The notes below the pieces were generated by a model. It made no database searches. It saw nothing but the letters and a program-made list of their open reading frames with translations, and was not told the DNA's origin. A DNA stretch of 64,000 nucleotides, from assembly GCF_000281045.1 (NCBI RefSeq), contig NW_008246084.1, positions 470,411-534,410 of the forward strand. Direction: 5' to 3'. Numbering within the stretch: the stretch's first letter is position 1; each line of letters opens with the position of its first letter. The translations under genes and the position numbers were made by a program. This stretch comes from Saprolegnia diclina VS20 (Eukaryota; Oomycota; Saprolegniomycetes; Saprolegniales; Saprolegniaceae). Shown in pieces: positions 1-64,000 of the stretch.

Positions 1-14
1 TGCCAGGCGCGACC

Positions 15-1030
15 ATGGCACCGCATGAAGTCGAGAAGCGTCTCCGTACGCTCGGCAAGCGGCTGCGACAGATCGACGACCTCGAGAAACTGGCTACCTG
101 GACCGACGCCCAAGCGGAAAAGTTGGCCCGCAAGCCGTTCATTCTCGACGAGATCGACATACTGGAGCGCCACTTGGAGAAGGTCCGGGCGACGCCTCCG
201 CCACCACCACCCGTCGCGTCGCCAGAGATCACCGTCGCGGATGCCTCCGAGATCCCGGACGTCGTCGATACGAGGCCAGTGGCCTATGCCCCGTCGCCCG
301 AGGTTGTCATTGTGGATCCGGTGCCAACGCTCAAGGGCAAGCGAGAGTCACCAAGAGAAAAGGCGTCCAAAGCCCATCACCCGACAGAGATGGCGGCTCG
401 CAAGCCAACAAAAGAAGCTCGCAAGACAGAGCCAAAGGCCAAGAAGACCAAAACCAAGTTTGTGCCACTCGATACGTTCTTGTTGTCGACGCCGGCGCCG
501 CCTCCGATGCCCAAGGCCGTCGTGGCTCCCGTGTGGAACAGCCCACCACAGCATCGACCTATCAATGCACCGAGTACTCCCGCCGCCAAGAGCGGCCCGA
601 CGTTTGCGCTCGAGGCCTTTGTAAAGACCAAAGGACCCAAAAAACCGGCGCCCAAGCAGCAGTCGCCCATGTGGGGGGCAGTACCAGCGCCTGTCGCCGT
701 GCCGTCGCTCACGGCCATCCAGGTACTCCCAATGTCCGAGCAATCTTATATCTATATTGTACGTAGAGCTCGCAAGTTGTCGAAGTGACGCAAACGTGGA
801 ACCTCAAAGAAAACTCGTGGGGCCTCTGTCAAGAGGAGAACGTCAAGCTCGAGGACGTCCAGACGCTCGCCCTCATCGAGAAGCTGCTCGCCGAAGACGC
901 TGCGGCCTTGGCCGCCATGCAACAACAACATCAACCTCGACCCAAGACGACCAGTACCCACCGATCCAAGACCAAGGCGAATGCATTTCGAACGAGTAAG
1001 AAGGCTAGTACGTCGACGCAAGCGGCCTAG
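15..1030 (+). CDS. Pro/Lys-rich protein with SLxxIQ motif (5' partial?)
   Basis: Two exons, 15..722 and 767..1030, joined by a 44-nt intron (GTACTC...GTAG) in phase 0, give about 324 residues. The N-terminus (residues 5-55) is a charged helical segment rich in Lys, Arg and Leu. The middle (60-220) is low-complexity Pro, Lys and Ala. Around the splice junction is a WGAV...PSLTAIQ stretch, followed by an ordered region with NSWGL and LALIEKLLAED. SLxxIQ-type motifs occur in several eukaryotic regulatory proteins, but I do not recognise a named family. The frame stays open upstream of the ATG to the window edge and a possible acceptor (CCAG) lies at 3-6, so the true start may be outside the window. 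Its TAG stop is interlocked with the stop of the convergent TBC1D23-like gene. Confidence 0.6.
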
Positions 1031-4000
1031 TTGTCGTCGCTGGACGCTTGCGCCGCGAGGGCTTCCATGGACGTCCGGACGACCTTGATGAACGCGTCGC
1101 GCTGCTGCACTTCGTACGAGTTTTGCTTTTGAGTCTGGTCGTCGACCTTGTAATAGAGCGTGACCATGAGCGCATTCTTCTTCATGCACGTCATGCGCGC
1201 AATGTGGCTCAGAGGGTGGCAGCTGCGGACGCTCGTGACGCCTTCGTAGACCTTGTCGGGTCGGAGCACGAGAATGTGGTCCTCGGCGAGCACCACGTGC
1301 CGCGGCACCATCGCGGTCGCGCCGCCTTTGACCTTCTTCTTGTAGCATGAAAAGAGCGGCGACGACACCAGCGGCAGCAACTGGTGCATACGCAGCTGCA
1401 TGCCCTTCTTCAAACCGCTCACGCCGCCCTTCTCGATGACATGCTCGACGATCGCCACGCTGCCATCGCCTTCGTCATCCCCGCCGTCCGCCGCGCCCAC
1501 AAAGTCATCGGCCTCTTCGTCCTCGTCGTCGTCAATCGAAAAGACGGCTTCCGTCGCGGTCGATGGCGCAGGCTTCTTGCTGCTCGGCGAAATCATTACG
1601 GGCGGCGACGTCGGGGCGTTGCTCATGGTCGCCGATGCTTCAAGGGGCCCGATCGTCGCTGCGATCGACGTCGCTGCCTTCTTGACGTACGTGACCGGGT
1701 TCAAGGCCGAGTCGCGCTTCACCGCCGCGTCCACGACCGACCGCATCGAGTTCATGCTCGGCATGTTGAGCTCGTTCAAGTGCAGATGCGCCTTGGCGTC
1801 CGAGAGCTTGCCGCCGAGGTCCATCGACTCTTTTTTCTTCATCATCCAGTTCTTACTGTCCTTGAAGGCTCCCGACATGAGCGACGAGCCCGGCACGGCG
1901 TTGAGGGTCTTGCCACTCACGGCCGTCAGCGTCTTCCCGCTGTCCTTGAGCGCGCTTGTCATCGATGAAAAGTACGACGAGGACGACGGGGACGTCACGC
2001 TGTCGGACGGCGTCGTCGACTTGGTGCGCGCGCGACCATCCGGCCCAAACCGACCGAGGCACACGCCGCCTTCGCTGCGCTGAATATGCTCGTTCTCTTC
2101 GTCCGAGAGCAGTGACGCCGACGACGCGCTCCGCCCTTTGGCCTGCAGCGTCTGCCACTGCTGGCACAGCGTGCACGACGCTGCGTCGTGGTCGCACAGG
2201 TCCGAGAGCGAGAAGAGGCGTGACTTGGCCAAATACCGGTGCGCCGACGCGTACCCGCCCTAGCACTCTATAAGAGGTGTATACGCACAAAAAGCCTCGT
2301 ACGTCGATGATGCTCACGTACGGAAACCCGCGCTTGGTGAGGAACATGACGGCGTCGTTGACCTGGGCCGCGTCCTTGGCCACCATGTCGGCCACGTCGC
2401 TCTTGGAGAGGTTGAGGTCCTTGACCATGCTGCTCGCGTAGCGCGAGTGACCGTGGCCCATGATGCAGATGTGCACCGAGCTCTTCATCGGCTGGAGCGT
2501 CGCCATGACTGCATCAAACGCCGACGGGTCCATGAGCGACTCCGAGTTGAAGTGAAACGACGTCGGGATCTGGCCGTGCGCAAGGTAATCGTGCGGTCGG
2601 CAGTCGATGATAAAGTACCGAATCTAGGCCCAAATATCAATCTTTCAATACATATAGTGTCGTGACGTGTACCTTTTCCGTGCACGCGGATTTGAAGCCG
2701 CGAAAGACGGACGGAATCACTTCACAGACCGAGATCGTCATGCAAAAGTACGTCGACGGCGTCTCGAGGTGGAAGCTGTCGCTGCGCGAACCCTCTTCGC
2801 TCTTGCCCGTGATGCTCGACTTGAGCTGCGACGCTTGCGCCATGAGCTTGGTGTTGATCGATGACAGCTGCGTCAGCGAGAATTTGCTGCTGCTGCTGTT
2901 GGTCGGTGTCACTGTCGTCTTGCTCTGGACCTCGAGCTGCTCCTTGCTGCTCGTGCGCGGCGGCTTGGGGCTCGTCACCGACGAGCTCGAGTTTGTGCGC
3001 GTGAACGACGCGCTCTTCGTCTCGTCCGCTGCCGTCACGCCCATGCCCGCGTCGCAGAGCTTGGTGCAGAACGAAAACGGCGTCTTCTCGATGAGCTCGT
3101 GGACGTTCTGGAGCAGCGTCGTGTGGCGACTCAATGTCTCGACAAACAGCTGCACCATGCAGCTGCGCAAGTTCGGCCCGTTGGTCAAGCTCAAGAGGCG
3201 CTTCTTGGAGCCGAGGATCGCACTCAGGAGCACAAACACCATGACGATCGACGGATACGTCGAGCTTGCGTTCACGACGACGCAGTCCCAGACGCGCGAC
3301 GCCACGTCCAAGTCGATCGCCGTCGTGTGGTCGTGGCCCTCGAGGAGGGACGCAAGCCATTGGTCGGGCACCAACCCCGGCTCCGACCACGATGGATACG
3401 TGTGGTCGAGGTGCAACGCAATCGTCGGGTCATGGTACAAGAGCAGCAACTTGAGGAGCGGCCGCCGCGCCAGCGCCACGTGCGACAGCGGCACGTGCGA
3501 CAGCAGATGCGGGAAGAGGCGCAGCGTGACCATGTCCATGATGCCAAAGAGGTCGTGGCGCAGCGGGTCGGCGCCGCCGAGAACAATGAGCGGCGCAAAT
3601 GCCATTGCGAGGCCAGGCGTATAGGCGATCGCGTGCTTCTCGCACTCGTTCAAGATGAGCGCCTCGACGTGGTCGGTGAGCGAGAGCCGCGCCGAGTCGG
3701 GCGACACGCCGTCCTTCTCGAGGCCCTTGCAGAACGCTGCGTCTGCAAAGAGGAGCGAGCACACGGCCTGCGCGTCGCGACGAATGAGTTCGGACGCACC
3801 GAGCGCGACCGTCTTGGTCTCGAGCGGCGGTGCCTAGGAGCAGGGGCGTGAGCGCCGGTAGAGTGCCGAAGGTGGCTACCTCGAGAAGGGTGCCCCACGC
3901 TTGCAAGCGCTCCTCGACAGGGATCTTGTTGAGCGATCGGTAATGAGCACGCAGTTCATCTAGACGGATAGGATGGAGGATGCAGGAGAATTGGTAGAGA

Positions 4001-4035
4001 GGATCATGTACCGTTCGCAGGGACCTTGGCGCCAT
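1027..4035 (-). CDS. TBC1D23: TBC1D23-like protein (TBC, rhodanese, C-terminal PH-like domain)
   Basis: Four exons (4035..3880, 3833..2673, 2623..2303, 2259..1027) separated by 43-49-nt introns encode about 956 residues. The order is a TBC domain (about 50-300), a rhodanese-like domain (about 425-550, starting with IIDCRPHDY and ending IIDGGYAS), a Ser/Asp-rich linker and a C-terminal PH-like domain. This order is diagnostic of TBC1D23, which in animals links golgin-captured endosomal vesicles to the WASH complex at the trans-Golgi. The TBC catalytic fingers are absent: the IxxDxxR motif reads I69-R-R-D72-A-Q-Ala75, and YxQ reads Y123-T-Pro125. That matches the known non-catalytic nature of the family, so it probably acts as a scaffold and not as a Rab GAP. 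The start at 4035 lies inside the 3' part of the upstream reading frame, so an N-terminal extension by splicing is possible. Confidence 0.85.
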
Positions 4036-4882
4036 CTTGGCTCGAGTAGGCCGAGACGGACGAGGCACCTATGACAAGGCCGAGAGCGATAAGGCATGGC
4101 TTCAAGGCGACCGTGCACATACCCACAGGACTTGTAAAGACCTCGAACGACGTGTGGCGCGACCCCGTGTTGGTTTCAATCGGTGGAGGAGCCGCCTTGT
4201 TGGACTGTGGTGGCGTTGGCGGCTTGCCTTCGGGGGCAGCGGGCGACGGCGGGATGCCAGAGAACGATGACGTTGGTGTCGGCTGCTTTGACTCGGCTTT
4301 TGGCTGCGAGTGCGCTGGCGTCGGCGGCTTGGAGCTTGTCGCTGTCGCTGTAGGCGCAGGGATCAAGAACGGGTTGCCCGAGCTTGTGCTGGACGCCTCG
4401 GGTGCAACCGAGGCCGGCGGCGTCGGCTGCTTCACAGTCACGGCGGGGGCCGGCGGCGGCGACGAGAAGTCCGCATCCGTTTTGGCAACGATGGTCGCAT
4501 CCGAGACGGGGACAACGGGCGCCGGCGCTTCCGGCTCGTCGTCCAAGGAGAAGGTGGCGTCGGTATCGGCCGCTGCCTTGGAAGGAACTGCCAGTGGGCT
4601 ATCGAACGAGAACGAGTCGGAGGACGGACCATCGAACTTGGGCACGCCCGACTCGGGCGACGTCGGCTTGGCGTCGAGCCACGAGAGAAAGTCGGACGGG
4701 TCAGACGTGATCGCGGCCGTCGTCGGCGACAGCGCGTCCGGCGCTGTTGCCTTGACGTCGCCGAGGCCGAGCTCATCGAGGCCGAGCTCGTCGAGGGAGT
4801 AGGTCGAGGTCGGGGCCGCGTTCGTCGACGAGCTGCCGAGGAGGTCGCTGCAGTCGCCAAAGATGTCGTCGAGGCTCGACAT
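4004..4882 (-). CDS. Low-complexity acidic/Pro/Ser/Thr protein; possible 5' exon of the TBC1D23-like gene
   Basis: An ATG at 4882 opens 292 residues starting MSSLDDIFGD. It is rich in Ser, Pro, Thr and Ala, with scattered clathrin/EH-adaptor-like short motifs (DDIFGD, DFLSWL, SFSFDSP, NPFLIP). The unspliced reading ends in a hydrophobic run (KPCLIALGLVIGASSV) and stops at 4004, overlapping the start of the TBC1D23-like gene by 32 nt. Alternatively the end of this frame is intronic: a donor near 4125-4145 (GTCTTT or GTGGGTATGT) and the acceptor CATAG at about 4069 would read straight into the TBC frame, because the codons upstream of its ATG are open. I favour one fused gene but cannot decide from sequence alone. 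Confidence 0.5.
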   Translation of the reverse strand: MSSLDDIFGDCSDLLGSSSTNAAPTSTYSLDELGLDELGLGDVKATAPDALSPTTAAITSDPSDFLSWLDAKPTSPESGVPKFDGPSSDSFSFDSPLAVPSKAAADTDATFSLDDEPEAPAPVVPVSDATIVAKTDADFSSPPPAPAVTVKQPTPPASVAPEASSTSSGNPFLIPAPTATATSSKPPTPAHSQPKAESKQPTPTSSFSGIPPSPAAPEGKPPTPPQSNKAAPPPIETNTGSRHTSFEVFTSPVGMCTVALKPCLIALGLVIGASSVSAYSSQDGAKVPANGT

Positions 4883-5277
4883 GCTTCGTCGTCCGCTCCT
4901 TGCTTGTGGAGTCGGCAGCTCGAAACTGTCGTTATCCGGACAAGTCCGAGAAAAGCGCACCTAATTTCAGATCCAGGTGCGGATTCTGTCCAGTGTCAAT
5001 GACACACGTCCCACACCGGCACCTCGCATGACGTGGCAGCAAGCCTGAAGACCGTCCGTAGCGCGACGTTAAACCCACGTTGGTTGAGCCCCACGCGTTT
5101 AACTCTTGGTTTTATTCCATAGTCACATCGGTCCCTAGCCTTCTATATTCTGTCCCTAGCCTCCTACTACGTCAATGGGGTGGACTCGGAGTACTTTAGT
5201 AGCTTCCATACATACTAGGTAGTGCGCCGGAAAAGTTTCAAGTTGGTATCAAGTAGTAGAACAGCATTGACGTGCAA
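4883..5277. other. Intergenic region
   Basis: This lies between the 3' end of ALKBH8 and the start of the low-complexity gene, both on the minus strand. It contains two nearby copies of GTCCCTAGCCT (about 5131 and 5152). No coding frame or RNA gene is visible. Confidence 0.6.
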
Positions 5278-7195
5278 CTAGACGCGCTGGATCGTCAGGC
5301 ACCAATTCGAGCGCATCATCTCGACGTTGGTGACGACGAGGCCGGGCACTTGGCGCACGAGGAGCTCGAGCTCCAAGTCGCGGTACACGTGGCAGTAGCG
5401 CTTGTAGACAGCCCACTTTTTTGCATCGTCGAGCTGCACATGGGCGGGCAGCGGCTCGTTTGGATCAATGTACTTTTGCTGCAGCTTCCACTCGACCATG
5501 ACGTCCTGACTCGCAAACTGTCGCTTCGAGAGCGCGTCTTGTTCGAACGCCCATGCGACCACGTAGACCTCACCGCCGACGCGCACGAGCCGCGCGAGCT
5601 CCCTAGTCGCCATTTTAGACGTCAAAATCACAAAAATCACAAAAATACCGCAAAATCTGCAAGCGGTGCTCGATCGTCGACATGTGGTGGAGCACAGCAA
5701 TGCAAATCGCTGCGTCAAATGCCCCTGTCCGGAGCGGCACGCTGAGCCCGTCGCTGCCAAAGACGTCGTGGGTCCTACGTCGTTACCAAGATATGTTTCA
5801 AGTTTCTATCAACGGAAAATGCACCGCTCCGAGCACACGCTGAGCAGCGGCATGCTGCGGTCCGACCCGATCATCATCAGATTTGGGTTCACGCCAAGGT
5901 ACTTGCCGTTGCCGCAGCCTGCGTCACACTCAGCAAAGTTAGGCCTTGGAATGCGTACCAATGTCGGCGACAAGCGCACCGTCGGGCAGTCGGTTTAGAA
6001 AGTCGGTGACGAGCGGCCACGGGTGGTGCCGCGTATGGCTGAAGTGCGACGCGATGCTGTCGTACACGCCGTGCACGTGCTCCTTCTCCAGATCCGACGG
6101 TCGCTGCACGCTAGTTTGCTGCACGCGGCTGAAATCGCGCTCGACCAGAATCTACCGGAATCCAAAATTGTCGAGCGAAAATGCACCAAGTCGACGACTG
6201 TACCTTGCGCAACGTCAGCGACACGCGCCGCGTCCGGGCGGCGACAGACCCGTTAATGAGATCGTGCTTGCGATATGCTATCCCATGCTTCCAGAGGTAA
6301 CGCGCCTCGCCCACCATGAGGACGAGCGACCCGCGCTTCAACACAACGTGCTTGACAATCGATGGGTCCGAGGCAAGGCGAAAGTCCATGACGATGTCGC
6401 TGCCCAGCGAGAGCGACGCAATGTACTCGGTAAAGACGTCGGCGGTGTCGACGTGAGGCGCAATGCCTTGGCCCGGGAGGTACTCGTTGATCGTGATTTG
6501 ATCTGGGAGCTGCAAGTCCGGACGGAGACGATGCATATTCGCGGCCGTCTCGGCGCAAAAGGGCGGCAGTGGCCCGAGCGGCGCCGAGGCGTCTACGTCG
6601 CGTGTATCGTACCGAAACGCATAGCCGTAGTGCTGGACGCGACGCTGGATGCTGTCTTCCCAGGCCCTCCCATCGATGGTATTGAGGAGCGACGCTTCTT
6701 CGTCCGCCGAGATGAAGTCGTCGATGATCGAGAGCCCGGGCACCACGACTTGCGCGGTTGTGGACGGACAGGAGAGCGATGATCCTGATGATCCAGCGTC
6801 AGCGGGCGGTGCTTCGGCGGCAAACTGCACAAAGAGCTTCCGGCCGCCAAGCACAGCTGGCGACGTGCCTTGCAGTGCAGAGCGCGCTGCGACCGCTGCC
6901 TCGACCGTCGCAAACGTCACCAAGAGGTAGCCCTGCACCATACAAGTTGCCTGCGAGGCCTGGCAGCATGCGGGTGCGTACCTTGGCGTCCTCCGAGACG
7001 AGGTCGCAGAGTGTGCCGTAGGCTCCAAAGCAGGAGAGGATAGCACCTTCGCCAACGCCGTGGTCGCCGCCGACCGTGCAGTTGGCCACATAGAGATGCC
7101 TTGTCGGCGCCTCGGGGTTCTACGCGCTAGCAGATGAGCGCCATGCGACCGGCCATGTATACGACCTTGGGCTTGCGCGGCTTGCTATTGCTCAT
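5278..7195 (-). CDS. ALKBH8: ALKBH8-like tRNA wobble-uridine methyltransferase/hydroxylase
   Basis: Seven exons (7195..7163, 7119..6982, 6932..6204, 6151..5959, 5918..5825, 5774..5649, 5602..5278) with 40-52-nt introns encode about 545 residues. The N-terminal RRM begins TRHLYVANC. The central AlkB domain carries the Fe(II) ligands of HVD in [13 protein letters not shown], a distal His in KHG/RKHD, and the RRVSLTLR arginines. The C-terminal SAM methyltransferase is Trm9-like ([40 protein letters not shown]). This RRM-AlkB-methyltransferase order is that of ALKBH8, which forms mcm5U at tRNA position 34 and hydroxylates it to mchm5U. The full architecture is intact. The exon 5 donor (GTGCAT) is unusual but is the only phase-compatible choice and restores alignment to the family. 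It is divergent from the tRNA isopentenyltransferase across 128 bp. Confidence 0.9.
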
Positions 7196-7323
7196 CAGCG
7201 CTTCTTTTGCACCAATCCGACAGGCAACCAACATTTTCAGCCAATGGCATGTGACGGAAAGGGTGTTTTCAGCCAATGGCCTTCTGACAATCCACGCCGA
7301 GGCGGTTGGAGGGATAACGCAGC
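7196..7323. promoter_or_regulatory. Bidirectional promoter between ALKBH8 and tRNA isopentenyltransferase
   Basis: The 128 bp between two divergent start codons contain a direct repeat of TTTTCAGCCAATGGC (7234-7248 and 7266-7280), each copy with a CCAAT box. A third CCAAT lies at 7212-7216. CCAAT boxes are known binding sites for NF-Y-type factors. A shared promoter is inferred from the spacing. Confidence 0.6.
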
Positions 7324-8857
7324 ATGAGCGTCAAGGAAGCATTGAGCAAGATCCTCGTCGTCGTCGGGACGACGGGCGCAGGCAAGACGAAGCTATCGAT
7401 TGACCTCGCCAAGGCGCTCAATGGCGAGATCGTCAACTCGGACGCGATGCAGGTGCGCCGTCGTCCGCTCGCGTACGACTTATGCAGTGGCATCGTAGAT
7501 GTACCGAGGTCTGGACGTGGCAACGGCCAAGGTGACACAGGAGGAGATGGACGGCGTGCCGCACCACCTCTTGAGCTGCATCGACCCCGTCGAAGAGTGC
7601 ACGGTCATCCAGTACAAGGCCCTCGCCATGCGCACGGTATGATCTAGCCCTTATTTCATCAACGTCAACGACTCGCGTTAGATTCAAGATATCATTGCGC
7701 GCGGCAAGGTGCCGGTCATCGTCGGCGGTACCATGTACTACACGCAGTCGCTGCTCTGGAACGGCCAGCTCCTCGAAGACGTGCCTGGCTCCAACGGCGA
7801 CGTACCTTCAATACGATGGCATTTGAGCAACGATCTCTCAGACGCTCATTGCATTAGGCCAGTCCTGTGCCGCTACCGTCGTCGCCCGAAGAGGTCTACC
7901 GCAAGCTCCAAGAAGTCGACCCGGTCATGGCCAACGGTTTGCACTCAAAAGACGTTCGCCGGGTAGGCCGTTGTCCCTCGCTATCCTCCCGAGCTCGCGT
8001 CTCATCGCAATATTAGGTGCAGCGCAGCCTCGAGGTGTTCTACCAAACCGGCAAGCGGCACAGCGACTGGATTGCTGAGCAAAAGGCGGAAGAAAAGCTC
8101 TTTGACGCGTGTGCCTTCTGGGTCGACTGCGACCGCCCGGTCCTGAACGCCCGTCTCGACAAGCGGTATGCCATCTGATTTGTCTTCGTAAGCGTGATGG
8201 AAGATTAGGGTTGACAAGATGGTGGTCGACGGTCTCGTGCCCGAGATCGAAGGGTTGATGACCGAGATCCGCGACCACGTGGCTGCGTCACCAGTTCCGA
8301 TGGGACTCAAAGGCATCACGCAAGCGATTGGCTTCAAGGAATTTGAGGTGTACTTGACGGCAAAAGCCCAAGGCGTCGACGATGATGCGCTGCACTCGGT
8401 CCTCGCGAATTGCATCGACGAGCTCAAGGTTGGCACGCGCCAGTACGCCAAGCGCCAAGTGACATGGATCAAGAACCGGTTCGTGCCCCGGAACGTGCCG
8501 GTGTATCGCTTCGACACGTCCGTGGTCGACGCGTGGCCATCGGTGGTCGCAGCTCCTGCAATCGAGATTGCCACGTCGTTCCTTCGTGGTTTGCCCATTA
8601 TGACGCAGGCGACGTGTCAAGAGACCGACGGCGTGAGCGAGAAGAAGGGGCCGAAAACCAAGTATATGTGCACAGAGTGCGGCGGGCGCGAGTTTGTCGG
8701 ACAAGTGCAGTGGAACGAACACTTGCGCTCGAAAGGCCACCGCTTTCACCTCAAGCGCCTCCGCCTCCTTGCGTCCGGGCAGCTCTTTGAACGCGCCTCG
8801 AAAAAGCCCAAGCCAGTCGCCGACGAGAAAGCTACGACAAACAACGAGCTTGAATAG
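7324..8857 (+). CDS. TRIT1: tRNA dimethylallyltransferase (isopentenyltransferase)
   Basis: Six exons (7324..7452, 7499..7636, 7682..7801, 7858..7962, 8017..8165, 8209..8857) encode about 429 residues. The P-loop GTTGAGKTK is near residue 15, followed by the family motifs IVNSDAMQ-MYRGLDVATAK, PHHLLSCIDP and VPVIVGGTMYYTQSLLW. The enzyme transfers dimethylallyl to A37 of tRNAs reading UNN codons (i6A37). A C-terminal C2H2 zinc finger (CTECGGREF...HLRSKGHR), as in eukaryotic Mod5/TRIT1, supports a cytosolic/nuclear or dual-targeted eukaryotic type and not a bacterial MiaA. The introns are 43-56 nt. Divergent pairing with ALKBH8 puts two anticodon-loop modification enzymes under one promoter region. 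Confidence 0.92.
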
Positions 8858-9089
8858 ATACTACCACTGTACAACTGCTTGGTCAAGACCTCCACCACGT
8901 GCCATGCGTGGGGTTAGGGTTCTGGTGTGGTCTCAATTTCACCAGAGATATCGTTGGTCCAGCTCGTATGGCAGGTCTAGAAGAACGAGAGAAAAGTGGG
9001 TCTGCTCAACGGTCCTGGGGTGTACTTGAGTAAACTTCATTCAGATAGTTGGGTTTGACGTTAAGGCATGGTTAGTATACAGTAGAAAC

Positions 9090-10877
9090 TTAGTTGACGT
9101 GGATACGGGCGATCTCGCGGCCCTTTTGCGGCACGGGCGTCCGGCTGTGCAGCTGCGCATAGTTGTCCGAGAGCACGTAGTCGCCGGCTTGCCACTCGTG
9201 CGCGTACTTGAAGTCGTCGCTGTAGAGAAGCGGCACGAGCGTCTCAAAGACCCACGCCTGCTCGGCAGCGTGCTCGGCGTCGGTCGCAGCCGCCTTCTTG
9301 CTGCGAATCGCAATGTGCGTCGGCTGGAGGTTGGTCTTGTCGGCGTCCCATGGCTCGTGGAAGCGGAGGATCTCCTGGCCGTCGACCGGGTGCTGGCACA
9401 CGAGGTCCATGAAATGCGTCAGCGTCGCCGAACCGTACATGACGTTGGCCGCCGTCGTCGCCGTCATCTTGAGCGTCCGAAGACGCGCGACGTCTTCCGA
9501 CGGCAAGGCCGCGAGGAGCCGGCGCGTGTCGACAAACATGGTGCGACCGAACGGCGAATCACGAACCGGGTACGGCGCAAAGCACTGGAAGAACTGGTAC
9601 AAGGGCACATCGCCGAGGATGTCGCTGTCGGGAATGCGCTTGAACATGCCGTCGTAGTGGAATGCCATGGGTTCGTGCGACCGCGACGCGAGGCCGGAGG
9701 CGCCGTCTTGCTTGAGCTCGAGCGTGCTGCCCGTGGGCCACATGAGGATCTCGCCAATGTGCGACGCGAGCATGTCTTGGTTTTCGTCGGTGCGGAAGCC
9801 GCGGAGGAGCACGACGCTGTACTTGGTCGCGAGCGCGCGAAGCGCAATCTTGGGCAGCGCCGTGATCGAGACAGGTGACGACGCGATCAGCGTCACGCCC
9901 TGGCGCCACGGCTGCACGGCAATCGCGAGGCGCGCCCACTCGGGCGAAAGGTCGGGCACTTCGCGGTAGAACCACGGACGGCCAAACTTGGTGACGACTT
10001 CGTACTTTGTCTTGTCGACGTCTTCGTGCTTGCATGCGAATTCGGTGCCGTCCATGCGCTGCACAATGACGCAGTGCCACGGCGTCGTCGGCGCCGTCTC
10101 GGACGCTTCAAGCTGCGGGATCAAGTGCACACCAAACTTGGGACCTGCGTTGTCAAACGCGTGGATTGAGAGCCGAATCGCATCGCCAAAGACGTCGTTG
10201 ACGAGGCTTGAGAACGCAATGTTGCGCCGAATCATCTCGCGCGCGGCCGATGTGATCGCGTTTGCTTTCGCAGCCGCGTCCAAGTGCGCGTACGTGGCGA
10301 GGAGGTCGCGCCCGATGAACGAGTGAAACGTGTTGTACGTGTTGCGCAAGCCCGCGTTCGTGGCCAAAACGTCGTCCAAGTCGAGGGCGTCGACGCCGTA
10401 CCGGGCCTTGACCTCGGCGATTTGGTTGACTGACGTCTTCGTGTGGTTGTCGAGGCTGTCAAACTCCAAGTGCGTGTGCGTGGTCGACGCCAGAAGCTGC
10501 ACGAGCGCCGCCTTGTACGCGAGTACGTCGTCGTCCGTGACGCCGAGCACTTGGCTGAAGACGCGGCCGTCGCTAAAGATCTTGGCGCGCGCGCCGCGGG
10601 GGTAGACCTTTTCGATCGCGACGCACGCCGCCTCCAAGCGCGCGAGGCCGATCTCTTCGCCGCGGTCCGGGAGCTTCCCGAGCACTTCGGTCTCCGTGTT
10701 GGGCGACTTGCAAGGGAAGCCGGGGAGAACGAGCGAGATCGGTTCGTCCTTCTCGATCGCGCGCGCAATGAGCTTGCTCAGGAACGCGCGGCCGTCGGTC
10801 TCAAACTTGTCCTCGGGCTTGATGTTGAGGAGCGGGCGCAGCGCGTCAATGATGCGGTCCATGGTCGATTGCACCAT
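9090..10877 (-). CDS. Isocyanide synthase (Dit1/PvcA) fused to TauD/TfdA dioxygenase
   Basis: A single exon from the ATG at 10877 encodes 595 residues. Residues 1-305 are a Dit1/PvcA isocyanide-synthase domain with PGFPCKSPN (52-60), LPDRGEE (69-75) and FSDGR (101-105). Residues 310-595 are a TauD/TfdA Fe(II)/2-oxoglutarate dioxygenase with an intact triad, His407-x-Asp409 in AFHYDG and distal His577 in YAQLHSR, plus Arg588/591 near the end as the 2-oxoglutarate contact. PvcA-type enzymes turn an amino-acid amine into an isonitrile using ribulose-5-phosphate; PvcB-type dioxygenases then oxidise or desaturate the product. The fusion places both steps on one chain. A second stand-alone synthase lies head-to-head 1.6 kb away. 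A second in-frame ATG (10862) is an alternative start. The substrate amino acid cannot be read from sequence. Confidence 0.88.
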   Translation of the reverse strand: MVQSTMDRIIDALRPLLNIKPEDKFETDGRAFLSKLIARAIEKDEPISLVLPGFPCKSPNTETEVLGKLPDRGEEIGLARLEAACVAIEKVYPRGARAKIFSDGRVFSQVLGVTDDDVLAYKAALVQLLASTTHTHLEFDSLDNHTKTSVNQIAEVKARYGVDALDLDDVLATNAGLRNTYNTFHSFIGRDLLATYAHLDAAAKANAITSAAREMIRRNIAFSSLVNDVFGDAIRLSIHAFDNAGPKFGVHLIPQLEASETAPTTPWHCVIVQRMDGTEFACKHEDVDKTKYEVVTKFGRPWFYREVPDLSPEWARLAIAVQPWRQGVTLIASSPVSITALPKIALRALATKYSVVLLRGFRTDENQDMLASHIGEILMWPTGSTLELKQDGASGLASRSHEPMAFHYDGMFKRIPDSDILGDVPLYQFFQCFAPYPVRDSPFGRTMFVDTRRLLAALPSEDVARLRTLKMTATTAANVMYGSATLTHFMDLVCQHPVDGQEILRFHEPWDADKTNLQPTHIAIRSKKAAATDAEHAAEQAWVFETLVPLLYSDDFKYAHEWQAGDYVLSDNYAQLHSRTPVPQKGREIARIHVN

Positions 10878-12512
10878 ATTTGTTCGTGTACTGTGGATAG
10901 AGAAGTTGGGTTTGTTGGAAAATGTGGTGGGCGGGCGGGGTCGTTGAGAGAGGACGACACGAGCTCGCTGCTGGAAAAAGAGCAAATTGAAAAATGACAA
11001 TCGAGTATGGATCTTTTGGGCGCGAATGTCGGTTTTTCGAACCTCTGATCACGGAAATGTCAGAGATGCGCGTGTCGCACACAACCGAAGTCCGATTGCG
11101 CCGCGGAATAATACGCTCGGTGTCCACCCTATCTGCCATCTGTTTTCGATTAGGGTCTGGTTATGCACAGTACTGCACAGAAGTATTCCCTACATATTTT
11201 TCCCATACATGGCTGTAGCTGACAAAGAATAGAAGCTATCGAATGTAGGCGGACGACACGTGGAGTAGCGACTTGCGATGGAGCTTCGAGCGATTGTGAT
11301 CACACCACAAGTGGTTGGGAACCATCTGAGTAACGCTTGTCTTTGCGCATACAGCACCTGTGTTGAGACCTACCCCTTGATCACGGTACGGAGTGCTACT
11401 GAGTACCGCCCGCGAATCAGCACCGTGTTTCGAGGCGCAATCTCGGCTGTCGATTCTTTCTTTATCAAACGTGCGCGGATCGTGTAGTGCGACCAAGTAA
11501 TAGCAAGGCTACCGGCAACGTAATGCCGCTCACAACCGCAGCTACCATGGGTTGTTTGACGCTACGACCGGTATTGCAGGTTTACTCAGCTACGTACGAC
11601 CATTGCAAGCTCCTTTCTATGAACCGCTTCGTTGGCGTCGTGATTTCCGTTGACGGCATCGGATGTGCGACGAAGTTCGCACCCGAGCCGTGTCCGGCAA
11701 GGCAAAGTGTCTGCGTTCAAGGCGTCAATGCCACGCACTTCGTCGCACCGCACATCTCGCATGCACGCAGCTACATATATTTGCGTACTGGTACCACCGA
11801 GCTACAATAATGTATATGGCTGTCGCAGGAACCGCAGCGGAAGTCAGCGGAAGTAAATGTTTTCAAAGACACCTGTTGCCGCGTCACGGTTTCGAGCGTT
11901 TTGATTGGGTCTACGCACCCCGCGCGCGTACCACTCGCCCATGTGGCGGCCATACGTTTTCCTGCAGTGCCAACTCTTGCGACTTTGACTTGTTTCGATA
12001 GTGAGTGTTGACATCGTCCATCGGGCTTGACAGTATCTTGGCCGTCGTGTTGAGGCCGTAGCGACTACAAATACGACTTAGTCCTGATACGGAGGCGCTG
12101 CAGCTGCTTACGACGACGTCCAAGATCGCGAGCATCCCACTGCCTCGTGTGAAATTACGACGTTGTGTAGTCATTTTGCGAGGTTTACAGCGTGTACAGT
12201 ATTGGGGAAAGGAAGACGATCACGAAAGCAGTCCTGGATTCAAAGGTGGGACGTTTGTGAGCTAGGCCATGTATATTCCGCAAACAGCCAGCGACAAAGA
12301 AGCTGGGCGTCGATCTGGTGAAGTCCTCTCGTTGCCGTCACCCGTTCGTCACCCAAGAGCCATTCGTATCAGTCGGATCTGCTGGATGCTTTCATACCGC
12401 CTATATTTGTATCTTTGTATGCAAAGGCAATCCAAACTTTGGCGTTGGACATGGTAGTGCTGTTGGAGTTGAGACTCGAAGCTCACTTTTCAATTTGCCT
12501 CACACAGTCGCC
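10878..12512. other. Intergenic region between two divergent isocyanide-synthase genes
   Basis: This 1.6-kb region should hold both promoters. Short open frames occur on both strands, for example a minus-strand frame of about 87 codons near 11911-12174, but they lack the strong third-position GC of the neighbouring genes and match nothing I recognise. A CACGTG core sits at about 11258. No RNA gene or transposon is recognisable. Confidence 0.5.
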
Positions 12513-13646
12513 ATGGTTTGCTACAGCACCGATATCGAACGCATGCCCGAGTGCACGGCGCCGTTTGCGACGCTTTGTGCGAACGACTCGCAGCCGGTCC
12601 CCACGACCAAGTCGCCTTTCTCGTTCCTTGCGCTCTTGCTCGACTATTGGAGCCGCTACCTCCCGAGCCAGTACCCGCAGCGCGCTGCGCTGGAGAGCGC
12701 ACCGGTCACCAAGTCCACATCGCCCGACGACATTGTTACCGCCGTCCTCGCTGCCCTTCTCCCGATGCTCCACAAGATTCCCGGTGATCGGTTTGATGCC
12801 GAAGGTCGCTTCAAGGTCGAAGCGGCTGTCATGCGTGCGATCGACGCCAAGCAGCCCCTCACGTTTGTGATCCCGGCCTTTCCCTTCAAGTCGCCCAACA
12901 CAGCCGAAAAGACGCTCGGCGTGCTGCCGGACCGCGGTGAAGAGCTTGCGATGCAACGCCTCGAGACGCTTTGCCGCGAGATCGAGGCTGTGTACACGCC
13001 TGGCGCTCAGATGGTCATCTTCAGCGACGGTCGCATCTTCAACGACATCATTGGCGTCTCGACAGACGCCATGGACGCCTACATCGCCGAGCTCGAGGCC
13101 ATGGCGGTCGCGGCGCAGCATACGCACATCAAGTTTGACCGACTCGAGAACTACACCACCACCGAAGACCCCAACCAGGAGCTTCTCGAGCGCTACAACT
13201 GCGACAAGATCGACATGAAGAAGCTTCTAAAGGACGACGCGGGCGTCCTTGCCACGTACCGCGGCTTCCGTCGCTTCCTCACCAAGGACCTCGCGCACAA
13301 GTGGGTCGGCATGTCCAAGTCGGCCATCGATAAGGCTGCGGGGGCCGCCGCCAAGCTCATGATCCAGCGCAACATGGCCTTCTCGACGCTCGTCGACGAC
13401 TGCTATCCGGACGCGATCCGCCTCTCGATCCACGCCTACGACAACGCGGGCCCCAAGTACGGTGTCGCCCTCATCCCGCAGCTTCAGAGCTCCAACGGGT
13501 CGATCCCGACTACGCCGTGGCACTGCGTCATGGTCACCGATGAACACGGTCGCGAGTTCTCGGCCAAGCACGAAGATATCGATCTGGAGCGGTACGAGCT
13601 GCAGTACAAGTTTGGCCGGGCGTGGTGCTATACGGCCAAGCCGTAG
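12513..13646 (+). CDS. Isocyanide synthase, Dit1/PvcA family, stand-alone
   Basis: A single exon from the ATG at 12513 (context CGCCATGG) encodes 377 residues. After an 80-residue N-terminal region without a recognised domain, it follows the synthase domain of the divergent gene almost block by block: IPAFPFKSPN, LPDRGEE, FSDGR, SIHAYDNAGPK, TTPWHC, KHEDI. It ends at the position where the neighbour continues into the dioxygenase. The two genes are therefore paralogs and the difference is loss or gain of TauD. The conserved motifs suggest an active enzyme making an isonitrile. The role could be siderophore- or chalkophore-like metal binding, or defence, as known for bacterial and fungal isocyanides; that is inference. 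Confidence 0.85.
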   Translation: MVCYSTDIERMPECTAPFATLCANDSQPVPTTKSPFSFLALLLDYWSRYLPSQYPQRAALESAPVTKSTSPDDIVTAVLAALLPMLHKIPGDRFDAEGRFKVEAAVMRAIDAKQPLTFVIPAFPFKSPNTAEKTLGVLPDRGEELAMQRLETLCREIEAVYTPGAQMVIFSDGRIFNDIIGVSTDAMDAYIAELEAMAVAAQHTHIKFDRLENYTTTEDPNQELLERYNCDKIDMKKLLKDDAGVLATYRGFRRFLTKDLAHKWVGMSKSAIDKAAGAAAKLMIQRNMAFSTLVDDCYPDAIRLSIHAYDNAGPKYGVALIPQLQSSNGSIPTTPWHCVMVTDEHGREFSAKHEDIDLERYELQYKFGRAWCYTAKP

Positions 13647-14677
13647 ATAGACCTATCTTATTCGCTTAATCTATTTCTTACTGTGCATGACAAAATCAAA
13701 CTCTGTTTCAAGTCCTGCTTTCCGTCGCAAAATGCTTTAATGCAAACAAAAACTACCACGGTTTACACGCCGTGTCTGGTTTGTTCGTTCACGTAAGCTG
13801 GGTGTCCATGTGACTCTCTCATACGCTCGTCGCTTCCACTACGACGCGGTCACCACATCATTTTCAGTGCACGAGTCACCCATCGCGACCAATACGCCAA
13901 TCTTGCTCACCTGCGTACTCTCTCACGCCCGAATACAACGCTGCTCAACGCAGACTCGGCTCCCATCGACTCCGCTTGCGGTTGAGGTCACTGCAAAGGC
14001 ACGTTTACCTCACCCACACTTGACCTACGGATGCTCGTCTTCTCGCATGCTTCAGCACACAAGACGACTAGTACACCTTGTCGGACGCAACGGCATTGCC
14101 ATACGAGGGCGCTCAAAAGTCTTCTATCTGATATGTGATTGTACGTCGTTTCAACACCAACAAAAGTGGTGGGGTTTGCGACTTGAGATGCGTGGACGCA
14201 CTCCATTCATGCTTGCACGAGCTGCTGCCACCTGTTTTCTTGGGACCCCTATCCCACATTAGATGACAGACCTTCTAGAAGGACCCTTATGGATGCGTTG
14301 AGCCACCCAGTAGCGTATTCCGCACGTCATGCACGTACCAGCAAGGTCCTTCTACACCAACGCATTGCTTTATCTTACAAGCTCGCTTCCAGGGACTGCA
14401 TAGTACCTACTGATGTTCGCCTTCGTTACCCAGCAAGAAATGTATCGACCCCCTCGAGGGCCCTACCAAAAGGAGTGTTTAAAAATAGACACGCCCGATA
14501 AAGTACGCATCTCACGACTCCTTTTAAAATAATAACGTACAGAGTGGAGTATTAAAAAACAAATCGTGTTTCAAAAGCGCACTTGATCGGGTTCACGCGT
14601 TGCTCGCCATTCGTATTGGTCGTCTCTTGACCAACCAGTGGCAGCCAATCTTCGAGGCAACCTCATCTTGCATCAGC
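13647..14677. other. Intergenic region
   Basis: About 1 kb with no convincing coding frame. A 17-nt word at 13991-14007 recurs exactly at 37601-37617, which may mark remnants of a dispersed repeat. An AT-rich stretch just upstream of the DDX18 start (14510-14570) may be its promoter. Confidence 0.5.
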
Positions 14678-16228
14678 ATGAGCGACCACGAGGAGGACGT
14701 CGGCGCGCTCGCGGCCGCGCCCGTGGCCCGCACGGATAGCAGCGTCTACTTCTCGGATGAGACCTTCGAGTCGCTGCCGCTCTCGGAGCCGACGCAGCGC
14801 GTGCTCAAGGAGATGAACTTCGTCAAGCTCACCAAGATTCAGTCCAAGTCGATCCGCCCGCTTCTCGCTGGCAGCGACTTGCTCGGCGCCGCCAAGACGG
14901 GCTCGGGCAAGACGCTCTCGTTCTTGATCCCGTCGATCGAGCTGCTCTACAAGGTCAAGTTTACTGCGCGCAAGGGCACTGGTTGCATCGTCATCTCGCC
15001 GACGCGCGAGCTTGCGCTCCAGATCTACGGCGTCGTCAAGGAGATCACCAAGTACCACACGCAGACGCACGGCATTGTCATGGGCGGTGCCAACCGCCGC
15101 GCCGAGGCCGAGCGCCTCGTAAAGGGCGTCAACATCCTCATCGCGACGCCCGGTCGTCTTCTCGATCACCTCCAGAACACCAAGGGCTTCATCTTCCACA
15201 ACCTCCAGATCTTCGTCATCGACGAAGCCGACCGTATTCTCTCGATTGGTTTCGAAGAGGAGATGCGCCAGATCATCAAGTGCATCCCCAAGACGCGCCA
15301 GACGATGCTCTTTTCGGCGACGCAGACCAAGAAGGTCGAGGACCTCATCAAGGTGTCGATCCAGGGTACGCCCGTGTACGTTGGCGTCGACGACGTCGAG
15401 AACGCCGAGGCGACCGTGCAGACGCTCGAGCAGGGCTATGTGGTCACGCCGAGCGACAAGCGGTTTTTGCTCCTCTTTACCTTTTTGAAGAAGAACCTCA
15501 ACAAGAAGGTCATGGTCTTCTTCTCGAGCTGCAACGCCGTCAAGTTTTACGGCGAGCTCCTCAACTACATTGACGTGCCTGTGCTCGACATCCACGGCAA
15601 GCAGAAGCAGAACAAGCGCACGACGACCTTCTTTCAGTTTTGCTCGGCGAAAAGCGGTATCCTGCTCTGCACGGACGTGGCGGCGCGTGGTCTCGACATC
15701 CCGGCGGTCGATTGGATCATCCAGTATGACCCGCCGGATGATCCGAAGGAGTACATCCACCGTGTCGGTCGTACGGCGCGCGGTGCAACGGGTGCCGGCA
15801 AGGCGCTGCTCATGCTGCTCCCGGAAGAGCTCGGGTTTCTCAAGTACCTCAAGGCGGCCAAGGTCGCGCTCTCCGAGTACGACTTCCCGACCAAGAAGGT
15901 GGCGAACGTCGAGAACCAGCTCATGAAGCTCGTCGAGAAGACGTACTATTTGCACAAGAGCGCAAAGGAAGCGTACCGCAGCTACCTCCTCGCGTACGCG
16001 TCGCACGGCCTCAAGAACATCTTTGACGTCGGCACCCTCGATTTGCCGGCGGTCGCCAAGTCGTTTGGCCTCACGGTCCCGCCCAAGGTGACGCTGCCCG
16101 TCAAGACGAACGGCAAGGAAGGCAAGCGCAAGCGCGAAGACAAGTACAGCAAGAGCGGCCATGCGTTTAGCGCGGAAAACCCGTACGGGAAGCGCGCCAA
16201 GGACGACAAGCGCCAGTTTGCCCACTAG
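14678..16228 (+). CDS. DDX18: DEAD-box RNA helicase DDX18/Has1-like
   Basis: A single exon encodes 516 residues. Motifs in order: Q motif region ([12 protein letters not shown]), Walker [28 protein letters not shown], the DEAD box [12 protein letters not shown] (LFSATQT), then helicase C with [21 protein letters not shown] and HRVGRTARG. The C-terminus ([31 protein letters not shown], then a Lys-rich tail) is the DUF4217-type extension typical of Has1/DDX18, a nucleolar helicase for 60S and 40S subunit maturation. The chosen ATG gives an acidic N-terminus (MSDHEED); the frame upstream lacks another ATG. It is intronless, unlike most neighbours. Confidence 0.93.
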
Positions 16229-16787
16229 AAGACTAAATAATAATTGTATAATTTGTGACCCCACAGCCTTGACATACACGTGAAGACAAGCGAATAGACC
16301 CGTCATTGGTTATGCACAGTGCACCACCCCACGGTGAAGAGACTTGGACCACATAGTAGTAGCTCCTCTAGACAGAGCGTACGAACACGTTGCATTGAGA
16401 AAGAAGAGCGTCGTATCGATACCATTCGGGTCGGTGGTTGACGCCGCTCTCTTTGTGTACAAGTGTCAGCGCCGTAAAGTAATGGCCTTGGTAGTATAAG
16501 AAGGGACCTTCTTGTGTCAGGAGGGCGTTGATTTTGGCTGTCTCCGGAAGAGGACAGGCCCATGGACTGTCCATTTCATCACGTTGTGACGACGAGGCGG
16601 CGGTGGCGACTTGCAGTCGCGGAAGCGAGGTTTCTGCAGCTGTTGATGTTGAAGCTCCTTGATTCGGATCTGCCCAACCTCCAAGAAGGCCAAGCACGAC
16701 GAGAATACACAGAGTTGAGGAGGACGAAATAATACTTAGTTAATAGGTGGACGCGACGGACGCAAACTGGCAGACAAGACAACGTCG
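16229..16787. other. Intergenic region with an orphan minus-strand frame
   Basis: A minus-strand frame (about 16735 to 16368) opens directly after a stop codon and begins with a signal-peptide-like hydrophobic run (STLCILVVLGLLGGW) followed by Ser/Thr-rich sequence, but it has no ATG. It could be a decayed secreted-protein gene or chance. Nothing else is seen. Confidence 0.35.
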
Positions 16788-17243
16788 CTACCCTTCCAAG
16801 CTGCGCGCGAGGCCGACGTAGAGTGCGAGCGTCCCAAGGTTCCCGACCGCATGCATGCCAATGTGCCAGAGGTACGAGATGCTCTTGTTCGGGCACGTGA
16901 TCGATTTGAAGTAGCAAAAGACCGACTTGGCCATGAGCGCGTAGTAGAGGTACTGGTAAAACTGCACTTCGCAAGAGAGCGAGAGGTACATGTGGTATAC
17001 GAGGCCGCCCGCGACGGCCACCATGTCCATGTTGCGTCGCCAGCCCATCGTCGGGTGGCGCCAGTAGTTGATGGACGTGAGCAGCACGAGCGTCGCGACA
17101 AGCGAGCAGCTCCAGAGGTCCTTCTTGGCGGCCGAGAAGGCCGAGAGCGCCGTCAAGCACGACGACTTGAGCAGTCGGGACGAGTACTGCGGCTGTGTCA
17201 CGAGGTACTCGTACTCGGCGCTGCTGTAGTTGTGGCTTCCCAT
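16788..17243 (-). CDS. Small four-helix membrane protein, paralog A
   Basis: A single exon from the ATG at 17243 encodes 151 residues with about four hydrophobic segments (roughly 45-65, 72-92, 97-117, 127-148). It is clearly paralogous to the gene at 19228-19659. Shared blocks are SINYWRHP..GWRRN.DM, a YHMY/YHLY helix and a terminal WHxxMHxxGN helix. Conserved Arg, Asp and an HxxxH pair inside membrane segments recall the polar residues of CREST-type membrane hydrolases (ceramidase/PAQR), but the protein is far shorter and this is only a speculation. I do not recognise a named family. It flanks the BMT5-like gene together with its paralog. Confidence 0.75.
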   Translation of the reverse strand: MGSHNYSSAEYEYLVTQPQYSSRLLKSSCLTALSAFSAAKKDLWSCSLVATLVLLTSINYWRHPTMGWRRNMDMVAVAGGLVYHMYLSLSCEVQFYQYLYYALMAKSVFCYFKSITCPNKSISYLWHIGMHAVGNLGTLALYVGLARSLEG

Positions 17244-18133
17244 GTCGGTCAAAAATCGCAAAATCGCAAATGGATGCGTCTCTACTTGCGCGCCTTTTTG
17301 ACATGCGAAATTGAATTACCTCACCGCTCGTATACAGCGCGCGTCATATTTAATTACATCCTGTTGCACATGGTCGCTTTGTCGGCCGTTCGAGTTTGTC
17401 AAGGGCGGCGCGCACCCACCGAACGGCCCATGACGGACCCGTCGTCCTGCGTCAACAGTGCTCGTGAGCAACCTGCGCTTTCCCACGAGTTGCAGACGAG
17501 TGATATCGAGCTGTCATTGACCAGTGTATGTATGTATTGCTCCATTTGAGAGCATCAATTCTGTTGAAAGTACCACGATGGACGATCGAGGCCAAGACCG
17601 AGGCCAGCATTTCGCCGACGTTAGTGTCACAGTGTTGGGTGCCGCCATGTGCGATCGCAGATAGCTGCAAAACCGCAATCAACGGCACGGGGTCGTGTCG
17701 GTGGTTGCTGTCGGTGCTCGAAGCATGCGAATTGCTTGGACGACGTGGATGACGAATGGCATCCGTGAACTCTCGAGCTCCTTTGTCGCAGCCAGCTATG
17801 ACACTTGTGCATCAGTGATGAGTTGCCGCATTATCGCTATCTGTCCAGCGACAAAATGTACCGATATCATCAACACGTCGACGGCATGCGCCCAGCCAAG
17901 GAGCTTGCAACACCGAGGGGAGCCGTACTTGCCACGTGTACGAGTACACTAGCAAAGGTGAGCTGTTGATGTCGTGCTCGGAGCGGTGCTCACCAAGCCC
18001 TATTCAACGAGTCGTCAAGACCAGAAGACACTCGTGGTGGATTGTCTGGTGGGCAGACACTCGTGAGAAATCAAGTTCATATCGCTGCTGGCGCCAAGTA
18101 ATTGGTCAGGACAGGACACGAGACGCGACAAAA
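17244..18133. other. Intergenic region
   Basis: About 890 bp between divergent genes, presumably holding both promoters. No frame with the codon bias of the neighbours and no RNA gene is visible. Confidence 0.5.
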
Positions 18134-19162
18134 ATGCTGCGGACGATCCGCCCAAGCGCGCGCTGCTATCCCCGTGCGTCGGCGCGTCAAAGCTCGTCGC
18201 AAGCGCTTCTCACGCTCGGCCACGTGGACGCTCCTCTGCGCGTTCTCGTCGTCGGCGACGGCAACTTTTCCTACGCGCGGGCGCTGTCCCGCGCAACGAC
18301 CGCCACGATCCTCGCCACGTCCTTCGACACGAGAGATGCACTCACAGCCATGTACCCGACCGCGCCGGCCAACATTGCAGCGATGTCCTTGCCCCACGCC
18401 GTGCGCCACGGAATTGATGCGACGCAGTTGGAGCGCTATGGTGACTTGCCCGGGCCATTTGACCGCATCGTCTTCAACTTCCCGCACTCGTATGCCGCCG
18501 ACGGTGGCCGGCACAACAAGATCAGCGAGCACCGAAAGCTATTGACGCAGTTCTTTCAAAGTGCCGCAAGCGTCCTCTCCCCTCGTGGGCAAATCTGGGT
18601 CGCCCTCTGTGCCGGCCAAGGTGGCACGCCAGCCGAGACGGTCCAGCGCAAGCCTGGGGATACGTGGCAAGTCGCGCAGTGCGCGGCGAGCGCGCAACTG
18701 CTGTTGACGGCTGTTGAACCGTTTCCTATCCGCGACCTCCAGTTGCTAGGCTACGAAAGCGCCGGCTACCGCCTCGGCGCCAAGGGCTTCTACACCAACG
18801 GCAGCCTCGTCCATATCTTTTGCCGCGACGATCAAGACGATGTCCGCGCCGCGTTCCCACTGCAGTGGACGCGGGACATGAGTTTTTGGACACAAAATAG
18901 CGACTGGTCGTCGGCTAAGCACGGCGACGCACTGCACGAGCTGCTGCAACGCATTTGGCGCGGGGCCATCGAGGTGCGTGGCGTGCGCTGTGTCGACGAG
19001 TACACTTGCCCGACGACGCGACGCAAGTCGTTGTGCTTTCGCGTCGCATTAGAGACGTACACGAAAGCGTATAGTGACGCGGATATGGTAGCTCTCTTGG
19101 CGACGGCGGGGCGTGCCATGGGCGAGGCCCATCTCGGAGAGTATCGTGCGCCAACTTCTTGA
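18134..19162 (+). CDS. BMT5-like (DUF2431) methyltransferase-fold protein with FDX-ACB domain, copy A
   Basis: A single exon encodes 342 residues. The Rossmann domain (about 35-215) has the BMT5 signature LRVLVVGDGNFSYARAL and FDRIVFNFPH, then the conserved block HRKLLTQFFQSA, GQIWVALCAGQGGTP, DTWQVAQCAAS. BMT5 methylates N3 of a uridine in large-subunit rRNA. The C-terminal part (about 250-335) reads as a ferredoxin-fold anticodon-binding domain (VDEYTCPTTRRKSLCFRVAL, AYSDADMVALL), the combination seen in animal FDXACB1. The first 30 residues are Arg/Ser-rich without acids, compatible with mitochondrial import. A paralog (copy B) lies at 40923-41894. Confidence 0.82.
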   Translation: MLRTIRPSARCYPRASARQSSSQALLTLGHVDAPLRVLVVGDGNFSYARALSRATTATILATSFDTRDALTAMYPTAPANIAAMSLPHAVRHGIDATQLERYGDLPGPFDRIVFNFPHSYAADGGRHNKISEHRKLLTQFFQSAASVLSPRGQIWVALCAGQGGTPAETVQRKPGDTWQVAQCAASAQLLLTAVEPFPIRDLQLLGYESAGYRLGAKGFYTNGSLVHIFCRDDQDDVRAAFPLQWTRDMSFWTQNSDWSSAKHGDALHELLQRIWRGAIEVRGVRCVDEYTCPTTRRKSLCFRVALETYTKAYSDADMVALLATAGRAMGEAHLGEYRAPTS

Positions 19163-19227
19163 GAAACACTGAATACAATTATGCCTATCGTACTTTCAAA
19201 TATATATCTTGTGTTGAAATTGTTATG

Positions 19228-19659
19228 TTAAATGACCATGTAGAGGAGGCAGTTGGCAATGTTGCCGACAAGGTGCATCGTCATGTGCCACTTGGACGCG
19301 GCGTCCTTGTCATGGCTCGAGCGCGCTTTGAAGTAGCACACGAAAATCTGAAGCGCCAAGCCATAGTACACGAGCTGGTGGTGCCCCGACGGCACGAAGC
19401 GCGCGGTGTACAAGTGGTAGCTCATGCCACAAAACACTGCGAGCATGTCGAGGTTGCGCCGCCACCCGTGCACGGGGTGGCGCCAGTAGTTGACCGACGT
19501 TAGGAACACGAGGAGCGTGAGGCCACAGCACGCCCAGAGCTCGTACTGCGCCGCCGTAACCACGGACGCAACCGTCAAGAACGACGACTTGAAGAGCCGA
19601 CCCGAATACTGCGGTGGCAAGACGAGCGTCTCCTTCGCGCTGAGGTTACGTCGCAGCAT
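19228..19659 (-). CDS. Small four-helix membrane protein, paralog B
   Basis: A single exon from the ATG at 19659 encodes 143 residues with four predicted membrane segments. It aligns over its full length with the gene at 16788-17243 (shared TSVNYWRHP..GWRRNLDM and WHMTMHLVGN). Five CCAAT/ATTGG boxes lie 64-200 nt upstream (19723-19857). The function is unknown. Both paralogs are on the minus strand with a plus-strand BMT5-like gene between them. Confidence 0.75.
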   Translation of the reverse strand: MLRRNLSAKETLVLPPQYSGRLFKSSFLTVASVVTAAQYELWACCGLTLLVFLTSVNYWRHPVHGWRRNLDMLAVFCGMSYHLYTARFVPSGHHQLVYYGLALQIFVCYFKARSSHDKDAASKWHMTMHLVGNIANCLLYMVI

Positions 19660-21088
19660 GGTTGCATCGATTGTGACTTTGAGCGGGTGCACTAAACGGT
19701 CCCGATTGCTTTTTTAAAGTAGCCAATCCGCATCGTTTGTATATCCAATACGCGATGTGATTGGCGCAAAGCGGCAACCAGATGATGACCAAGTCGCCTT
19801 TCTGGGAGATCGCATGGCTCGTGAGACACAAAATTTGATTGGCTAATGTCCGCCAATCAGGAGCACGATCGGCGGATGTCGCCCCGCCGCGTTGTTGACG
19901 CAAGCGCGCACGGCATCTTGCATATACTATTGCATGTCTAGCGTCGTCAGCGGGGTGACGCGCCATCATCTCGAAGGGCACGCCGGGGCACGGTGCCCCG
20001 GGTCCGGGCAAGTCTGGAGCACGTCCGATCGTGGACAACGTCGTGCACTCGCAAACGTCGTGCATCTTTGGCGCGGCGTACTGTAGGACGTACAGTACGC
20101 AGAGGCGGCACTGCAAGCAAGTCTCTGCACGTTCTCTTCGCCAAGTGGCGCGTGTTTTTTATGGCTGGTCGGCGGCGCGCTGGCCCGAACCGAGGACGCG
20201 TGGCGGACAAGAATGTTGTCTGTTTGGATCGCGTTTCAAGATTGCCTCGTGGCTCGTGCATGCATGCGTACCGGGATGCCACCATGGTAACGAAATTACA
20301 TCCCGGAATGCGTCTCGTTAGAAACGGCGCGTAATGACGCGGGGCGGATCGTACGGTCTCCAGCGCGCCTTTTGCGCTTCAATTCACCACGCTCATTTGC
20401 GCCTCGGCCCCCCGTCCACCGAGTCTTGCATCGGCGCAGCTGCGCGTGCTGTCCCAGGTTCAACGTTCGCTTGTCCCAGTCGCCACCCAGTGGGTTTGTT
20501 TAAAACACTCTCGCCGAAGCCATCTTTGCCTTGGGCTTTGTATCCACTGGCTTCGGAACGATTCGGTCGTGAATCAAACAAACCCAGATCTCGCCGCGTG
20601 GCGTGCTCTCTGATTCGCGCCAATTACTCGCACGACGGGCACATACAGTACAGACCACCGCGCTCGCATCTCAGTCGCCCACCTTGGTCACTCGCACACG
20701 CTCACCTGGTCTCGAGCAATACAAGACGCGATCGAAGACATCGCGCGCTACCAGACTAAGAACGCAGATAAGACCATAAGACCAGATAATAAAATCGAAT
20801 TATCTAATTAAAACGCACCCCGCGGTCGAACTGGGTCGATCTGGCCTCTCCCAAACGTCTTGAGGTTTGTATGAAAGAGGTTAGCAACAGCTGCGCCCGT
20901 CGCGCGCTGACCAATCAAGTGCGCTCGTCGGCGCCATAGCGTGTGTAAGTCAGTGTCGAGAAGCACTCACAGAGTCTGTTACGAGTTACTTCGTCATTCG
21001 CCAATTTCCACAGTCACGAACACACGTTGACTCGTACTCGAGGTATTGCATCATTACTGCGCCGCCGTGTATCAATCGACGTGGTAGC
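19660..21088. other. Long intergenic region with CCAAT-box cluster
   Basis: Five CCAAT/ATTGG boxes occur in 19723-19857 on the side of the membrane-protein gene. Short imperfect inverted repeats occur near 19985-20005 and 20080-20098 (GTACTG/CAGTAC). Frames on both strands lack the codon bias of real neighbours. The last 300 bp are probably the bZIP promoter and 5' UTR. Confidence 0.5.
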
Positions 21089-22375
21089 ATGAACGACAGC
21101 AACAAGCCGCTCAGCCTCTCGCCCCGCAACCTCGGCATGGACGACCTCCGCGACTTTTGCGGCCCGCTCGGCGTCTTCAAGACGGGCCTCACGCCGCGCT
21201 TCACGACCGGCCTCACGCCCCGGACAGGCTTCACGCCGCGCACGGGCTTTACGCCCCGCGATTACATGTCGCGCCAGCATGGCGGCTTCCCGCTCTCGCC
21301 GCGCGCGAGCATGGGCATGGGTGGCCACATGTCGTACTCACCGAAAGGCCAGGGCATGCCCAAGGCAGGCGGCCGGTACCCTGGCCCACCCCACGGCAGT
21401 GGTATGCAATCCTACTTGCAGATGGACGGCCACCAACCCTCTATGAAACCAGATCCGCACATGAACGCGGACATGATGCACCCGCTCATGTACGAGTATC
21501 TGAACCGGAACCAAGGTGGCCATGGGGGGCCGCAGCACCCGGGCCAGATGATGCACCACCACAATGGCGGCCCGCCGCAGTCGATGGGCAACGCCTCCGG
21601 TGTCTCGAACGGGTCGGGTGGCATGCACTCGCCGCGCGGCTCGGACGCAATGGAGAAGCAAGACGAGCTCGACGCGCGCCGCCGCATGAAGAACCGCGAG
21701 CGCGTCCGCAAGTGCCGCAAGCGCAAGCAAGATCGTCTGAACTTTCTCGAAGACCGCAACAACGAGCTCGAGAAGGAGAACAGCGACCTCAAGACCAAGA
21801 TCATGCGCCGGGGCGACGGTAGCCCCATCAACAAGGCAATGACGGAAGAGGCGCTCATGGAGCTCCGCGCCAAGCAGACCAACACGCTGCAGCTCATCCA
21901 GGCCATCATCAACGAAGGCATGATGTCGTTTGAGGCTTCGGCCAAGAGCGTGTGGACGCCGAACGCCACCATCATGGACGGTGTCACGGGCGAGAAGCTC
22001 ACCAACATCGACTCGATCGTCGAGAACAAGCGCATCTCGGCCAGCGTCTTCTCCAACTACAAGATCAAGAACTTCTCGGTCGAGTGGCAGGGCCACGAGA
22101 AGGCCATGGTCAAGTGGGACATTGAGGCGTCGCTGCGCCCGAACGCGCCGTCCTCGATCGTGCTCTCGTCGCCCTTCCACCAGCTCGCGCCCCACTACAA
22201 CAACGAGATGTTCCCGTTCTACATGGTCTCGCACATGACCTTCAACGGCGACAAAGTCACGGAAGAAGTGCGCTTTGTCGACGTCGCTAAGCTCCTCGCG
22301 GTCGTCGCCCCCAAGATCCGCGAGCCGGCCAAGCTCCTTGACGTCGTCAACGCCGTCGCGTCGACGTCATTATAA
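21089..22375 (+). CDS. bZIP transcription factor
   Basis: A single exon encodes 428 residues. The N-terminal 200 residues are low-complexity (Gly, Pro, Met, His) and include tandem TGLTPR/TGFTPR units (residues about 32-57), likely proline-directed kinase sites. The bZIP basic region (about 194-220) reads RRRMKNRERVRKCRKRK, with the invariant Asn and Arg eight positions apart and a Cys at the Ser/Cys position, as in AP-1 KCR. Three heptads follow (FLEDRNNELEKENSDL). The C-terminal 150 residues form an ordered domain (VWTPNATIMDGVTGEKL, FSVEWQGHEKAMVKWDIE, MFPFYMVSHMTF) that looks NTF2/SnoaL-like and may be a sensor or dimerisation module. That last assignment is inference. Confidence 0.85.
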   Translation: MNDSNKPLSLSPRNLGMDDLRDFCGPLGVFKTGLTPRFTTGLTPRTGFTPRTGFTPRDYMSRQHGGFPLSPRASMGMGGHMSYSPKGQGMPKAGGRYPGPPHGSGMQSYLQMDGHQPSMKPDPHMNADMMHPLMYEYLNRNQGGHGGPQHPGQMMHHHNGGPPQSMGNASGVSNGSGGMHSPRGSDAMEKQDELDARRRMKNRERVRKCRKRKQDRLNFLEDRNNELEKENSDLKTKIMRRGDGSPINKAMTEEALMELRAKQTNTLQLIQAIINEGMMSFEASAKSVWTPNATIMDGVTGEKLTNIDSIVENKRISASVFSNYKIKNFSVEWQGHEKAMVKWDIEASLRPNAPSSIVLSSPFHQLAPHYNNEMFPFYMVSHMTFNGDKVTEEVRFVDVAKLLAVVAPKIREPAKLLDVVNAVASTSL

Positions 22376-22498
22376 GTTGCACCAGCACCCACACACGACC
22401 ACGTATGAAGAAAGCCCACCACCGCGTATTGGTACCTTAGGATTAGAGACTTAGTCGATGTCAACAAATGGAATGATTCCTTATTGTCCACGATTGCA

Positions 22499-23238
22499 TT
22501 ACATGTTGAGCAGCTCGTCGAGCTCGTCGTCCAGAGCCGCGTGCGCTGGAGGTGGCGCCGGCTTGGGCACCACGGGCGCAGGGGGCGGTGTCGCCTTGGC
22601 CACGACGGCCGGTTTGGCTGCCGCGGGCTTGACCACTGGGGTAACGACGACGGGCGCAGTAGGGACCGCTATGACAGGCGTTGGTGTCGGTGTCGGCGGC
22701 AGTGTGGATTTCACGGGACTCTCCGGCGCTTCAAAGACTAGATCGATCTGCGAGGTCGTCAAGTAGGGAGATGGTCGCATCGCAAAGACGTACGCAGTAC
22801 TTGGGGTCAATGTCGTAGCGCGTTGCGGGCGGTAGCGTCTGGAGATGGTCGCCAATGACCTTGAAGTCCTAGACATGTGCATGAGGCCAGGCAAGCGCTG
22901 AAATACGCCCGTACCAGCGAAACGTCGTTGGGCTTCATGGCCTCGAGGTCGGCCTCCCACTCGCGCTCGGTCTTGGACTGAAAGTAGCCGATGCCGCCCG
23001 TGCTGGTCGACGCCGGCATGTGCTGGATGTCGGGATTGTAGCGCAAGTCCTGCTTCCCCGTCGGCGGCGGCTCGTCGACGTCGTCCTCGAGTTCATTCTC
23101 GTCGACGGCCTCGTCCTCCTGGAAGCGGTATGCATTGCTCTCGAGGTTGCGCAGGTGCGCGGGTACGCGCTCGCCACGGCCCGCCGGCCCTACCCCGCGA
23201 CCGCGGCCGCGCCGGTACTGCAGTTGCGATCGGCCCAT
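22499..23238 (-). CDS. Aven-like RG-rich protein
   Basis: Three exons (23238..22915, 22868..22794, 22747..22499) encode about 215 residues. An Arg-Gly-rich N-terminus (RRGRGRGVGPAGRG) is followed by an acidic segment, a block GIGYFQSKTEREWEADL, then GDHLQTLPPATRYDI, a Pro/Ala/Val-rich linker and a terminal ALDDELDELLNM. The same order, RG-rich start, F..K.EREWE, LQ-LP and ELDxLLxL, characterises Aven, a metazoan apoptosis/checkpoint regulator that also binds G-quadruplex mRNA through its RG region. Similarity is by motif order only, so this is tentative; the exon joins keep phase 0. Confidence 0.55.
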
Positions 23239-23369
23239 TTCACGCCAGCGGTGGAAACGTCGACTGAAATGGTTAAATAGGTTTTATACATGCGTTTTAT
23301 TCAACATGGCATGCTCCAAGCATCTGGGGAATTCCCTTGCAAAGAGTCAAGAAGGGGTGTTCTTGTCGA

Positions 23370-23441
23370 CTTCTTTTAGTCTAGCGGTTTAGACACTGGT
23401 TTACCACCAGGTAGATCCGGGTTCATGTCCCGGAGAGAGCA
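23370..23441 (+). ncRNA. tRNA-like sequence (Val TAC-like), probably pseudogene or SINE head
   Basis: A 72-nt stretch folds as a cloverleaf: D arm GTCT/AGAC, anticodon arm CTGG/CCAG with loop TTTACCA (anticodon TAC), 5-nt variable loop, T arm CCGGG/CCCGG. The A-box TAGTCTAGCGG fits the consensus. However, the T loop reads TTCATGT, violating the near-invariant A58. The acceptor stem (CTTCTTT/AGAGAGC) has a C:C mismatch and two wobbles. CCA follows directly. It is more likely a degenerate tRNA or tRNA-derived SINE than a working tRNA gene. Confidence 0.4.
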
Positions 23442-23465
23442 CCACTTTCTGATTCAAAGCATGCC

Positions 23466-23494
23466 AGTGTCGGATGATATTATCGTCCGACACT
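23466..23494. repeat. 29-bp near-perfect palindrome resembling a copia-type LTR terminus
   Basis: The arms AGTGTCGGA and TCCGACACT are perfect inverted repeats. The inner GAT/ATC pairs extend the stem around an ATT loop. Ty1/copia LTRs commonly open with a short palindrome of TGT...ACA form. The following 23495-23940 has short broken coding-like frames, suggesting an LTR or element remnant. No matching second LTR or target-site duplication was found. Confidence 0.4.
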
Positions 23495-24076
23495 TAGCGT
23501 GAGCAAGAAACGCAGACGAGCAGCTGCACCGATCCTCGCCTGCGATCACCCGCGACGCCGTCGACGACAACAGCTACGACAACCCCACTGCACTGTCGCG
23601 ACTAACTCAGTACAAACTAACAGACTAAAAAAACAGCTAACTCGACGCCAGGAACTAGCACCGGCGTCGATAGAACGATGCAGCGTCTGCCTCGTTCTTC
23701 CTGGAGCCTCCTCAGCAAGTTGCTGGCGTTCTTGCATTCTTCAACAAACAGGTCAACGCGTCTCTTCCGGGCAACACTCCGACTGTCATGGTAGCAACTA
23801 GAGTAGTTCCTACTAGCAGAGCGCACGTAGACTATACCGGTAGGGCATCGATCGACTAACGTAGGAGCAAGCTTGCAGTGCAAGTGACAAGGACCTTGCA
23901 CAGACAGACATGGACAAGGAAGCACTGTCGCTGGGTTTAGTTGATATGCCTAGTCGTTTAGTCGCAACGACAACTGTGCTGAATGGTTCAACGTTATGGC
24001 CGTCAGAGGCGTGTATCCGGATGCGTCCACGTGCGGCGTGTCTTTTAGTCGAAGAAAAAAACTAATTTGGGCGACC
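23495..24076. other. Intergenic region, possible retroelement remnant
   Basis: This follows the palindrome. It contains an Arg-rich short frame interrupted by stops and ends near a CTTGCAGTGCAAG hairpin (about 23870-23882). No intact element or host gene is recognisable. The last 100 bp are the VAMP7 5' UTR/promoter. Confidence 0.35.
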
Positions 24077-24876
24077 ATGCCGATTTCGTACTGCGTTGTC
24101 GCCAACAAGCACTGCGCGCTCGCCGAGTGCGAGTACCTCGCGGGCGGACCGCCACCATCGGGCACCAAGAAGGTCAAGGAGATCGCCGAGCAGCTCGCGA
24201 AGAAGCTCAACTTTGAGAAGCGCGAGCTCGAGATGGACGCGATCGACTGCGACGGCAAGACGTACAGCTACCTCGTCGACGACGAGATCGCCTACATTTG
24301 CGTCGCCGACGCGTCCGTGGGCAAGGCCGCGGTCACGGCCTTCCTCAAGCACATCAAGGTCCAATTCGAAGAGCAGTTTGGCATCCGCGGCAAGATGACC
24401 AAACTCAAGCTCGACATGCAGCGCGACTTTGCGCCGATGCTCAAGACCAACATGGAGATGATGTCGTCCAAGGGTGGCATGCAGAAGCTCGACGCGCTGC
24501 GAAAGGACCTCGACAACGTCAAAGAGTCGATGCAGGCCAACATTGGCAAGGTCCTCGAGCGCGGCGACAAGATCGAGCTCCTCGTCGACAAGTCCGAGTC
24601 GCTCAAGTAGGACGATGCTCTCTTCCCCGCTATCTTCTCATGCGATGATGCGTAGCTCGTCGGCTGACGCGTTTGCCAAGTCGAGTCGGGATCTGCGGCG
24701 CGCGCTCTGGCTGCAAAACGTCAAGATGTATGCCTGCGCCGCCCTCGTCGCCATGGTACCATCCGGATCCTGCCATCCTCGCGCTCGACTAACCGCTCTT
24801 GCAGGTGCTCTTGGTGCTCATGGTGCTCTACTTCAAGAAGAAGAATGGATCGTCCGAGACATCGACAGCGCTGTAA
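24077..24876 (+). CDS. VAMP7: VAMP7-like R-SNARE (longin domain)
   Basis: Three exons (24077..24606, 24656..24755, 24805..24876) encode about 233 residues. An N-terminal longin domain (1-125: ISYCVVANKHCALAECEY, AYICVADASVGKAAV) precedes a SNARE motif (about 140-200) with the zero-layer Arg in NIGKVLERGDKIELL and the block KSESLNSSADAFAKSS. It ends in a C-terminal anchor MYACAALVAMVLLVLMVLYF and a Lys-rich end. It is a vesicle SNARE for late endosome/lysosome or plasma-membrane fusion. Introns are 49 nt each. Reading through the first donor gives a premature stop, so splicing is required. Its stop lies 18 nt from that of the convergent transporter gene. Confidence 0.93.
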
Positions 24877-24894
24877 ATCCGTGAAACCCCGTTT

Positions 24895-26441
24895 TTATTC
24901 GACCTTGGGCTGGACGACCTGGACGCGGCTGACGCAATAGCCCGCGACGGCGAGGACGCCGCTGCAGGCTGCAAAGATCGTCGTGTCGGGCGTCGTCTCG
25001 GCGAGCGCAGTGCCAACGATGACGAGGACATTTGTCGGGAGTCGAAAGAGCGAGAGGACGGTACTGAGGCGCGCATCGCCAAAGTACTGCGCGCGCAGCG
25101 TCGCCGAGCACGGAAAGAACGCGCCGACGCAGACCTACTAGCGTTCAGACACCCCGCTCACAGAATCCTCACAACCTCAAAGAGGAGAAACGCAGCAAAG
25201 ACGGGCGGGAGCTCGGACGTGACCTACGACCGCAAAGATGAGGTCCTGCGTCCAGCGAATCGGTCGTACTGCAGGCGTGGCCAAGCAAGCACTTGAAATG
25301 AGAGCGAGCATCGTAGCGACAAGGACTGCGTGGAGCTGCATGTCCTGCGCCACTGCAAACAGCTTCCCGCCGAGGGCGATGCAGAGCATGAAGCTCGCAA
25401 AGACCAGCCCCGTGGGCAAGGTCGACGTGATCGCTTGTAGCGACGGGACCCAGAGAAAGACTAAGAACACCCATGCTTATCGTTGACAGTCATCTCGCAT
25501 CAACGTACCAAAGTTGTACATGGCACCTTCGTACAAGCTTGCAGCGAGGCCAATCCGCAGCATGTCGGCCGTGACGACGCTCGGGATCGACGCCAACGCG
25601 ACCGAACTCGATGACGTCGTCGGCGCGTCGACGTTCTCGGGCCACCGACGAATGCAAAGGCCAGCGAGAAACGTAACTACGAGCGCGACCTGGAAGGGCG
25701 CAATGTCGCCAAACATATCGGCGGCGACTTGCGCGACGAGGCCGGCGACGATGGCGACGAGGCCGCTGATCTCGGACGCGAGCGCAAAGGTCGAGCTCAG
25801 CAGCCGCTCGGGGAAGTCTACGCAAATTTGACGACAGTTTGCGTTGGGAAGGAAGCGTAGTACGGCGCTTGCGGTGCTCGGTGACCATCCAGCTCTCAAA
25901 GGCCGAGAAGAGGAGCGCGGTCGAGAGACCGCCTAGCACGCGACCGAGCGCGAGAAGACCGAAGTGCGGAACGTGCTCGAGCGCATTGATGACAAGCTGC
26001 AGGTTGCTTAAGACGCCGCTACAAATGGAGAGAGGATGATATACCTCGAGGGCCACGTAGACCAAGCACGCGCGCTTGCGGCCATAGAGGTCGACGTAGC
26101 GCCCGACAAAACTGCTTGCGACCGCGGACGAGAGGAAGCCGAGCATGAAGAGCTTCCCGACGTCCATGCCATAGCTCTACCACGCCACTTGGCACCACAT
26201 CCATGCTGATAAATCGTACTTGGTAGAGCGTGTACATGTTGGGACCCTGCAGCCAGTCGGCGAACATGACGAGGCCGTGCACACCGAGGTACTCACGCTG
26301 GAAGGCGGCAAAGCCCGGTGGCCTGGCGTCCGCCACCGATTGCTGCCGCCAAGCGCTCACCACGTGCACGCAGGCCAGTGCAGCGCCAAGGCCTATGCAT
26401 GGGTAGCTCGCCCACGTCGGCCACGACGCTGCTTCCAGCAT
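24895..26441 (-). CDS. MFSD5: MFSD5-like major facilitator (molybdate-anion transporter)
   Basis: Six exons (26441..26220, 26176..25864, 25817..25509, 25460..25270, 25223..25176, 25134..24895) encode about 440 residues with roughly 12 membrane segments. Family blocks are present: FADWLQGPNMYTLYQ, VDLYGRKRACL, GRVLGGLSTALLFSAFESW, EHRKRHFPERLLSSTFA, FVFLWVPSL, AAFLLFEVCVGAFFP. These match MFSD5/MOT2, a high-affinity molybdate importer. Splice choices were fixed by phase and by restoring these blocks. The donor of intron 5 (GTTGTG) is weak. An extra ten residues (VYHPLSICSG) after YVALE may be a retained micro-insert. It is convergent with VAMP7. Confidence 0.88.
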
Positions 26442-26777
26442 CCTCGTCGCACTGTCCAAAAAGATCGAGTCCTTCCAGCAAGAGAGGTTAAACCCTTTAA
26501 CCTGTAGCCGTGTCGCAGCCACTTCACATCGCCTTGATGCCTCTCACTGCAGAAATGGCTGCGTCGTAGGGACCAGAGCTATGACTATCAGCTGAGATCT
26601 ATACTAGTGCTCTGGCGGGCGTCAGGGTGCTGTAGCTGTCATAGTGTGTGCACTGGAGCAAGGTACGAGAATGAGTTTGACGTCACCAAAAAGCGCGCTA
26701 AACGTTTCGTATCCGGAGGTTGTCCGGATGGCCCAGGACCAATCGTGCAGCTTTGTATTCCAGCTTGGCTCGGGCCG
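26442..26777. other. Intergenic, divergent promoter region
   Basis: 336 bp between the MFSD5-like and DDX51-like start codons. In-frame codons without ATG extend upstream of both genes. No CCAAT pair or other feature stands out. Confidence 0.5.
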
Positions 26778-28495
26778 ATGGCGACGACGACTGCGACGAC
26801 GACCGCCGAGATGCACTGGTCCAAAACCGAGTATGGCCTCGACCTGGACCCGACTCTCTGCAAGAACCTCGAGGCCACGGGCATCCACTCGTTCTTCCCG
26901 ATCCAGCACATTACGATCCCCAAGATCCTCGCCACGGGCTACACCAAAGACCTCTGCATCAACGCGCCGACGGGCAGCGGCAAGACGATGGTCTACTGTC
27001 TTCCAATCGTACAGCGCTTGGTCAACCGCGTCTTTCGCCGGCTCCGCGCGGTCGTGATCGTGCCCAGTCGCGATCTCGTCGTGCAGGTCAAGAAGGTGCT
27101 CGATGGCCTCGTGCTGGGCACGCCTTTGACCGTCGGCGTGGCCATGGGCCAGTCCAACTTTACCGCCGAGCAGCGAACGCTCACCGATGCGAAGGGCAAC
27201 AGCCTCGTCGACATTCTCGTCGCGACGCCCGGGCGTCTCGTGGACCACCTCGAGCAAACACCGGGCTTTACACTGCAGCACGTGCAGTTTGTCGTCGTCG
27301 ACGAAGCCGATCGCCTTTTGAACCAGTCGTACCAGGACTGGATCACAAAGCTGTACAACAGCATCTACGTCACCGAGTCGTCGCTCGAGAGTACAATCGC
27401 AACCTCGATTCCATTTCCCATCTCTTTTCGTAGACTTGAACCGAGGCACGGCGCTGCACCCGGCGACGATTCGCCGGCCGGACGGCAAGAACCCGCACCG
27501 CATCCGCATCCCGCTCATCCGCATTCTACTCTCGGCGACGTTGACGCGCAACCCGCGCAAGCTCGCGGCCATTGGCATGCCCCACGCCGAGCTCGTCACG
27601 GTCAACGAGGAGCTCAATGTCGCGTCCGACTCGAAGGTCAACCTCTTTGCGACGCCCGCCAACCTCGAGGAAGGCATGGTCGAGTGCGAGGCCGCCGAGA
27701 AGCCGCTCGTGCTGCTCGAGCTCCTCCACAGCTTTGGCGACCAGCTCACGATCATCTTTACGTCGTCGATCAACGCCACGCATCGTCTCTGCCGCCTCCT
27801 CCAGCTGTATGCGACCAACCCCGAGAGTACGTTATGACAAGAACGATAAGATCTCATGGCGTCTAGGTGTCCGCGAGTACTCGAGTACGCTCAACCAAAA
27901 GCAGCGGTCGCAGCTCGTGCAAGCATGCCACCGTGGCACCATCAAGATCGTCGTGTGCTCGGATGCGATGGCGCGTGGTATGGACATTGCGCACGTCGAG
28001 AACGTCGTCAACTATGACGTTCCGCCCTACATCAAGACGTACATCCACCGCGTTGGTCGTACGGCGCGTGCTGGGCGCGCGGGCCGCGCCGTAACGCTGG
28101 TCAAGAAGGGCCAGACGAAGGGCCTTGCGCGCATGCTGGCCAAGGCCGAGAAGGCGCCGCTGCCCGTGTATCCCGTCGATATGGAGCACATGCAGACGCT
28201 CGTGCCCCGGTACACGGACTGCCTCGCCTCGCTCAAGGAGACGCTCGCCAAGGAGAAGGCGGGGCACCTTGGCCTCACGACCAGTGTCTCGCTCAAGCGC
28301 AAGCTGCAAGGAGACGCCAACAACGACGACGACGTCGACCAAGCCATGGCCGACGAGGACGACGATGCCGACGACGAAGCGAAGAGCGATGTCGACGCAG
28401 GGACCCAGGACGACGACGAACATGACGTGGCGCCCCGAGAGGCGCTGCGGGCGCGGCTCGTCGAGCACCTCAAGCGACAGCGGGCGACCGAATAA
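26778..28495 (+). CDS. DDX51: DEAD-box RNA helicase DDX51/Dbp6-like
   Basis: Three exons (26778..27390, 27434..27826, 27867..28495) encode about 544 residues. Motifs: INAPTGSGKT (I), VPSRDLVVQVKKV (Ia), ATPGRLVDHL, VVVDEADRLL (II), ILLSATLTRNPRKL (III), IIFTSSINATHRL (IV), VVCSDAMARGMDI (V), [13 protein letters not shown] (VI). The SATLTRNPRKLA segment and linkers fit DDX51/Dbp6, needed for 60S ribosome assembly. The C-terminal 60 residues are strongly acidic (runs of Asp). The nearby DDX18 gene is a second ribosome-biogenesis helicase, but there is no sign of co-regulation. Its stop is 18 nt from that of the next, convergent gene. Confidence 0.92.
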
Positions 28496-28513
28496 AAAAC
28501 GTATTCGCATTTG

Positions 28514-29510
28514 TTAAATAATATGCTCGGCTTGCGTGCGCTGGACGTAGGCGTCCCAGTCGCCGGTCGCAAAGATCTCGGAGCCCGGGCTCTGCGACTC
28601 GGCGCCAGTGTCGAGGACCGTGGGCGACTCGACGTGCAGTGCGAGGAGAAGCCGCCGGTGCATGGAGGCGTCGGCGCCAAACGTGGCAGTCGCAAGCACG
28701 ACGTCGTCGGGGCCTTGGGGCAGGAGGTACCGGGGACCCATGTGGGGCCGCGGTGGCGGGGGCGGCGGCTCGCTCCGGCGGCGCGTGACGGCGATGACGA
28801 CGAAGACGAGACATACGAGGCCAGCAACGACCATGGACGAGATGAACATAGCGCTCTGTGTCCAGCTATTGGAATCTACACGGAGGCAGGCGGTCAGCGG
28901 CGGGCGAGCGTAGCAACAGAAGATACGTACTCGCTTGGTTGGAGATGGACGCCGATGGCGTGGGCGTGGAGGGACCAATGGTTGGTAGCGCTTCCGACGA
29001 TGATGCCGGCGGCGGCGGCGAGAAAGGGCGTGTCGTCGCACTCGGCGAGAGCACCGTCGTCGATGGGATCGGCGTCGTCGTAGGCATCACCGTCGTCGTG
29101 GGCGCCGGTGTTTTCGTTGGCACGGGCGTGGACGTTGGCGTGGGTACCGGTGGTGTTGTTGTCGGCGCTGGTGGCGGCGATGGAAGAACAGTCGGGCGTC
29201 GCGTTGACGGTCGTGGCGTTGTTGGACGGACTGTCGTCGGGCGGGGTGTCGGGGGCGGTGTCGACGTGTTGGGTGCGAACGTCGGAGTTGGTGTCGTGGC
29301 ATTCGGTGGTGCGGTGATGACGGGCGTCGGAGCGATCGTCGATGCGTTCGGGGCGAGCGTTGTGGCATTGGGCGGGAAGAGGATCGTGACATCGATCGGC
29401 GGCCATAGCGTCGTGACGTTGGCAGGCGGGAGCGAGATCGCGACGCCGAGCATGGGAGGTCGTCGTGCCATTGCGACAGCGACGTGCGCGAGCAGGAGGA
29501 CGCGCCGCAT
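28514..29510 (-). CDS. Mucin-like type I membrane protein 1
   Basis: Two exons (29510..28931, 28875..28518 plus stop at 28514) encode about 313 residues. A signal peptide (MRRVLLLAHVAVAMA) precedes an ectodomain (20-195) that is almost pure Thr/Pro/Ala/Ser, with several NxT sites (NVTT, NATT, NAST). A phase-1 intron (55 nt) comes just before the membrane helix (MFISSMVVAGLVCLVFVVIAV), and then a tail of about 95 residues ending TGDWDAYVQRTQAEHII. O-glycosylated wall/surface anchoring or sensing, as in fungal WSC/MID-type stress sensors, is a plausible role inferred from architecture only. First of four related genes on this strand; its tail is the most diverged. Confidence 0.75.
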
Positions 29511-30681
29511 GGACCGCAAGAAGGTGAGTGGCACGTCACCAGCTTGTGCGACGGAACGCCGCTGGCATTGCACAGGCTCTGGCTTGCACCGCCTGTCTGC
29601 ACGAGCTTGGCCCGAAAAGAACGGTGCGTCTCGCACCAGCTGTTTCAGGACCGTGGTCGCCTCACGTCCGCACGGTTGTCATTCTCATTTGTGTGCGATG
29701 ACGCGGCCAACGATACGTGGGAGGCGTACCGTAGAGGCACCTCCAGAGGCTTCTGCTGTAATATAAGCGACCGACTGGACGATGCTTGGCGGGCTGGTTC
29801 CGTGTCGTTCGATGTGTTGCCGTCAACGTGGCCTTTGCCTGCATCTCGGCGTTCGCGGAAGATGCGGTCATCTGGCTCGAGAGTGCACTAGAGTAGGTCC
29901 GGGCCAGTCGCGCGCCACTTGGGATGACCTCGCCGCCACCGTGGCGTCAGTCGTGGCAGAAATACGCTGTAGGTCGCCGAGTACAGTACGCGGTACGGTG
30001 CAACGTCGCGCTCTTCGTTGTGGGCTATCGACACCTTGCAGGACGTCATGGACGCTGCATTTTAGTTAGTTTGTATTCGTAGTCGTAGTCATATTTGTAG
30101 GTTGGTAACGAGAGGCGCCCAGCGCCTCGAGGCTGTGAGAACCTTCTTGCAAGTGTACCTCGGGCACCCAATTGTAATTGCACGTATGGCTACAGGGTGC
30201 GAGTAGCCGGCACGCAATGCCAGCGCGAGCTCGAGACATCGAGACTAGACGTCTCGAGCGCCTAATCGACTCTAGTAGGCAGCAATATACTGAAGGAGGC
30301 GACCGACTAGCCATCAAGGACATGTACTCGCACTGGTATTGCTTGGCAAGGGTGAGCGTACGAGAGCATCGTACCACGAACAAGTCGCTCGAATCGAAAG
30401 GTGCGCTGCATGGCGCAACGTGGCGACAGGCAACAGCGGCCTTCCGCAACGTGGCCACCCTTTACATTGCCCACCAAGGCGGTCGCTACGGAGCGAGCGC
30501 TACGTACCTGGATGCTGCAAAGGTCATACCCCCATTTGGCGGTACGAACCGTAGTTTGGCTGGAAGCAGCTCGACCACTTGAACGACAACAGTATTCGAA
30601 GCGCAGTAGCAACACGTAGACTTTAAAAGAACAACAAACTTAGTAGTAGTACGTAGATGGGTTCTTAAATAGACACAACTT
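29511..30681. other. Intergenic region
   Basis: About 1.2 kb upstream of mucin-like gene 1 and downstream of gene 2. Short frames are present but none with genuine codon bias. Nothing recognisable. Confidence 0.5.
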
Positions 30682-31908
30682 CTACACGACGTGGACCTTC
30701 GATTGGACCATGTCTTGGAAGCGACCAGAGTCCATGCAAAACGAGCTGCTGATGCTGTAGTTGCCGCTGCTTTGGCCATAGTGCGACGACCCGCCGAACG
30801 AGCTCAGCGAGTAGCCGTCGTCCATGCTCTCCATGAGTTGCTCCGTGTTGACCGAGTGGCCAAGATGCACTTCCGAGTCGTCGCGGATCGGCAAGGAGGA
30901 GGGCGGTGGCGGCGGTGGCGCAAACGACTGCTGCGGCGCAGGGTACGGGTTGTGCGGGATGTGGCGGATCGTCTGCATCGCGGGCGAGCTCGGGTAGCTC
31001 CGCGGCGACTTGTCTTCGGTGAGGCGCTGGAGGCGCTTCTTGTGGACGTAAAACGCAAAGACACCGAGGATCGCAACGATACCAACGACGGCCGAGACGA
31101 TGATGAGAATGTTCGACACGTTGCCGCCGTCGTTGCCCGACTGCTGGTTCACGGCGTTGGCGTCCGGCATCGCATTCGAAGGCTTCATTGTCTTGCTCGA
31201 AGCCACCGGAGACGCAACTGGAGATGACGAGGGTCCCGAGCGCGAGTCGGTAGACGTCGGTGTCGGGCTCGTACTCGGTGCGTCCGACGAACTAGGACTC
31301 GGCGCGTCAGTCGGTGCATCCGTGGGGCTACTGGTGGAGCTAGACGGAGCTGGAGACGAGCTCGGTGACGGGCTCGGCGAGACACTTGGAGACGCCGACG
31401 GGTGAGCTGGCGAAGGGTTAGGTGACGGAGCTTGCGTTGGTGCCGTCGTGGGCGGGGGTGGGCTTGGGCGTGCTGACGACGGACTCGGTGGCGCCTGGGT
31501 CGGACTCGGTGGAGGCGGTGACGGAGCTGGCGTTGGCGGAGGCGGAGTCGGTGTGGGAGGTGATGGACTCGGTGGTGCTGGAGCCGGGGTCGGAGCCGGT
31601 GTGGGAGCCTGCGTCGGAGCCGGCGACGGAGGTGGCGGTGACGGGCTTGGTGGTGGCGGCGTCGGGCTCGGCGGTGCAGGACTTGGGGGTGCGGGGCTCG
31701 GCGAAGGGCTTGGTGGAGCCGTCGTGGGAGCATTCGTATCGTTGATGGACGGCTTGGAGGAGCTATTGTTGTTGTCGTTTGCACCAAATCCCTCGAGGTG
31801 CGTCGGAATGCCAAGCACAACTACGGGCGTCGCATCGCGCTGGGCGTCGGCAACGACCGCGACGAGTGTGATGAGAAGGCACAATGCCCATGATCTCTTG
31901 AGCAACAT
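30682..31908 (-). CDS. Mucin-like type I membrane protein 2 (Pro-rich ectodomain)
   Basis: A single exon from the ATG at 31908 encodes 408 residues. A signal peptide (MLLKRSWALCLLITLVAVVADA) precedes an ectodomain (25-270) dominated by PSP/PAP/PPP repeats like extensins, then Ser/Thr-rich sequence. One membrane helix (ILIIVSAVVGIVAILGVFAFYV, about 280-301) and a 105-residue cytoplasmic tail follow, with a PPPPPP run and the terminal CMDSGRFQDMVQSKVHVV. The MDxxRFxxM ending is shared with mucin-like genes 3 and 4. Unlike its relatives it lacks the juxtamembrane intron. The ectodomain suggests cell-wall contact; the conserved tail suggests a shared cytoplasmic partner (inference). Confidence 0.8.
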   Translation of the reverse strand: MLLKRSWALCLLITLVAVVADAQRDATPVVVLGIPTHLEGFGANDNNNSSSKPSINDTNAPTTAPPSPSPSPAPPSPAPPSPTPPPPSPSPPPPSPAPTQAPTPAPTPAPAPPSPSPPTPTPPPPTPAPSPPPPSPTQAPPSPSSARPSPPPPTTAPTQAPSPNPSPAHPSASPSVSPSPSPSSSPAPSSSTSSPTDAPTDAPSPSSSDAPSTSPTPTSTDSRSGPSSSPVASPVASSKTMKPSNAMPDANAVNQQSGNDGGNVSNILIIVSAVVGIVAILGVFAFYVHKKRLQRLTEDKSPRSYPSSPAMQTIRHIPHNPYPAPQQSFAPPPPPPSSLPIRDDSEVHLGHSVNTEQLMESMDDGYSLSSFGGSSHYGQSSGNYSISSSFCMDSGRFQDMVQSKVHVV

Positions 31909-33528
31909 GACGTACTCAGTACTAGCCAGCGAGACGTGGAATGCCAGCGACTTTGCCATTGGGACGGCCACCGAACCGGCTACGCAAAGAACGCGCCAAG
32001 GGCTTCGAAAATGCCACGCGTTTTAACTTCGAACTTCGATATCATACTATTTCAAGTCCTCCAGTCTTGAGGACGCGTACGGCCTGTGCATTACAGGATC
32101 AAAGCCATGACACAAGTTGATCTCCGTATTTGGTAGGTACCATTCAACAGCGTCTTCACCAAGTCAAGCCACGGCGCCTGGCAGGAAACCATCCCGGATT
32201 CCATTCGTACACTATTTACAGCAAATCTGACACAGGTTGCGAACTTCGAATACGGAGTTTGAAAACCAAGTGGTAGTTCGAAATGTGAGAGGACAGTTTC
32301 AGCGTGGGCGGTATCGCGGGCCTGTACGTGGCAGCGTGCAGTGGCTTCGGACGGCCTCGACGCCGTGCATTACTGCTGCTGAAGCCTGGCGCCTCGTGGT
32401 AGCCGAGAAGACGCGGCAGCGCGCGGTATCTTCCGCGCAACGTCCTGGTGTCGCGCTGGGTCAGCAGCTCTCGCCGAGAGCATCTAGGCTGCAATGCGAG
32501 AGACTGCTTCTCCGCATGCCGTTCCAATCTCCTCCGTCGGTGTCGACAACGCCGTGGGCGATGACCTGGACCCAAGCAGTAATGGCCGGAATCATTGACC
32601 CGCGGCGTATCCAGAGCCGTGTCCTGGCTAGAACGAGGATACTGCTACCTACACATACTGTCTGATTCCACTACACGAACGGTATTGTCCATGTCACGCG
32701 TCAGGATAGCTACAGTAGTCTACGGTCGTCCAGAGCTTTCAGACATGCTATCAGTATTCCGTGGCGTAGCATTGCACCACGAGCATGGTTGCGACCAACA
32801 TCTTTGTTGCCGACACCATGCACCGCCATATCCAACGAGCAGAACTGCTGCGTCCAGCCATTCCGTAATAGCTCAATTATTACATATATCTAACGATGAC
32901 CCTTTCGCAGTACAGTAGGGAACCTCTTATCCACGACCCCTGTATCGATACATCTCGCCCCTGCGGCATGTCGCTGTCGAAACAAAATATTGCGTAATAA
33001 AAAAAGGATTGGCCCAAATTTAAAAGCGCTGGAGTTTCAAATTTGGCGCGCATTTTGGGCGCGAGATGAATCCTTTCGCGCACGGACACCATTTTGTCTT
33101 TACCGCCAGGTGCATCATGCCCACGACGACTATTGGTCATGAGCTTTCCGTTGTCGAGGATTTCATCCGAGACTTCGATGATACCGCACTGGAAGCAGAA
33201 ATCGTCACGATCGTCGACATGGAGATCTTTCAGATTTAGAGACATATTACACAATAAAAATATGCAATCGTTTTTCAAAAAAATATGGGCCGAAACCATG
33301 CGTTTTGCGATAAATTACCCTTTGCTCCCAAAATCACCCTTCGTAGATAAGAGGCTCCCTACTGTACTGACGACAGCAGCCCCTCGCTATCTTTCTACGA
33401 GTCAAATCAACACCTAGCTCATAACCAGACATCATTTTCGTCCCATCAGCATGGCATTTTGTGTAAAGTATGCATGGAACAGACAACAGGACGAATACAT
33501 AACGTTAAGAACTAGTACTAAAAAGAGG
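31909..33528. other. Intergenic region with a possible small minus-strand frame
   Basis: 1.6 kb, partly AT-rich (32980-33060, 33240-33310). A minus-strand frame from an ATG at about 33242 (MSLNLKDLHVDDRDDFC...) runs about 120 codons and has balanced composition, but it lacks the GC3 bias of real genes and matches nothing known to me. It may be a gene fragment. Confidence 0.35.
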
Positions 33529-34712
33529 TCAGACGTCGTTCTGGCCAAGGTACACGGGCGTGTCGAGCATGGCCTGGAAGCGCGTCGTGTCCATGTACGG
33601 GCTCAGGGACGAGGTTTCTTGGAGCGCTGCCATGTCGACGCCGTAGCCCGAGTGTAGCACTTCGATCGTGCTGCTGCGCCCATCTTCATCCGCCTCATCG
33701 TCGTCGTCATCGTGAAGCGACGAATGGTCGTCGTCGCCAAGCTGGGATGGAGTCTCGTGTTCTTCCGAGAGCTCGGACGGACCTCCGGTCAAGAGCAGCC
33801 GGTCCGAGAGCACGCTGCAATAGATGTCTTCCGAGTAGCTGCTGTTGAGCAAGGTCGAGTGCGTCGTAGAGACGCTGGTGCCACCTGCAAGCGATGGGCT
33901 CAGCGAGTACGCCGACGCGGTGAGCGTCTCAAACACCGGGTCGGTCGTCATCGAGTCCATCAAATCAAAGATCGGGTTGGTGCTGCGGAGCAACTCGTTT
34001 GTGATACCAAGATCGCTCGGTCCGTTGCGCGAGCTAAAGAAGGAGCAGGCTGACGAGTCGGGCGACGCGACGGGTGACGGCGACGCTGGCTTTTCGCGAT
34101 TCGACCGCCGCATCGAGAACAGAAAGGCGATCGCGACGGCGCATCCCACGATACCGCATGCAAGCGGCCATAAGACGCTGGCACTGAGCCCAGATGCGGC
34201 GTCGTCTAGGAAGCCATTCAATGAGATGGGACTGCAAGGTGAGGAGGCGAGGTACCAGAGATGGAAAGGGTCGTGGTTGCTGTCGTCGGCAACGCTGTCC
34301 GCAGAAGGGCGCTCATCGTTGGCTTGGGCGGGGGAGCCGGAATAGTCGTGTTGTTCGACGTACGAATCGTAGCCGTTGGCGCCGACGTGTTGGGTTCAAG
34401 CGTCGGGGCCACGGTGTCCGCACGGTCGGGTTGAGTAGTCTCCGGCTTTGGGGCTAGGGTAGTCGGGACCATCGTCGTCGGTCGTGGGGTCGCGGTGGCA
34501 ACGGGCTCTGTTGCCGTCGGCGCCGTAGTCATGGCTGGTTTCAGCGGCGGAGTCGTCGTCGCCGGCACCGACGTCGTCGCACTGAGCAGCAAAGTCGTCG
34601 GCGTCGGTGTCATTTCGGTCGGGTCGGGCACGAGCGAGGGTGGCTCCGTGCTGTTGCCTTGGCCGGCAACCAGCGCGGTGCAGACCGCTAGCAGTCGGAG
34701 GAGCTTTGCCAT
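33529..34712 (-). CDS. Mucin-like type I membrane protein 3
   Basis: Two exons (34712..34256, 34205..33529; 50-nt phase-1 intron) encode 377 residues. A signal peptide (MAKLLRLLAVCTALVAGQG) leads a Thr/Pro/Ala-rich ectodomain (20-150) with NST, NTS and NNTT sites. The intron falls immediately before the membrane helix (VLWPLACGIVGCAVAIAFLF). A tail of about 195 residues is Ser/Asp/Glu-rich with an acidic run (DDDDDEADEDG) and ends YMDTTRFQAMLDTPVYL plus a short extension. The intron position and tail motif tie it to mucin-like genes 1, 2 and 4. Confidence 0.78.
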
Positions 34713-35240
34713 CTTGCCGGCGCGATCCAAAATGACTGCCCGCTCTGTCCTGCCGAGCGCGTGGGTCTGGTTCCAAGTCCTTTTGGACGCCTGATTTGCT
34801 CAATTCGCGTCTTGATTTGCATCGCACTGGAAAAATTGTGTTGATGTTTGTATGCCGCGGGCTCAAACTCAAGAAAAGCGTATATCATGGCGGCAGTAAT
34901 GGGCTTGGTGCCACGCCCCGCAAGCCGCAGGCTTCTACCGTGGGCTTCTACGCCTGGATGTCGGCGCGTCAGTCGATGACAGCGCGGGCTCACTACAGCG
35001 ATCGTGCTGGCTCGTACTGGCCAAACGCTGCTGAGTTGTCCTTGCGCCTCCACTATACATGGCACGTACTAGTAACCAGCGACCTGGACTGCACGCCCAC
35101 CGAACGCATCTGCACGCAGTACCACCGGTCGGTCGCAAGGACGGCGCCATTCCCACCCTCGACAAATTCGTGATCGCGAACGCGTCCCATCGATTGACAT
35201 ACAACGACACCATTACCACGTAGCCCATACAAGGCGATCG
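34713..35240. other. Intergenic region
   Basis: 528 bp between mucin-like gene 3 and the Gag-like gene (both minus strand). No feature recognised. Confidence 0.5.
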
Positions 35241-36044
35241 CTAGAGACAGCGCACTTTTTTTGATGCGACGTCTGAGTCGAGCGACTGGCGAGGGCGCTT
35301 GCGCTTGGTCGGGAGCGACGCCTGTGTCGGTGGAGCTACGTCTTGAAAGAGGCGGTCGCGGGTCGGGATACCTTGCTGGGCCAGCGGCGGGTCGCCTTCG
35401 TACGACACCATGATGTCGCTGCGGGGCATGTGCCCACATTTTTCAACGAGCCGCTGTCCAAACGCGTCAAGATTGACGGGGCCGGGCGGCACAAGGTCGG
35501 CGCAGGCCTTTGGCAGTGCAAGCAGCAATCGCTCGAGCACGAGGGCGTCCGTGAGGAGCGCGCGGCCGCGCGTGCGCCGTGTGTAGTCGTTGACGCTCAT
35601 GACGATATTGTGCATGCGCTGGATGAGCTCGTGGATGCAGTCAAAGTTTGCGTCAAACACCTCGTCAAACAAGTCGGCGAGGAGTCGCTCCATGGGCGCG
35701 TGCGACGACGGATGGTACTCGTCAACGACGGCCGCCCACAACTCGTGGATAGGCATCGACTTGGAGAGGCACTCGGTTACAAACGACGACGGCAAGCTCG
35801 CGAACAACGTCTTGCGCAGGTCGGTGATCAGAACCGACTGCACGCGGGACGGCGGCGGCTCGAGCGTCGTGAGCAGCTCAATGTACGAGACTGCGGGCGC
35901 CGCAAGCCCTTTCTGCGCAAAGACGACCTCGACGTTGCGCTGGCGCGTGGCGAGCGTCGCCATCAGCGTCGCCTCCCACGCGACAAAGTCGTAGATGCGG
36001 CCGCTGAAGCGCGCCATGGCGGTCGAACGTGCAACGCAGCGCAT
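35241..36044 (-). CDS. Ty1/copia Gag-like protein, possibly domesticated
   Basis: A single exon from the ATG at 36044 (alternative 36017) encodes 267 residues. It is helical, with YDFVAWEATLMATLATR near the start, ELWAAVVDEYHPSSHAPMERLLADLF in the middle and IHELIQRMHNIVMSVND, LERLLLALPKACADLV after it. This order resembles the UBN2/DUF4219-type capsid region of copia Gag (WxxL...Y, then L..L..M....V..H). There is no CCHC zinc knuckle and no protease or reverse transcriptase frame nearby. The C-terminus is a basic nuclear-localisation-like tail (PTKRKRPRQS, ASKKVR). CCAAT boxes sit just upstream (36050-36054, 36078-36082) as in host genes. Host co-option is inference; alternatively it is a decayed element. 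Confidence 0.5.
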   Translation of the reverse strand: MRCVARSTAMARFSGRIYDFVAWEATLMATLATRQRNVEVVFAQKGLAAPAVSYIELLTTLEPPPSRVQSVLITDLRKTLFASLPSSFVTECLSKSMPIHELWAAVVDEYHPSSHAPMERLLADLFDEVFDANFDCIHELIQRMHNIVMSVNDYTRRTRGRALLTDALVLERLLLALPKACADLVPPGPVNLDAFGQRLVEKCGHMPRSDIMVSYEGDPPLAQQGIPTRDRLFQDVAPPTQASLPTKRKRPRQSLDSDVASKKVRCL

Positions 36045-36389
36045 TTTGTCCAATCACCGATCGTGCTGGCCGATCGACCAATAAAATTATTTTCGGCACA
36101 TGCCACACGAACCGATACACGTCCAGGTTTGCGGGATCGCTGGCTCTCATTTGATAGACAATATTGTTGGAGGTTATACATCAAACAACCACGCGCCATC
36201 GATAAGTCGGAGTAGCCTCGTCTGTCGAGTGATTCCAGCGCTGTCGCTTGCATCGAATGTACCCTTGTTGTATGCAGTACGTTCCCAGCACACGACTCGA
36301 GATCGGTCTCAAGAGAACAGTATCAAGTGAGGTATCAAGTGAACGGCGAATGATCAACGTGACATTATATTAAATAGACGCATAATGGC
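36045..36389. other. Intergenic region
   Basis: 345 bp with two CCAAT boxes next to the Gag-like gene. The remainder is AT-rich 3' flank of mucin-like gene 4. Confidence 0.5.
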
Positions 36390-37072
36390 TTAAAAGAGGT
36401 TGATTTTCATGCGCACCATTTCTTCGAAACGCGTCGAGTCCATGGACCCGAGGTCGGACGAGCTCCGCCTCCCACTTGACGAGTCCGACATATACGGGCT
36501 GTCCATCTCATGGAGGTCCAAGTCTCGCGGGTGCGCCTCGAATTGCGCAGCGACGTCCATGTCGAATTCGTCGGCGCTGGGCCCCAGCACGGCGACCTTG
36601 GGTGTCGAGACGGTTGATTTATATGACGATCGCGCTGGCAGCGGAGTTTCGACCGAGAGAAAACTTGGCGAGAGTTGGTGGGCGTCACGGCCAAGCGTCC
36701 CTTGACGGCGCTCGCGCTTGCGCTTGACGAAGAAAAGGACGATGACGACGAGGAGGATGCCGCAGATAGCACCGAGCGTAAAGGTCAGCGTTGTGTTGAG
36801 CGTTGCATTGGGGTCTACACCGCGTGGTGTGTCACTGCACAAGTGGAGCTAAGGGGCGTACCCGACACGACGGTCACAGTTGCGGTCGGCGCTATGATGG
36901 TCGGCGCGGCAGTCTTGTCTGTGGACGCTGGTATTGCGCTACTAGTTGGTGCTGGAGGCGCTGTTGTGGGCGTCAATGGCGACGTTGTCGGGAGAGGGCT
37001 GGTGGTGTTCGCAGCCGCCGCTCGCATCGCCAGCGCCAACGCGGGCACAAAGGACCAGCTGCGACGTTGCAT
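36390..37072 (-). CDS. Mucin-like type I membrane protein 4
   Basis: Two exons (37072..36862, 36814..36390; 47-nt phase-1 intron) encode 211 residues. A signal peptide (MQRRSWSFVPALALAMRAAA) is followed by a short Thr/Pro/Ala ectodomain (about 22-72), the intron, NATLNTT glycosylation sites, a membrane helix (LGAICGILLVVIVLFFV) and a basic stop-transfer KRKRERR. The cytoplasmic tail contains DSPYMSDSSSGRRSSSD and ends SMDSTRFEEMVRMKINLF. The smallest ectodomain of the family, but its tail is the clearest match to genes 2 and 3. Confidence 0.78.
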
Positions 37073-38204
37073 GCGCGTGGAATCTTTGGAAGTGAACGAG
37101 TCTTGAAGTGTGATAGACAGGCCACGCGCCGAGCCAATCCCAGTCGCACCCAACTACTCAGGTGGCTGACTCAGAGTCGATGCCCGATTCGGATTGCCGT
37201 TTAGCTCTGCCGTAAAAATGCATTCTTTTATATTATAAGTTCAAATTTAGTCAAATTTACTTTATATCTGTATAGAATATTGCATGTAAAATCTAAAATC
37301 TACGACGCAAGCATCATGGCTGCGGGGAATATAGGCGCCAAGTCTGAGATACTAGTATATGGTACCCAGCTTTCGCTCATTTCCCGAAAAGGACCGTCGA
37401 CACCTCGTCACAATCAACGAGTTGGCTGCACTCCTGCGTCATCGACCATCAACGGCAATTGAGGGTCTCGCTCAAGCTCATTTAGAGGCTTCGAAAGCCG
37501 GACGCCACGTCATCGACCCACAACTGAACTCCTACCGGTACGAGTAAGCACAAGCTCCATCACGAGCAGTGGACAGCTGTGTACAACGCACATGCGTCCT
37601 CTGCAAAGGCACGTTTAACATTCCAAGTTGGTAGGCGCAAAATGACGCCGTTGAGAAGTGGCCCAACAACTTGCCATGTCTGGACTGCGGATGCTTGTCC
37701 CAGCGCAACATGGGCGGCGCGCGGCACATGAGTGCGAGCTCCTCCAGTGTACGTGGATGTCAAGGACCTGTCTGCATCGAGTCTCTGTGTTCTTCTATCT
37801 CGCCTTACCTCGGTAAGCGGTTCTTTTCACCTCAAATCAAGCCGAAGAAACTTCTCACGCACTCCAATTGAGCAAAGGCGAGGACGGCAACCCAAAGAAG
37901 GACGCAATTCGATTCATTCGTCTTCTGGTCGCCACGGCCTGTAGCGTCAGAAATGACCAAGAAGTGCGAGATAGGAGGGTAGGAGCACCATAGCTTATAC
38001 TAGTATGTTCACAAGTCAACAACAGCAGAACTGCAATGGTCGTCTACGATCAACAAGTTCTGGTGGCTTTACACGTACACGTGCAGGTCGGGAAGCTGGA
38101 GAATTGGGCTGATGTTATTACCCGTTGGCGTGTCGAAACAAGAAATTGCATTGCGAGAGGTTTCTCAAGTGTCAGTTGACATTCAATCTCGAGACCATTC
38201 CATC
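37073..38204. other. Intergenic region, possible repeat remnant
   Basis: About 1.1 kb with an AT-rich part (37200-37300). The 17-nt word at 37601-37617 is identical to one at 13991-14007. In the plus frame it reads CVLCKGTF, reminiscent of a zinc-binding knuckle, but no intact gene surrounds it. Confidence 0.4.
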
Positions 38205-38962
38205 ATGAGTGTCCTCTCAGCTCTTCGCCGGGCTTCGCTGCACCAGTCGCTTCTCCCGCGCCGCTTCTTCTCGATTCCCAGCTCTCGCCCGCTCGCGCTC
38301 GTGATCGCCTGGAACAAGCTAGCACCAGAAGCGCCAGACCGCTTTTACTTCCACTACAGCGACCCGATCGACTGGCCCCTCGTGCTCCAAGACGAGTTGG
38401 GACTCCCATGGACCCCGAAGATCCTCAGCGTCGTCAGCTCGTTCAGTGACGATCCGGGCGTCACAGCGACCTTCAACATTTCGTACGACAAGCTCATGGA
38501 CACCAAGGCGTACTTTCAGGAACATCAAAGACGCCACAACGAGCTCATGGCGAGCTTCAAGAAGGACGCTAAGTTCGTAGTGCGGAGATGGCAATCGTTT
38601 TGAAAGACGCGAAGGAATTGCGCGACGGATTGGCGGCGCTCGTGCTCAAGCGCGATCTCGCCGAGCTCGGCAGCTTTACCGCTCGATACTGTGAGTTTAA
38701 GATCGCCTTGCAGCAAAGTGAGTCGAAGGCGAGCGCGGGGAAGACACGCAAGTCGACGAAGAGCAAAAAGTCGTCGAAACACGCCAACGCTCACGCTCTG
38801 GACGAAGGGGTCTATGGTCTCTACCGCTACACGAAGCTTTGCGAGATTATCGCCACGTTGACCCCAGACGATTTCCCGGATCTACCCGACGCCAAGCTCA
38901 TCTTTCAAGCGAGGCTGGAGGAGTTTGAGCGCCTCGCGACCGAGGCTCAGAAGTGGCCCTAG
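38205..38962 (+). CDS. Putative mitochondrial protein of unknown function
   Basis: Best modelled as two exons (38205..38509, 38581..38962) with a 71-nt intron (GTACTT...CGTAG), giving 228 residues. The N-terminus (MSVLSALRRASLHQSLLPRR then FFS) is a convincing mitochondrial targeting peptide, Arg-rich without acids. It is followed by RFYFHYSDPIDWPLVLQDEL, a helical region and a Lys/Ser-rich linker (KTRKSTKSKKSSKH). Without splicing the region would be two overlapping frames (to 38603, and from 38588), so the splice is favoured but not proven. No family recognised. Confidence 0.6.
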
Positions 38963-39287
38963 CTGCTTTGAGGTTCGTCGAGGCGACAACCTTGATCTTT
39001 GAACTCGCAGTTATTTTTTGTGCTTGCTACTTCTGGAGGTGATGCACGCAACCGTTGTGCTCAGGAGTAGCGTGACTACTAGAGTCGCGACAGTTAACCC
39101 GTTTTACCTTGTTCTGCACTAACTTGATCCATAGGTACCTTGGTACGGAACGGGCGTTGGATGATAGCGCCGACCAACGTACTGGCGCCAGGTGCTGCCA
39201 CGTATGCCAAATGGCCTGCGACACGGCGCTGCCTCGCGGTATCTCATTGGCGCGGCGGGGTGAGTGGCGCAGAAGTACAATTCCACG
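38963..39287. other. Intergenic region
   Basis: 325 bp. An ATTGG box at 39246-39250 lies 38 nt upstream of the LtrA-like start. Nothing else is seen. Confidence 0.5.
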
Positions 39288-40598
39288 ATGGAGTTGCGCA
39301 CGTTCCGCAGCCGTCCGCGCCTCTCGGCTGACTGGAGCGGCGAGTACGAAGAGAAATCCTCCGAGTGGTTCGAGCTCTTCTTGGACCTTGTGCTCGTCGC
39401 CGCCTGCGCCAACGTGGCCGAGAAGCTCAAAGACGAGTTCACGCTCAACGGCTTCATCTCGTTCACGCTCATGACGAGCTTGTACGTCACGAGCTGGCAC
39501 TGGTACGCGCACTTCCATGGGCGCTTTAGCGAGTCGTCGCTTGCCCACTACGCGATGCTCTTCATCCTCCTCGGCGGTCTCGGCACCATGGTGCTTGCGA
39601 GCGAACCCGGTTGGCACTTTTCGATCGGTCTTCTCTTCGTGCGCATTGCGCTGCTTGCGATGAATGCGGCAGTCTACCGCGTGCTGCCTGCGTCGCGGGA
39701 CCGTCTCCGCGTCGACATGACGATCCTCGCGTGCAGCTGTGCCGTTCTACTGCTCGCGATTGCCCGTCCGATGTGCAGTAGCAACGCGTATATGGTCGTC
39801 CTTGTGCTCGAGATTGTCGTGCTCTACGTGAGCCGCATGCGCCACTGGTGTGTCGCGCCCGGCGACGGCATCCCGGTCAACGTCGAGCACATGAACGACC
39901 GCGAAGGCTCGCTGGTGCTCGTTGCGCTCGGCGAAGCGGTCGTGAGTGCCGTCATCAACAGCCGCCACGTGTCGTCGCCGCTTCCAAACCGCTTCTACGT
40001 CATGATGCTGCTCTCGATGCTCGTCAACTTTGCCCTCGCGCTCTTTTATTTTGCGGTCAAGCCGCCGCGGACGATGCACGCGGTCCACCAGTCGGTGCGG
40101 CGCGCGTCGTTGTTTACGCTTCTCCACGTGCTGTTGCTCCCGACGATTCTGGCGCTGGGCGTCAGCATGAAGTTCATCGCGGAAGCGGTCTTGCGCAATG
40201 AGAAGCTCGATGTGGCGGTTGTGTGGCTGCTATTTGGCGCCATGGCGCTCTGCATGGTGTGGATCTTTCTGTTGCGCGGACTGCACTACTGGGGCGCACA
40301 GCCTGCTACAACAGACCGGCCCAATGTGAAGCGCATCATCCGTGGCTGGTGGGCTCTCATGGTGGGCTGGCCGCTTCTCCCGCTTGCAAGTGGCCAAGTG
40401 CTCATGGTGATGGCCCCGCGCGGTGTCGACCCGCTCATCGCGTTGGGCGCGGCCGCGGCCTGTGTCCTCTTTTGGATCTTCTCGGAAACTGCGATCATGA
40501 ATTATCTTGCCGTGCTCAGTGAAACGACAGGACTTCGAACCCCGGAGCTCTCACCGCTCGTGCTTCGGGTCAACTCGTCGCGCAACGTAATGAACTAA
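39288..40598 (+). CDS. LtrA-like (low temperature requirement A) membrane protein, copy 1
   Basis: A single exon from the ATG at 39288 encodes 436 residues with about 10-12 membrane helices. The family N-terminal signature SADWSGEYEEK..EWFELFLDLVLVAAC is near residue 13, and the central VEHMNDREGSLVLVALGEAVVSAVI holds the conserved acidic/His cluster. LtrA was named from Listeria growth at low temperature; the biochemical role is unknown. It is paralogous to the gene at 42600-43883. In oomycetes this bacterial-type family may derive from ancient gene transfer (inference); the codon use is indistinguishable from neighbours. Confidence 0.88.
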   Translation: MELRTFRSRPRLSADWSGEYEEKSSEWFELFLDLVLVAACANVAEKLKDEFTLNGFISFTLMTSLYVTSWHWYAHFHGRFSESSLAHYAMLFILLGGLGTMVLASEPGWHFSIGLLFVRIALLAMNAAVYRVLPASRDRLRVDMTILACSCAVLLLAIARPMCSSNAYMVVLVLEIVVLYVSRMRHWCVAPGDGIPVNVEHMNDREGSLVLVALGEAVVSAVINSRHVSSPLPNRFYVMMLLSMLVNFALALFYFAVKPPRTMHAVHQSVRRASLFTLLHVLLLPTILALGVSMKFIAEAVLRNEKLDVAVVWLLFGAMALCMVWIFLLRGLHYWGAQPATTDRPNVKRIIRGWWALMVGWPLLPLASGQVLMVMAPRGVDPLIALGAAAACVLFWIFSETAIMNYLAVLSETTGLRTPELSPLVLRVNSSRNVMN

Positions 40599-40922
40599 GG
40601 TTTGAGTGTATTAATACGTGGCAAAACCGTGTGGATCGTTGCGTTTTGAGTCGTGAGCAAGGGAATCAACTAAGACAATGGGCTGTACCGCCGATTGTCC
40701 CTGCCGCGTACGTGCGTACACCAACACCCAAACAAAAGGCTTCAGAAAGCCCATGAGCAGCTCTAGTGCTTGCTTGGACGAGCATCGCTGGTCCAAGCAC
40801 ACGATCGATGCTGCTTGAGTTTTCCACAAGCTTGTCTTCCTGGCAGATGATAGGCAACGCTGATTGGTCCATGTCGACTGGATTCGCGCACTGTGATTGG
40901 ATACATTCCAATTGGCCGTAGC
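40599..40922. promoter_or_regulatory. Intergenic region with clustered CCAAT/ATTGG boxes
   Basis: Boxes at 40863-40867, 40896-40900 and an overlapping CCAATTGG at 40908-40915 lie 8-60 nt upstream of the BMT5-like start codon. No coding signal. Confidence 0.5.
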
Positions 40923-41894
40923 ATGCGCGCAGGAGTCGGCGACCTCACGGACCTCGGCGTCCTCGTCGGTAATGCGCCAGCGTCCGTGCTCATTGTCGGC
41001 GACGGCAACTTCTCCTACACATGCGCTTTGGCCCGGCACCTACACGCCGAGCGCCAGCGCCGACCGCTGCCTCGCTTGCGCATCATCGCCACGTCGCTCG
41101 ACACGGCGGACGAGCTCGCGCGCATGTACCCTGGCTCGGCCGCCAAGCTGGCCGAGATCCGCGACCACAACATTTCAGTGCTTCACGACTTTAACGCGAC
41201 CAAGCTCGAAACGTATGGAGACTTGCTGGGTCCCGAGCCATTTGACCGCATCGTGTTCAACTTTCCGCACTACGCCGAGGGCGGCAACAAGCGCAACAAG
41301 ATCAACAAGCACCGACAGCTCCTCACGCAGTTCTTCCAGAGCTGCCATCACGTGCTCGCTCCGCACGGTCAAATCTGGGTCACCCTCTGCGCGGGCCAAG
41401 GCGGCACGCCGGCTGAGACCATTGTCCGCGCCTTTGGGGACACGTGGCAGGTCGCGCAGTGCGCTGCGAGCGCCAGCTTTCTCCTCTACGACGTCCACGA
41501 AGCGCCCGTCGACGCGCTCTTCCAGCTCGGCTACAACAGCGTCGGCCACCGCCTCCAAGAAAAGGCCTTCCGGACGCACGCCGGGCTCACGCACGTGTTT
41601 TGCCGCGACACGATCGGCCACAGCTCGTGCTTTCCGCTCACGTGGTCGCGCGACATTAGCTTCTGGATCAACGACGGGTTCTCGGACGCCAAGTTGGCGC
41701 CCGTTTTGGACACGGTCTTTGGGCCGCAGGTCGAGGTTTCGTGTCTCAAGATTGACGAATATGTGAGCGACACCGGGCGACGCGCGTACGGCTACCGCCT
41801 CACGTTGTCGTCGTCCGTCTTTGCGCTCTCGAAAGACTATGTCAACGCCAAGTGCGAGGAGATTGTGGATCTCCTCGATACAAAAGTATGGTAG
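40923..41894 (+). CDS. BMT5-like (DUF2431) protein with FDX-ACB-like C-terminus, copy B
   Basis: A single exon encodes 323 residues. It aligns closely with copy A (18134-19162): VLIVGDGNFSYTCAL, LETYGDL, FDRIVFNFPHYAEGG, HRQLLTQFFQSC, GQIWVTLCAGQGGTPAET, DTWQVAQCAAS, FCRD. The C-terminus (KIDEYVSDTGRRAYGYRLTL, ALSKDYVNAKCEEIVDLL) again looks like an FDX-ACB fold. Unlike copy A there is no basic presequence, so the two may work in different compartments (inference). It lies between two LtrA-like genes, just as copy A lies between two other membrane-protein paralogs. Confidence 0.82.
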   Translation: MRAGVGDLTDLGVLVGNAPASVLIVGDGNFSYTCALARHLHAERQRRPLPRLRIIATSLDTADELARMYPGSAAKLAEIRDHNISVLHDFNATKLETYGDLLGPEPFDRIVFNFPHYAEGGNKRNKINKHRQLLTQFFQSCHHVLAPHGQIWVTLCAGQGGTPAETIVRAFGDTWQVAQCAASASFLLYDVHEAPVDALFQLGYNSVGHRLQEKAFRTHAGLTHVFCRDTIGHSSCFPLTWSRDISFWINDGFSDAKLAPVLDTVFGPQVEVSCLKIDEYVSDTGRRAYGYRLTLSSSVFALSKDYVNAKCEEIVDLLDTKVW

Positions 41895-42599
41895 ACGGAT
41901 TCGTGAAGGACCACCGCCCGTACGTCGAAGTCGTTTCTGCCCACAGAAAGCACTTGACTAGGTCGTGTAAGACAAAAAGACTTGGGAGTTGCTACGCGTT
42001 GCTCCTGGTGGTGTCCTTTCTTGATCTTGGAGCAAGAAAGCCAGCGCGCTTCCGAGCGCCACGCACGTGTTGATATCACCAGTGTCGTTGTGCGTCGTAG
42101 TCGTAATGCGATGGTACGTTGAAGTTTTTCACCAGTGCAACGGAAGGAGCGCTGCAAGGCTGCATACTGCTCACGAGGCTCTTGTGCCATTGAAAATGAA
42201 GAGTGTAAACTAGATGAGCCACTTGTCGACAGCGTCGATTCGCGTCTACCGGATGGGGATCTCGCAATGAAAGCTCCCAGTTGATCATTGACACGGCCCC
42301 GCCGGCTACAAATGCTGTAAGATATTGTTTGAGGTAGTCATCTCCACCGACGACACCAAATGACTCGACGGATAGACCACGGCTTCTGGAATCCAGCCGA
42401 CAGTAAAAAATCACTGTGCCATTCTCCCATGACAACTTGCGTTGCTTGTGGACCAACGACCTGGTCAGCAACAAGGCATTGCTTGACATCACGCTTTATG
42501 CTTGAAATGACAATGACCCGGTGGGGCGGGATCGACTTGCGGACGACATGCGTAGTGAGTTCCAACGCCAAGCAACGTACTAGCATGGACCATGTTGTA
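41895..42599. other. Intergenic region with an unassigned minus-strand frame
   Basis: A minus-strand frame from about 42489 to 42076 (138 codons) contains plausible protein-like sequence (ESFGVVGGDDYLKQYLTAF) but lacks the third-position GC bias of surrounding genes. It may be a decayed gene or chance. Confidence 0.3.
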
Positions 42600-43883
42600 C
42601 TAGAGCGTCGAGTCCTGCTTGGACAGCAGCGGGCCGTTCTCGGCGAGAAGATGGTCGATGTTGCCGTAGCCCGTGGCCGCGAGGAGGTGCATGATGGCAG
42701 TCTCACTCACGAGCCACACAACAACGCATGCGACCGCGACGCTGAGCGCAGTAATAGGGTCCACGGGTCCTTGCCACGTCAAGACGTACGCGCATACCAA
42801 GAGCAGAAAGGGCCATGCGACAAAGATGCCCCACCACGCATACTTGATGCGCTTGACGCACGGCGGGTCGGTGGCTTCCGGCTGGCGGCCACCAAAGTGC
42901 AGCACACGCAGCACAAGCATGAGTGCCATCGCCGCCGAAATCGCGCCAAAGAAGAGCCATACGGACGTTGGCGCCAAGAGCGCGTTCGCCAAGACGGCCG
43001 CCGACACGAGCTTGGTGCCAACGCCAACGACGAGCAAGGTCGGCACTAGGGCAAAGTGGACGTACGTAAACACAAAGCCGGTGACGTACGACCGGCGCAG
43101 TGCGTGGAGCTCGCGCGGCGGCTGCAGCGAAAAGTAGTAGATCGCAAGCGACAAGATCACAAAGAGCGAGAGCTGCATCGCGACGTAAAAGCGCGGCGTG
43201 AGCTCGAGGTCGCGGCTGTTGATGACCGCGCTCACGACCGACTCGCCGAGCGTGACCATGACGAGGCAGCCCTCGCGCTCGTTCATGTGGTCAATGTTGA
43301 GGGGGACGTGCACGGTGCGAAAGCTGAGCCAGATCGCGGAGGCAAACTGCATGACCCACTCGAGCACAAAGCCAAGAAAGTACGCCGGTAATGTGAACGA
43401 CGGCGGTAGGTACAAGCTCGCAAGCAAGAGTGCGATCGAGAGCAGCTGCAGGACAATATCGACACGGAGCTTGGAGCGCGCGCGCGGGAGGCAGCCGTAG
43501 ACCGAGAGCTTCATGAGCACAATCGACGAGCGCAAGACGATGAGGCCAACTGTAAAGGTCGGCGACGGTGTGGACGAGAGCACCATCGTGCCAAGGCCCA
43601 CGAGAAGCACGTACAGGAAGAGATAGTGCAGCAACGATGTCTCGCTATACCGCGCGTTGAAGAGCGTGTACATGTGCCAGACCGAGACGTACACGAGGCT
43701 CATCGCACCCAAGAGGAGGAGGCCATGGACGCTAACGTCTTCCTTGAGGCCTTCGGCAACGTTGGAGCAGGCCGCAACCATGATGAGGTCGAGGAAGAGC
43801 TCGAACCAGCCCGCTGACTTTTCCTCGTACTCGCCGCTCCAGTCGGCCGACAGCGTCGCGCGCCCATAGAACGTTCGGAGCAT
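42600..43883 (-). CDS. LtrA-like membrane protein, copy 2
   Basis: A single exon from the ATG at 43883 encodes 427 residues with about 10-12 membrane helices. It is paralogous to copy 1 over its whole length: SADWSGEYEEKSAGWFELF, LDLIMVAACSNVAE, IDHMNEREGCLVMVTLGES, VVSAVINSRDL, YYFSLQPPRELHAL. It is oriented against copy 1 and the BMT5-like gene. Function unknown. Confidence 0.88.
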   Translation of the reverse strand: MLRTFYGRATLSADWSGEYEEKSAGWFELFLDLIMVAACSNVAEGLKEDVSVHGLLLLGAMSLVYVSVWHMYTLFNARYSETSLLHYLFLYVLLVGLGTMVLSSTPSPTFTVGLIVLRSSIVLMKLSVYGCLPRARSKLRVDIVLQLLSIALLLASLYLPPSFTLPAYFLGFVLEWVMQFASAIWLSFRTVHVPLNIDHMNEREGCLVMVTLGESVVSAVINSRDLELTPRFYVAMQLSLFVILSLAIYYFSLQPPRELHALRRSYVTGFVFTYVHFALVPTLLVVGVGTKLVSAAVLANALLAPTSVWLFFGAISAAMALMLVLRVLHFGGRQPEATDPPCVKRIKYAWWGIFVAWPFLLLVCAYVLTWQGPVDPITALSVAVACVVVWLVSETAIMHLLAATGYGNIDHLLAENGPLLSKQDSTL

Positions 43884-44883
43884 CGCGTTGGCCTCTACCG
43901 CTGCTCTACCGCTCACAACTAAAAATCGGCATGTGCCACTTGCCACCGCCTGTTGGCCACTCGCCGCGCAGATCGTGCATGTGATAGGGCGGAACACGTC
44001 ACCACAAACAATGACTGCATCGCTCGTTCAGACCACACACTGAGCGGAATGAGCTGCTTGATGGCTCAGGAAAGCTCAGCGCTGAGTGTAGTGGAAAGGA
44101 CGTGAACGCGTTCGAATTTTAGGCTGCACCAATGAACGGCCGTGCACACGAAATACGTGCTGTGGATTGGTCAAATCGCATTCTACATTCTATGCTGTTT
44201 GATTGGCCAACACGAGATTTGCCTCAAGCCAAATTGTCTACTACCTTCATCTCGAGTCAGGGAAATCGAGCGAGTCTGTTGTCATCGCCATGCCAAACGT
44301 GCTAGACAATGCATGATGTCATCTCCAAGCTCATGCACAGTCTCTCCTGCCTCGGTCGATGCATCGCACCGCCGTCAAGATGCCATCTTGCCCTGACAGC
44401 ACTCAAGGGCGTCTAGATATGGTACTTGACCTTCACAAATGCCTGGACCATGACGGGTCGGTCTCGCTTCCAAGGCTTGCGCATCCAGCACACAAGACCG
44501 GCTTGCTGAAGCTTGGGACAATGAGAGACTTGGAGTTAGCCGGATCGAGAGAGTATGTACTAGTTAGTACATGACCAAGTAACTAATCGCGGGTGCTCGA
44601 TGGCTTCTGGAAGCGTGCTCAAGTACGATCACCATGCGAGAAAGATCCCGGCAGTGGACCGGGCTGCAATAAAAACGAATTCGTGGGCATTGTCTTGGTT
44701 GACGTATGTAACATAAACATTTGTAATAAAACGCCCTCATCCAGTCGCTCGGAATAAAATCACACGGAGTGGATACAAACCTCCATATATTGTTTTGCAT
44801 TAAAAAAGCGCGTCGCCGTCGGTCCGAGATTTTCTTTCCGCTTGCACCGGGGAAGACAGCAAGAGCAGGACGACGAGCGCAGC
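43884..44883. other. Intergenic region
   Basis: 1 kb between divergent genes. ATTGG boxes at about 44166 and 44211. No coding or RNA feature recognised. Confidence 0.5.
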
Positions 44884-47000
44884 ATGAACGACCGATTGAC
44901 GACGCATGAAGATGCTGGCGAAGGACCCCAGGTAGAGGGACATGCATCGGCGTCAACCGCCGGCAGCATCGACCTCAACGTCAAGACCCTCGACCACCGG
45001 GTCTACCGCGTGAACCTCCTCGCGTCGTCGTCCGTGCCACAGCTCAAGCGCAAGATTGAGGACGAGACAGGCGTCGTCTCGGACCGCCAGCGCCTCATCT
45101 TCCGTGGGAAGGTCCTCAAAAACGAGCGCGATCTGGCGTTCTATGCGCTTGAAGATGGACACACGTTGCACCTCGTGATCCGGCCTTTGGACGCAGACCA
45201 AGCATCGGCCACGCCCGAGCAAGCACCACAGCGTGCACCGACGCCATCGCCGACCGCAAGCAGCACCTCGTCGACGAACGACGAGCCGGACCCGTCGTTG
45301 CTCAACCCATCGGCAAACACTGGTGGTTTGCCGATGAACCGCGTGCTCATGGGTGCAACGATCACGCTTCCGGAGGGCCAGCGGGGCATGCCCTTCTTGC
45401 AGTCGATCCTCTCCAACATCATGAGCACAGTGCAAGGACTGCAGGACGAGAACGGCGAGGTGCCACAACAGGAACCGGCGCATGCCCCGCAAGAAGCCCC
45501 GCGGGCGCGCGGGCGCCCTGCGAGTGCTTCAACCCTCGAGCGGGTCGTCCGACGTGCATCGAGCAACCGCTCCCGCGCCAGCCGCCTCGAAAGCACGCTG
45601 CGTACGATCTCGCAGTACTTGGACAACGCAGGTACTTGTGCTCGTCCCATCTGAGCGCAGGGTACGATCGTGCTGTAGAAACCGCCTTTCCGACGAGCGT
45701 GACCGACGCCACGAACATGCCGGCGCTGAACGACGCCGACTTTGAGACGCTTCGAGACCAACTTGCTTCGTACGTGGCGCTGCTCCAGCGCTTCCAGCCG
45801 CAACTGGCGCACATCCCGACCACGTTGCAGCAGCTTCATGCGCTCCGTGAGGACCGCGCGGCTCAAGGCCCGTTGGTGGTGCCGTTCGTGCGTGCGATCG
45901 AGACGCTCCAAGCGTTTGGCGATCTCTGCAAGCTGCTTGCGCTCATGAGCCGTCGCCTCTTTCTGCGCTTCCACAGCACGGACGCCTTCAACCCAACGTC
46001 GGCCGACCAGCCCAGCGCTCCCGAAGCGCCGGCACCGCCAAACGAGAACGCGCCGACCGACGAGACGCGGGCGCAGCGCATGTCGCAGCTGTACTCGATC
46101 ATGATGAACCAACTCGGCGGCGGTTCGGCCGCCACGGGCGATGCCAATGGTAGCAACAACGGCCCGAGCATTGTGCAGGCGCAGATCCCGCTACCGGCCG
46201 GGCTCCTTCAGCAGCTTCGCGAGAGCCTCCCCGAAGGCGCCGACCACGACCATTTCGAATTTGAAGCAACAATTCCGATTTGGCAAGTCATCCCGATGCT
46301 CCAGCCGACTCCGACCGCGGCCCCGCAAGAGGCCGCTGCCGCCCCTCCTGCTGCTGTCGCTGCGCCACCAACGTCGCCGCAGTGGGACTTTGAGGGCTTT
46401 GCGCAGTTTCTCATGGTCGAGGTGCCGGCGTACGAGCTCTACGGCCTTTTGAGCGGCCAGCGCGCGAGCCTTCAAGCCATCCTCCGCCGCATTGGTGCGC
46501 GCATGTTGGAAGGCCCCGAGATGCCGCCGATGGCGCCGGGCAGCAACCGTGAGTGGTCGACTCGCTTTATCAACGCACTTCGGGATGCGGTCGGGCGCGG
46601 CCCGCGGTTCCCGTCGCCCGTCTTCCGCACGAACGTGCTCTCGGAGCTCGTCGAGCGAGTCTCGCCGTTCATCCCGGAGCTCATCCACCTCTGCATTCGT
46701 GCGACGACGGTCACCACGTCGCATACGCACGCGTCGGCCGTCGCGTTTATGGACACGGTGGTCGACTTTCTCGGGCACATGGCGCGCCAGTTTGTGACAG
46801 ACCTGCGCTCGTTGCTCGTGGATGCAACAACGCCGACGGCGACGGCCCTCGAGCGCGTCCTCAACCACTGCGGTGTCCACGGTCCATTTGCCGCCTTTGC
46901 GGTCGACGCGTTTTTGAATTGGCCCGCGGTCGGTGCGTCGCGCCGCCGCCCGGCCGAGACGCCGTCGGCGCCAGATGCCAAGCGGCCGCGCCGTGCGTAG
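44884..47000 (+). CDS. BAG6: BAG6-like ubiquitin-like-domain protein
   Basis: Two exons (44884..45631, 45679..47000; 47-nt phase-1 intron) encode 689 residues. The ubiquitin-like domain (about 28-100) reads IDLNVKTLDHRVYRVNLLAS, VSDRQRLIFRGKVLKNERDL, HTLHLVIRP. Pro/Ala/Thr-rich linkers, helical blocks (FETLRDQLASYVALLQRFQPQL) and a long C-terminal region (WDFEGFAQFLMVEVPAYELY to the end) follow, finishing with a basic KRPRR. UBL plus proline-rich plus helical architecture fits BAG6/Scythe, a chaperone for tail-anchored and mislocalised membrane proteins. A recognisable BAG domain is not visible, so a UBQLN/herpud-like alternative is less likely but possible. Confidence 0.72.
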
Positions 47001-47062
47001 GCGACATTGGTATTTTATAATAATTTATCTTTTCGAGATGCAACGCGCTGCTGTCGGGTGCG

Positions 47063-49034
47063 TTAGGCGCGGAGGCTGGCGGCGTCGGCGACCATGTCGT
47101 CGTAGAGGCGCTCAAAGTGCAGCGCGGAAAACGGCGTGAACGTCGCCGCGTACTCCCAGAGGCACGTCGCGAGCTCGTCCATCGCCAAGTCGTCTTCGCG
47201 ACACACGAGGCTGTCGATGACACCGCCAATCTCGACGAGGTACTTGCTCACTTTTTCAACGAGCACGTCGTCGCTGTGGTCTTCGCCCCACGATGAGATT
47301 TTTTGGACCTTCTTGAGCGTCAACTTGACGTCTTTGAGAAGCGCTTTCGGGTCCCACTTGGTGACGAGCTGCTCGGACGTCAGAAGGACTTTCATGGGCT
47401 TTTGGGGCGGCATGATGCGAATGTTCTTGCCGCCGTAGCGCGGCATGACCGTGTTGGCGCCACTCGTCTCGTCCGCCGAGATCTCGCCCTCCTCTTCGCT
47501 CTCGACCGGCGCCGGCGGCAGCACGCGGAGTTGCTTGCCGCCAAACGACGGCGTTGGCTGCTGGGCCACGTGCTCGCGACGGATCGAGTCGGACGTCGAC
47601 GGCGTCGACAGCGGCTTGCCAGATGGCGACGGCAGCTTGCGCAAGAGGTCTTCGGCGCGGCCCTTGAGGCGTGTGCCTGTGAGCACGCGATGCTTCTCAA
47701 ACGCGAGCTTGGCATCCCCGAGGATGTCTTCCCAGTACCCGACGCCGTGGATGTACACGCCAAGGAGCAGCGCACGGTCCTTGGCCGGGCACCAGTCGCA
47801 CTCCTTCTCCACGTAGCCCCACACGGGCATTTGCTCAATGCCAAGATCGACAAGGTCCCGGCGTGAGGTCGCAAGCCCATAGGCGCTAGTCAGAATCTGA
47901 GATCGGGTCGAGAGGGAATAGGCTACCCTTGGCTCGGGTTGCCCGACTTTTTGAGGGCGCGCTGGACCGCCACGCGGAGCTTGAGGTTCTCTTGGAGACG
48001 CTCGATGAGCGCGGCGGGTTTGATGTCGACGTCGCCAAACTTGACAGTCTCCTCTGCGAGATTCGCGTGGCAAAGCCCGACGAGTTCGTTCGTGACCGTT
48101 TGGATAATGTCGTCGGGCAGCTTGAGACTGTTGCAGAGCTTGGCTCGCACAATGTAGTTGGGCTGCCGCAGCTCGTCGCCGAACGAGCTCTGATCTTCGT
48201 TGCAGCCAGGCGCGTCCGTGAGGTCGCCGTACCGCTGCAGCGCCTTGTGGATCGTGCGGACAATCTTCGGGTTCGTTCGCGCATCTAGCATCGCGTGAGT
48301 CCGACGACGCTATTGACGTCGTACGTACCGGCGAGGAGGTCGGCCGGATCGGCATCGGGCAGCGGCGATCCCCCAGGTGCACTGAAGGCTGTCACTGCCG
48401 TCGTGCTTTTCGAAGGCCGGCTAATGTTGGTGACAATCGAGACGGCGCTCGTGGTCTTGGCCGCCTTGGGCGCGGACTTGGCCGCGCCGCGGCCGCCGCC
48501 TCCACGACCGGCCAGCTTCTGTGTCAAGCGCGCACGTGCCGAGTTGGGTTTGACTTTGGCCTTGAGATCGGCCGTCGGCAGCGGAATCGGCCCCGCCTCG
48601 GCGATGGGCTGCAGCGCCGGCGAGACCGTACGCCGAACCGCATGCGGGCGGGCGTCGCTGCTGGGCTCCTTGGCGATGGACGAAAAGGTCGACGCCTTGC
48701 CCTTCTTCTTGCTAATATCGCGCTGAATCTCTTCAATAGACCGGCGATCGCGCTTGCGCGTGCCGAGGGGCATGAACTCTTCCTTGTCCGCCACGGCCTT
48801 TCGGATCGCGTTCCGGTTGGGCATGGCGGCTTCCGGCGACGAGCTCATGACGGGCTTGGCGTCAGGCACGGCGCGCGCGGCCGATGGCGCGGCTTCGGAC
48901 GCGTTGTCCTCGGCTTCCGACTCGGACGACGACGACGAGTCGCTGGACGACGAGCTGTCGCTGTCGCTGCCGTCGGACGAGCTGTTGCTGCCGCTGTCGG
49001 ACAAGGACTTGATGGGCTCGGCGGGAGATGCCAT
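47063..49034 (-). CDS. CHD1 C-terminal-region protein (SANT/SLIDE plus CHCT) lacking chromodomains and ATPase
   Basis: Three exons (49034..48329, 48284..47927, 47885..47063; introns 44 and 41 nt) encode 628 residues. Residues 1-100 are acidic and Ser-rich, and a motif RSIEEIQRDI follows near residue 95. A helical DNA-binding region (about 236-420) has NPKIVRTIHKALQRYGD and then the SLIDE-like WCPAKDRALLLGVYIHGVGYWEDI..D. The C-terminus (about 530-628: LLKDVKLTLKKVQKI, YAATFTPFSALHFERLYD) fits the CHD1 helical C-terminal (CHCT) domain. In CHD1 these follow two chromodomains and a SNF2 motor; no such sequences exist here and the next 800 bp upstream are non-coding. It may be a separate nucleosome-binding cofactor or a split CHD1. 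Confidence 0.7.
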
Positions 49035-49840
49035 GGTCTGCTACTGCTTGGATCAACTGCGACGAGAACGGACCGAGCTCAGCGGCGATCGCCTCCTTGC
49101 ATGCAAAGGAGAGACAAATTGGGTTGTGTGGTTTACCGCAATTTATTTATACGCCGTTCAATTCGGACTTTGCCGAATTCTACGCGCCCCCCAATGTATT
49201 GCGCGCCAGTCCCGCACCCCACAAAATCCGAATCTCACGCAACGACAATCGGCAAAGTCCCAATTGAAAACAGCGTCGACCCATCCACGTTAGCGTGGAG
49301 ACGTCGATCATGCACCGGACGAGATTCCATGACCCCATGCTATCAACAGCAGTAGTGCTTCAGCTACAGACAAAGCTGGAAGTCTTCGCTGCATAAAGCC
49401 TGGATGCTATGCAGTGGCCACCTCCTACCCTCGCAACCTCCAGCGCTCAAGACGACGACGACGCAGGCGACGACGGCGAGATTCCTTTTTGCCACATCTT
49501 GGAACGTATGGAGGACTTTGACGTGCTTTGCGTTGGTATCGTATCGCGAGGTTGAGCTGCCTTTGCTAGCGGAATGGACGACCTACGGACCCACTCAACC
49601 CTCGTGATCGGTCCTCCTACAATTATGACTCGTTTAGTGATCGAGATACTCTAGTACGATCGTAGTTGATAGCGCAGTAAGGGTCACGAGATATATTAGT
49701 GTTTGAGGTACTGTCCATGAGATCGACGATCTCTGGCGGCCACCGCGCTCGTCGTCGCGCCGCCATCTTGTCTCTTTGACTCGGATGAAACGAAGGAGAC
49801 GCTCGGAGCCTAAATTTAGGCCACTGAAACATTCGCGAGG
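49035..49840. other. Intergenic region with a possible F-box-like fragment
   Basis: A short plus frame from an ATG at 49409 (about 48 codons) includes IPFCHILERMEDFDVLC and VGIVSR, resembling the end of an F-box, but it stops at once. Probably a gene remnant. The remainder is promoter for divergent genes. Confidence 0.3.
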
Positions 49841-51766
49841 ATGGCCGAGAAGCGGGCGAAGAAGCCGCGCCGGATCAAGATCAACATGACGCTGGCCAAG
49901 TACGAGGTCATCAAGAAGATCGCAAAGGACCGCGGGTGGAAGATGATCAGCGACGAAGACGACAAGGCGGGCATTGCGAGCTGCAACGTCCACTGGATCG
50001 ACGTGCCCGACTTCCTCAATACGTTCAAGCACATGCAGCCGTTCCAGAAGGTCAACCACTTTCCTGGCATGTCCAACTTGGCGCGCAAGTCGAAGCTCGC
50101 GCGCAACTTCCAGCGCATGACCAAGCTCTTCCCGTCCGAGTACGATTTTTGCCCCAAGACGTGGATCCTGCCGTTCGATTACACGGAGTTCTCGCAGCAG
50201 TTTAATGCGGACGGCACGTCGTCACGCGCTTTCATCATCAAGCCCGACCACTCGTGCCAAGGCCGCGGCGTCTTCCTCACCAAGCAGCTCAAGGACGTCA
50301 ACAAGACCGACATATTTGTCGCCCAGCGCTACTTGCCGTCGCCACTCCTCATTGGCGGCAAGAAGTTTGACTTGCGGATCTACGTGCTCGTCTCGTCCAT
50401 CTCGCCGCTGCGCGTGTACCTCTTCCAGGACGGTCTCGTGCGCATGTGCACGGCCGACTACACGGCGCCGAATGCGGCCAATATGGAGCAAAAGTTCATG
50501 CACCTCACCAACTATGCGATCAATAAGCGCTCCAACAACTTTGAAAAGAACAAGCACGAGGCCGTCGATGGCCAAGGCAGCAAGCGGTCGCTGCGCTGGT
50601 TCCTCTCGTGGCTCGGCGAGACGCACGACAGCGCCAAAGTCGACGCGCTCTGGGAAGGCATCGGGGACATCTGCCTCAAGTCGATCCTCGCCGTCCAGCC
50701 GACGATCGCGCACGAGTACCATAGCACATTTGCAAAGTTTCCAAAGCGCGTCGACGACCCCCCGAACGTCGCATCGTCGAGCTTTGCCGTCCTTGGCATG
50801 GACGTGCTCGTCGACGACCACCTCAAGCCGTGGCTGCTCGAGGTCAACCATTTGCCGAGCTTTCATTGCGACTCGCCGCTCGACTGGAACATCAAGGAGC
50901 GCCTCCTCAACCAAACGCTCGACATTATGCAAATTTCGGGCGACGACAAGGCGAATTACGAGAGTTCGCAGGCCAAACACCTCCAACAGCGCCTTTACGG
51001 CGGCGAGAGAGCGCTCGATGATGGCGACAACAACCAAGACGGCGACGGCCCCGAGACGAATGCGACGCCCGCGTCGTCACCGCCACCCTTGTCCCACGAT
51101 GACCTCACAAAAGCCCTTTTCGCGTTCTACACAGACATGAACCTGGAAAAGTGCAAGGACATTCCCCTCATTGTACAAAAGTTTGAGCATAATCAAGACG
51201 AGCTCCACAAAAGCTTGACGGCCAAGTACACGAAAGGCGTCTTCGACTATGCACCCCAGTGGGACGGCGAAGAGCTCGTCGACTTTGTACGGTTGTACCC
51301 GCCACCGATCGCAACAGCGAAAAACGCAATTTACAAGACGATGCTCGAAGCGTGCCAGAGCAACATCCACGATCAACTGCTGCGACTCACGGCGCCGCTC
51401 CACCGCAAGGGCGACGAAGGCACGAAGCTCCCGCCGATCCTCAAAGGCGGAAGCAAGAAGGAGCTCGGCCGCGACTGCTTTGGCTACACGGGCACGGACA
51501 AACTGCACCACCTCGAGCTCAAGGAAAAGAAACCATTGGCGATGCCGGGCCCGGCCCAGGTCGCCGCCGCCGCGCGCCTCATGATGGGGCACTCGAGCAA
51601 GCACTTGGACGTGGCCGTGCCCGTGCGCCCACTGTCCCAAAACGCCGCGCCGGCCCCGCGCCGCGACAGCGTCCAGTACGGCATGGCGTACCGCGAGCGT
51701 CTCGACAGTCTCAAGAACAAGCCGACGGTCGCCATGACCCAAATTACGTTTGGCGGCTTTGGCTAA
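49841..51766 (+). CDS. Tubulin tyrosine ligase-like polyglutamylase (TTLL)
   Basis: A single exon encodes 641 residues. The TTL domain spans about 10-375: GWKMISDEDD, HFPGMSNLARKSKLARN, PKTWILPFDY, the ATP-grasp segment FIIKPDHSCQGRGVFL, FDLRIYVLVSS, FMHLTNYAINK and the metal-binding LLEVNHLPSF (usual family form has Ser where Leu is here). TTLL4/6/13-type enzymes add glutamate chains to tubulin in axonemes, which fits an organism with flagellated zoospores. Residues 375-640 are a helical and low-complexity tail (SKHLDVAVPVRPL, VAMTQITFGGFG). The subfamily cannot be fixed by eye. Confidence 0.9.
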   Translation: MAEKRAKKPRRIKINMTLAKYEVIKKIAKDRGWKMISDEDDKAGIASCNVHWIDVPDFLNTFKHMQPFQKVNHFPGMSNLARKSKLARNFQRMTKLFPSEYDFCPKTWILPFDYTEFSQQFNADGTSSRAFIIKPDHSCQGRGVFLTKQLKDVNKTDIFVAQRYLPSPLLIGGKKFDLRIYVLVSSISPLRVYLFQDGLVRMCTADYTAPNAANMEQKFMHLTNYAINKRSNNFEKNKHEAVDGQGSKRSLRWFLSWLGETHDSAKVDALWEGIGDICLKSILAVQPTIAHEYHSTFAKFPKRVDDPPNVASSSFAVLGMDVLVDDHLKPWLLEVNHLPSFHCDSPLDWNIKERLLNQTLDIMQISGDDKANYESSQAKHLQQRLYGGERALDDGDNNQDGDGPETNATPASSPPPLSHDDLTKALFAFYTDMNLEKCKDIPLIVQKFEHNQDELHKSLTAKYTKGVFDYAPQWDGEELVDFVRLYPPPIATAKNAIYKTMLEACQSNIHDQLLRLTAPLHRKGDEGTKLPPILKGGSKKELGRDCFGYTGTDKLHHLELKEKKPLAMPGPAQVAAAARLMMGHSSKHLDVAVPVRPLSQNAAPAPRRDSVQYGMAYRERLDSLKNKPTVAMTQITFGGFG

Positions 51767-51932
51767 AACTACCTTGAATAAGGCGCAATGCATGTAGATA
51801 TTCTACCGCAGTCTCTTGCGCCGTCGTGTCTTCATTGCCAAGCCCAACGTGGCGGATCGGTCTCCAAGCTGCACGATACAAGCCCATGTGCAAGAAAACA
51901 ATGTCGGATTAAAGAAAGGTCAGCGACGACTC

Positions 51933-53018
51933 TCACCGCGCGGCGGCCAAAGACGAGGAGCGATCGACGAGCTGGTTATACACAAGGCTGGCCCGCGAGG
52001 AGCGGACGACGTTGGCCTCTTCGTCGGCCTCGTAGTACCCTTTCAGAACACCAAAACACGGGTCGCACACGCGCTGGGGCTTGTGTTGGAGCGGCGAGCC
52101 TTCAATGAGCACAAAGGCACTCGCACACGACGCGCAGCACAGTCGACCGCAGTGGCGGCAGTGGTGGCGGCGCACGAGTAGCTTGCTGAAGCGACGAATG
52201 CACTCCATGCAGTGGTCGCGGGCGTCGTCGGGGACCCACGGCAATGGCGACGGAATGTACGCAAAGAGCTTGCGGCTGCCTTTGGCGTTGACCTTGTCAA
52301 ACACCATGCGCCCGTGCCCGTCCTTTGTGTCGAGGCGACCGCCAAAGCGCACGAGGCGACACGCAATGTTGAGCAGGCCGCGGTCGACGGCCACGTGCAG
52401 AAGTGACTCGCCGCGAATGACGGCGTTGGCGTCGGCGCCGTGCTGCAGCAAGCGCTCGGCAAGGCCCGGGTCGTCCTTGGACGTGCTCGCAATGTGCATG
52501 CTCAATGGTGTCTCGCACGCTTGGTTGAGCGCGTTCACTCCGGCACCGGCGTCAAGTAGCAGCTGCGTCAAGCGACGCGACGTACTTGCAGCTACATGCA
52601 GCGGCGTGTTGAGCTGGACGTCGGTCGCCGCAAGCCAGCGGGCGCCATACGGGTGGCTACAGAGACGCTTCGCGATGTGTAAGTGGCCGTGGGCGACTGC
52701 GACGTGCAACGCGTTCTGCTGCGTCGTCGGGTCGACCGCACTCCACTCATCGGCGTTTTGAATCTCAAGGTACTTGGCGACATCTGACGCGCTTCCGCAG
52801 CGTGCGGCGCTCAAGAAGGGCGACACGATCGCGTCGGACGGCCGGCGCCGGTCAAAGCTCGGGCTCACGCCCGAGTGGAGGTCAGTAGGCCAGCGAATCG
52901 TGCTGCTCCGGTCCGTCGTCGAGCCGAGACGAGATCGGTGCAGTTTCGCAAGCGCAACGCGGCTCGCCGTAAGCGTCGGGCAGTCGTCGTGCGGAGATGT
53001 TGGCAGCGGAACCGACAT
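51933..53018 (-). CDS. Ankyrin-repeat FYVE zinc-finger protein
   Basis: A single exon from the ATG at 53018 encodes 361 residues. A Ser/Arg-rich N-terminus precedes about five ankyrin repeats (70-240: NALHVAVAHGHLHIAKRL, NTPLHVAAS, ESLLHVAVDRGLLNIACRL). A canonical FYVE finger (about 264-335) has WVPDDARDHC, RRHHCRHCGRLCC and a terminal RVCDPC. The WxxD, R(R/K)HHCR and RVC motifs that bind phosphatidylinositol 3-phosphate are all intact, so endosomal targeting is expected. An ATTGG box lies 49 nt upstream of the ATG (53067-53071). FYVE-ankyrin combinations are common in oomycetes. Confidence 0.88.
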   Translation of the reverse strand: MSVPLPTSPHDDCPTLTASRVALAKLHRSRLGSTTDRSSTIRWPTDLHSGVSPSFDRRRPSDAIVSPFLSAARCGSASDVAKYLEIQNADEWSAVDPTTQQNALHVAVAHGHLHIAKRLCSHPYGARWLAATDVQLNTPLHVAASTSRRLTQLLLDAGAGVNALNQACETPLSMHIASTSKDDPGLAERLLQHGADANAVIRGESLLHVAVDRGLLNIACRLVRFGGRLDTKDGHGRMVFDKVNAKGSRKLFAYIPSPLPWVPDDARDHCMECIRRFSKLLVRRHHCRHCGRLCCASCASAFVLIEGSPLQHKPQRVCDPCFGVLKGYYEADEEANVVRSSRASLVYNQLVDRSSSLAAAR

Positions 53019-53562
53019 GGCCGATCGCAAATGATTCGGACGCCACCTTGACAGCCGCGCGATCCGATTGGTCGTTGGCGATCTTTCAAGGGTGCGGTCC
53101 GTTGGGGCCGGTGGAGGGCTCCGCCGAACGTGCGGCGAAGCTGCGGCGGGACGTTGATGCCTTTTGGCGCACGCCGGCGCGCCATATTATTGTGCTTGCT
53201 TGGACATAAAACCGGGTTTATGGACTCTTTATCGCCCTACAATTGTAGCACAACATGAAGCCGCCCGGGATACAACAGTTATCATTGTAGGGATATTCCT
53301 TGATTGTAGCTCACGATTGTAGCCTGGAAGTACGGGCAGACGTTCGGGCAGTTGGAGACATCGAGTTAGATGCGTGATGATGATTGTCCATCACTTTCAA
53401 GAAATGTTCTGTCCCCTTGATCACTATCGGTGATTTCGTCCGCGCATTTGACTTGGGCTAGCACTGCATCGTGTTGTCGACTTGGACACTGCTCCATATA
53501 TATATACCTCATCGTGTGAAGAGGGCCGAGTTATCATGATAAACGAGACTCTAGTAAATACA
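53019..53562. other. Intergenic region
   Basis: 544 bp, promoter of the FYVE gene at the left and AT-rich 3' flank of the next gene at the right, with a TATATATA run near 53498-53506. No coding signal. Confidence 0.5.
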
Positions 53563-54201
53563 TTAGCAGTAGTCGTCTTCGTTCGAGAGGATACGTGTCG
53601 TGAGGAGCTGGAGCTGGAGCTTGTAAAACTGCAGTTTGCGCCGCTGTTCTTGACGGGAAAAGTCGGCGGCTTCGCGGTTCGTGCGCTTCCGGTACGCGTC
53701 CAACGACTCGTCATGTCGCCTCTCGCTCTTGATGAGCTGCGTCGGCGCGTACGCGTCAATCCCATACGTTGGGTACCGCGCTAGCATCTCTTGGATCGTG
53801 GCGTCGACGCGGTGGGTGCGCTCGCGGCAATTCGCTCGGTACTTGGCGGATGCGAGGCGGTTGTTTCGAGTGTCGACGAGGACAGTCGGTGCGCGAAGGG
53901 CGGGCCGCTGCGGCGTGATGTGTCGCTTTTGGTTGCGCTTCTCGATCGCGCGCTGGCGTCGCTGCCGCTTGGTTTCGTCCAGTGACGTGGCGTCGTCGCC
54001 TCGGTAGTGGTGACGACGGTGCTCTGCGCAGTTGCAGCTCGTGTCGTGGTCGAGCGCGCGCTCCAGTGCCGAGGCAGGGAGCTTGGGCTCAAACCGTACA
54101 GCGTCGTCAATGGCAGCGAGGAACGAGGCGTCCAAGAGGCTCGTGTCCTTCGAGGTTGCGGCGCGCATCAATGGCGACCCGTTGCTGACTGTGAGGCTCA
54201 T
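53563..54201 (-). CDS. Basic coiled-coil protein with bZIP-like basic motif
   Basis: A single exon from the ATG at 54201 encodes 212 residues. A Cys/His cluster (CNCAEHRRHH, about 57-66) is followed by a very basic helix (KRQRRQRAIEKRNQKRH) and RNNRLASAKYRANCRERTHR, which has an Asn and an Arg eight residues apart as in bZIP basic regions. No regular leucine heptads follow. The C-terminus is a charged helix (RQEQRRKLQFYKLQLQLL). It may be a diverged bZIP-type DNA-binding protein or an RNA-associated coiled coil. Function unassigned. Confidence 0.55.
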   Translation of the reverse strand: MSLTVSNGSPLMRAATSKDTSLLDASFLAAIDDAVRFEPKLPASALERALDHDTSCNCAEHRRHHYRGDDATSLDETKRQRRQRAIEKRNQKRHITPQRPALRAPTVLVDTRNNRLASAKYRANCRERTHRVDATIQEMLARYPTYGIDAYAPTQLIKSERRHDESLDAYRKRTNREAADFSRQEQRRKLQFYKLQLQLLTTRILSNEDDYC

Positions 54202-55052
54202 GGCTATACGAAAAGTGTGGCTTCTTATTGCACGTGCTTGACGTCGTGCTCGATGGCGCGAATATTTGCAGCACTGACGAGCTAGAAACGAGTTGGCCCT
54301 GGATTCACTGACGAGGCCAGAGAGTCGGGTGCACAGCTGTACAACCCACAAGTTTTATCACGACGTGGTCGCAGTGACACAGACGACTTCGGATAGAAGC
54401 CTTTTCTTGCGCTCGATCTTGAAAAAGGGTGGTTAGCCCACGAGGTGGTTTGGCGTGGCGAGTGAACATTGGTGAAGCATGCTGGGTCGTACCGAGTTGT
54501 CGGTAGCGCTCTCGTTCAAGGGTGCATGGCAGATCGTTAAAGCCTGAAGCCCAGCTGGTAGCGTGCTTGCGACCGACAAGGCGATCGCCTGGTGGTTGTG
54601 CTGGAACGCTGGCGGCGCGAGATTGCTCACCGGGATACCACCACACAACCGGGCGTAGATCGCAGGTACCGCTTTCTTTCGAGTCACACTCGTCCTTGCG
54701 TACCGATCCATTTCCCTATTGATCCCTTCCCACGCTCCTATACTCGGCGCGAGCTCGCCAAAAGTGAAGGATGTTACAACCCAAGAAGCCACATCTCGAC
54801 CGAATCGGTCGTAGACGCCACCATGTACTGCGTCTGTTCACTCTTAAACGTGGTGGAAGGACGACGAGGCGACAGCAGAGCTAGCACTGTCGTGCCACAG
54901 TGTTTGCTCTTCGCACCCTGGAATGTCACACCTTAAACTCCGTATCAAAACCAAAAACTAAATAGAACGGAAAATGATTAGTTGCCTTAATAGTAGGTCG
55001 TGACCTTGCGCGATAAGATAGTACAAATAACGTTGGTGCCAGTGACCATGGA
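54202..55052. other. Intergenic region
   Basis: About 850 bp; short frames on both strands without codon bias. Nothing recognised. Confidence 0.5.
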
Positions 55053-55983
55053 CTAGGAAATGCCTGCGTCATCGATGAAAAACTTGGAGGAGGCGACTAC
55101 CTGCGTCATGTTGAAGTAGCGCGTGAAGCTCTGCAGGATCGCGTTTTCCCGGGCCGTCTCGCGAGGCGTGTGCGTGAGGATCACAATGCCATGCACGCCG
55201 CAGAGCTCGTAGACGGTGACGAGGAGAGGACCCTCGATGGCGTTGAAGAGCACGTCGCTGCCAAGGATGACGTCGAAGAGACCAAACTCGTGCTTGAGTC
55301 CCTTGATCTGCGCCTGGTTGCCCCACTCGAGATGTCGCACCGTAATGGGCCTACGCATGACTTGAGCTTGGAACATTGACATACGTTGGCGACCGCGGCA
55401 GGTGGAGCTGATTTTGCTTGACATTTTCTTCGATGAGCGACACCGAGTCGAGGTCGCCGTCCGTTGCAACGACGTGGCCACTCCACATGGCCGCCGCCAG
55501 CGCATTGACCCCCGTGCCCGCGCCCAGCTCAAGCACCTATTCATGCTAGCTCTTGACGCATGCAACTGGCAGGATCGCATGTGTACCTTGCGGTTGTGCA
55601 GCATGCCTTGGTACTGCGGCATCGTCATGATCTGCAGCATGGCCTCGGCCGCCTGCCACACGGCGCTGCCCGTGCCGTCCATGAGCTCGTACTTTTGCGC
55701 AATGACGAACGGGCCAAAGTTGCGCACCTTGAGGCCAAGCAGACCGTTCCTGCACCATGGCATGAGCATTCGACCGCAGCAGGCTCAAGACGTACCCCGA
55801 CTCTGGCGGCGCGTTGCCCGAGGGCGGCGCCTGGTTCTCTTCTTCGTCTTGATGGGACCTGCCTTCTGCGCCCTCGGGATTGATGATCTCGTCCGTGAAG
55901 GCGAAGCGCACGGCCCGACCGGCGCCCGTGTCCTGACTTGCGCTCATCGCTGCCTTCCACGTTTCCGACCGGACAGGCGCCAT
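55053..55983 (-). CDS. METTL21-like (methyltransferase family 16) protein lysine methyltransferase
   Basis: Four exons (55983..55796, 55749..55587, 55536..55385, 55350..55053) encode about 266 residues. The SAM-binding fold shows VLELGAGTGVNALAAAMW (motif I), VVATDGD (II) and LFDVILGSDVLFN (the family D-x-I-L-x-x-D-V motif), preceded by SGSAVWQAAEAML (family W-x-A). These proteins methylate lysines on chaperones or elongation factors; the substrate cannot be inferred. The last intron is only 34 nt. An upstream in-frame ATG at 56142 would add 53 residues; I prefer 55983 because the extension looks like 5' UTR. Confidence 0.78.
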
Positions 55984-56341
55984 CCCGTACAGGTATCCGG
56001 AAATAATACTAAATAGTGTATGATCAGCTCTCGCTACAGCCCACGCGTACGATTCAACGTCCCATATACATCGTTTGCTGTCTTGTACTCTATGTATACG
56101 CATTATAGAGAGGGATTGACGCTTGATCGCCGGCAAGGCCATGTCTGTGCCCGTCGATGAGTCGTGCCCAAGGCGCCTGGATATCCCACACTATTTTTGT
56201 CATTATAAAATAAAAAAGACAGGCAAATCCATACAACATCGCAGGTCATATTTTTGTTTTGAACATTGGATTCTCGGCATGTGATTGGCCATTTCTCGGT
56301 CATCAAGCTGGGTGTTTGTGCTGGCTTGTCCAACGTCGCCG
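55984..56341. promoter_or_regulatory. Divergent promoter region
   Basis: 358 bp between METTL21-like and the Wntless-like/lipase gene. An ATTGG box at 56284-56288 is 54 nt upstream of the latter's ATG. Confidence 0.45.
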
Positions 56342-59300
56342 ATGTCACACACGATGCGCCTGCTGCTGCTCACGGTCGCCGTCGTCGCCGCGTCGACTGC
56401 GGTGCGCAGCTACATGCCTAAGCGGTGTATTTCATGACTTCTTCTTCTTAGCCGTGGTCGCCATCGGTGTGCGGCGGAAGCTTGCTCACCGACAGCGCCG
56501 AGCCCGGCTGCAGCGTGAACCAGTGCCACTGCATGGCCTACGTGGCCCAGTGCGACGACTCGTACCAATGCATGCCTGGCACCACGTCGCTTTGCTTGGG
56601 CCGTTGCCGCCTCTCGCGTACGAAATGCGCATCACCTTCTTGTCGATATCATGCTGTCGATAATGTAGTGCTCGGACAGCTCCTCAACCTTGTGGGCATG
56701 TGCCTCATCTTTGGCTGTCCTGTGCTCGTGTTTATTTATCATGTCCAGTCGTTCAAGTCGGCCAACGAGACGCTCGATACGGACCACCACGTCGCCGACG
56801 TCGACGACGCCGACAACCAACTCGTCGACCAGATCCAGCACGAGCACCTCCTCGAGCGCGTCCTCTTGCACACGACGCACGTCCACGACCTCGGTGGCCA
56901 CTTCCTCGAGAACGTCCGCAACGCCGGTACCCAGGTGTACAACGCTGGCGGCAGCGCCGTCTCGGCACTCATCCGCGCGCAAGCCCAGATGGGCCTCTTC
57001 ACGGTGCCGCCGACTACAACGGCCGCCGAGACGGCCCGCGAGACGTCTCGGGATGCCGACTACGTCATGGGCGACGAATCCAGCCCGGCGCGGCGGTCGT
57101 CCGTCGGGCTTTCGCCCGGTACGCCGCTCCCGCCGCGCGGCAAAGTCGAAAACTCCATCGAGAGCTACATTGATGTGACACAGGTTGTCCTTGTCGTTGC
57201 GCTAGCATGTCAACACCGCTCATGCAGTTGGGTAGATGACGCTGCAAGCACGAACGCACCGCGCGGTCGTCATCAACGTCCATCCGCAAATCTACCTGGA
57301 GACGATGCCCAAGCGTAGCATCCGGATCGAGCGTTGGACATATGTGCTCATCGCGTGATGTAGACGTGCTCCGGCTCTTGCTGTGCCTCGCAGGCCTCTT
57401 GGTCTTGATCAACATCATCATCGTGCTAGCCCAAGCCCACTTTATTCCCTTTAGCGTCCAGCTCGCGCGCAACGCGTCGAGCACCCGCGCTCTTTGCTCG
57501 GCGCTGGACAAGACGCCGTGTCCGGACGCCACGTGGCAGACGCCCACCATTGGGTCGCACGTCATTGATGTCTACCATCCGTCATTGCCCAAGACGCCGG
57601 ACGTCGTTCGGCTCAGCCTGCAGCTCTCCATGGCGACGGCAACGCGCCTCGGTCCTGGTGTCCACCGCCTCGGTCGGTACACGCTGAGCGTCACGGCCAA
57701 CGACGACCTTGTCACCAACTACAGCAACGAGCTCCTCACGACCTGCGACGACAAGCACTGCGCCGACATTCCTTTGGTTGGCGTCTTCATGAAGAAGTAT
57801 GGCGCGTCGCTCTTTGACGCGCGGCAAAAGCGGTACCGCGTCTCGCTGTCGATCGCAGAGTCGGCGTCACTCGATACCTTTGACGTTTTGCTCGAAGCCA
57901 TGCTCAACGGCTACGAGACCGCCGGGCTCGCGACGAAGGCGATTCTGGGCTTTGGCACGCTCGGGCTGCTTTGGCACTACCTCTACAGCCTTCGGCGGCA
58001 CCACAACCGCATGCACCCGGCTTCGTCCGCCAAGCTATCGCTCGGCCACTGGTTTGTCAAGCATTTGAGCTTGGAGCGCAAGCTCTTTGCGCTCATCTTG
58101 GTCGCCCTCGGCGTCCAAACCAACCCGATCTCGGTGCTCGCGACGTTACCGTGGCTCGGCGCTGTTCCGAATGCGTACATCGTCTTTCGCAGCATTTGGG
58201 AGACGGTGGTGTACACGTTGGCCCTCGGCGCGCTCCTCACGATCATCGACAGCTACCGCAAGACCAACCCGCGGTCGTTCCAGAACGGCGCCGCGATCGC
58301 CTTCCTTGGCACGCGCTTCATCATCGTCAAGTGCGTGCTTGTGCTGCTCGTGCTCGGCGCGCGGCTCGCTCTCGTCGTCGCCACATCGTCGCATTTTGGG
58401 CCCACGACCAATATCGACCTTGTGATTGCCACCGCCGACACGGGCTTGTGTGTGCTTGGCGTCGCGCTGCTCGTGAGCGTCTGCTTCAACGTCTCGGCGC
58501 ACCTCCAGAAGAAGCGGTACTCGGAGACGCGGTACCAGTCGCTCGCGTTCCGCTTCATGTCGATGATGGCGTATGCACTCCTCGCGCTCTTGCTCATCAA
58601 CGTCATCTTTTACAGCGCGTACGCCGTCGTCTCGGCGTACAAACCCACGTTCGTGCGGCAGACGAGCGTCATGACCGAGTGTACGTTTACGGGTCTCGTG
58701 TACATCGCCGTCGTGGCGTTCTACCCGCCGACGCGGTACGCGGCGACGGCGGGCGACGTTCCGCGAGGCTACGTCATTCGCGAGAAGCGGCAGTTTATCC
58801 ACACGCCCCAGGAGCTGTCGCCGATGACGCCGACGACGCCGCCGGCGATGACGACACCGACCACAAGTGCGTCATCGACCAAGAGCGGGCGAGGGCTTCC
58901 CCGCGCCGACGCATTCCGGTGCAAACCGCTCTCGACGCCGCACCATATCTTCTGCCTCGAGACAGCGTGTCGGCTCTTCAACGCATCGCGCCTCGCCTAC
59001 TACAGGTCGACGCTGAGCTTGCGGGACGAAGCAAGTGTCGACGAGAATGAAAATCCGCTCGAGTATTTGCATCCGTCGGCCTACTGCAACCAAGAAGCGT
59101 TGGCCCGGGACGGCATGCACGAGGTCGCGTACCTGCACGACGCCGGCACGGACACACACTGCTTGGTGCTGCAAGGCGACGCCAAGATCGTGTTTGCCTT
59201 CCGGGGCACCGCGTCCAAGACGAACGTCAAGACCGACCTCGAGATAGCATTGGACCCGCACCCGTGGCCGGGTACATATGGACTCGATGAGTGTGTTGGA

Positions 59301-60207
59301 ACCTGATGTGTTGGCTGTAGTCGACGACGGCGCAAAGCCGGGGTATGTACACCGGGGGTTTGTCCACGCGTACAACTCGATCCGCGACCGCGTGCATGCG
59401 ACGCTGCGGTCGCTCTGCAGCGAGTATCGGCTCCAGGGCCTTGCCCCGGAGCACCACGTCCAAGTATACACCACCGGTACGCCATGGAACGTTGACGATT
59501 GTTGATGCTACTCGGATCGAGCAGGCCATTCACTCGGTGGCGCCCTCGCGACGATCGCGGCCCTCGACTTGCGCACGCACTTCCATGCGCGCGTCATCAT
59601 GTACAACTACGGCTCGCCGCGCGTCGGCTGCCACCACTTTGCACAATCGTTCAACCGCGCGGTGCGTTCGGTTAGCGGCTCGTCGATGCTATACTTGCTA
59701 CCGGTTAGGTGCCTTTGGGGTTCCGCGTCGTGAACGAAGGCGACATCATTTGCGGACTGCCGCAGAGCCTCCAGCCCGAGTGCTGGAGCCGCCGGAAGAA
59801 ATTCTACAAGCACGTGGGCACCGAAGTCGTGCTCGACGGCCGCATGAACGGCGACTTTCTCATTCGCCCGACGTTTGCCGAGAAGAACCTCGTACGCGCG
59901 CACTTGGGATCCTATGCATGCTGAGTCGCGATAGATTGTTGACGTGCGGCGCAAGCCCGCGCGCCATATGCTCAAGAACTACAAGCGCAACTTTGACATG
60001 ATCATTGCGAGCGTCCTCCGTGACGAGACGAATGGCGATGTGCACTACCAGTCGACCCTCGAGAAGGCTCTGTACGGCGCCTTTGGCAGCGGCAACGTCG
60101 ACGACAACGACGACAACGAAATCACGATCGACGGGGGCGACCGTGCCTGGTTTGAAACGAGTCCGCGAAGCACCAACACCAGCTTCGCACGCGCGCCCAT
60201 GGCCTAA
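56342..60207 (+). CDS. Wntless-like multispanning membrane protein fused to class 3 lipase
   Basis: Nine exons (56342..56401, 56452..56617, 56669..57183, 57236..57314, 57364..59271, 59321..59476, 59525..59661, 59709..59891, 59935..60207) encode about 1,158 residues. Order: a signal peptide (MSHTMRLLLLTVAVVAASTA); a Cys-rich module (about 21-75); one membrane helix; a hydrophilic stretch; a Wntless/TMEM181-like region with an extracytosolic domain followed by seven or so helices (about 475-705); then an alpha/beta-hydrolase of the lipase class 3 type. The lipase shows VFAFRGTASK, the nucleophile elbow GHSLGGALATIAAL, Asp in RVVNEGDII and His in FYKHVGTEV, so the triad is complete. The 51-nt intron at 56618-56668 is in frame and could be retained. 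It likely acts on diacylglycerol-type lipids at a membrane. Confidence 0.82.
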
Positions 60208-60571
60208 GACCCCTACAACTCGACTAAAGTACTACACAAAGAGTCCGAGTCGGCGAGTCGCTTTGCTTGCAGATGCAGCTTCGATCGATCGACTCGATAT
60301 TACGAAACTAGTTTTTAGTTTTTTCGGGGCCATAGAACTGTGCATGTACTAGGCACATAACCCACGGAGAAGTATAGTCGATCGAGTCGACGATCCAAGA
60401 TCTTATTGCATTGGGTGTCGCCTCTGTCGACGGTCGCTCGCAGCCCGCGACGTCCACCCGAGGAATGCAGATCTTTCTATCCGATAGCCAATCAAAACCA
60501 GGCGATTTCCATGCGGCGCGATGATTGGTCAACGCCCAAGGCCATTCGATCGTCACAACTGAAAAAGCAAC
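60208..60571. promoter_or_regulatory. Intergenic region with CCAAT and ATTGG boxes upstream of PRMT3
   Basis: A CCAAT at 60488-60492 and ATTGG at 60524-60528 lie 44-84 nt upstream of the PRMT3 ATG. No coding signal. Confidence 0.5.
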
Positions 60572-62206
<1,635 letters not shown>

Positions 62207-62564
62207 ACGAAATGCACGCAGCTCTTGGTATTACATGGTTGTCGTAGGGTATTAATATTAGCAACAGCTGTACAAATCCTACCGAGCACTATCCTACATA
62301 GCAGTACGAGATGGCGAGCGCGAGCTCGACATGAATACGGTGGGTCATTCATGCCACCTTGGTATACAGGGTGCTTCAGCTCGGCTTGTGGTCGGTCGCC
62401 ATGACTGTCTTGCTGATACAAATAGAGTCTATGCATGCTTTCGAAACTCGGGATTTGGGTTGATGTCCAATTGTACTATCTGTACTCGAGTACTAGTATG
62501 TAGTAGCATCAGAGACCCGTGGCGGCAATGCGAAGAGCAGGGTGCGATGAGGATGCCACAAAAC

Positions 62565-63160
62565 GTGGCCAATTGTGGCTATATATGTTGCACGCCATAT
62601 TTAGTAGAGTGACCGATTCGTCCGGTAGTACACCTCACACGATGACGCGGGGTGGCGCTTTGTGCTCCCCAAAGCGCCTCCTAGGGCTCTGCCAAGTGCG
62701 AGCGATTTCGTTGTTGGAGCGTGTTTGGCGATGGAGGCGCATCGGCTGGGCAGCGCAGCAATTAAAAATGGCAATATATGGCTATTAATGGTGTGTGCCA
62801 TAAAAAATATTTTAAGGACACATAGCGCCCGCTGTACGCCTCGCACGATGACGCGGGGTGGCGTTTTGTGCTCTCCGAAGTGCTCTCTGTCATCGTGACA
62901 AGTATGGGCGATTTCATTTTTGGATCGCGTTTGGCGATCGATCTGCGGCATGCCTGGATGTTAAAAATGGCAATATATGGTTATTCATGGCGTGTACCAA
63001 AAATAAATATTGGAGGGTCCATAACTCTCGCTGTACACCTCACACGACGATGCAAAGTAGCATTTCATGCTCTCCAAAGTCCATTCTACAAGCGTGCAAG
63101 CTTTGAGCGCATTCATTTTTCGAACGCAACTCGGCCTCGACGCTACCTGGCGCAGCGGTC
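62565..63160. repeat. Three imperfect tandem repeats of about 195 bp
   Basis: The anchor TTAAAAATGGCAATATATGG occurs at 62762 and 62961 (199 bp apart), with a diverged version near 62571. Each unit also carries CACCTCACACGATGACG-like sequence and a GCGATTTC...TTTGGCGAT block. Copies 1 and 2 are closest; copy 3 is more diverged. No gene is contained. It is followed at 63183-63220 by an ATTGG/CCAAT pair and AT-rich sequence. Confidence 0.7.
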
Positions 63161-63293
63161 ACGGCACCTGCACCGCACGGGATTGGTTTAAATATAAGGA
63201 TTTTCAACCAATCACACAAGGATTTCACTGAATGCATGCTCTCGGCTCAGTAGGCGATGTACAAGCAGACGAAAATGCTCAACCATTGCAATT

Positions 63294-63998
63294 TTACTTG
63301 TTGATTCGCATCCTTGTAGTCGTCGTCTGCCGCTCCTGCTTGAGCTGGTCGAGGAGGCTCTTGACGAGACCGAGCATGTCCGTGGCCTTGGTGTGCTCCA
63401 GTGACGGCGCTGGAAACCACTGGAGACACTGCGTGAGCAAAAAGTACGTGGCAGTGATCGACGGCGTCGCGTCACGCTCCATGACCGCGTTGTCTATGCA
63501 AATTGAAAAGCCTGTCGCTCTCGAGTTGAAGTCGTACCTGGCGGGAACGGCGGCGATGACGAGCACACCCACGTGCACACGTCCGCCGGCATGCGGGTCA
63601 TCAAAGCCGCGTACTCGGGCCGACTGCGCATGCGTGACAAGACAAGCGCGACGCGCGTCCGCGCAATGCACCCGAGGCGCCTGCAGATGGCGGGCGACAG
63701 CGTGAGCTTCCCGAGGAGCTCTTCGGCGTGGCTGTCGAGGCCGCTCTCATATAAAAAGACGGCGTGGTCTTGCTTGATCGCGTCCAACGGCAACTGGAAC
63801 GACGTTGCGACGTTGAAGCCCACCGCGACATCCGACTGCAGCAGCCGCAGTACAAACTACAAGCCTCGTCAGCGAACTGAGTTGGGTCGAGACGTAACCG
63901 ACCTGGTACCGCGCGGCAGTCAAGGCCGAGGCGTCGGCGGCATCGATCGGCGGTGGCGTCGTGAGGCCGTCGGGTGCACAGAGCACTTGAGGTGCAGC
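63294..63998 (-). CDS. RAB3GAP2-like C-terminal part (cut by window edge)
   Basis: Three exons are visible (from the right edge to 63903, 63856..63538, 63493..63294; introns 46 and 44 nt), giving the last 205 residues. Recognisable blocks: FQLPLDAIKQDHAVFLYESG, LDSHAEELLGKL, CRRLGCIARTRVALVL, RMPADVCTWV, then TYFLLTQCLQWFPAPS. The order H.V.LY..G.D..AEE, a hydrophobic 'R' helix, P..L..W and a final helical pair resembles the C-terminus of the non-catalytic Rab3 GAP subunit, a Rab18 exchange-factor component. The assignment rests on weak similarity. The first donor (GTCGGT) is weak. Confidence 0.5.
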
Positions 63999-64000
63999 AA

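What the first reader, a model, noticed from the sequence alone, without database searches (positions are those of the whole stretch)
9090..13646. Head-to-head pair of isocyanide-synthase genes, one fused to a TauD dioxygenase, in an oomycete-like genome
Seen: two paralogous Dit1/PvcA domains (shared KSPN, LPDRGEE, FSDGR, TTPWHC) on opposite strands 1.6 kb apart; one continues into a TauD domain with an intact His407-x-Asp409...His577 triad. Known: PvcA-type synthases make isonitriles and PvcB-type dioxygenases tailor them; they occur in bacterial and fungal clusters. Inferred: a minimal two-gene isonitrile locus in a protist, with one protein doing both steps. This is the strongest candidate in the window for an undescribed biosynthetic system. 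No P450, transporter or regulator lies directly beside it.
Basis: partly seen in the sequence, partly recalled or inferred. Interest (0 to 1): 0.82.

Follow-up and report, generated by a model that had tools for sequence, protein, structure and literature searches.

The report
Paired oomycete isonitrile-synthase genes
A water mould carries two back-to-back genes for making isonitriles (reactive, metal-binding small molecules); the enzyme family is already recorded in such organisms, but the fused enzyme has replaced two residues that nearly all relatives examined keep, which suggests that the two proteins may have divided the work.

Summary
Window 9090-10877 (-) encodes a 595-aa isocyanide synthase fused to a TauD dioxygenase (DOX); 12513-13646 (+) encodes a 377-aa stand-alone synthase (MONO); start codons lie 1,635 bp apart, head to head. 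The genome is Saprolegnia diclina or very close. Its four synthase domains found form two head-to-head MONO/DOX pairs. Family and fusion are not new: oomycete synthases, fused ICS-dioxygenases and a fungal cluster with one mono and one fused synthase are published. Not seen in the papers searched: (a) the Saprolegniales pair is an old duplication of its own, in which MONO probably lost TauD; (b) all 6 DOX-type synthase domains of Saprolegniales replaced a Lys and an Asp that 154 of 157 other homologues keep (each), while 7 of 7 MONO-type domains keep both; (c) TauD domains look shuffled or homogenised between paralogues (S. parasitica SPRG_15642; P. ramorum); (d) the dioxygenase carries the published residue signature of vinyl-isonitrile formers. 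Most likely MONO makes tyrosine isonitrile and the TauD domain turns it into vinyl isonitrile. Whether the fused synthase domain is active, altered or only a partner is open; general decay was not seen. No product or expression evidence exists here.

The parts
9090..10877 (-). DOX: ICS-TauD fusion gene, 595 aa, ATG at 10877, stop codon at 9090-9092
9993..10769 (-). isocyanide synthase domain of DOX (PF05141, residues 37-295)
   Evidence: AlphaFold model matches PIsnA and PvcA crystal structures
9102..9845 (-). TauD dioxygenase domain of DOX (PF02668, residues 345-592); His407 (9657-9659), Asp409 (9651-9653), His577 (9147-9149)
10686..10688 (-). Glu64: Lys in 154 of 157 other homologues, Glu in 6 of 6 Saprolegniales DOX-type rows
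10551..10553 (-). Gln109: Asp in 154 of 157 other homologues; Gln, Lys or Ala in 6 of 6 Saprolegniales DOX-type rows
10878..12512 (.). 1,635-bp region between the two start codons, presumed divergent promoter region; 631 bp at the second pair; no convincing shared motif
12513..13646 (+). MONO: stand-alone isocyanide synthase gene, 377 aa
12828..13601 (+). isocyanide synthase domain of MONO (PF05141)
12909..12911 (+). Lys133 of MONO, kept (counterpart of DOX Glu64)
13044..13046 (+). Asp178 of MONO, kept (counterpart of DOX Gln109)

Best explanation
This is a divergently arranged pair of isocyanide-synthase paralogues of Saprolegniales. Inferred chemistry: MONO joins the amine of L-tyrosine (or L-tryptophan) to a carbon of ribulose-5-phosphate and makes the amino-acid isonitrile. 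The Fe/2-oxoglutarate TauD domain of DOX then desaturates and decarboxylates it to the vinyl isonitrile (PIsnB type). Shown by sequence or model: both folds, the iron triad and the residues that hold the substrate carboxylate in the dioxygenase, the PIsnB-type signature, an intact synthase core in MONO, and a fused synthase domain that keeps most of its core but has replaced two near-invariant charged residues. Inferred: that the two proteins act in one pathway, that MONO is the main source of isonitrile, and that the fused synthase domain is changed in activity, substrate or partner role. The biological role (copper handling or antimicrobial use, as reported for fungi) is by analogy only.
For: Family and fold. 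Numbering check: His101, Asp103, Trp74 and Lys107 of PIsnB (7TCL) fall where the paper puts them (PMC9467999, passages). The rule of that paper (Lys/Arg at 107 and Asn/His at 188 in vinyl-isonitrile formers; Leu and Cys in isocyanoacrylate formers) is met with Lys and His in 7 of 7 Saprolegniales rows and 11 of 12 further rows of the oomycete group. The window MONO agrees with all 25 columns conserved at 98% or more; the window DOX departs at 2. Both genes recur as pairs: 4 of 4 PF05141 places found in this genome lie in 2 divergent MONO/DOX pairs. S. parasitica (two pairs) and Achlya (one) carry neighbouring locus tags on contigs of equal length.
Against: No expression, product or enzyme data. 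Dit1 of yeast, from the same family, is reported not to be an isocyanide synthase (PMC7345447, passages), so family and motifs do not prove the product. Single exchanges at the two signature positions of a PIsnB orthologue did not change its product profile (PMC9467999, passage), so the signature is a correlate, not a proven switch. The fused synthase domain keeps 28 of 30 columns conserved at 95% or more, and 25 of 30 relative-rate tests show no faster change in it, so it need not have lost synthase activity. That the two proteins share a pathway rests on gene pairing alone; no shared promoter motif was found.
Confidence: 0.6

Rival explanations
1. Both synthase domains are fully active, perhaps on different amino acids (for example Tyr and Trp), and the pair makes two isonitriles; the fused protein alone carries out synthesis and tailoring.
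For: The fused domain keeps the rest of the conserved core and shows no general decay. The residue just before the invariant Lys differs between paralogues: Phe in 7 of 7 MONO-type and Cys in 6 of 6 DOX-type rows; Phe in 5 of 5 and Thr in 5 of 5 rows of the two Phytophthora clades. One row (P0005) has Glu64 with Lys109, a charge swap that would suit a structural salt bridge rather than a catalytic pair.
Against: Two residues, each kept in 154 of 157 homologues, are replaced in all 6 DOX-type rows. Residues that select Tyr against Trp are not known to me, so the Phe/Cys difference is only a correlation.
Confidence: 0.3
2. Dit1-like role: MONO makes N-formyltyrosine (or an isonitrile that hydrolyses to it) for a spore or cyst wall, and the dioxygenase acts on the formyl compound.
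For: Dit1 is in the same family and its product is most likely formyl tyrosine (PMC7345447, passages). PIsnB and PvcB convert the N-formyl analogue in vitro (PMC9467999, passages).
Against: No P450 (the Dit2 step) lies on either contig: 0 of 49 P450 matches found in this genome; P450s elsewhere in the genome could still serve. The NCBIfam tyrosine isonitrile synthase model matches both proteins (E 5e-35 and 7e-40), though far below its cut-off. Dit1 itself was not in my tree, so kinship to it was not tested.
Confidence: 0.13
3. Relic: the pair is a decaying leftover without function.
For: No expression data were available; no tailoring genes recognised nearby.
Against: Intact reading frames, core motifs kept across S. 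diclina, S. parasitica and Achlya, and both members of both pairs present in the two Saprolegnia species.
Confidence: 0.04

Closest known systems
A. fumigatus ICS4G cluster (icsA mono + icsB ICS-dioxygenase) and fungal GCF 1 with two ICS enzymes (Lim 2018 PMC5974471; Nickles 2023 preprint PMC10153163; passages)
   Same: one stand-alone and one fused synthase in one locus (4G cluster); two paralogues kept since an old duplication (GCF 1)
   Different: the oomycete pair arose by its own duplication inside oomycetes; head to head with 1.6 kb and 0.6 kb between starts; no cluster-type regulator, transporter or P450 directly beside it among the ORFs scanned; replaced Lys and Asp in the fused domain. 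Neither fungal protein was identified by name in my alignments
XanB of the xanthocillin pathway (fungal ICS-dioxygenase)
   Same: same domain order; Lys and His at the two signature positions is the commonest pattern among the non-oomycete, non-locus fused rows, which are largely fungal; fungal and oomycete TauD domains lie together, apart from the bacterial fused ones, with a long-branch warning
   Different: 32% identity to a protein named xanB (P0028); no xan-type cluster recognised around it
PIsnA / PIsnB and PvcA / PvcB of bacteria
   Same: fold of each domain; iron triad; the 107/188 signature of PIsnB
   Different: separate proteins; the fused DOX synthase lacks the second conserved Lys and the Asp that the PIsnA and PvcA chains have (alignments)
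Phytophthora paralogue pairs (PRNP1_013258 and PRNP1_013262)
   Same: two synthase paralogues on a contig of the same length; one Phe-type, one not
   Different: both fused; their synthase domains are 61% identical but their TauD domains 96%
Yeast Dit1
   Same: same Pfam family (recalled and from the text of PMC7345447)
   Different: product most likely formyl tyrosine; partner is a P450, not a dioxygenase

Membership tests
DIT1_PvcA family (PF05141) | Pfam match over the gathering score across the whole model | tested here: met
   DOX 232.5 bits and MONO 267.6 bits against 26.4
Isocyanide synthase (PvcA/PIsnA type) | conserved core residues of the family, in MONO | tested here: met
   29 of 30 columns conserved at 95% or more; the exception is Leu to Ile
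Isocyanide synthase (PvcA/PIsnA type) | same core in the synthase domain of DOX | tested here: inconclusive
   28 of 30 kept in the window protein; Lys64 and Asp109 replaced in 6 of 6 DOX-type rows; the role of these two residues is unknown to me
Isocyanide synthase (PvcA/PIsnA type) | makes an isonitrile from Tyr or Trp and ribulose-5-phosphate | not testable with these tools
   needs an enzyme assay
NCBIfam NF045653 L-tyrosine isonitrile synthase (equivalog) | score over the curated cut-off of 600 bits | tested here: not met
   121 bits (DOX) and 136.9 bits (MONO)
ICS-dioxygenase fusion (ICS-DOX) | PF05141 followed by PF02668 in one frame | tested here: met
PIsnB-type Fe/2OG vinyl-isonitrile former | Lys/Arg at PIsnB 107 and Asn/His at 188, with His-x-Asp...His | tested here: met
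   HYDGMFK and RFHEP; the signature is only a correlate of the product
PIsnB-type Fe/2OG vinyl-isonitrile former | makes vinyl isonitrile | not testable with these tools
   needs an enzyme assay
PvcB-type isocyanoacrylate former | Leu at 107 and Cys at 188 | tested here: not met
   Lys and His
Biosynthetic gene cluster | tailoring, transport or regulator genes beside the synthase | tested here: inconclusive
   26 ORFs scanned, 2 of them the pair itself: nothing of the kind directly beside it; a bZIP gene about 7 kb away and TauE-like exporter pieces about 14 kb away; no P450 on either contig. ORFs without a Pfam match, introns and unread flank leave gaps
Dit1-type formyl-tyrosine synthase | formyl tyrosine as product, P450 partner | not testable with these tools
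   product not testable; no P450 found on the contig

The most novel reading that the evidence does not exclude
In Saprolegniales the synthase half of the fused enzyme has become a pseudo-synthase (or a synthase with changed chemistry), and the neighbouring stand-alone paralogue now supplies the isonitrile in trans, perhaps in a complex, so that the head-to-head pair is one obligate two-protein enzyme. S. parasitica SPRG_15642, which joins a MONO-type synthase with both residues kept to a near-identical dioxygenase, would then be a recombinant that has the one-protein solution again.
Probability: 0.25. Interest if true: 0.6.

Novelty: new variant of a known kind. Interest (0 to 1): 0.42.

Why it matters
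Isonitriles bind transition metals, and fungal and bacterial ones are tied to copper handling, competition and infection (PMC10153163, PMC5974471, passages). In the passages that I read, oomycetes appear only as holders of the genes (10 species, Lim et al. 2018); the searches listed no title about an oomycete isonitrile, though I opened passages of four papers only and most subscription journals are not in that library. The locus gives a concrete, cheap test of whether water moulds make isonitriles, predicts a product class (vinyl isonitrile), and offers an evolutionary comparison of two synthases that could show what the conserved Lys and Asp do.

Tried and rejected
General decay of the fused synthase domain: not supported. 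Relative-rate tests were significant (p under 0.05, uncorrected) in 5 of 30, all in C17-type pairs and all with the fused member faster; at 70% conservation both window proteins depart at 12 of 71 columns. Against this, the synthase domain is less conserved than the TauD domain between C17-type and C16-type fused proteins (8 pairs, difference -0.09 to -0.19, reached by 0 to 0.2% of matched pairs of other fused proteins); the other 7 Saprolegniales pairs lie at 1.3-2.2% (2) or in the usual range (5). I prefer TauD gene conversion as the cause, because two other cases show it, but faster change of the fused synthase is not excluded.

Relic of a TauD domain behind MONO: none found; the only tblastn matches outside DOX have E 0.14 or worse.

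Shared promoter motif of the two intergenic regions: not convincing (one shared 12-mer, reached by 14 of 200 shuffles; 11-mers by 31 of 200).

Membrane anchor in the MONO N-terminal extension: not supported; the most hydrophobic 15 residues of the first 110 lie in a core helix, and residues 1-37 and 46-65 were modelled below pLDDT 50.

Grouping MONO or DOX with Peronosporales instead of with each other: rejected by AU tests, p 0.004 and 0.006; I named these groups after seeing the tree, which weakens the test.

Structure: no coordinates could be measured, so the distance of residues 64 and 109 from the active site and from each other is not known. Domain orientation in DOX is uncertain (pTM 0.56); residues 58-66, which include residue 64, have pLDDT under 50. 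The 2008 PvcA/PvcB structure paper is not held. Two paper searches for the synthase structure gave none or one paper on another enzyme; none of the 25 papers listed held the word PIsnA.

Rows dropped before counts: P0037 and P0017 (synthase piece under 200 aa) and P0024 (identical to the C16 stand-alone protein); 220 other rows were reduced to 157 at 90% identity. The trees used 94 and 56 chosen rows, not all hits; of 373 profile hits the best 120 were listed, and the best 80 of 222 loci were kept. P0043 is the 1 of 12 rows where my pattern for the signature failed. In one search I gave the label oomycete to seven unnamed rows; two of them (P0048, P0122) fell outside the oomycete group.
Full report
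What is there. The window lies on contig C17 of a 54.15-Mb genome. A second synthase locus of that genome encodes a stand-alone protein identical over 332 of 332 residues to SDRG_06026 of Saprolegnia diclina VS20, so the genome is S. diclina or very close. DOX (9090-10877, minus strand, 595 aa) carries PF05141 and PF02668; MONO (12513-13646, plus strand, 377 aa) carries PF05141 alone. They are head to head with 1,635 bp between the start codons.

A second copy of the arrangement. Of 4 PF05141 places found in the genome, 2 are in the window and 2 on contig C16, again a stand-alone and a fused gene, head to head, 631 bp apart. S. parasitica has SPRG_08497/08498 (92% and 94% identical to the window pair) and SPRG_10779/10780; Achlya hypogyna has ACHHYP_01833/01834. 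The orientation in those species was not seen; neighbouring tags and equal contig lengths were.

Surroundings. Pfam scans covered 26 ORFs: 6 (the two synthase genes among them) and 20, picked by codon usage from the first 36 kb of the window, its left flank and the left flank of the second pair. Around the window pair they give an AlkB-like 2OG oxygenase, a tRNA isopentenyltransferase, an Spb4-type helicase, a BMT5-like methyltransferase, a bZIP protein (about 7 kb to the right), a SNARE, a helicase piece, RCC1 repeats, a homoserine dehydrogenase piece and TauE-like exporter pieces (about 14 kb to the left); beside the second pair TPR, KH and CHAT domains. Eight ORFs had no match (6, 2). None of 49 P450 matches found in the genome lies on C16 or C17. 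So at this resolution the locus is a two-gene unit, not a classical cluster. Much of the right flank of the second pair could not be read.

Phylogeny. In a careful tree of 94 synthase domains, 32 rows from Saprolegniales, Phytophthora, Pythium/Globisporangium and Albugo form one starred group (100/96; 27 named or own-genome rows, 5 unnamed). Within it the Saprolegniales MONO-type and DOX-type rows are sister groups (100/98), and each splits into a C16 and a C17 type. The pair therefore arose by duplication in the Saprolegniales line, before Saprolegnia and Achlya parted, and was then duplicated, most simply as a unit. In the TauD tree one Achlya row (ACHHYP_06126) sits outside both types instead of with C17, which fits exchange between TauD domains. 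Grouping either member with Peronosporales is rejected (AU p 0.004 and 0.006; groups named after the tree was seen). Because Peronosporales are mostly fused and the TauD domains of both orders group together (96/91, with one unnamed row), loss of TauD in the MONO line is the simplest reading. No relic of it was found behind MONO. The oomycete group is not nested in the sampled fungal or bacterial groups, so no recent transfer is indicated; the root is a midpoint and an ancient transfer is not excluded.

The dioxygenase half. The AlphaFold model matches PIsnB (7TCL) and PvcB (3EAT, 4YLM). Residues named in the PIsnB paper (PMC9467999, passages) are in place: the His-Asp-His triad, the Trp of the WP motif, Lys at position 107, and the Arg that anchors the carboxylate (Arg591 here, invariant in the 14-row alignment). 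With Lys at 107 and His at 188 the domain is PIsnB-type, which predicts vinyl isonitrile. The same holds in 7 of 7 Saprolegniales rows and 11 of 12 other rows of the oomycete group. The authors confirmed the prediction with one orthologue, but single exchanges at these positions did not change its products, so the signature is a predictor, not a proven switch.

The synthase halves. Of 30 alignment columns with one residue in at least 95% of 157 non-redundant other homologues, MONO departs at one (Leu to Ile or Met). The DOX-type rows depart in all 6 of 6 at two: Lys64 to Glu (Lys in 154 of 157, Gln in the other 3) and Asp109 to Gln, Lys or Ala (Asp in 154 of 157); at two further columns a single row departs. 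All 7 MONO-type rows keep Lys and Asp; SPRG_15642, which is fused but has a MONO-type synthase, is counted among them. No other row departs at both positions; at one position depart 22 pseudomonad loci (Gln64) and P0046, P0061 and L052 (109). P0005 has Glu64 with Lys109, a charge swap, which hints at a salt bridge. General decay of the domain is not seen: 5 of 30 relative-rate tests are significant, and departures at moderately conserved columns are equal (12 and 12 of 71). So two specific residues changed in a domain that is otherwise kept. Either they are structural and were re-set, or the chemistry or substrate changed, or the domain no longer synthesises.

Domain shuffling. S. parasitica SPRG_15642 is identical to the MONO protein SPRG_08497 over residues 181-330 (150 of 150) and then nearly identical to the DOX dioxygenase SPRG_08498 (residues 421-630: 201 of 210), with a less similar stretch between. 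Phytophthora ramorum has two fused paralogues with synthase domains 61% and TauD domains 96% identical. Both patterns fit gene conversion or recombination that spreads one dioxygenase among different synthases. SPRG_15642 lies on a 39-kb contig and could be an assembly product; this was not tested. At the residue before the invariant Lys, both lines keep one Phe-type synthase and one other (Cys in Saprolegniales, Thr in Phytophthora), a parallel worth testing as a substrate difference.

Reading. The most likely mechanism is MONO making tyrosine isonitrile and the TauD domain of DOX making vinyl isonitrile from it. Steps shown: gene structure, domains, predicted fold, residue patterns, pairing, phylogeny. 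Steps inferred: every reaction, the shared pathway, the role. The main rival inside the family is that both synthases work, perhaps on different amino acids; the main rival outside it is a Dit1-like formyl-tyrosine role.

Novelty. Synthases in oomycetes, ICS-dioxygenase fusions and a fungal mono-plus-fused cluster are in print (PMC5974471, PMC10153163, passages). Paper searches for oomycete or Saprolegnia together with isocyanide, isonitrile or dityrosine terms listed no title about this locus or an oomycete isonitrile; supplementary tables of Lim et al., which may list these proteins, were not open to me. The Saprolegniales pair with its altered fused synthase is therefore, as far as seen, a new variant of a known kind.

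Noticed in passing
[not shown]
   Followed up: no
P. ramorum PRNP1_013258 and PRNP1_013262 (P0009, P0008): Synthase domains 61% identical but TauD domains 96% identical within one species: probable gene conversion of the dioxygenase half.
   Followed up: partly
S. parasitica SPRG_15642 (P0004): Mosaic protein of a MONO-type synthase and a DOX-type dioxygenase; no counterpart among the 4 PF05141 places found in the window's genome.
   Followed up: partly
G000 contig C1, locus L088: Another TauD protein (616-aa ORF) in which the TauD domain is followed by a long C-terminal part; not scanned against Pfam.
   Followed up: no
bacterial loci L008-L053 (fused ones): In none of 45 bacterial fused ICS-dioxygenase rows did my patterns show Lys/Arg at 107 or Asn/His at 188 (mostly Leu or Pro and Gln); in 7 of the 45 one or both patterns were not found. 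Their product class may differ.
   Followed up: no
22 Pseudomonas loci: Gln in place of the near-invariant Lys (DOX position 64) in fused synthases, with Asp109 kept.
   Followed up: no
window 7324-8857: tRNA isopentenyltransferase coding sequence split over at least two ORFs (7324-7647 and 8198-8857), probably an intron; zinc-finger-like stretch at its C-terminus below the Pfam cut-off.
   Followed up: no
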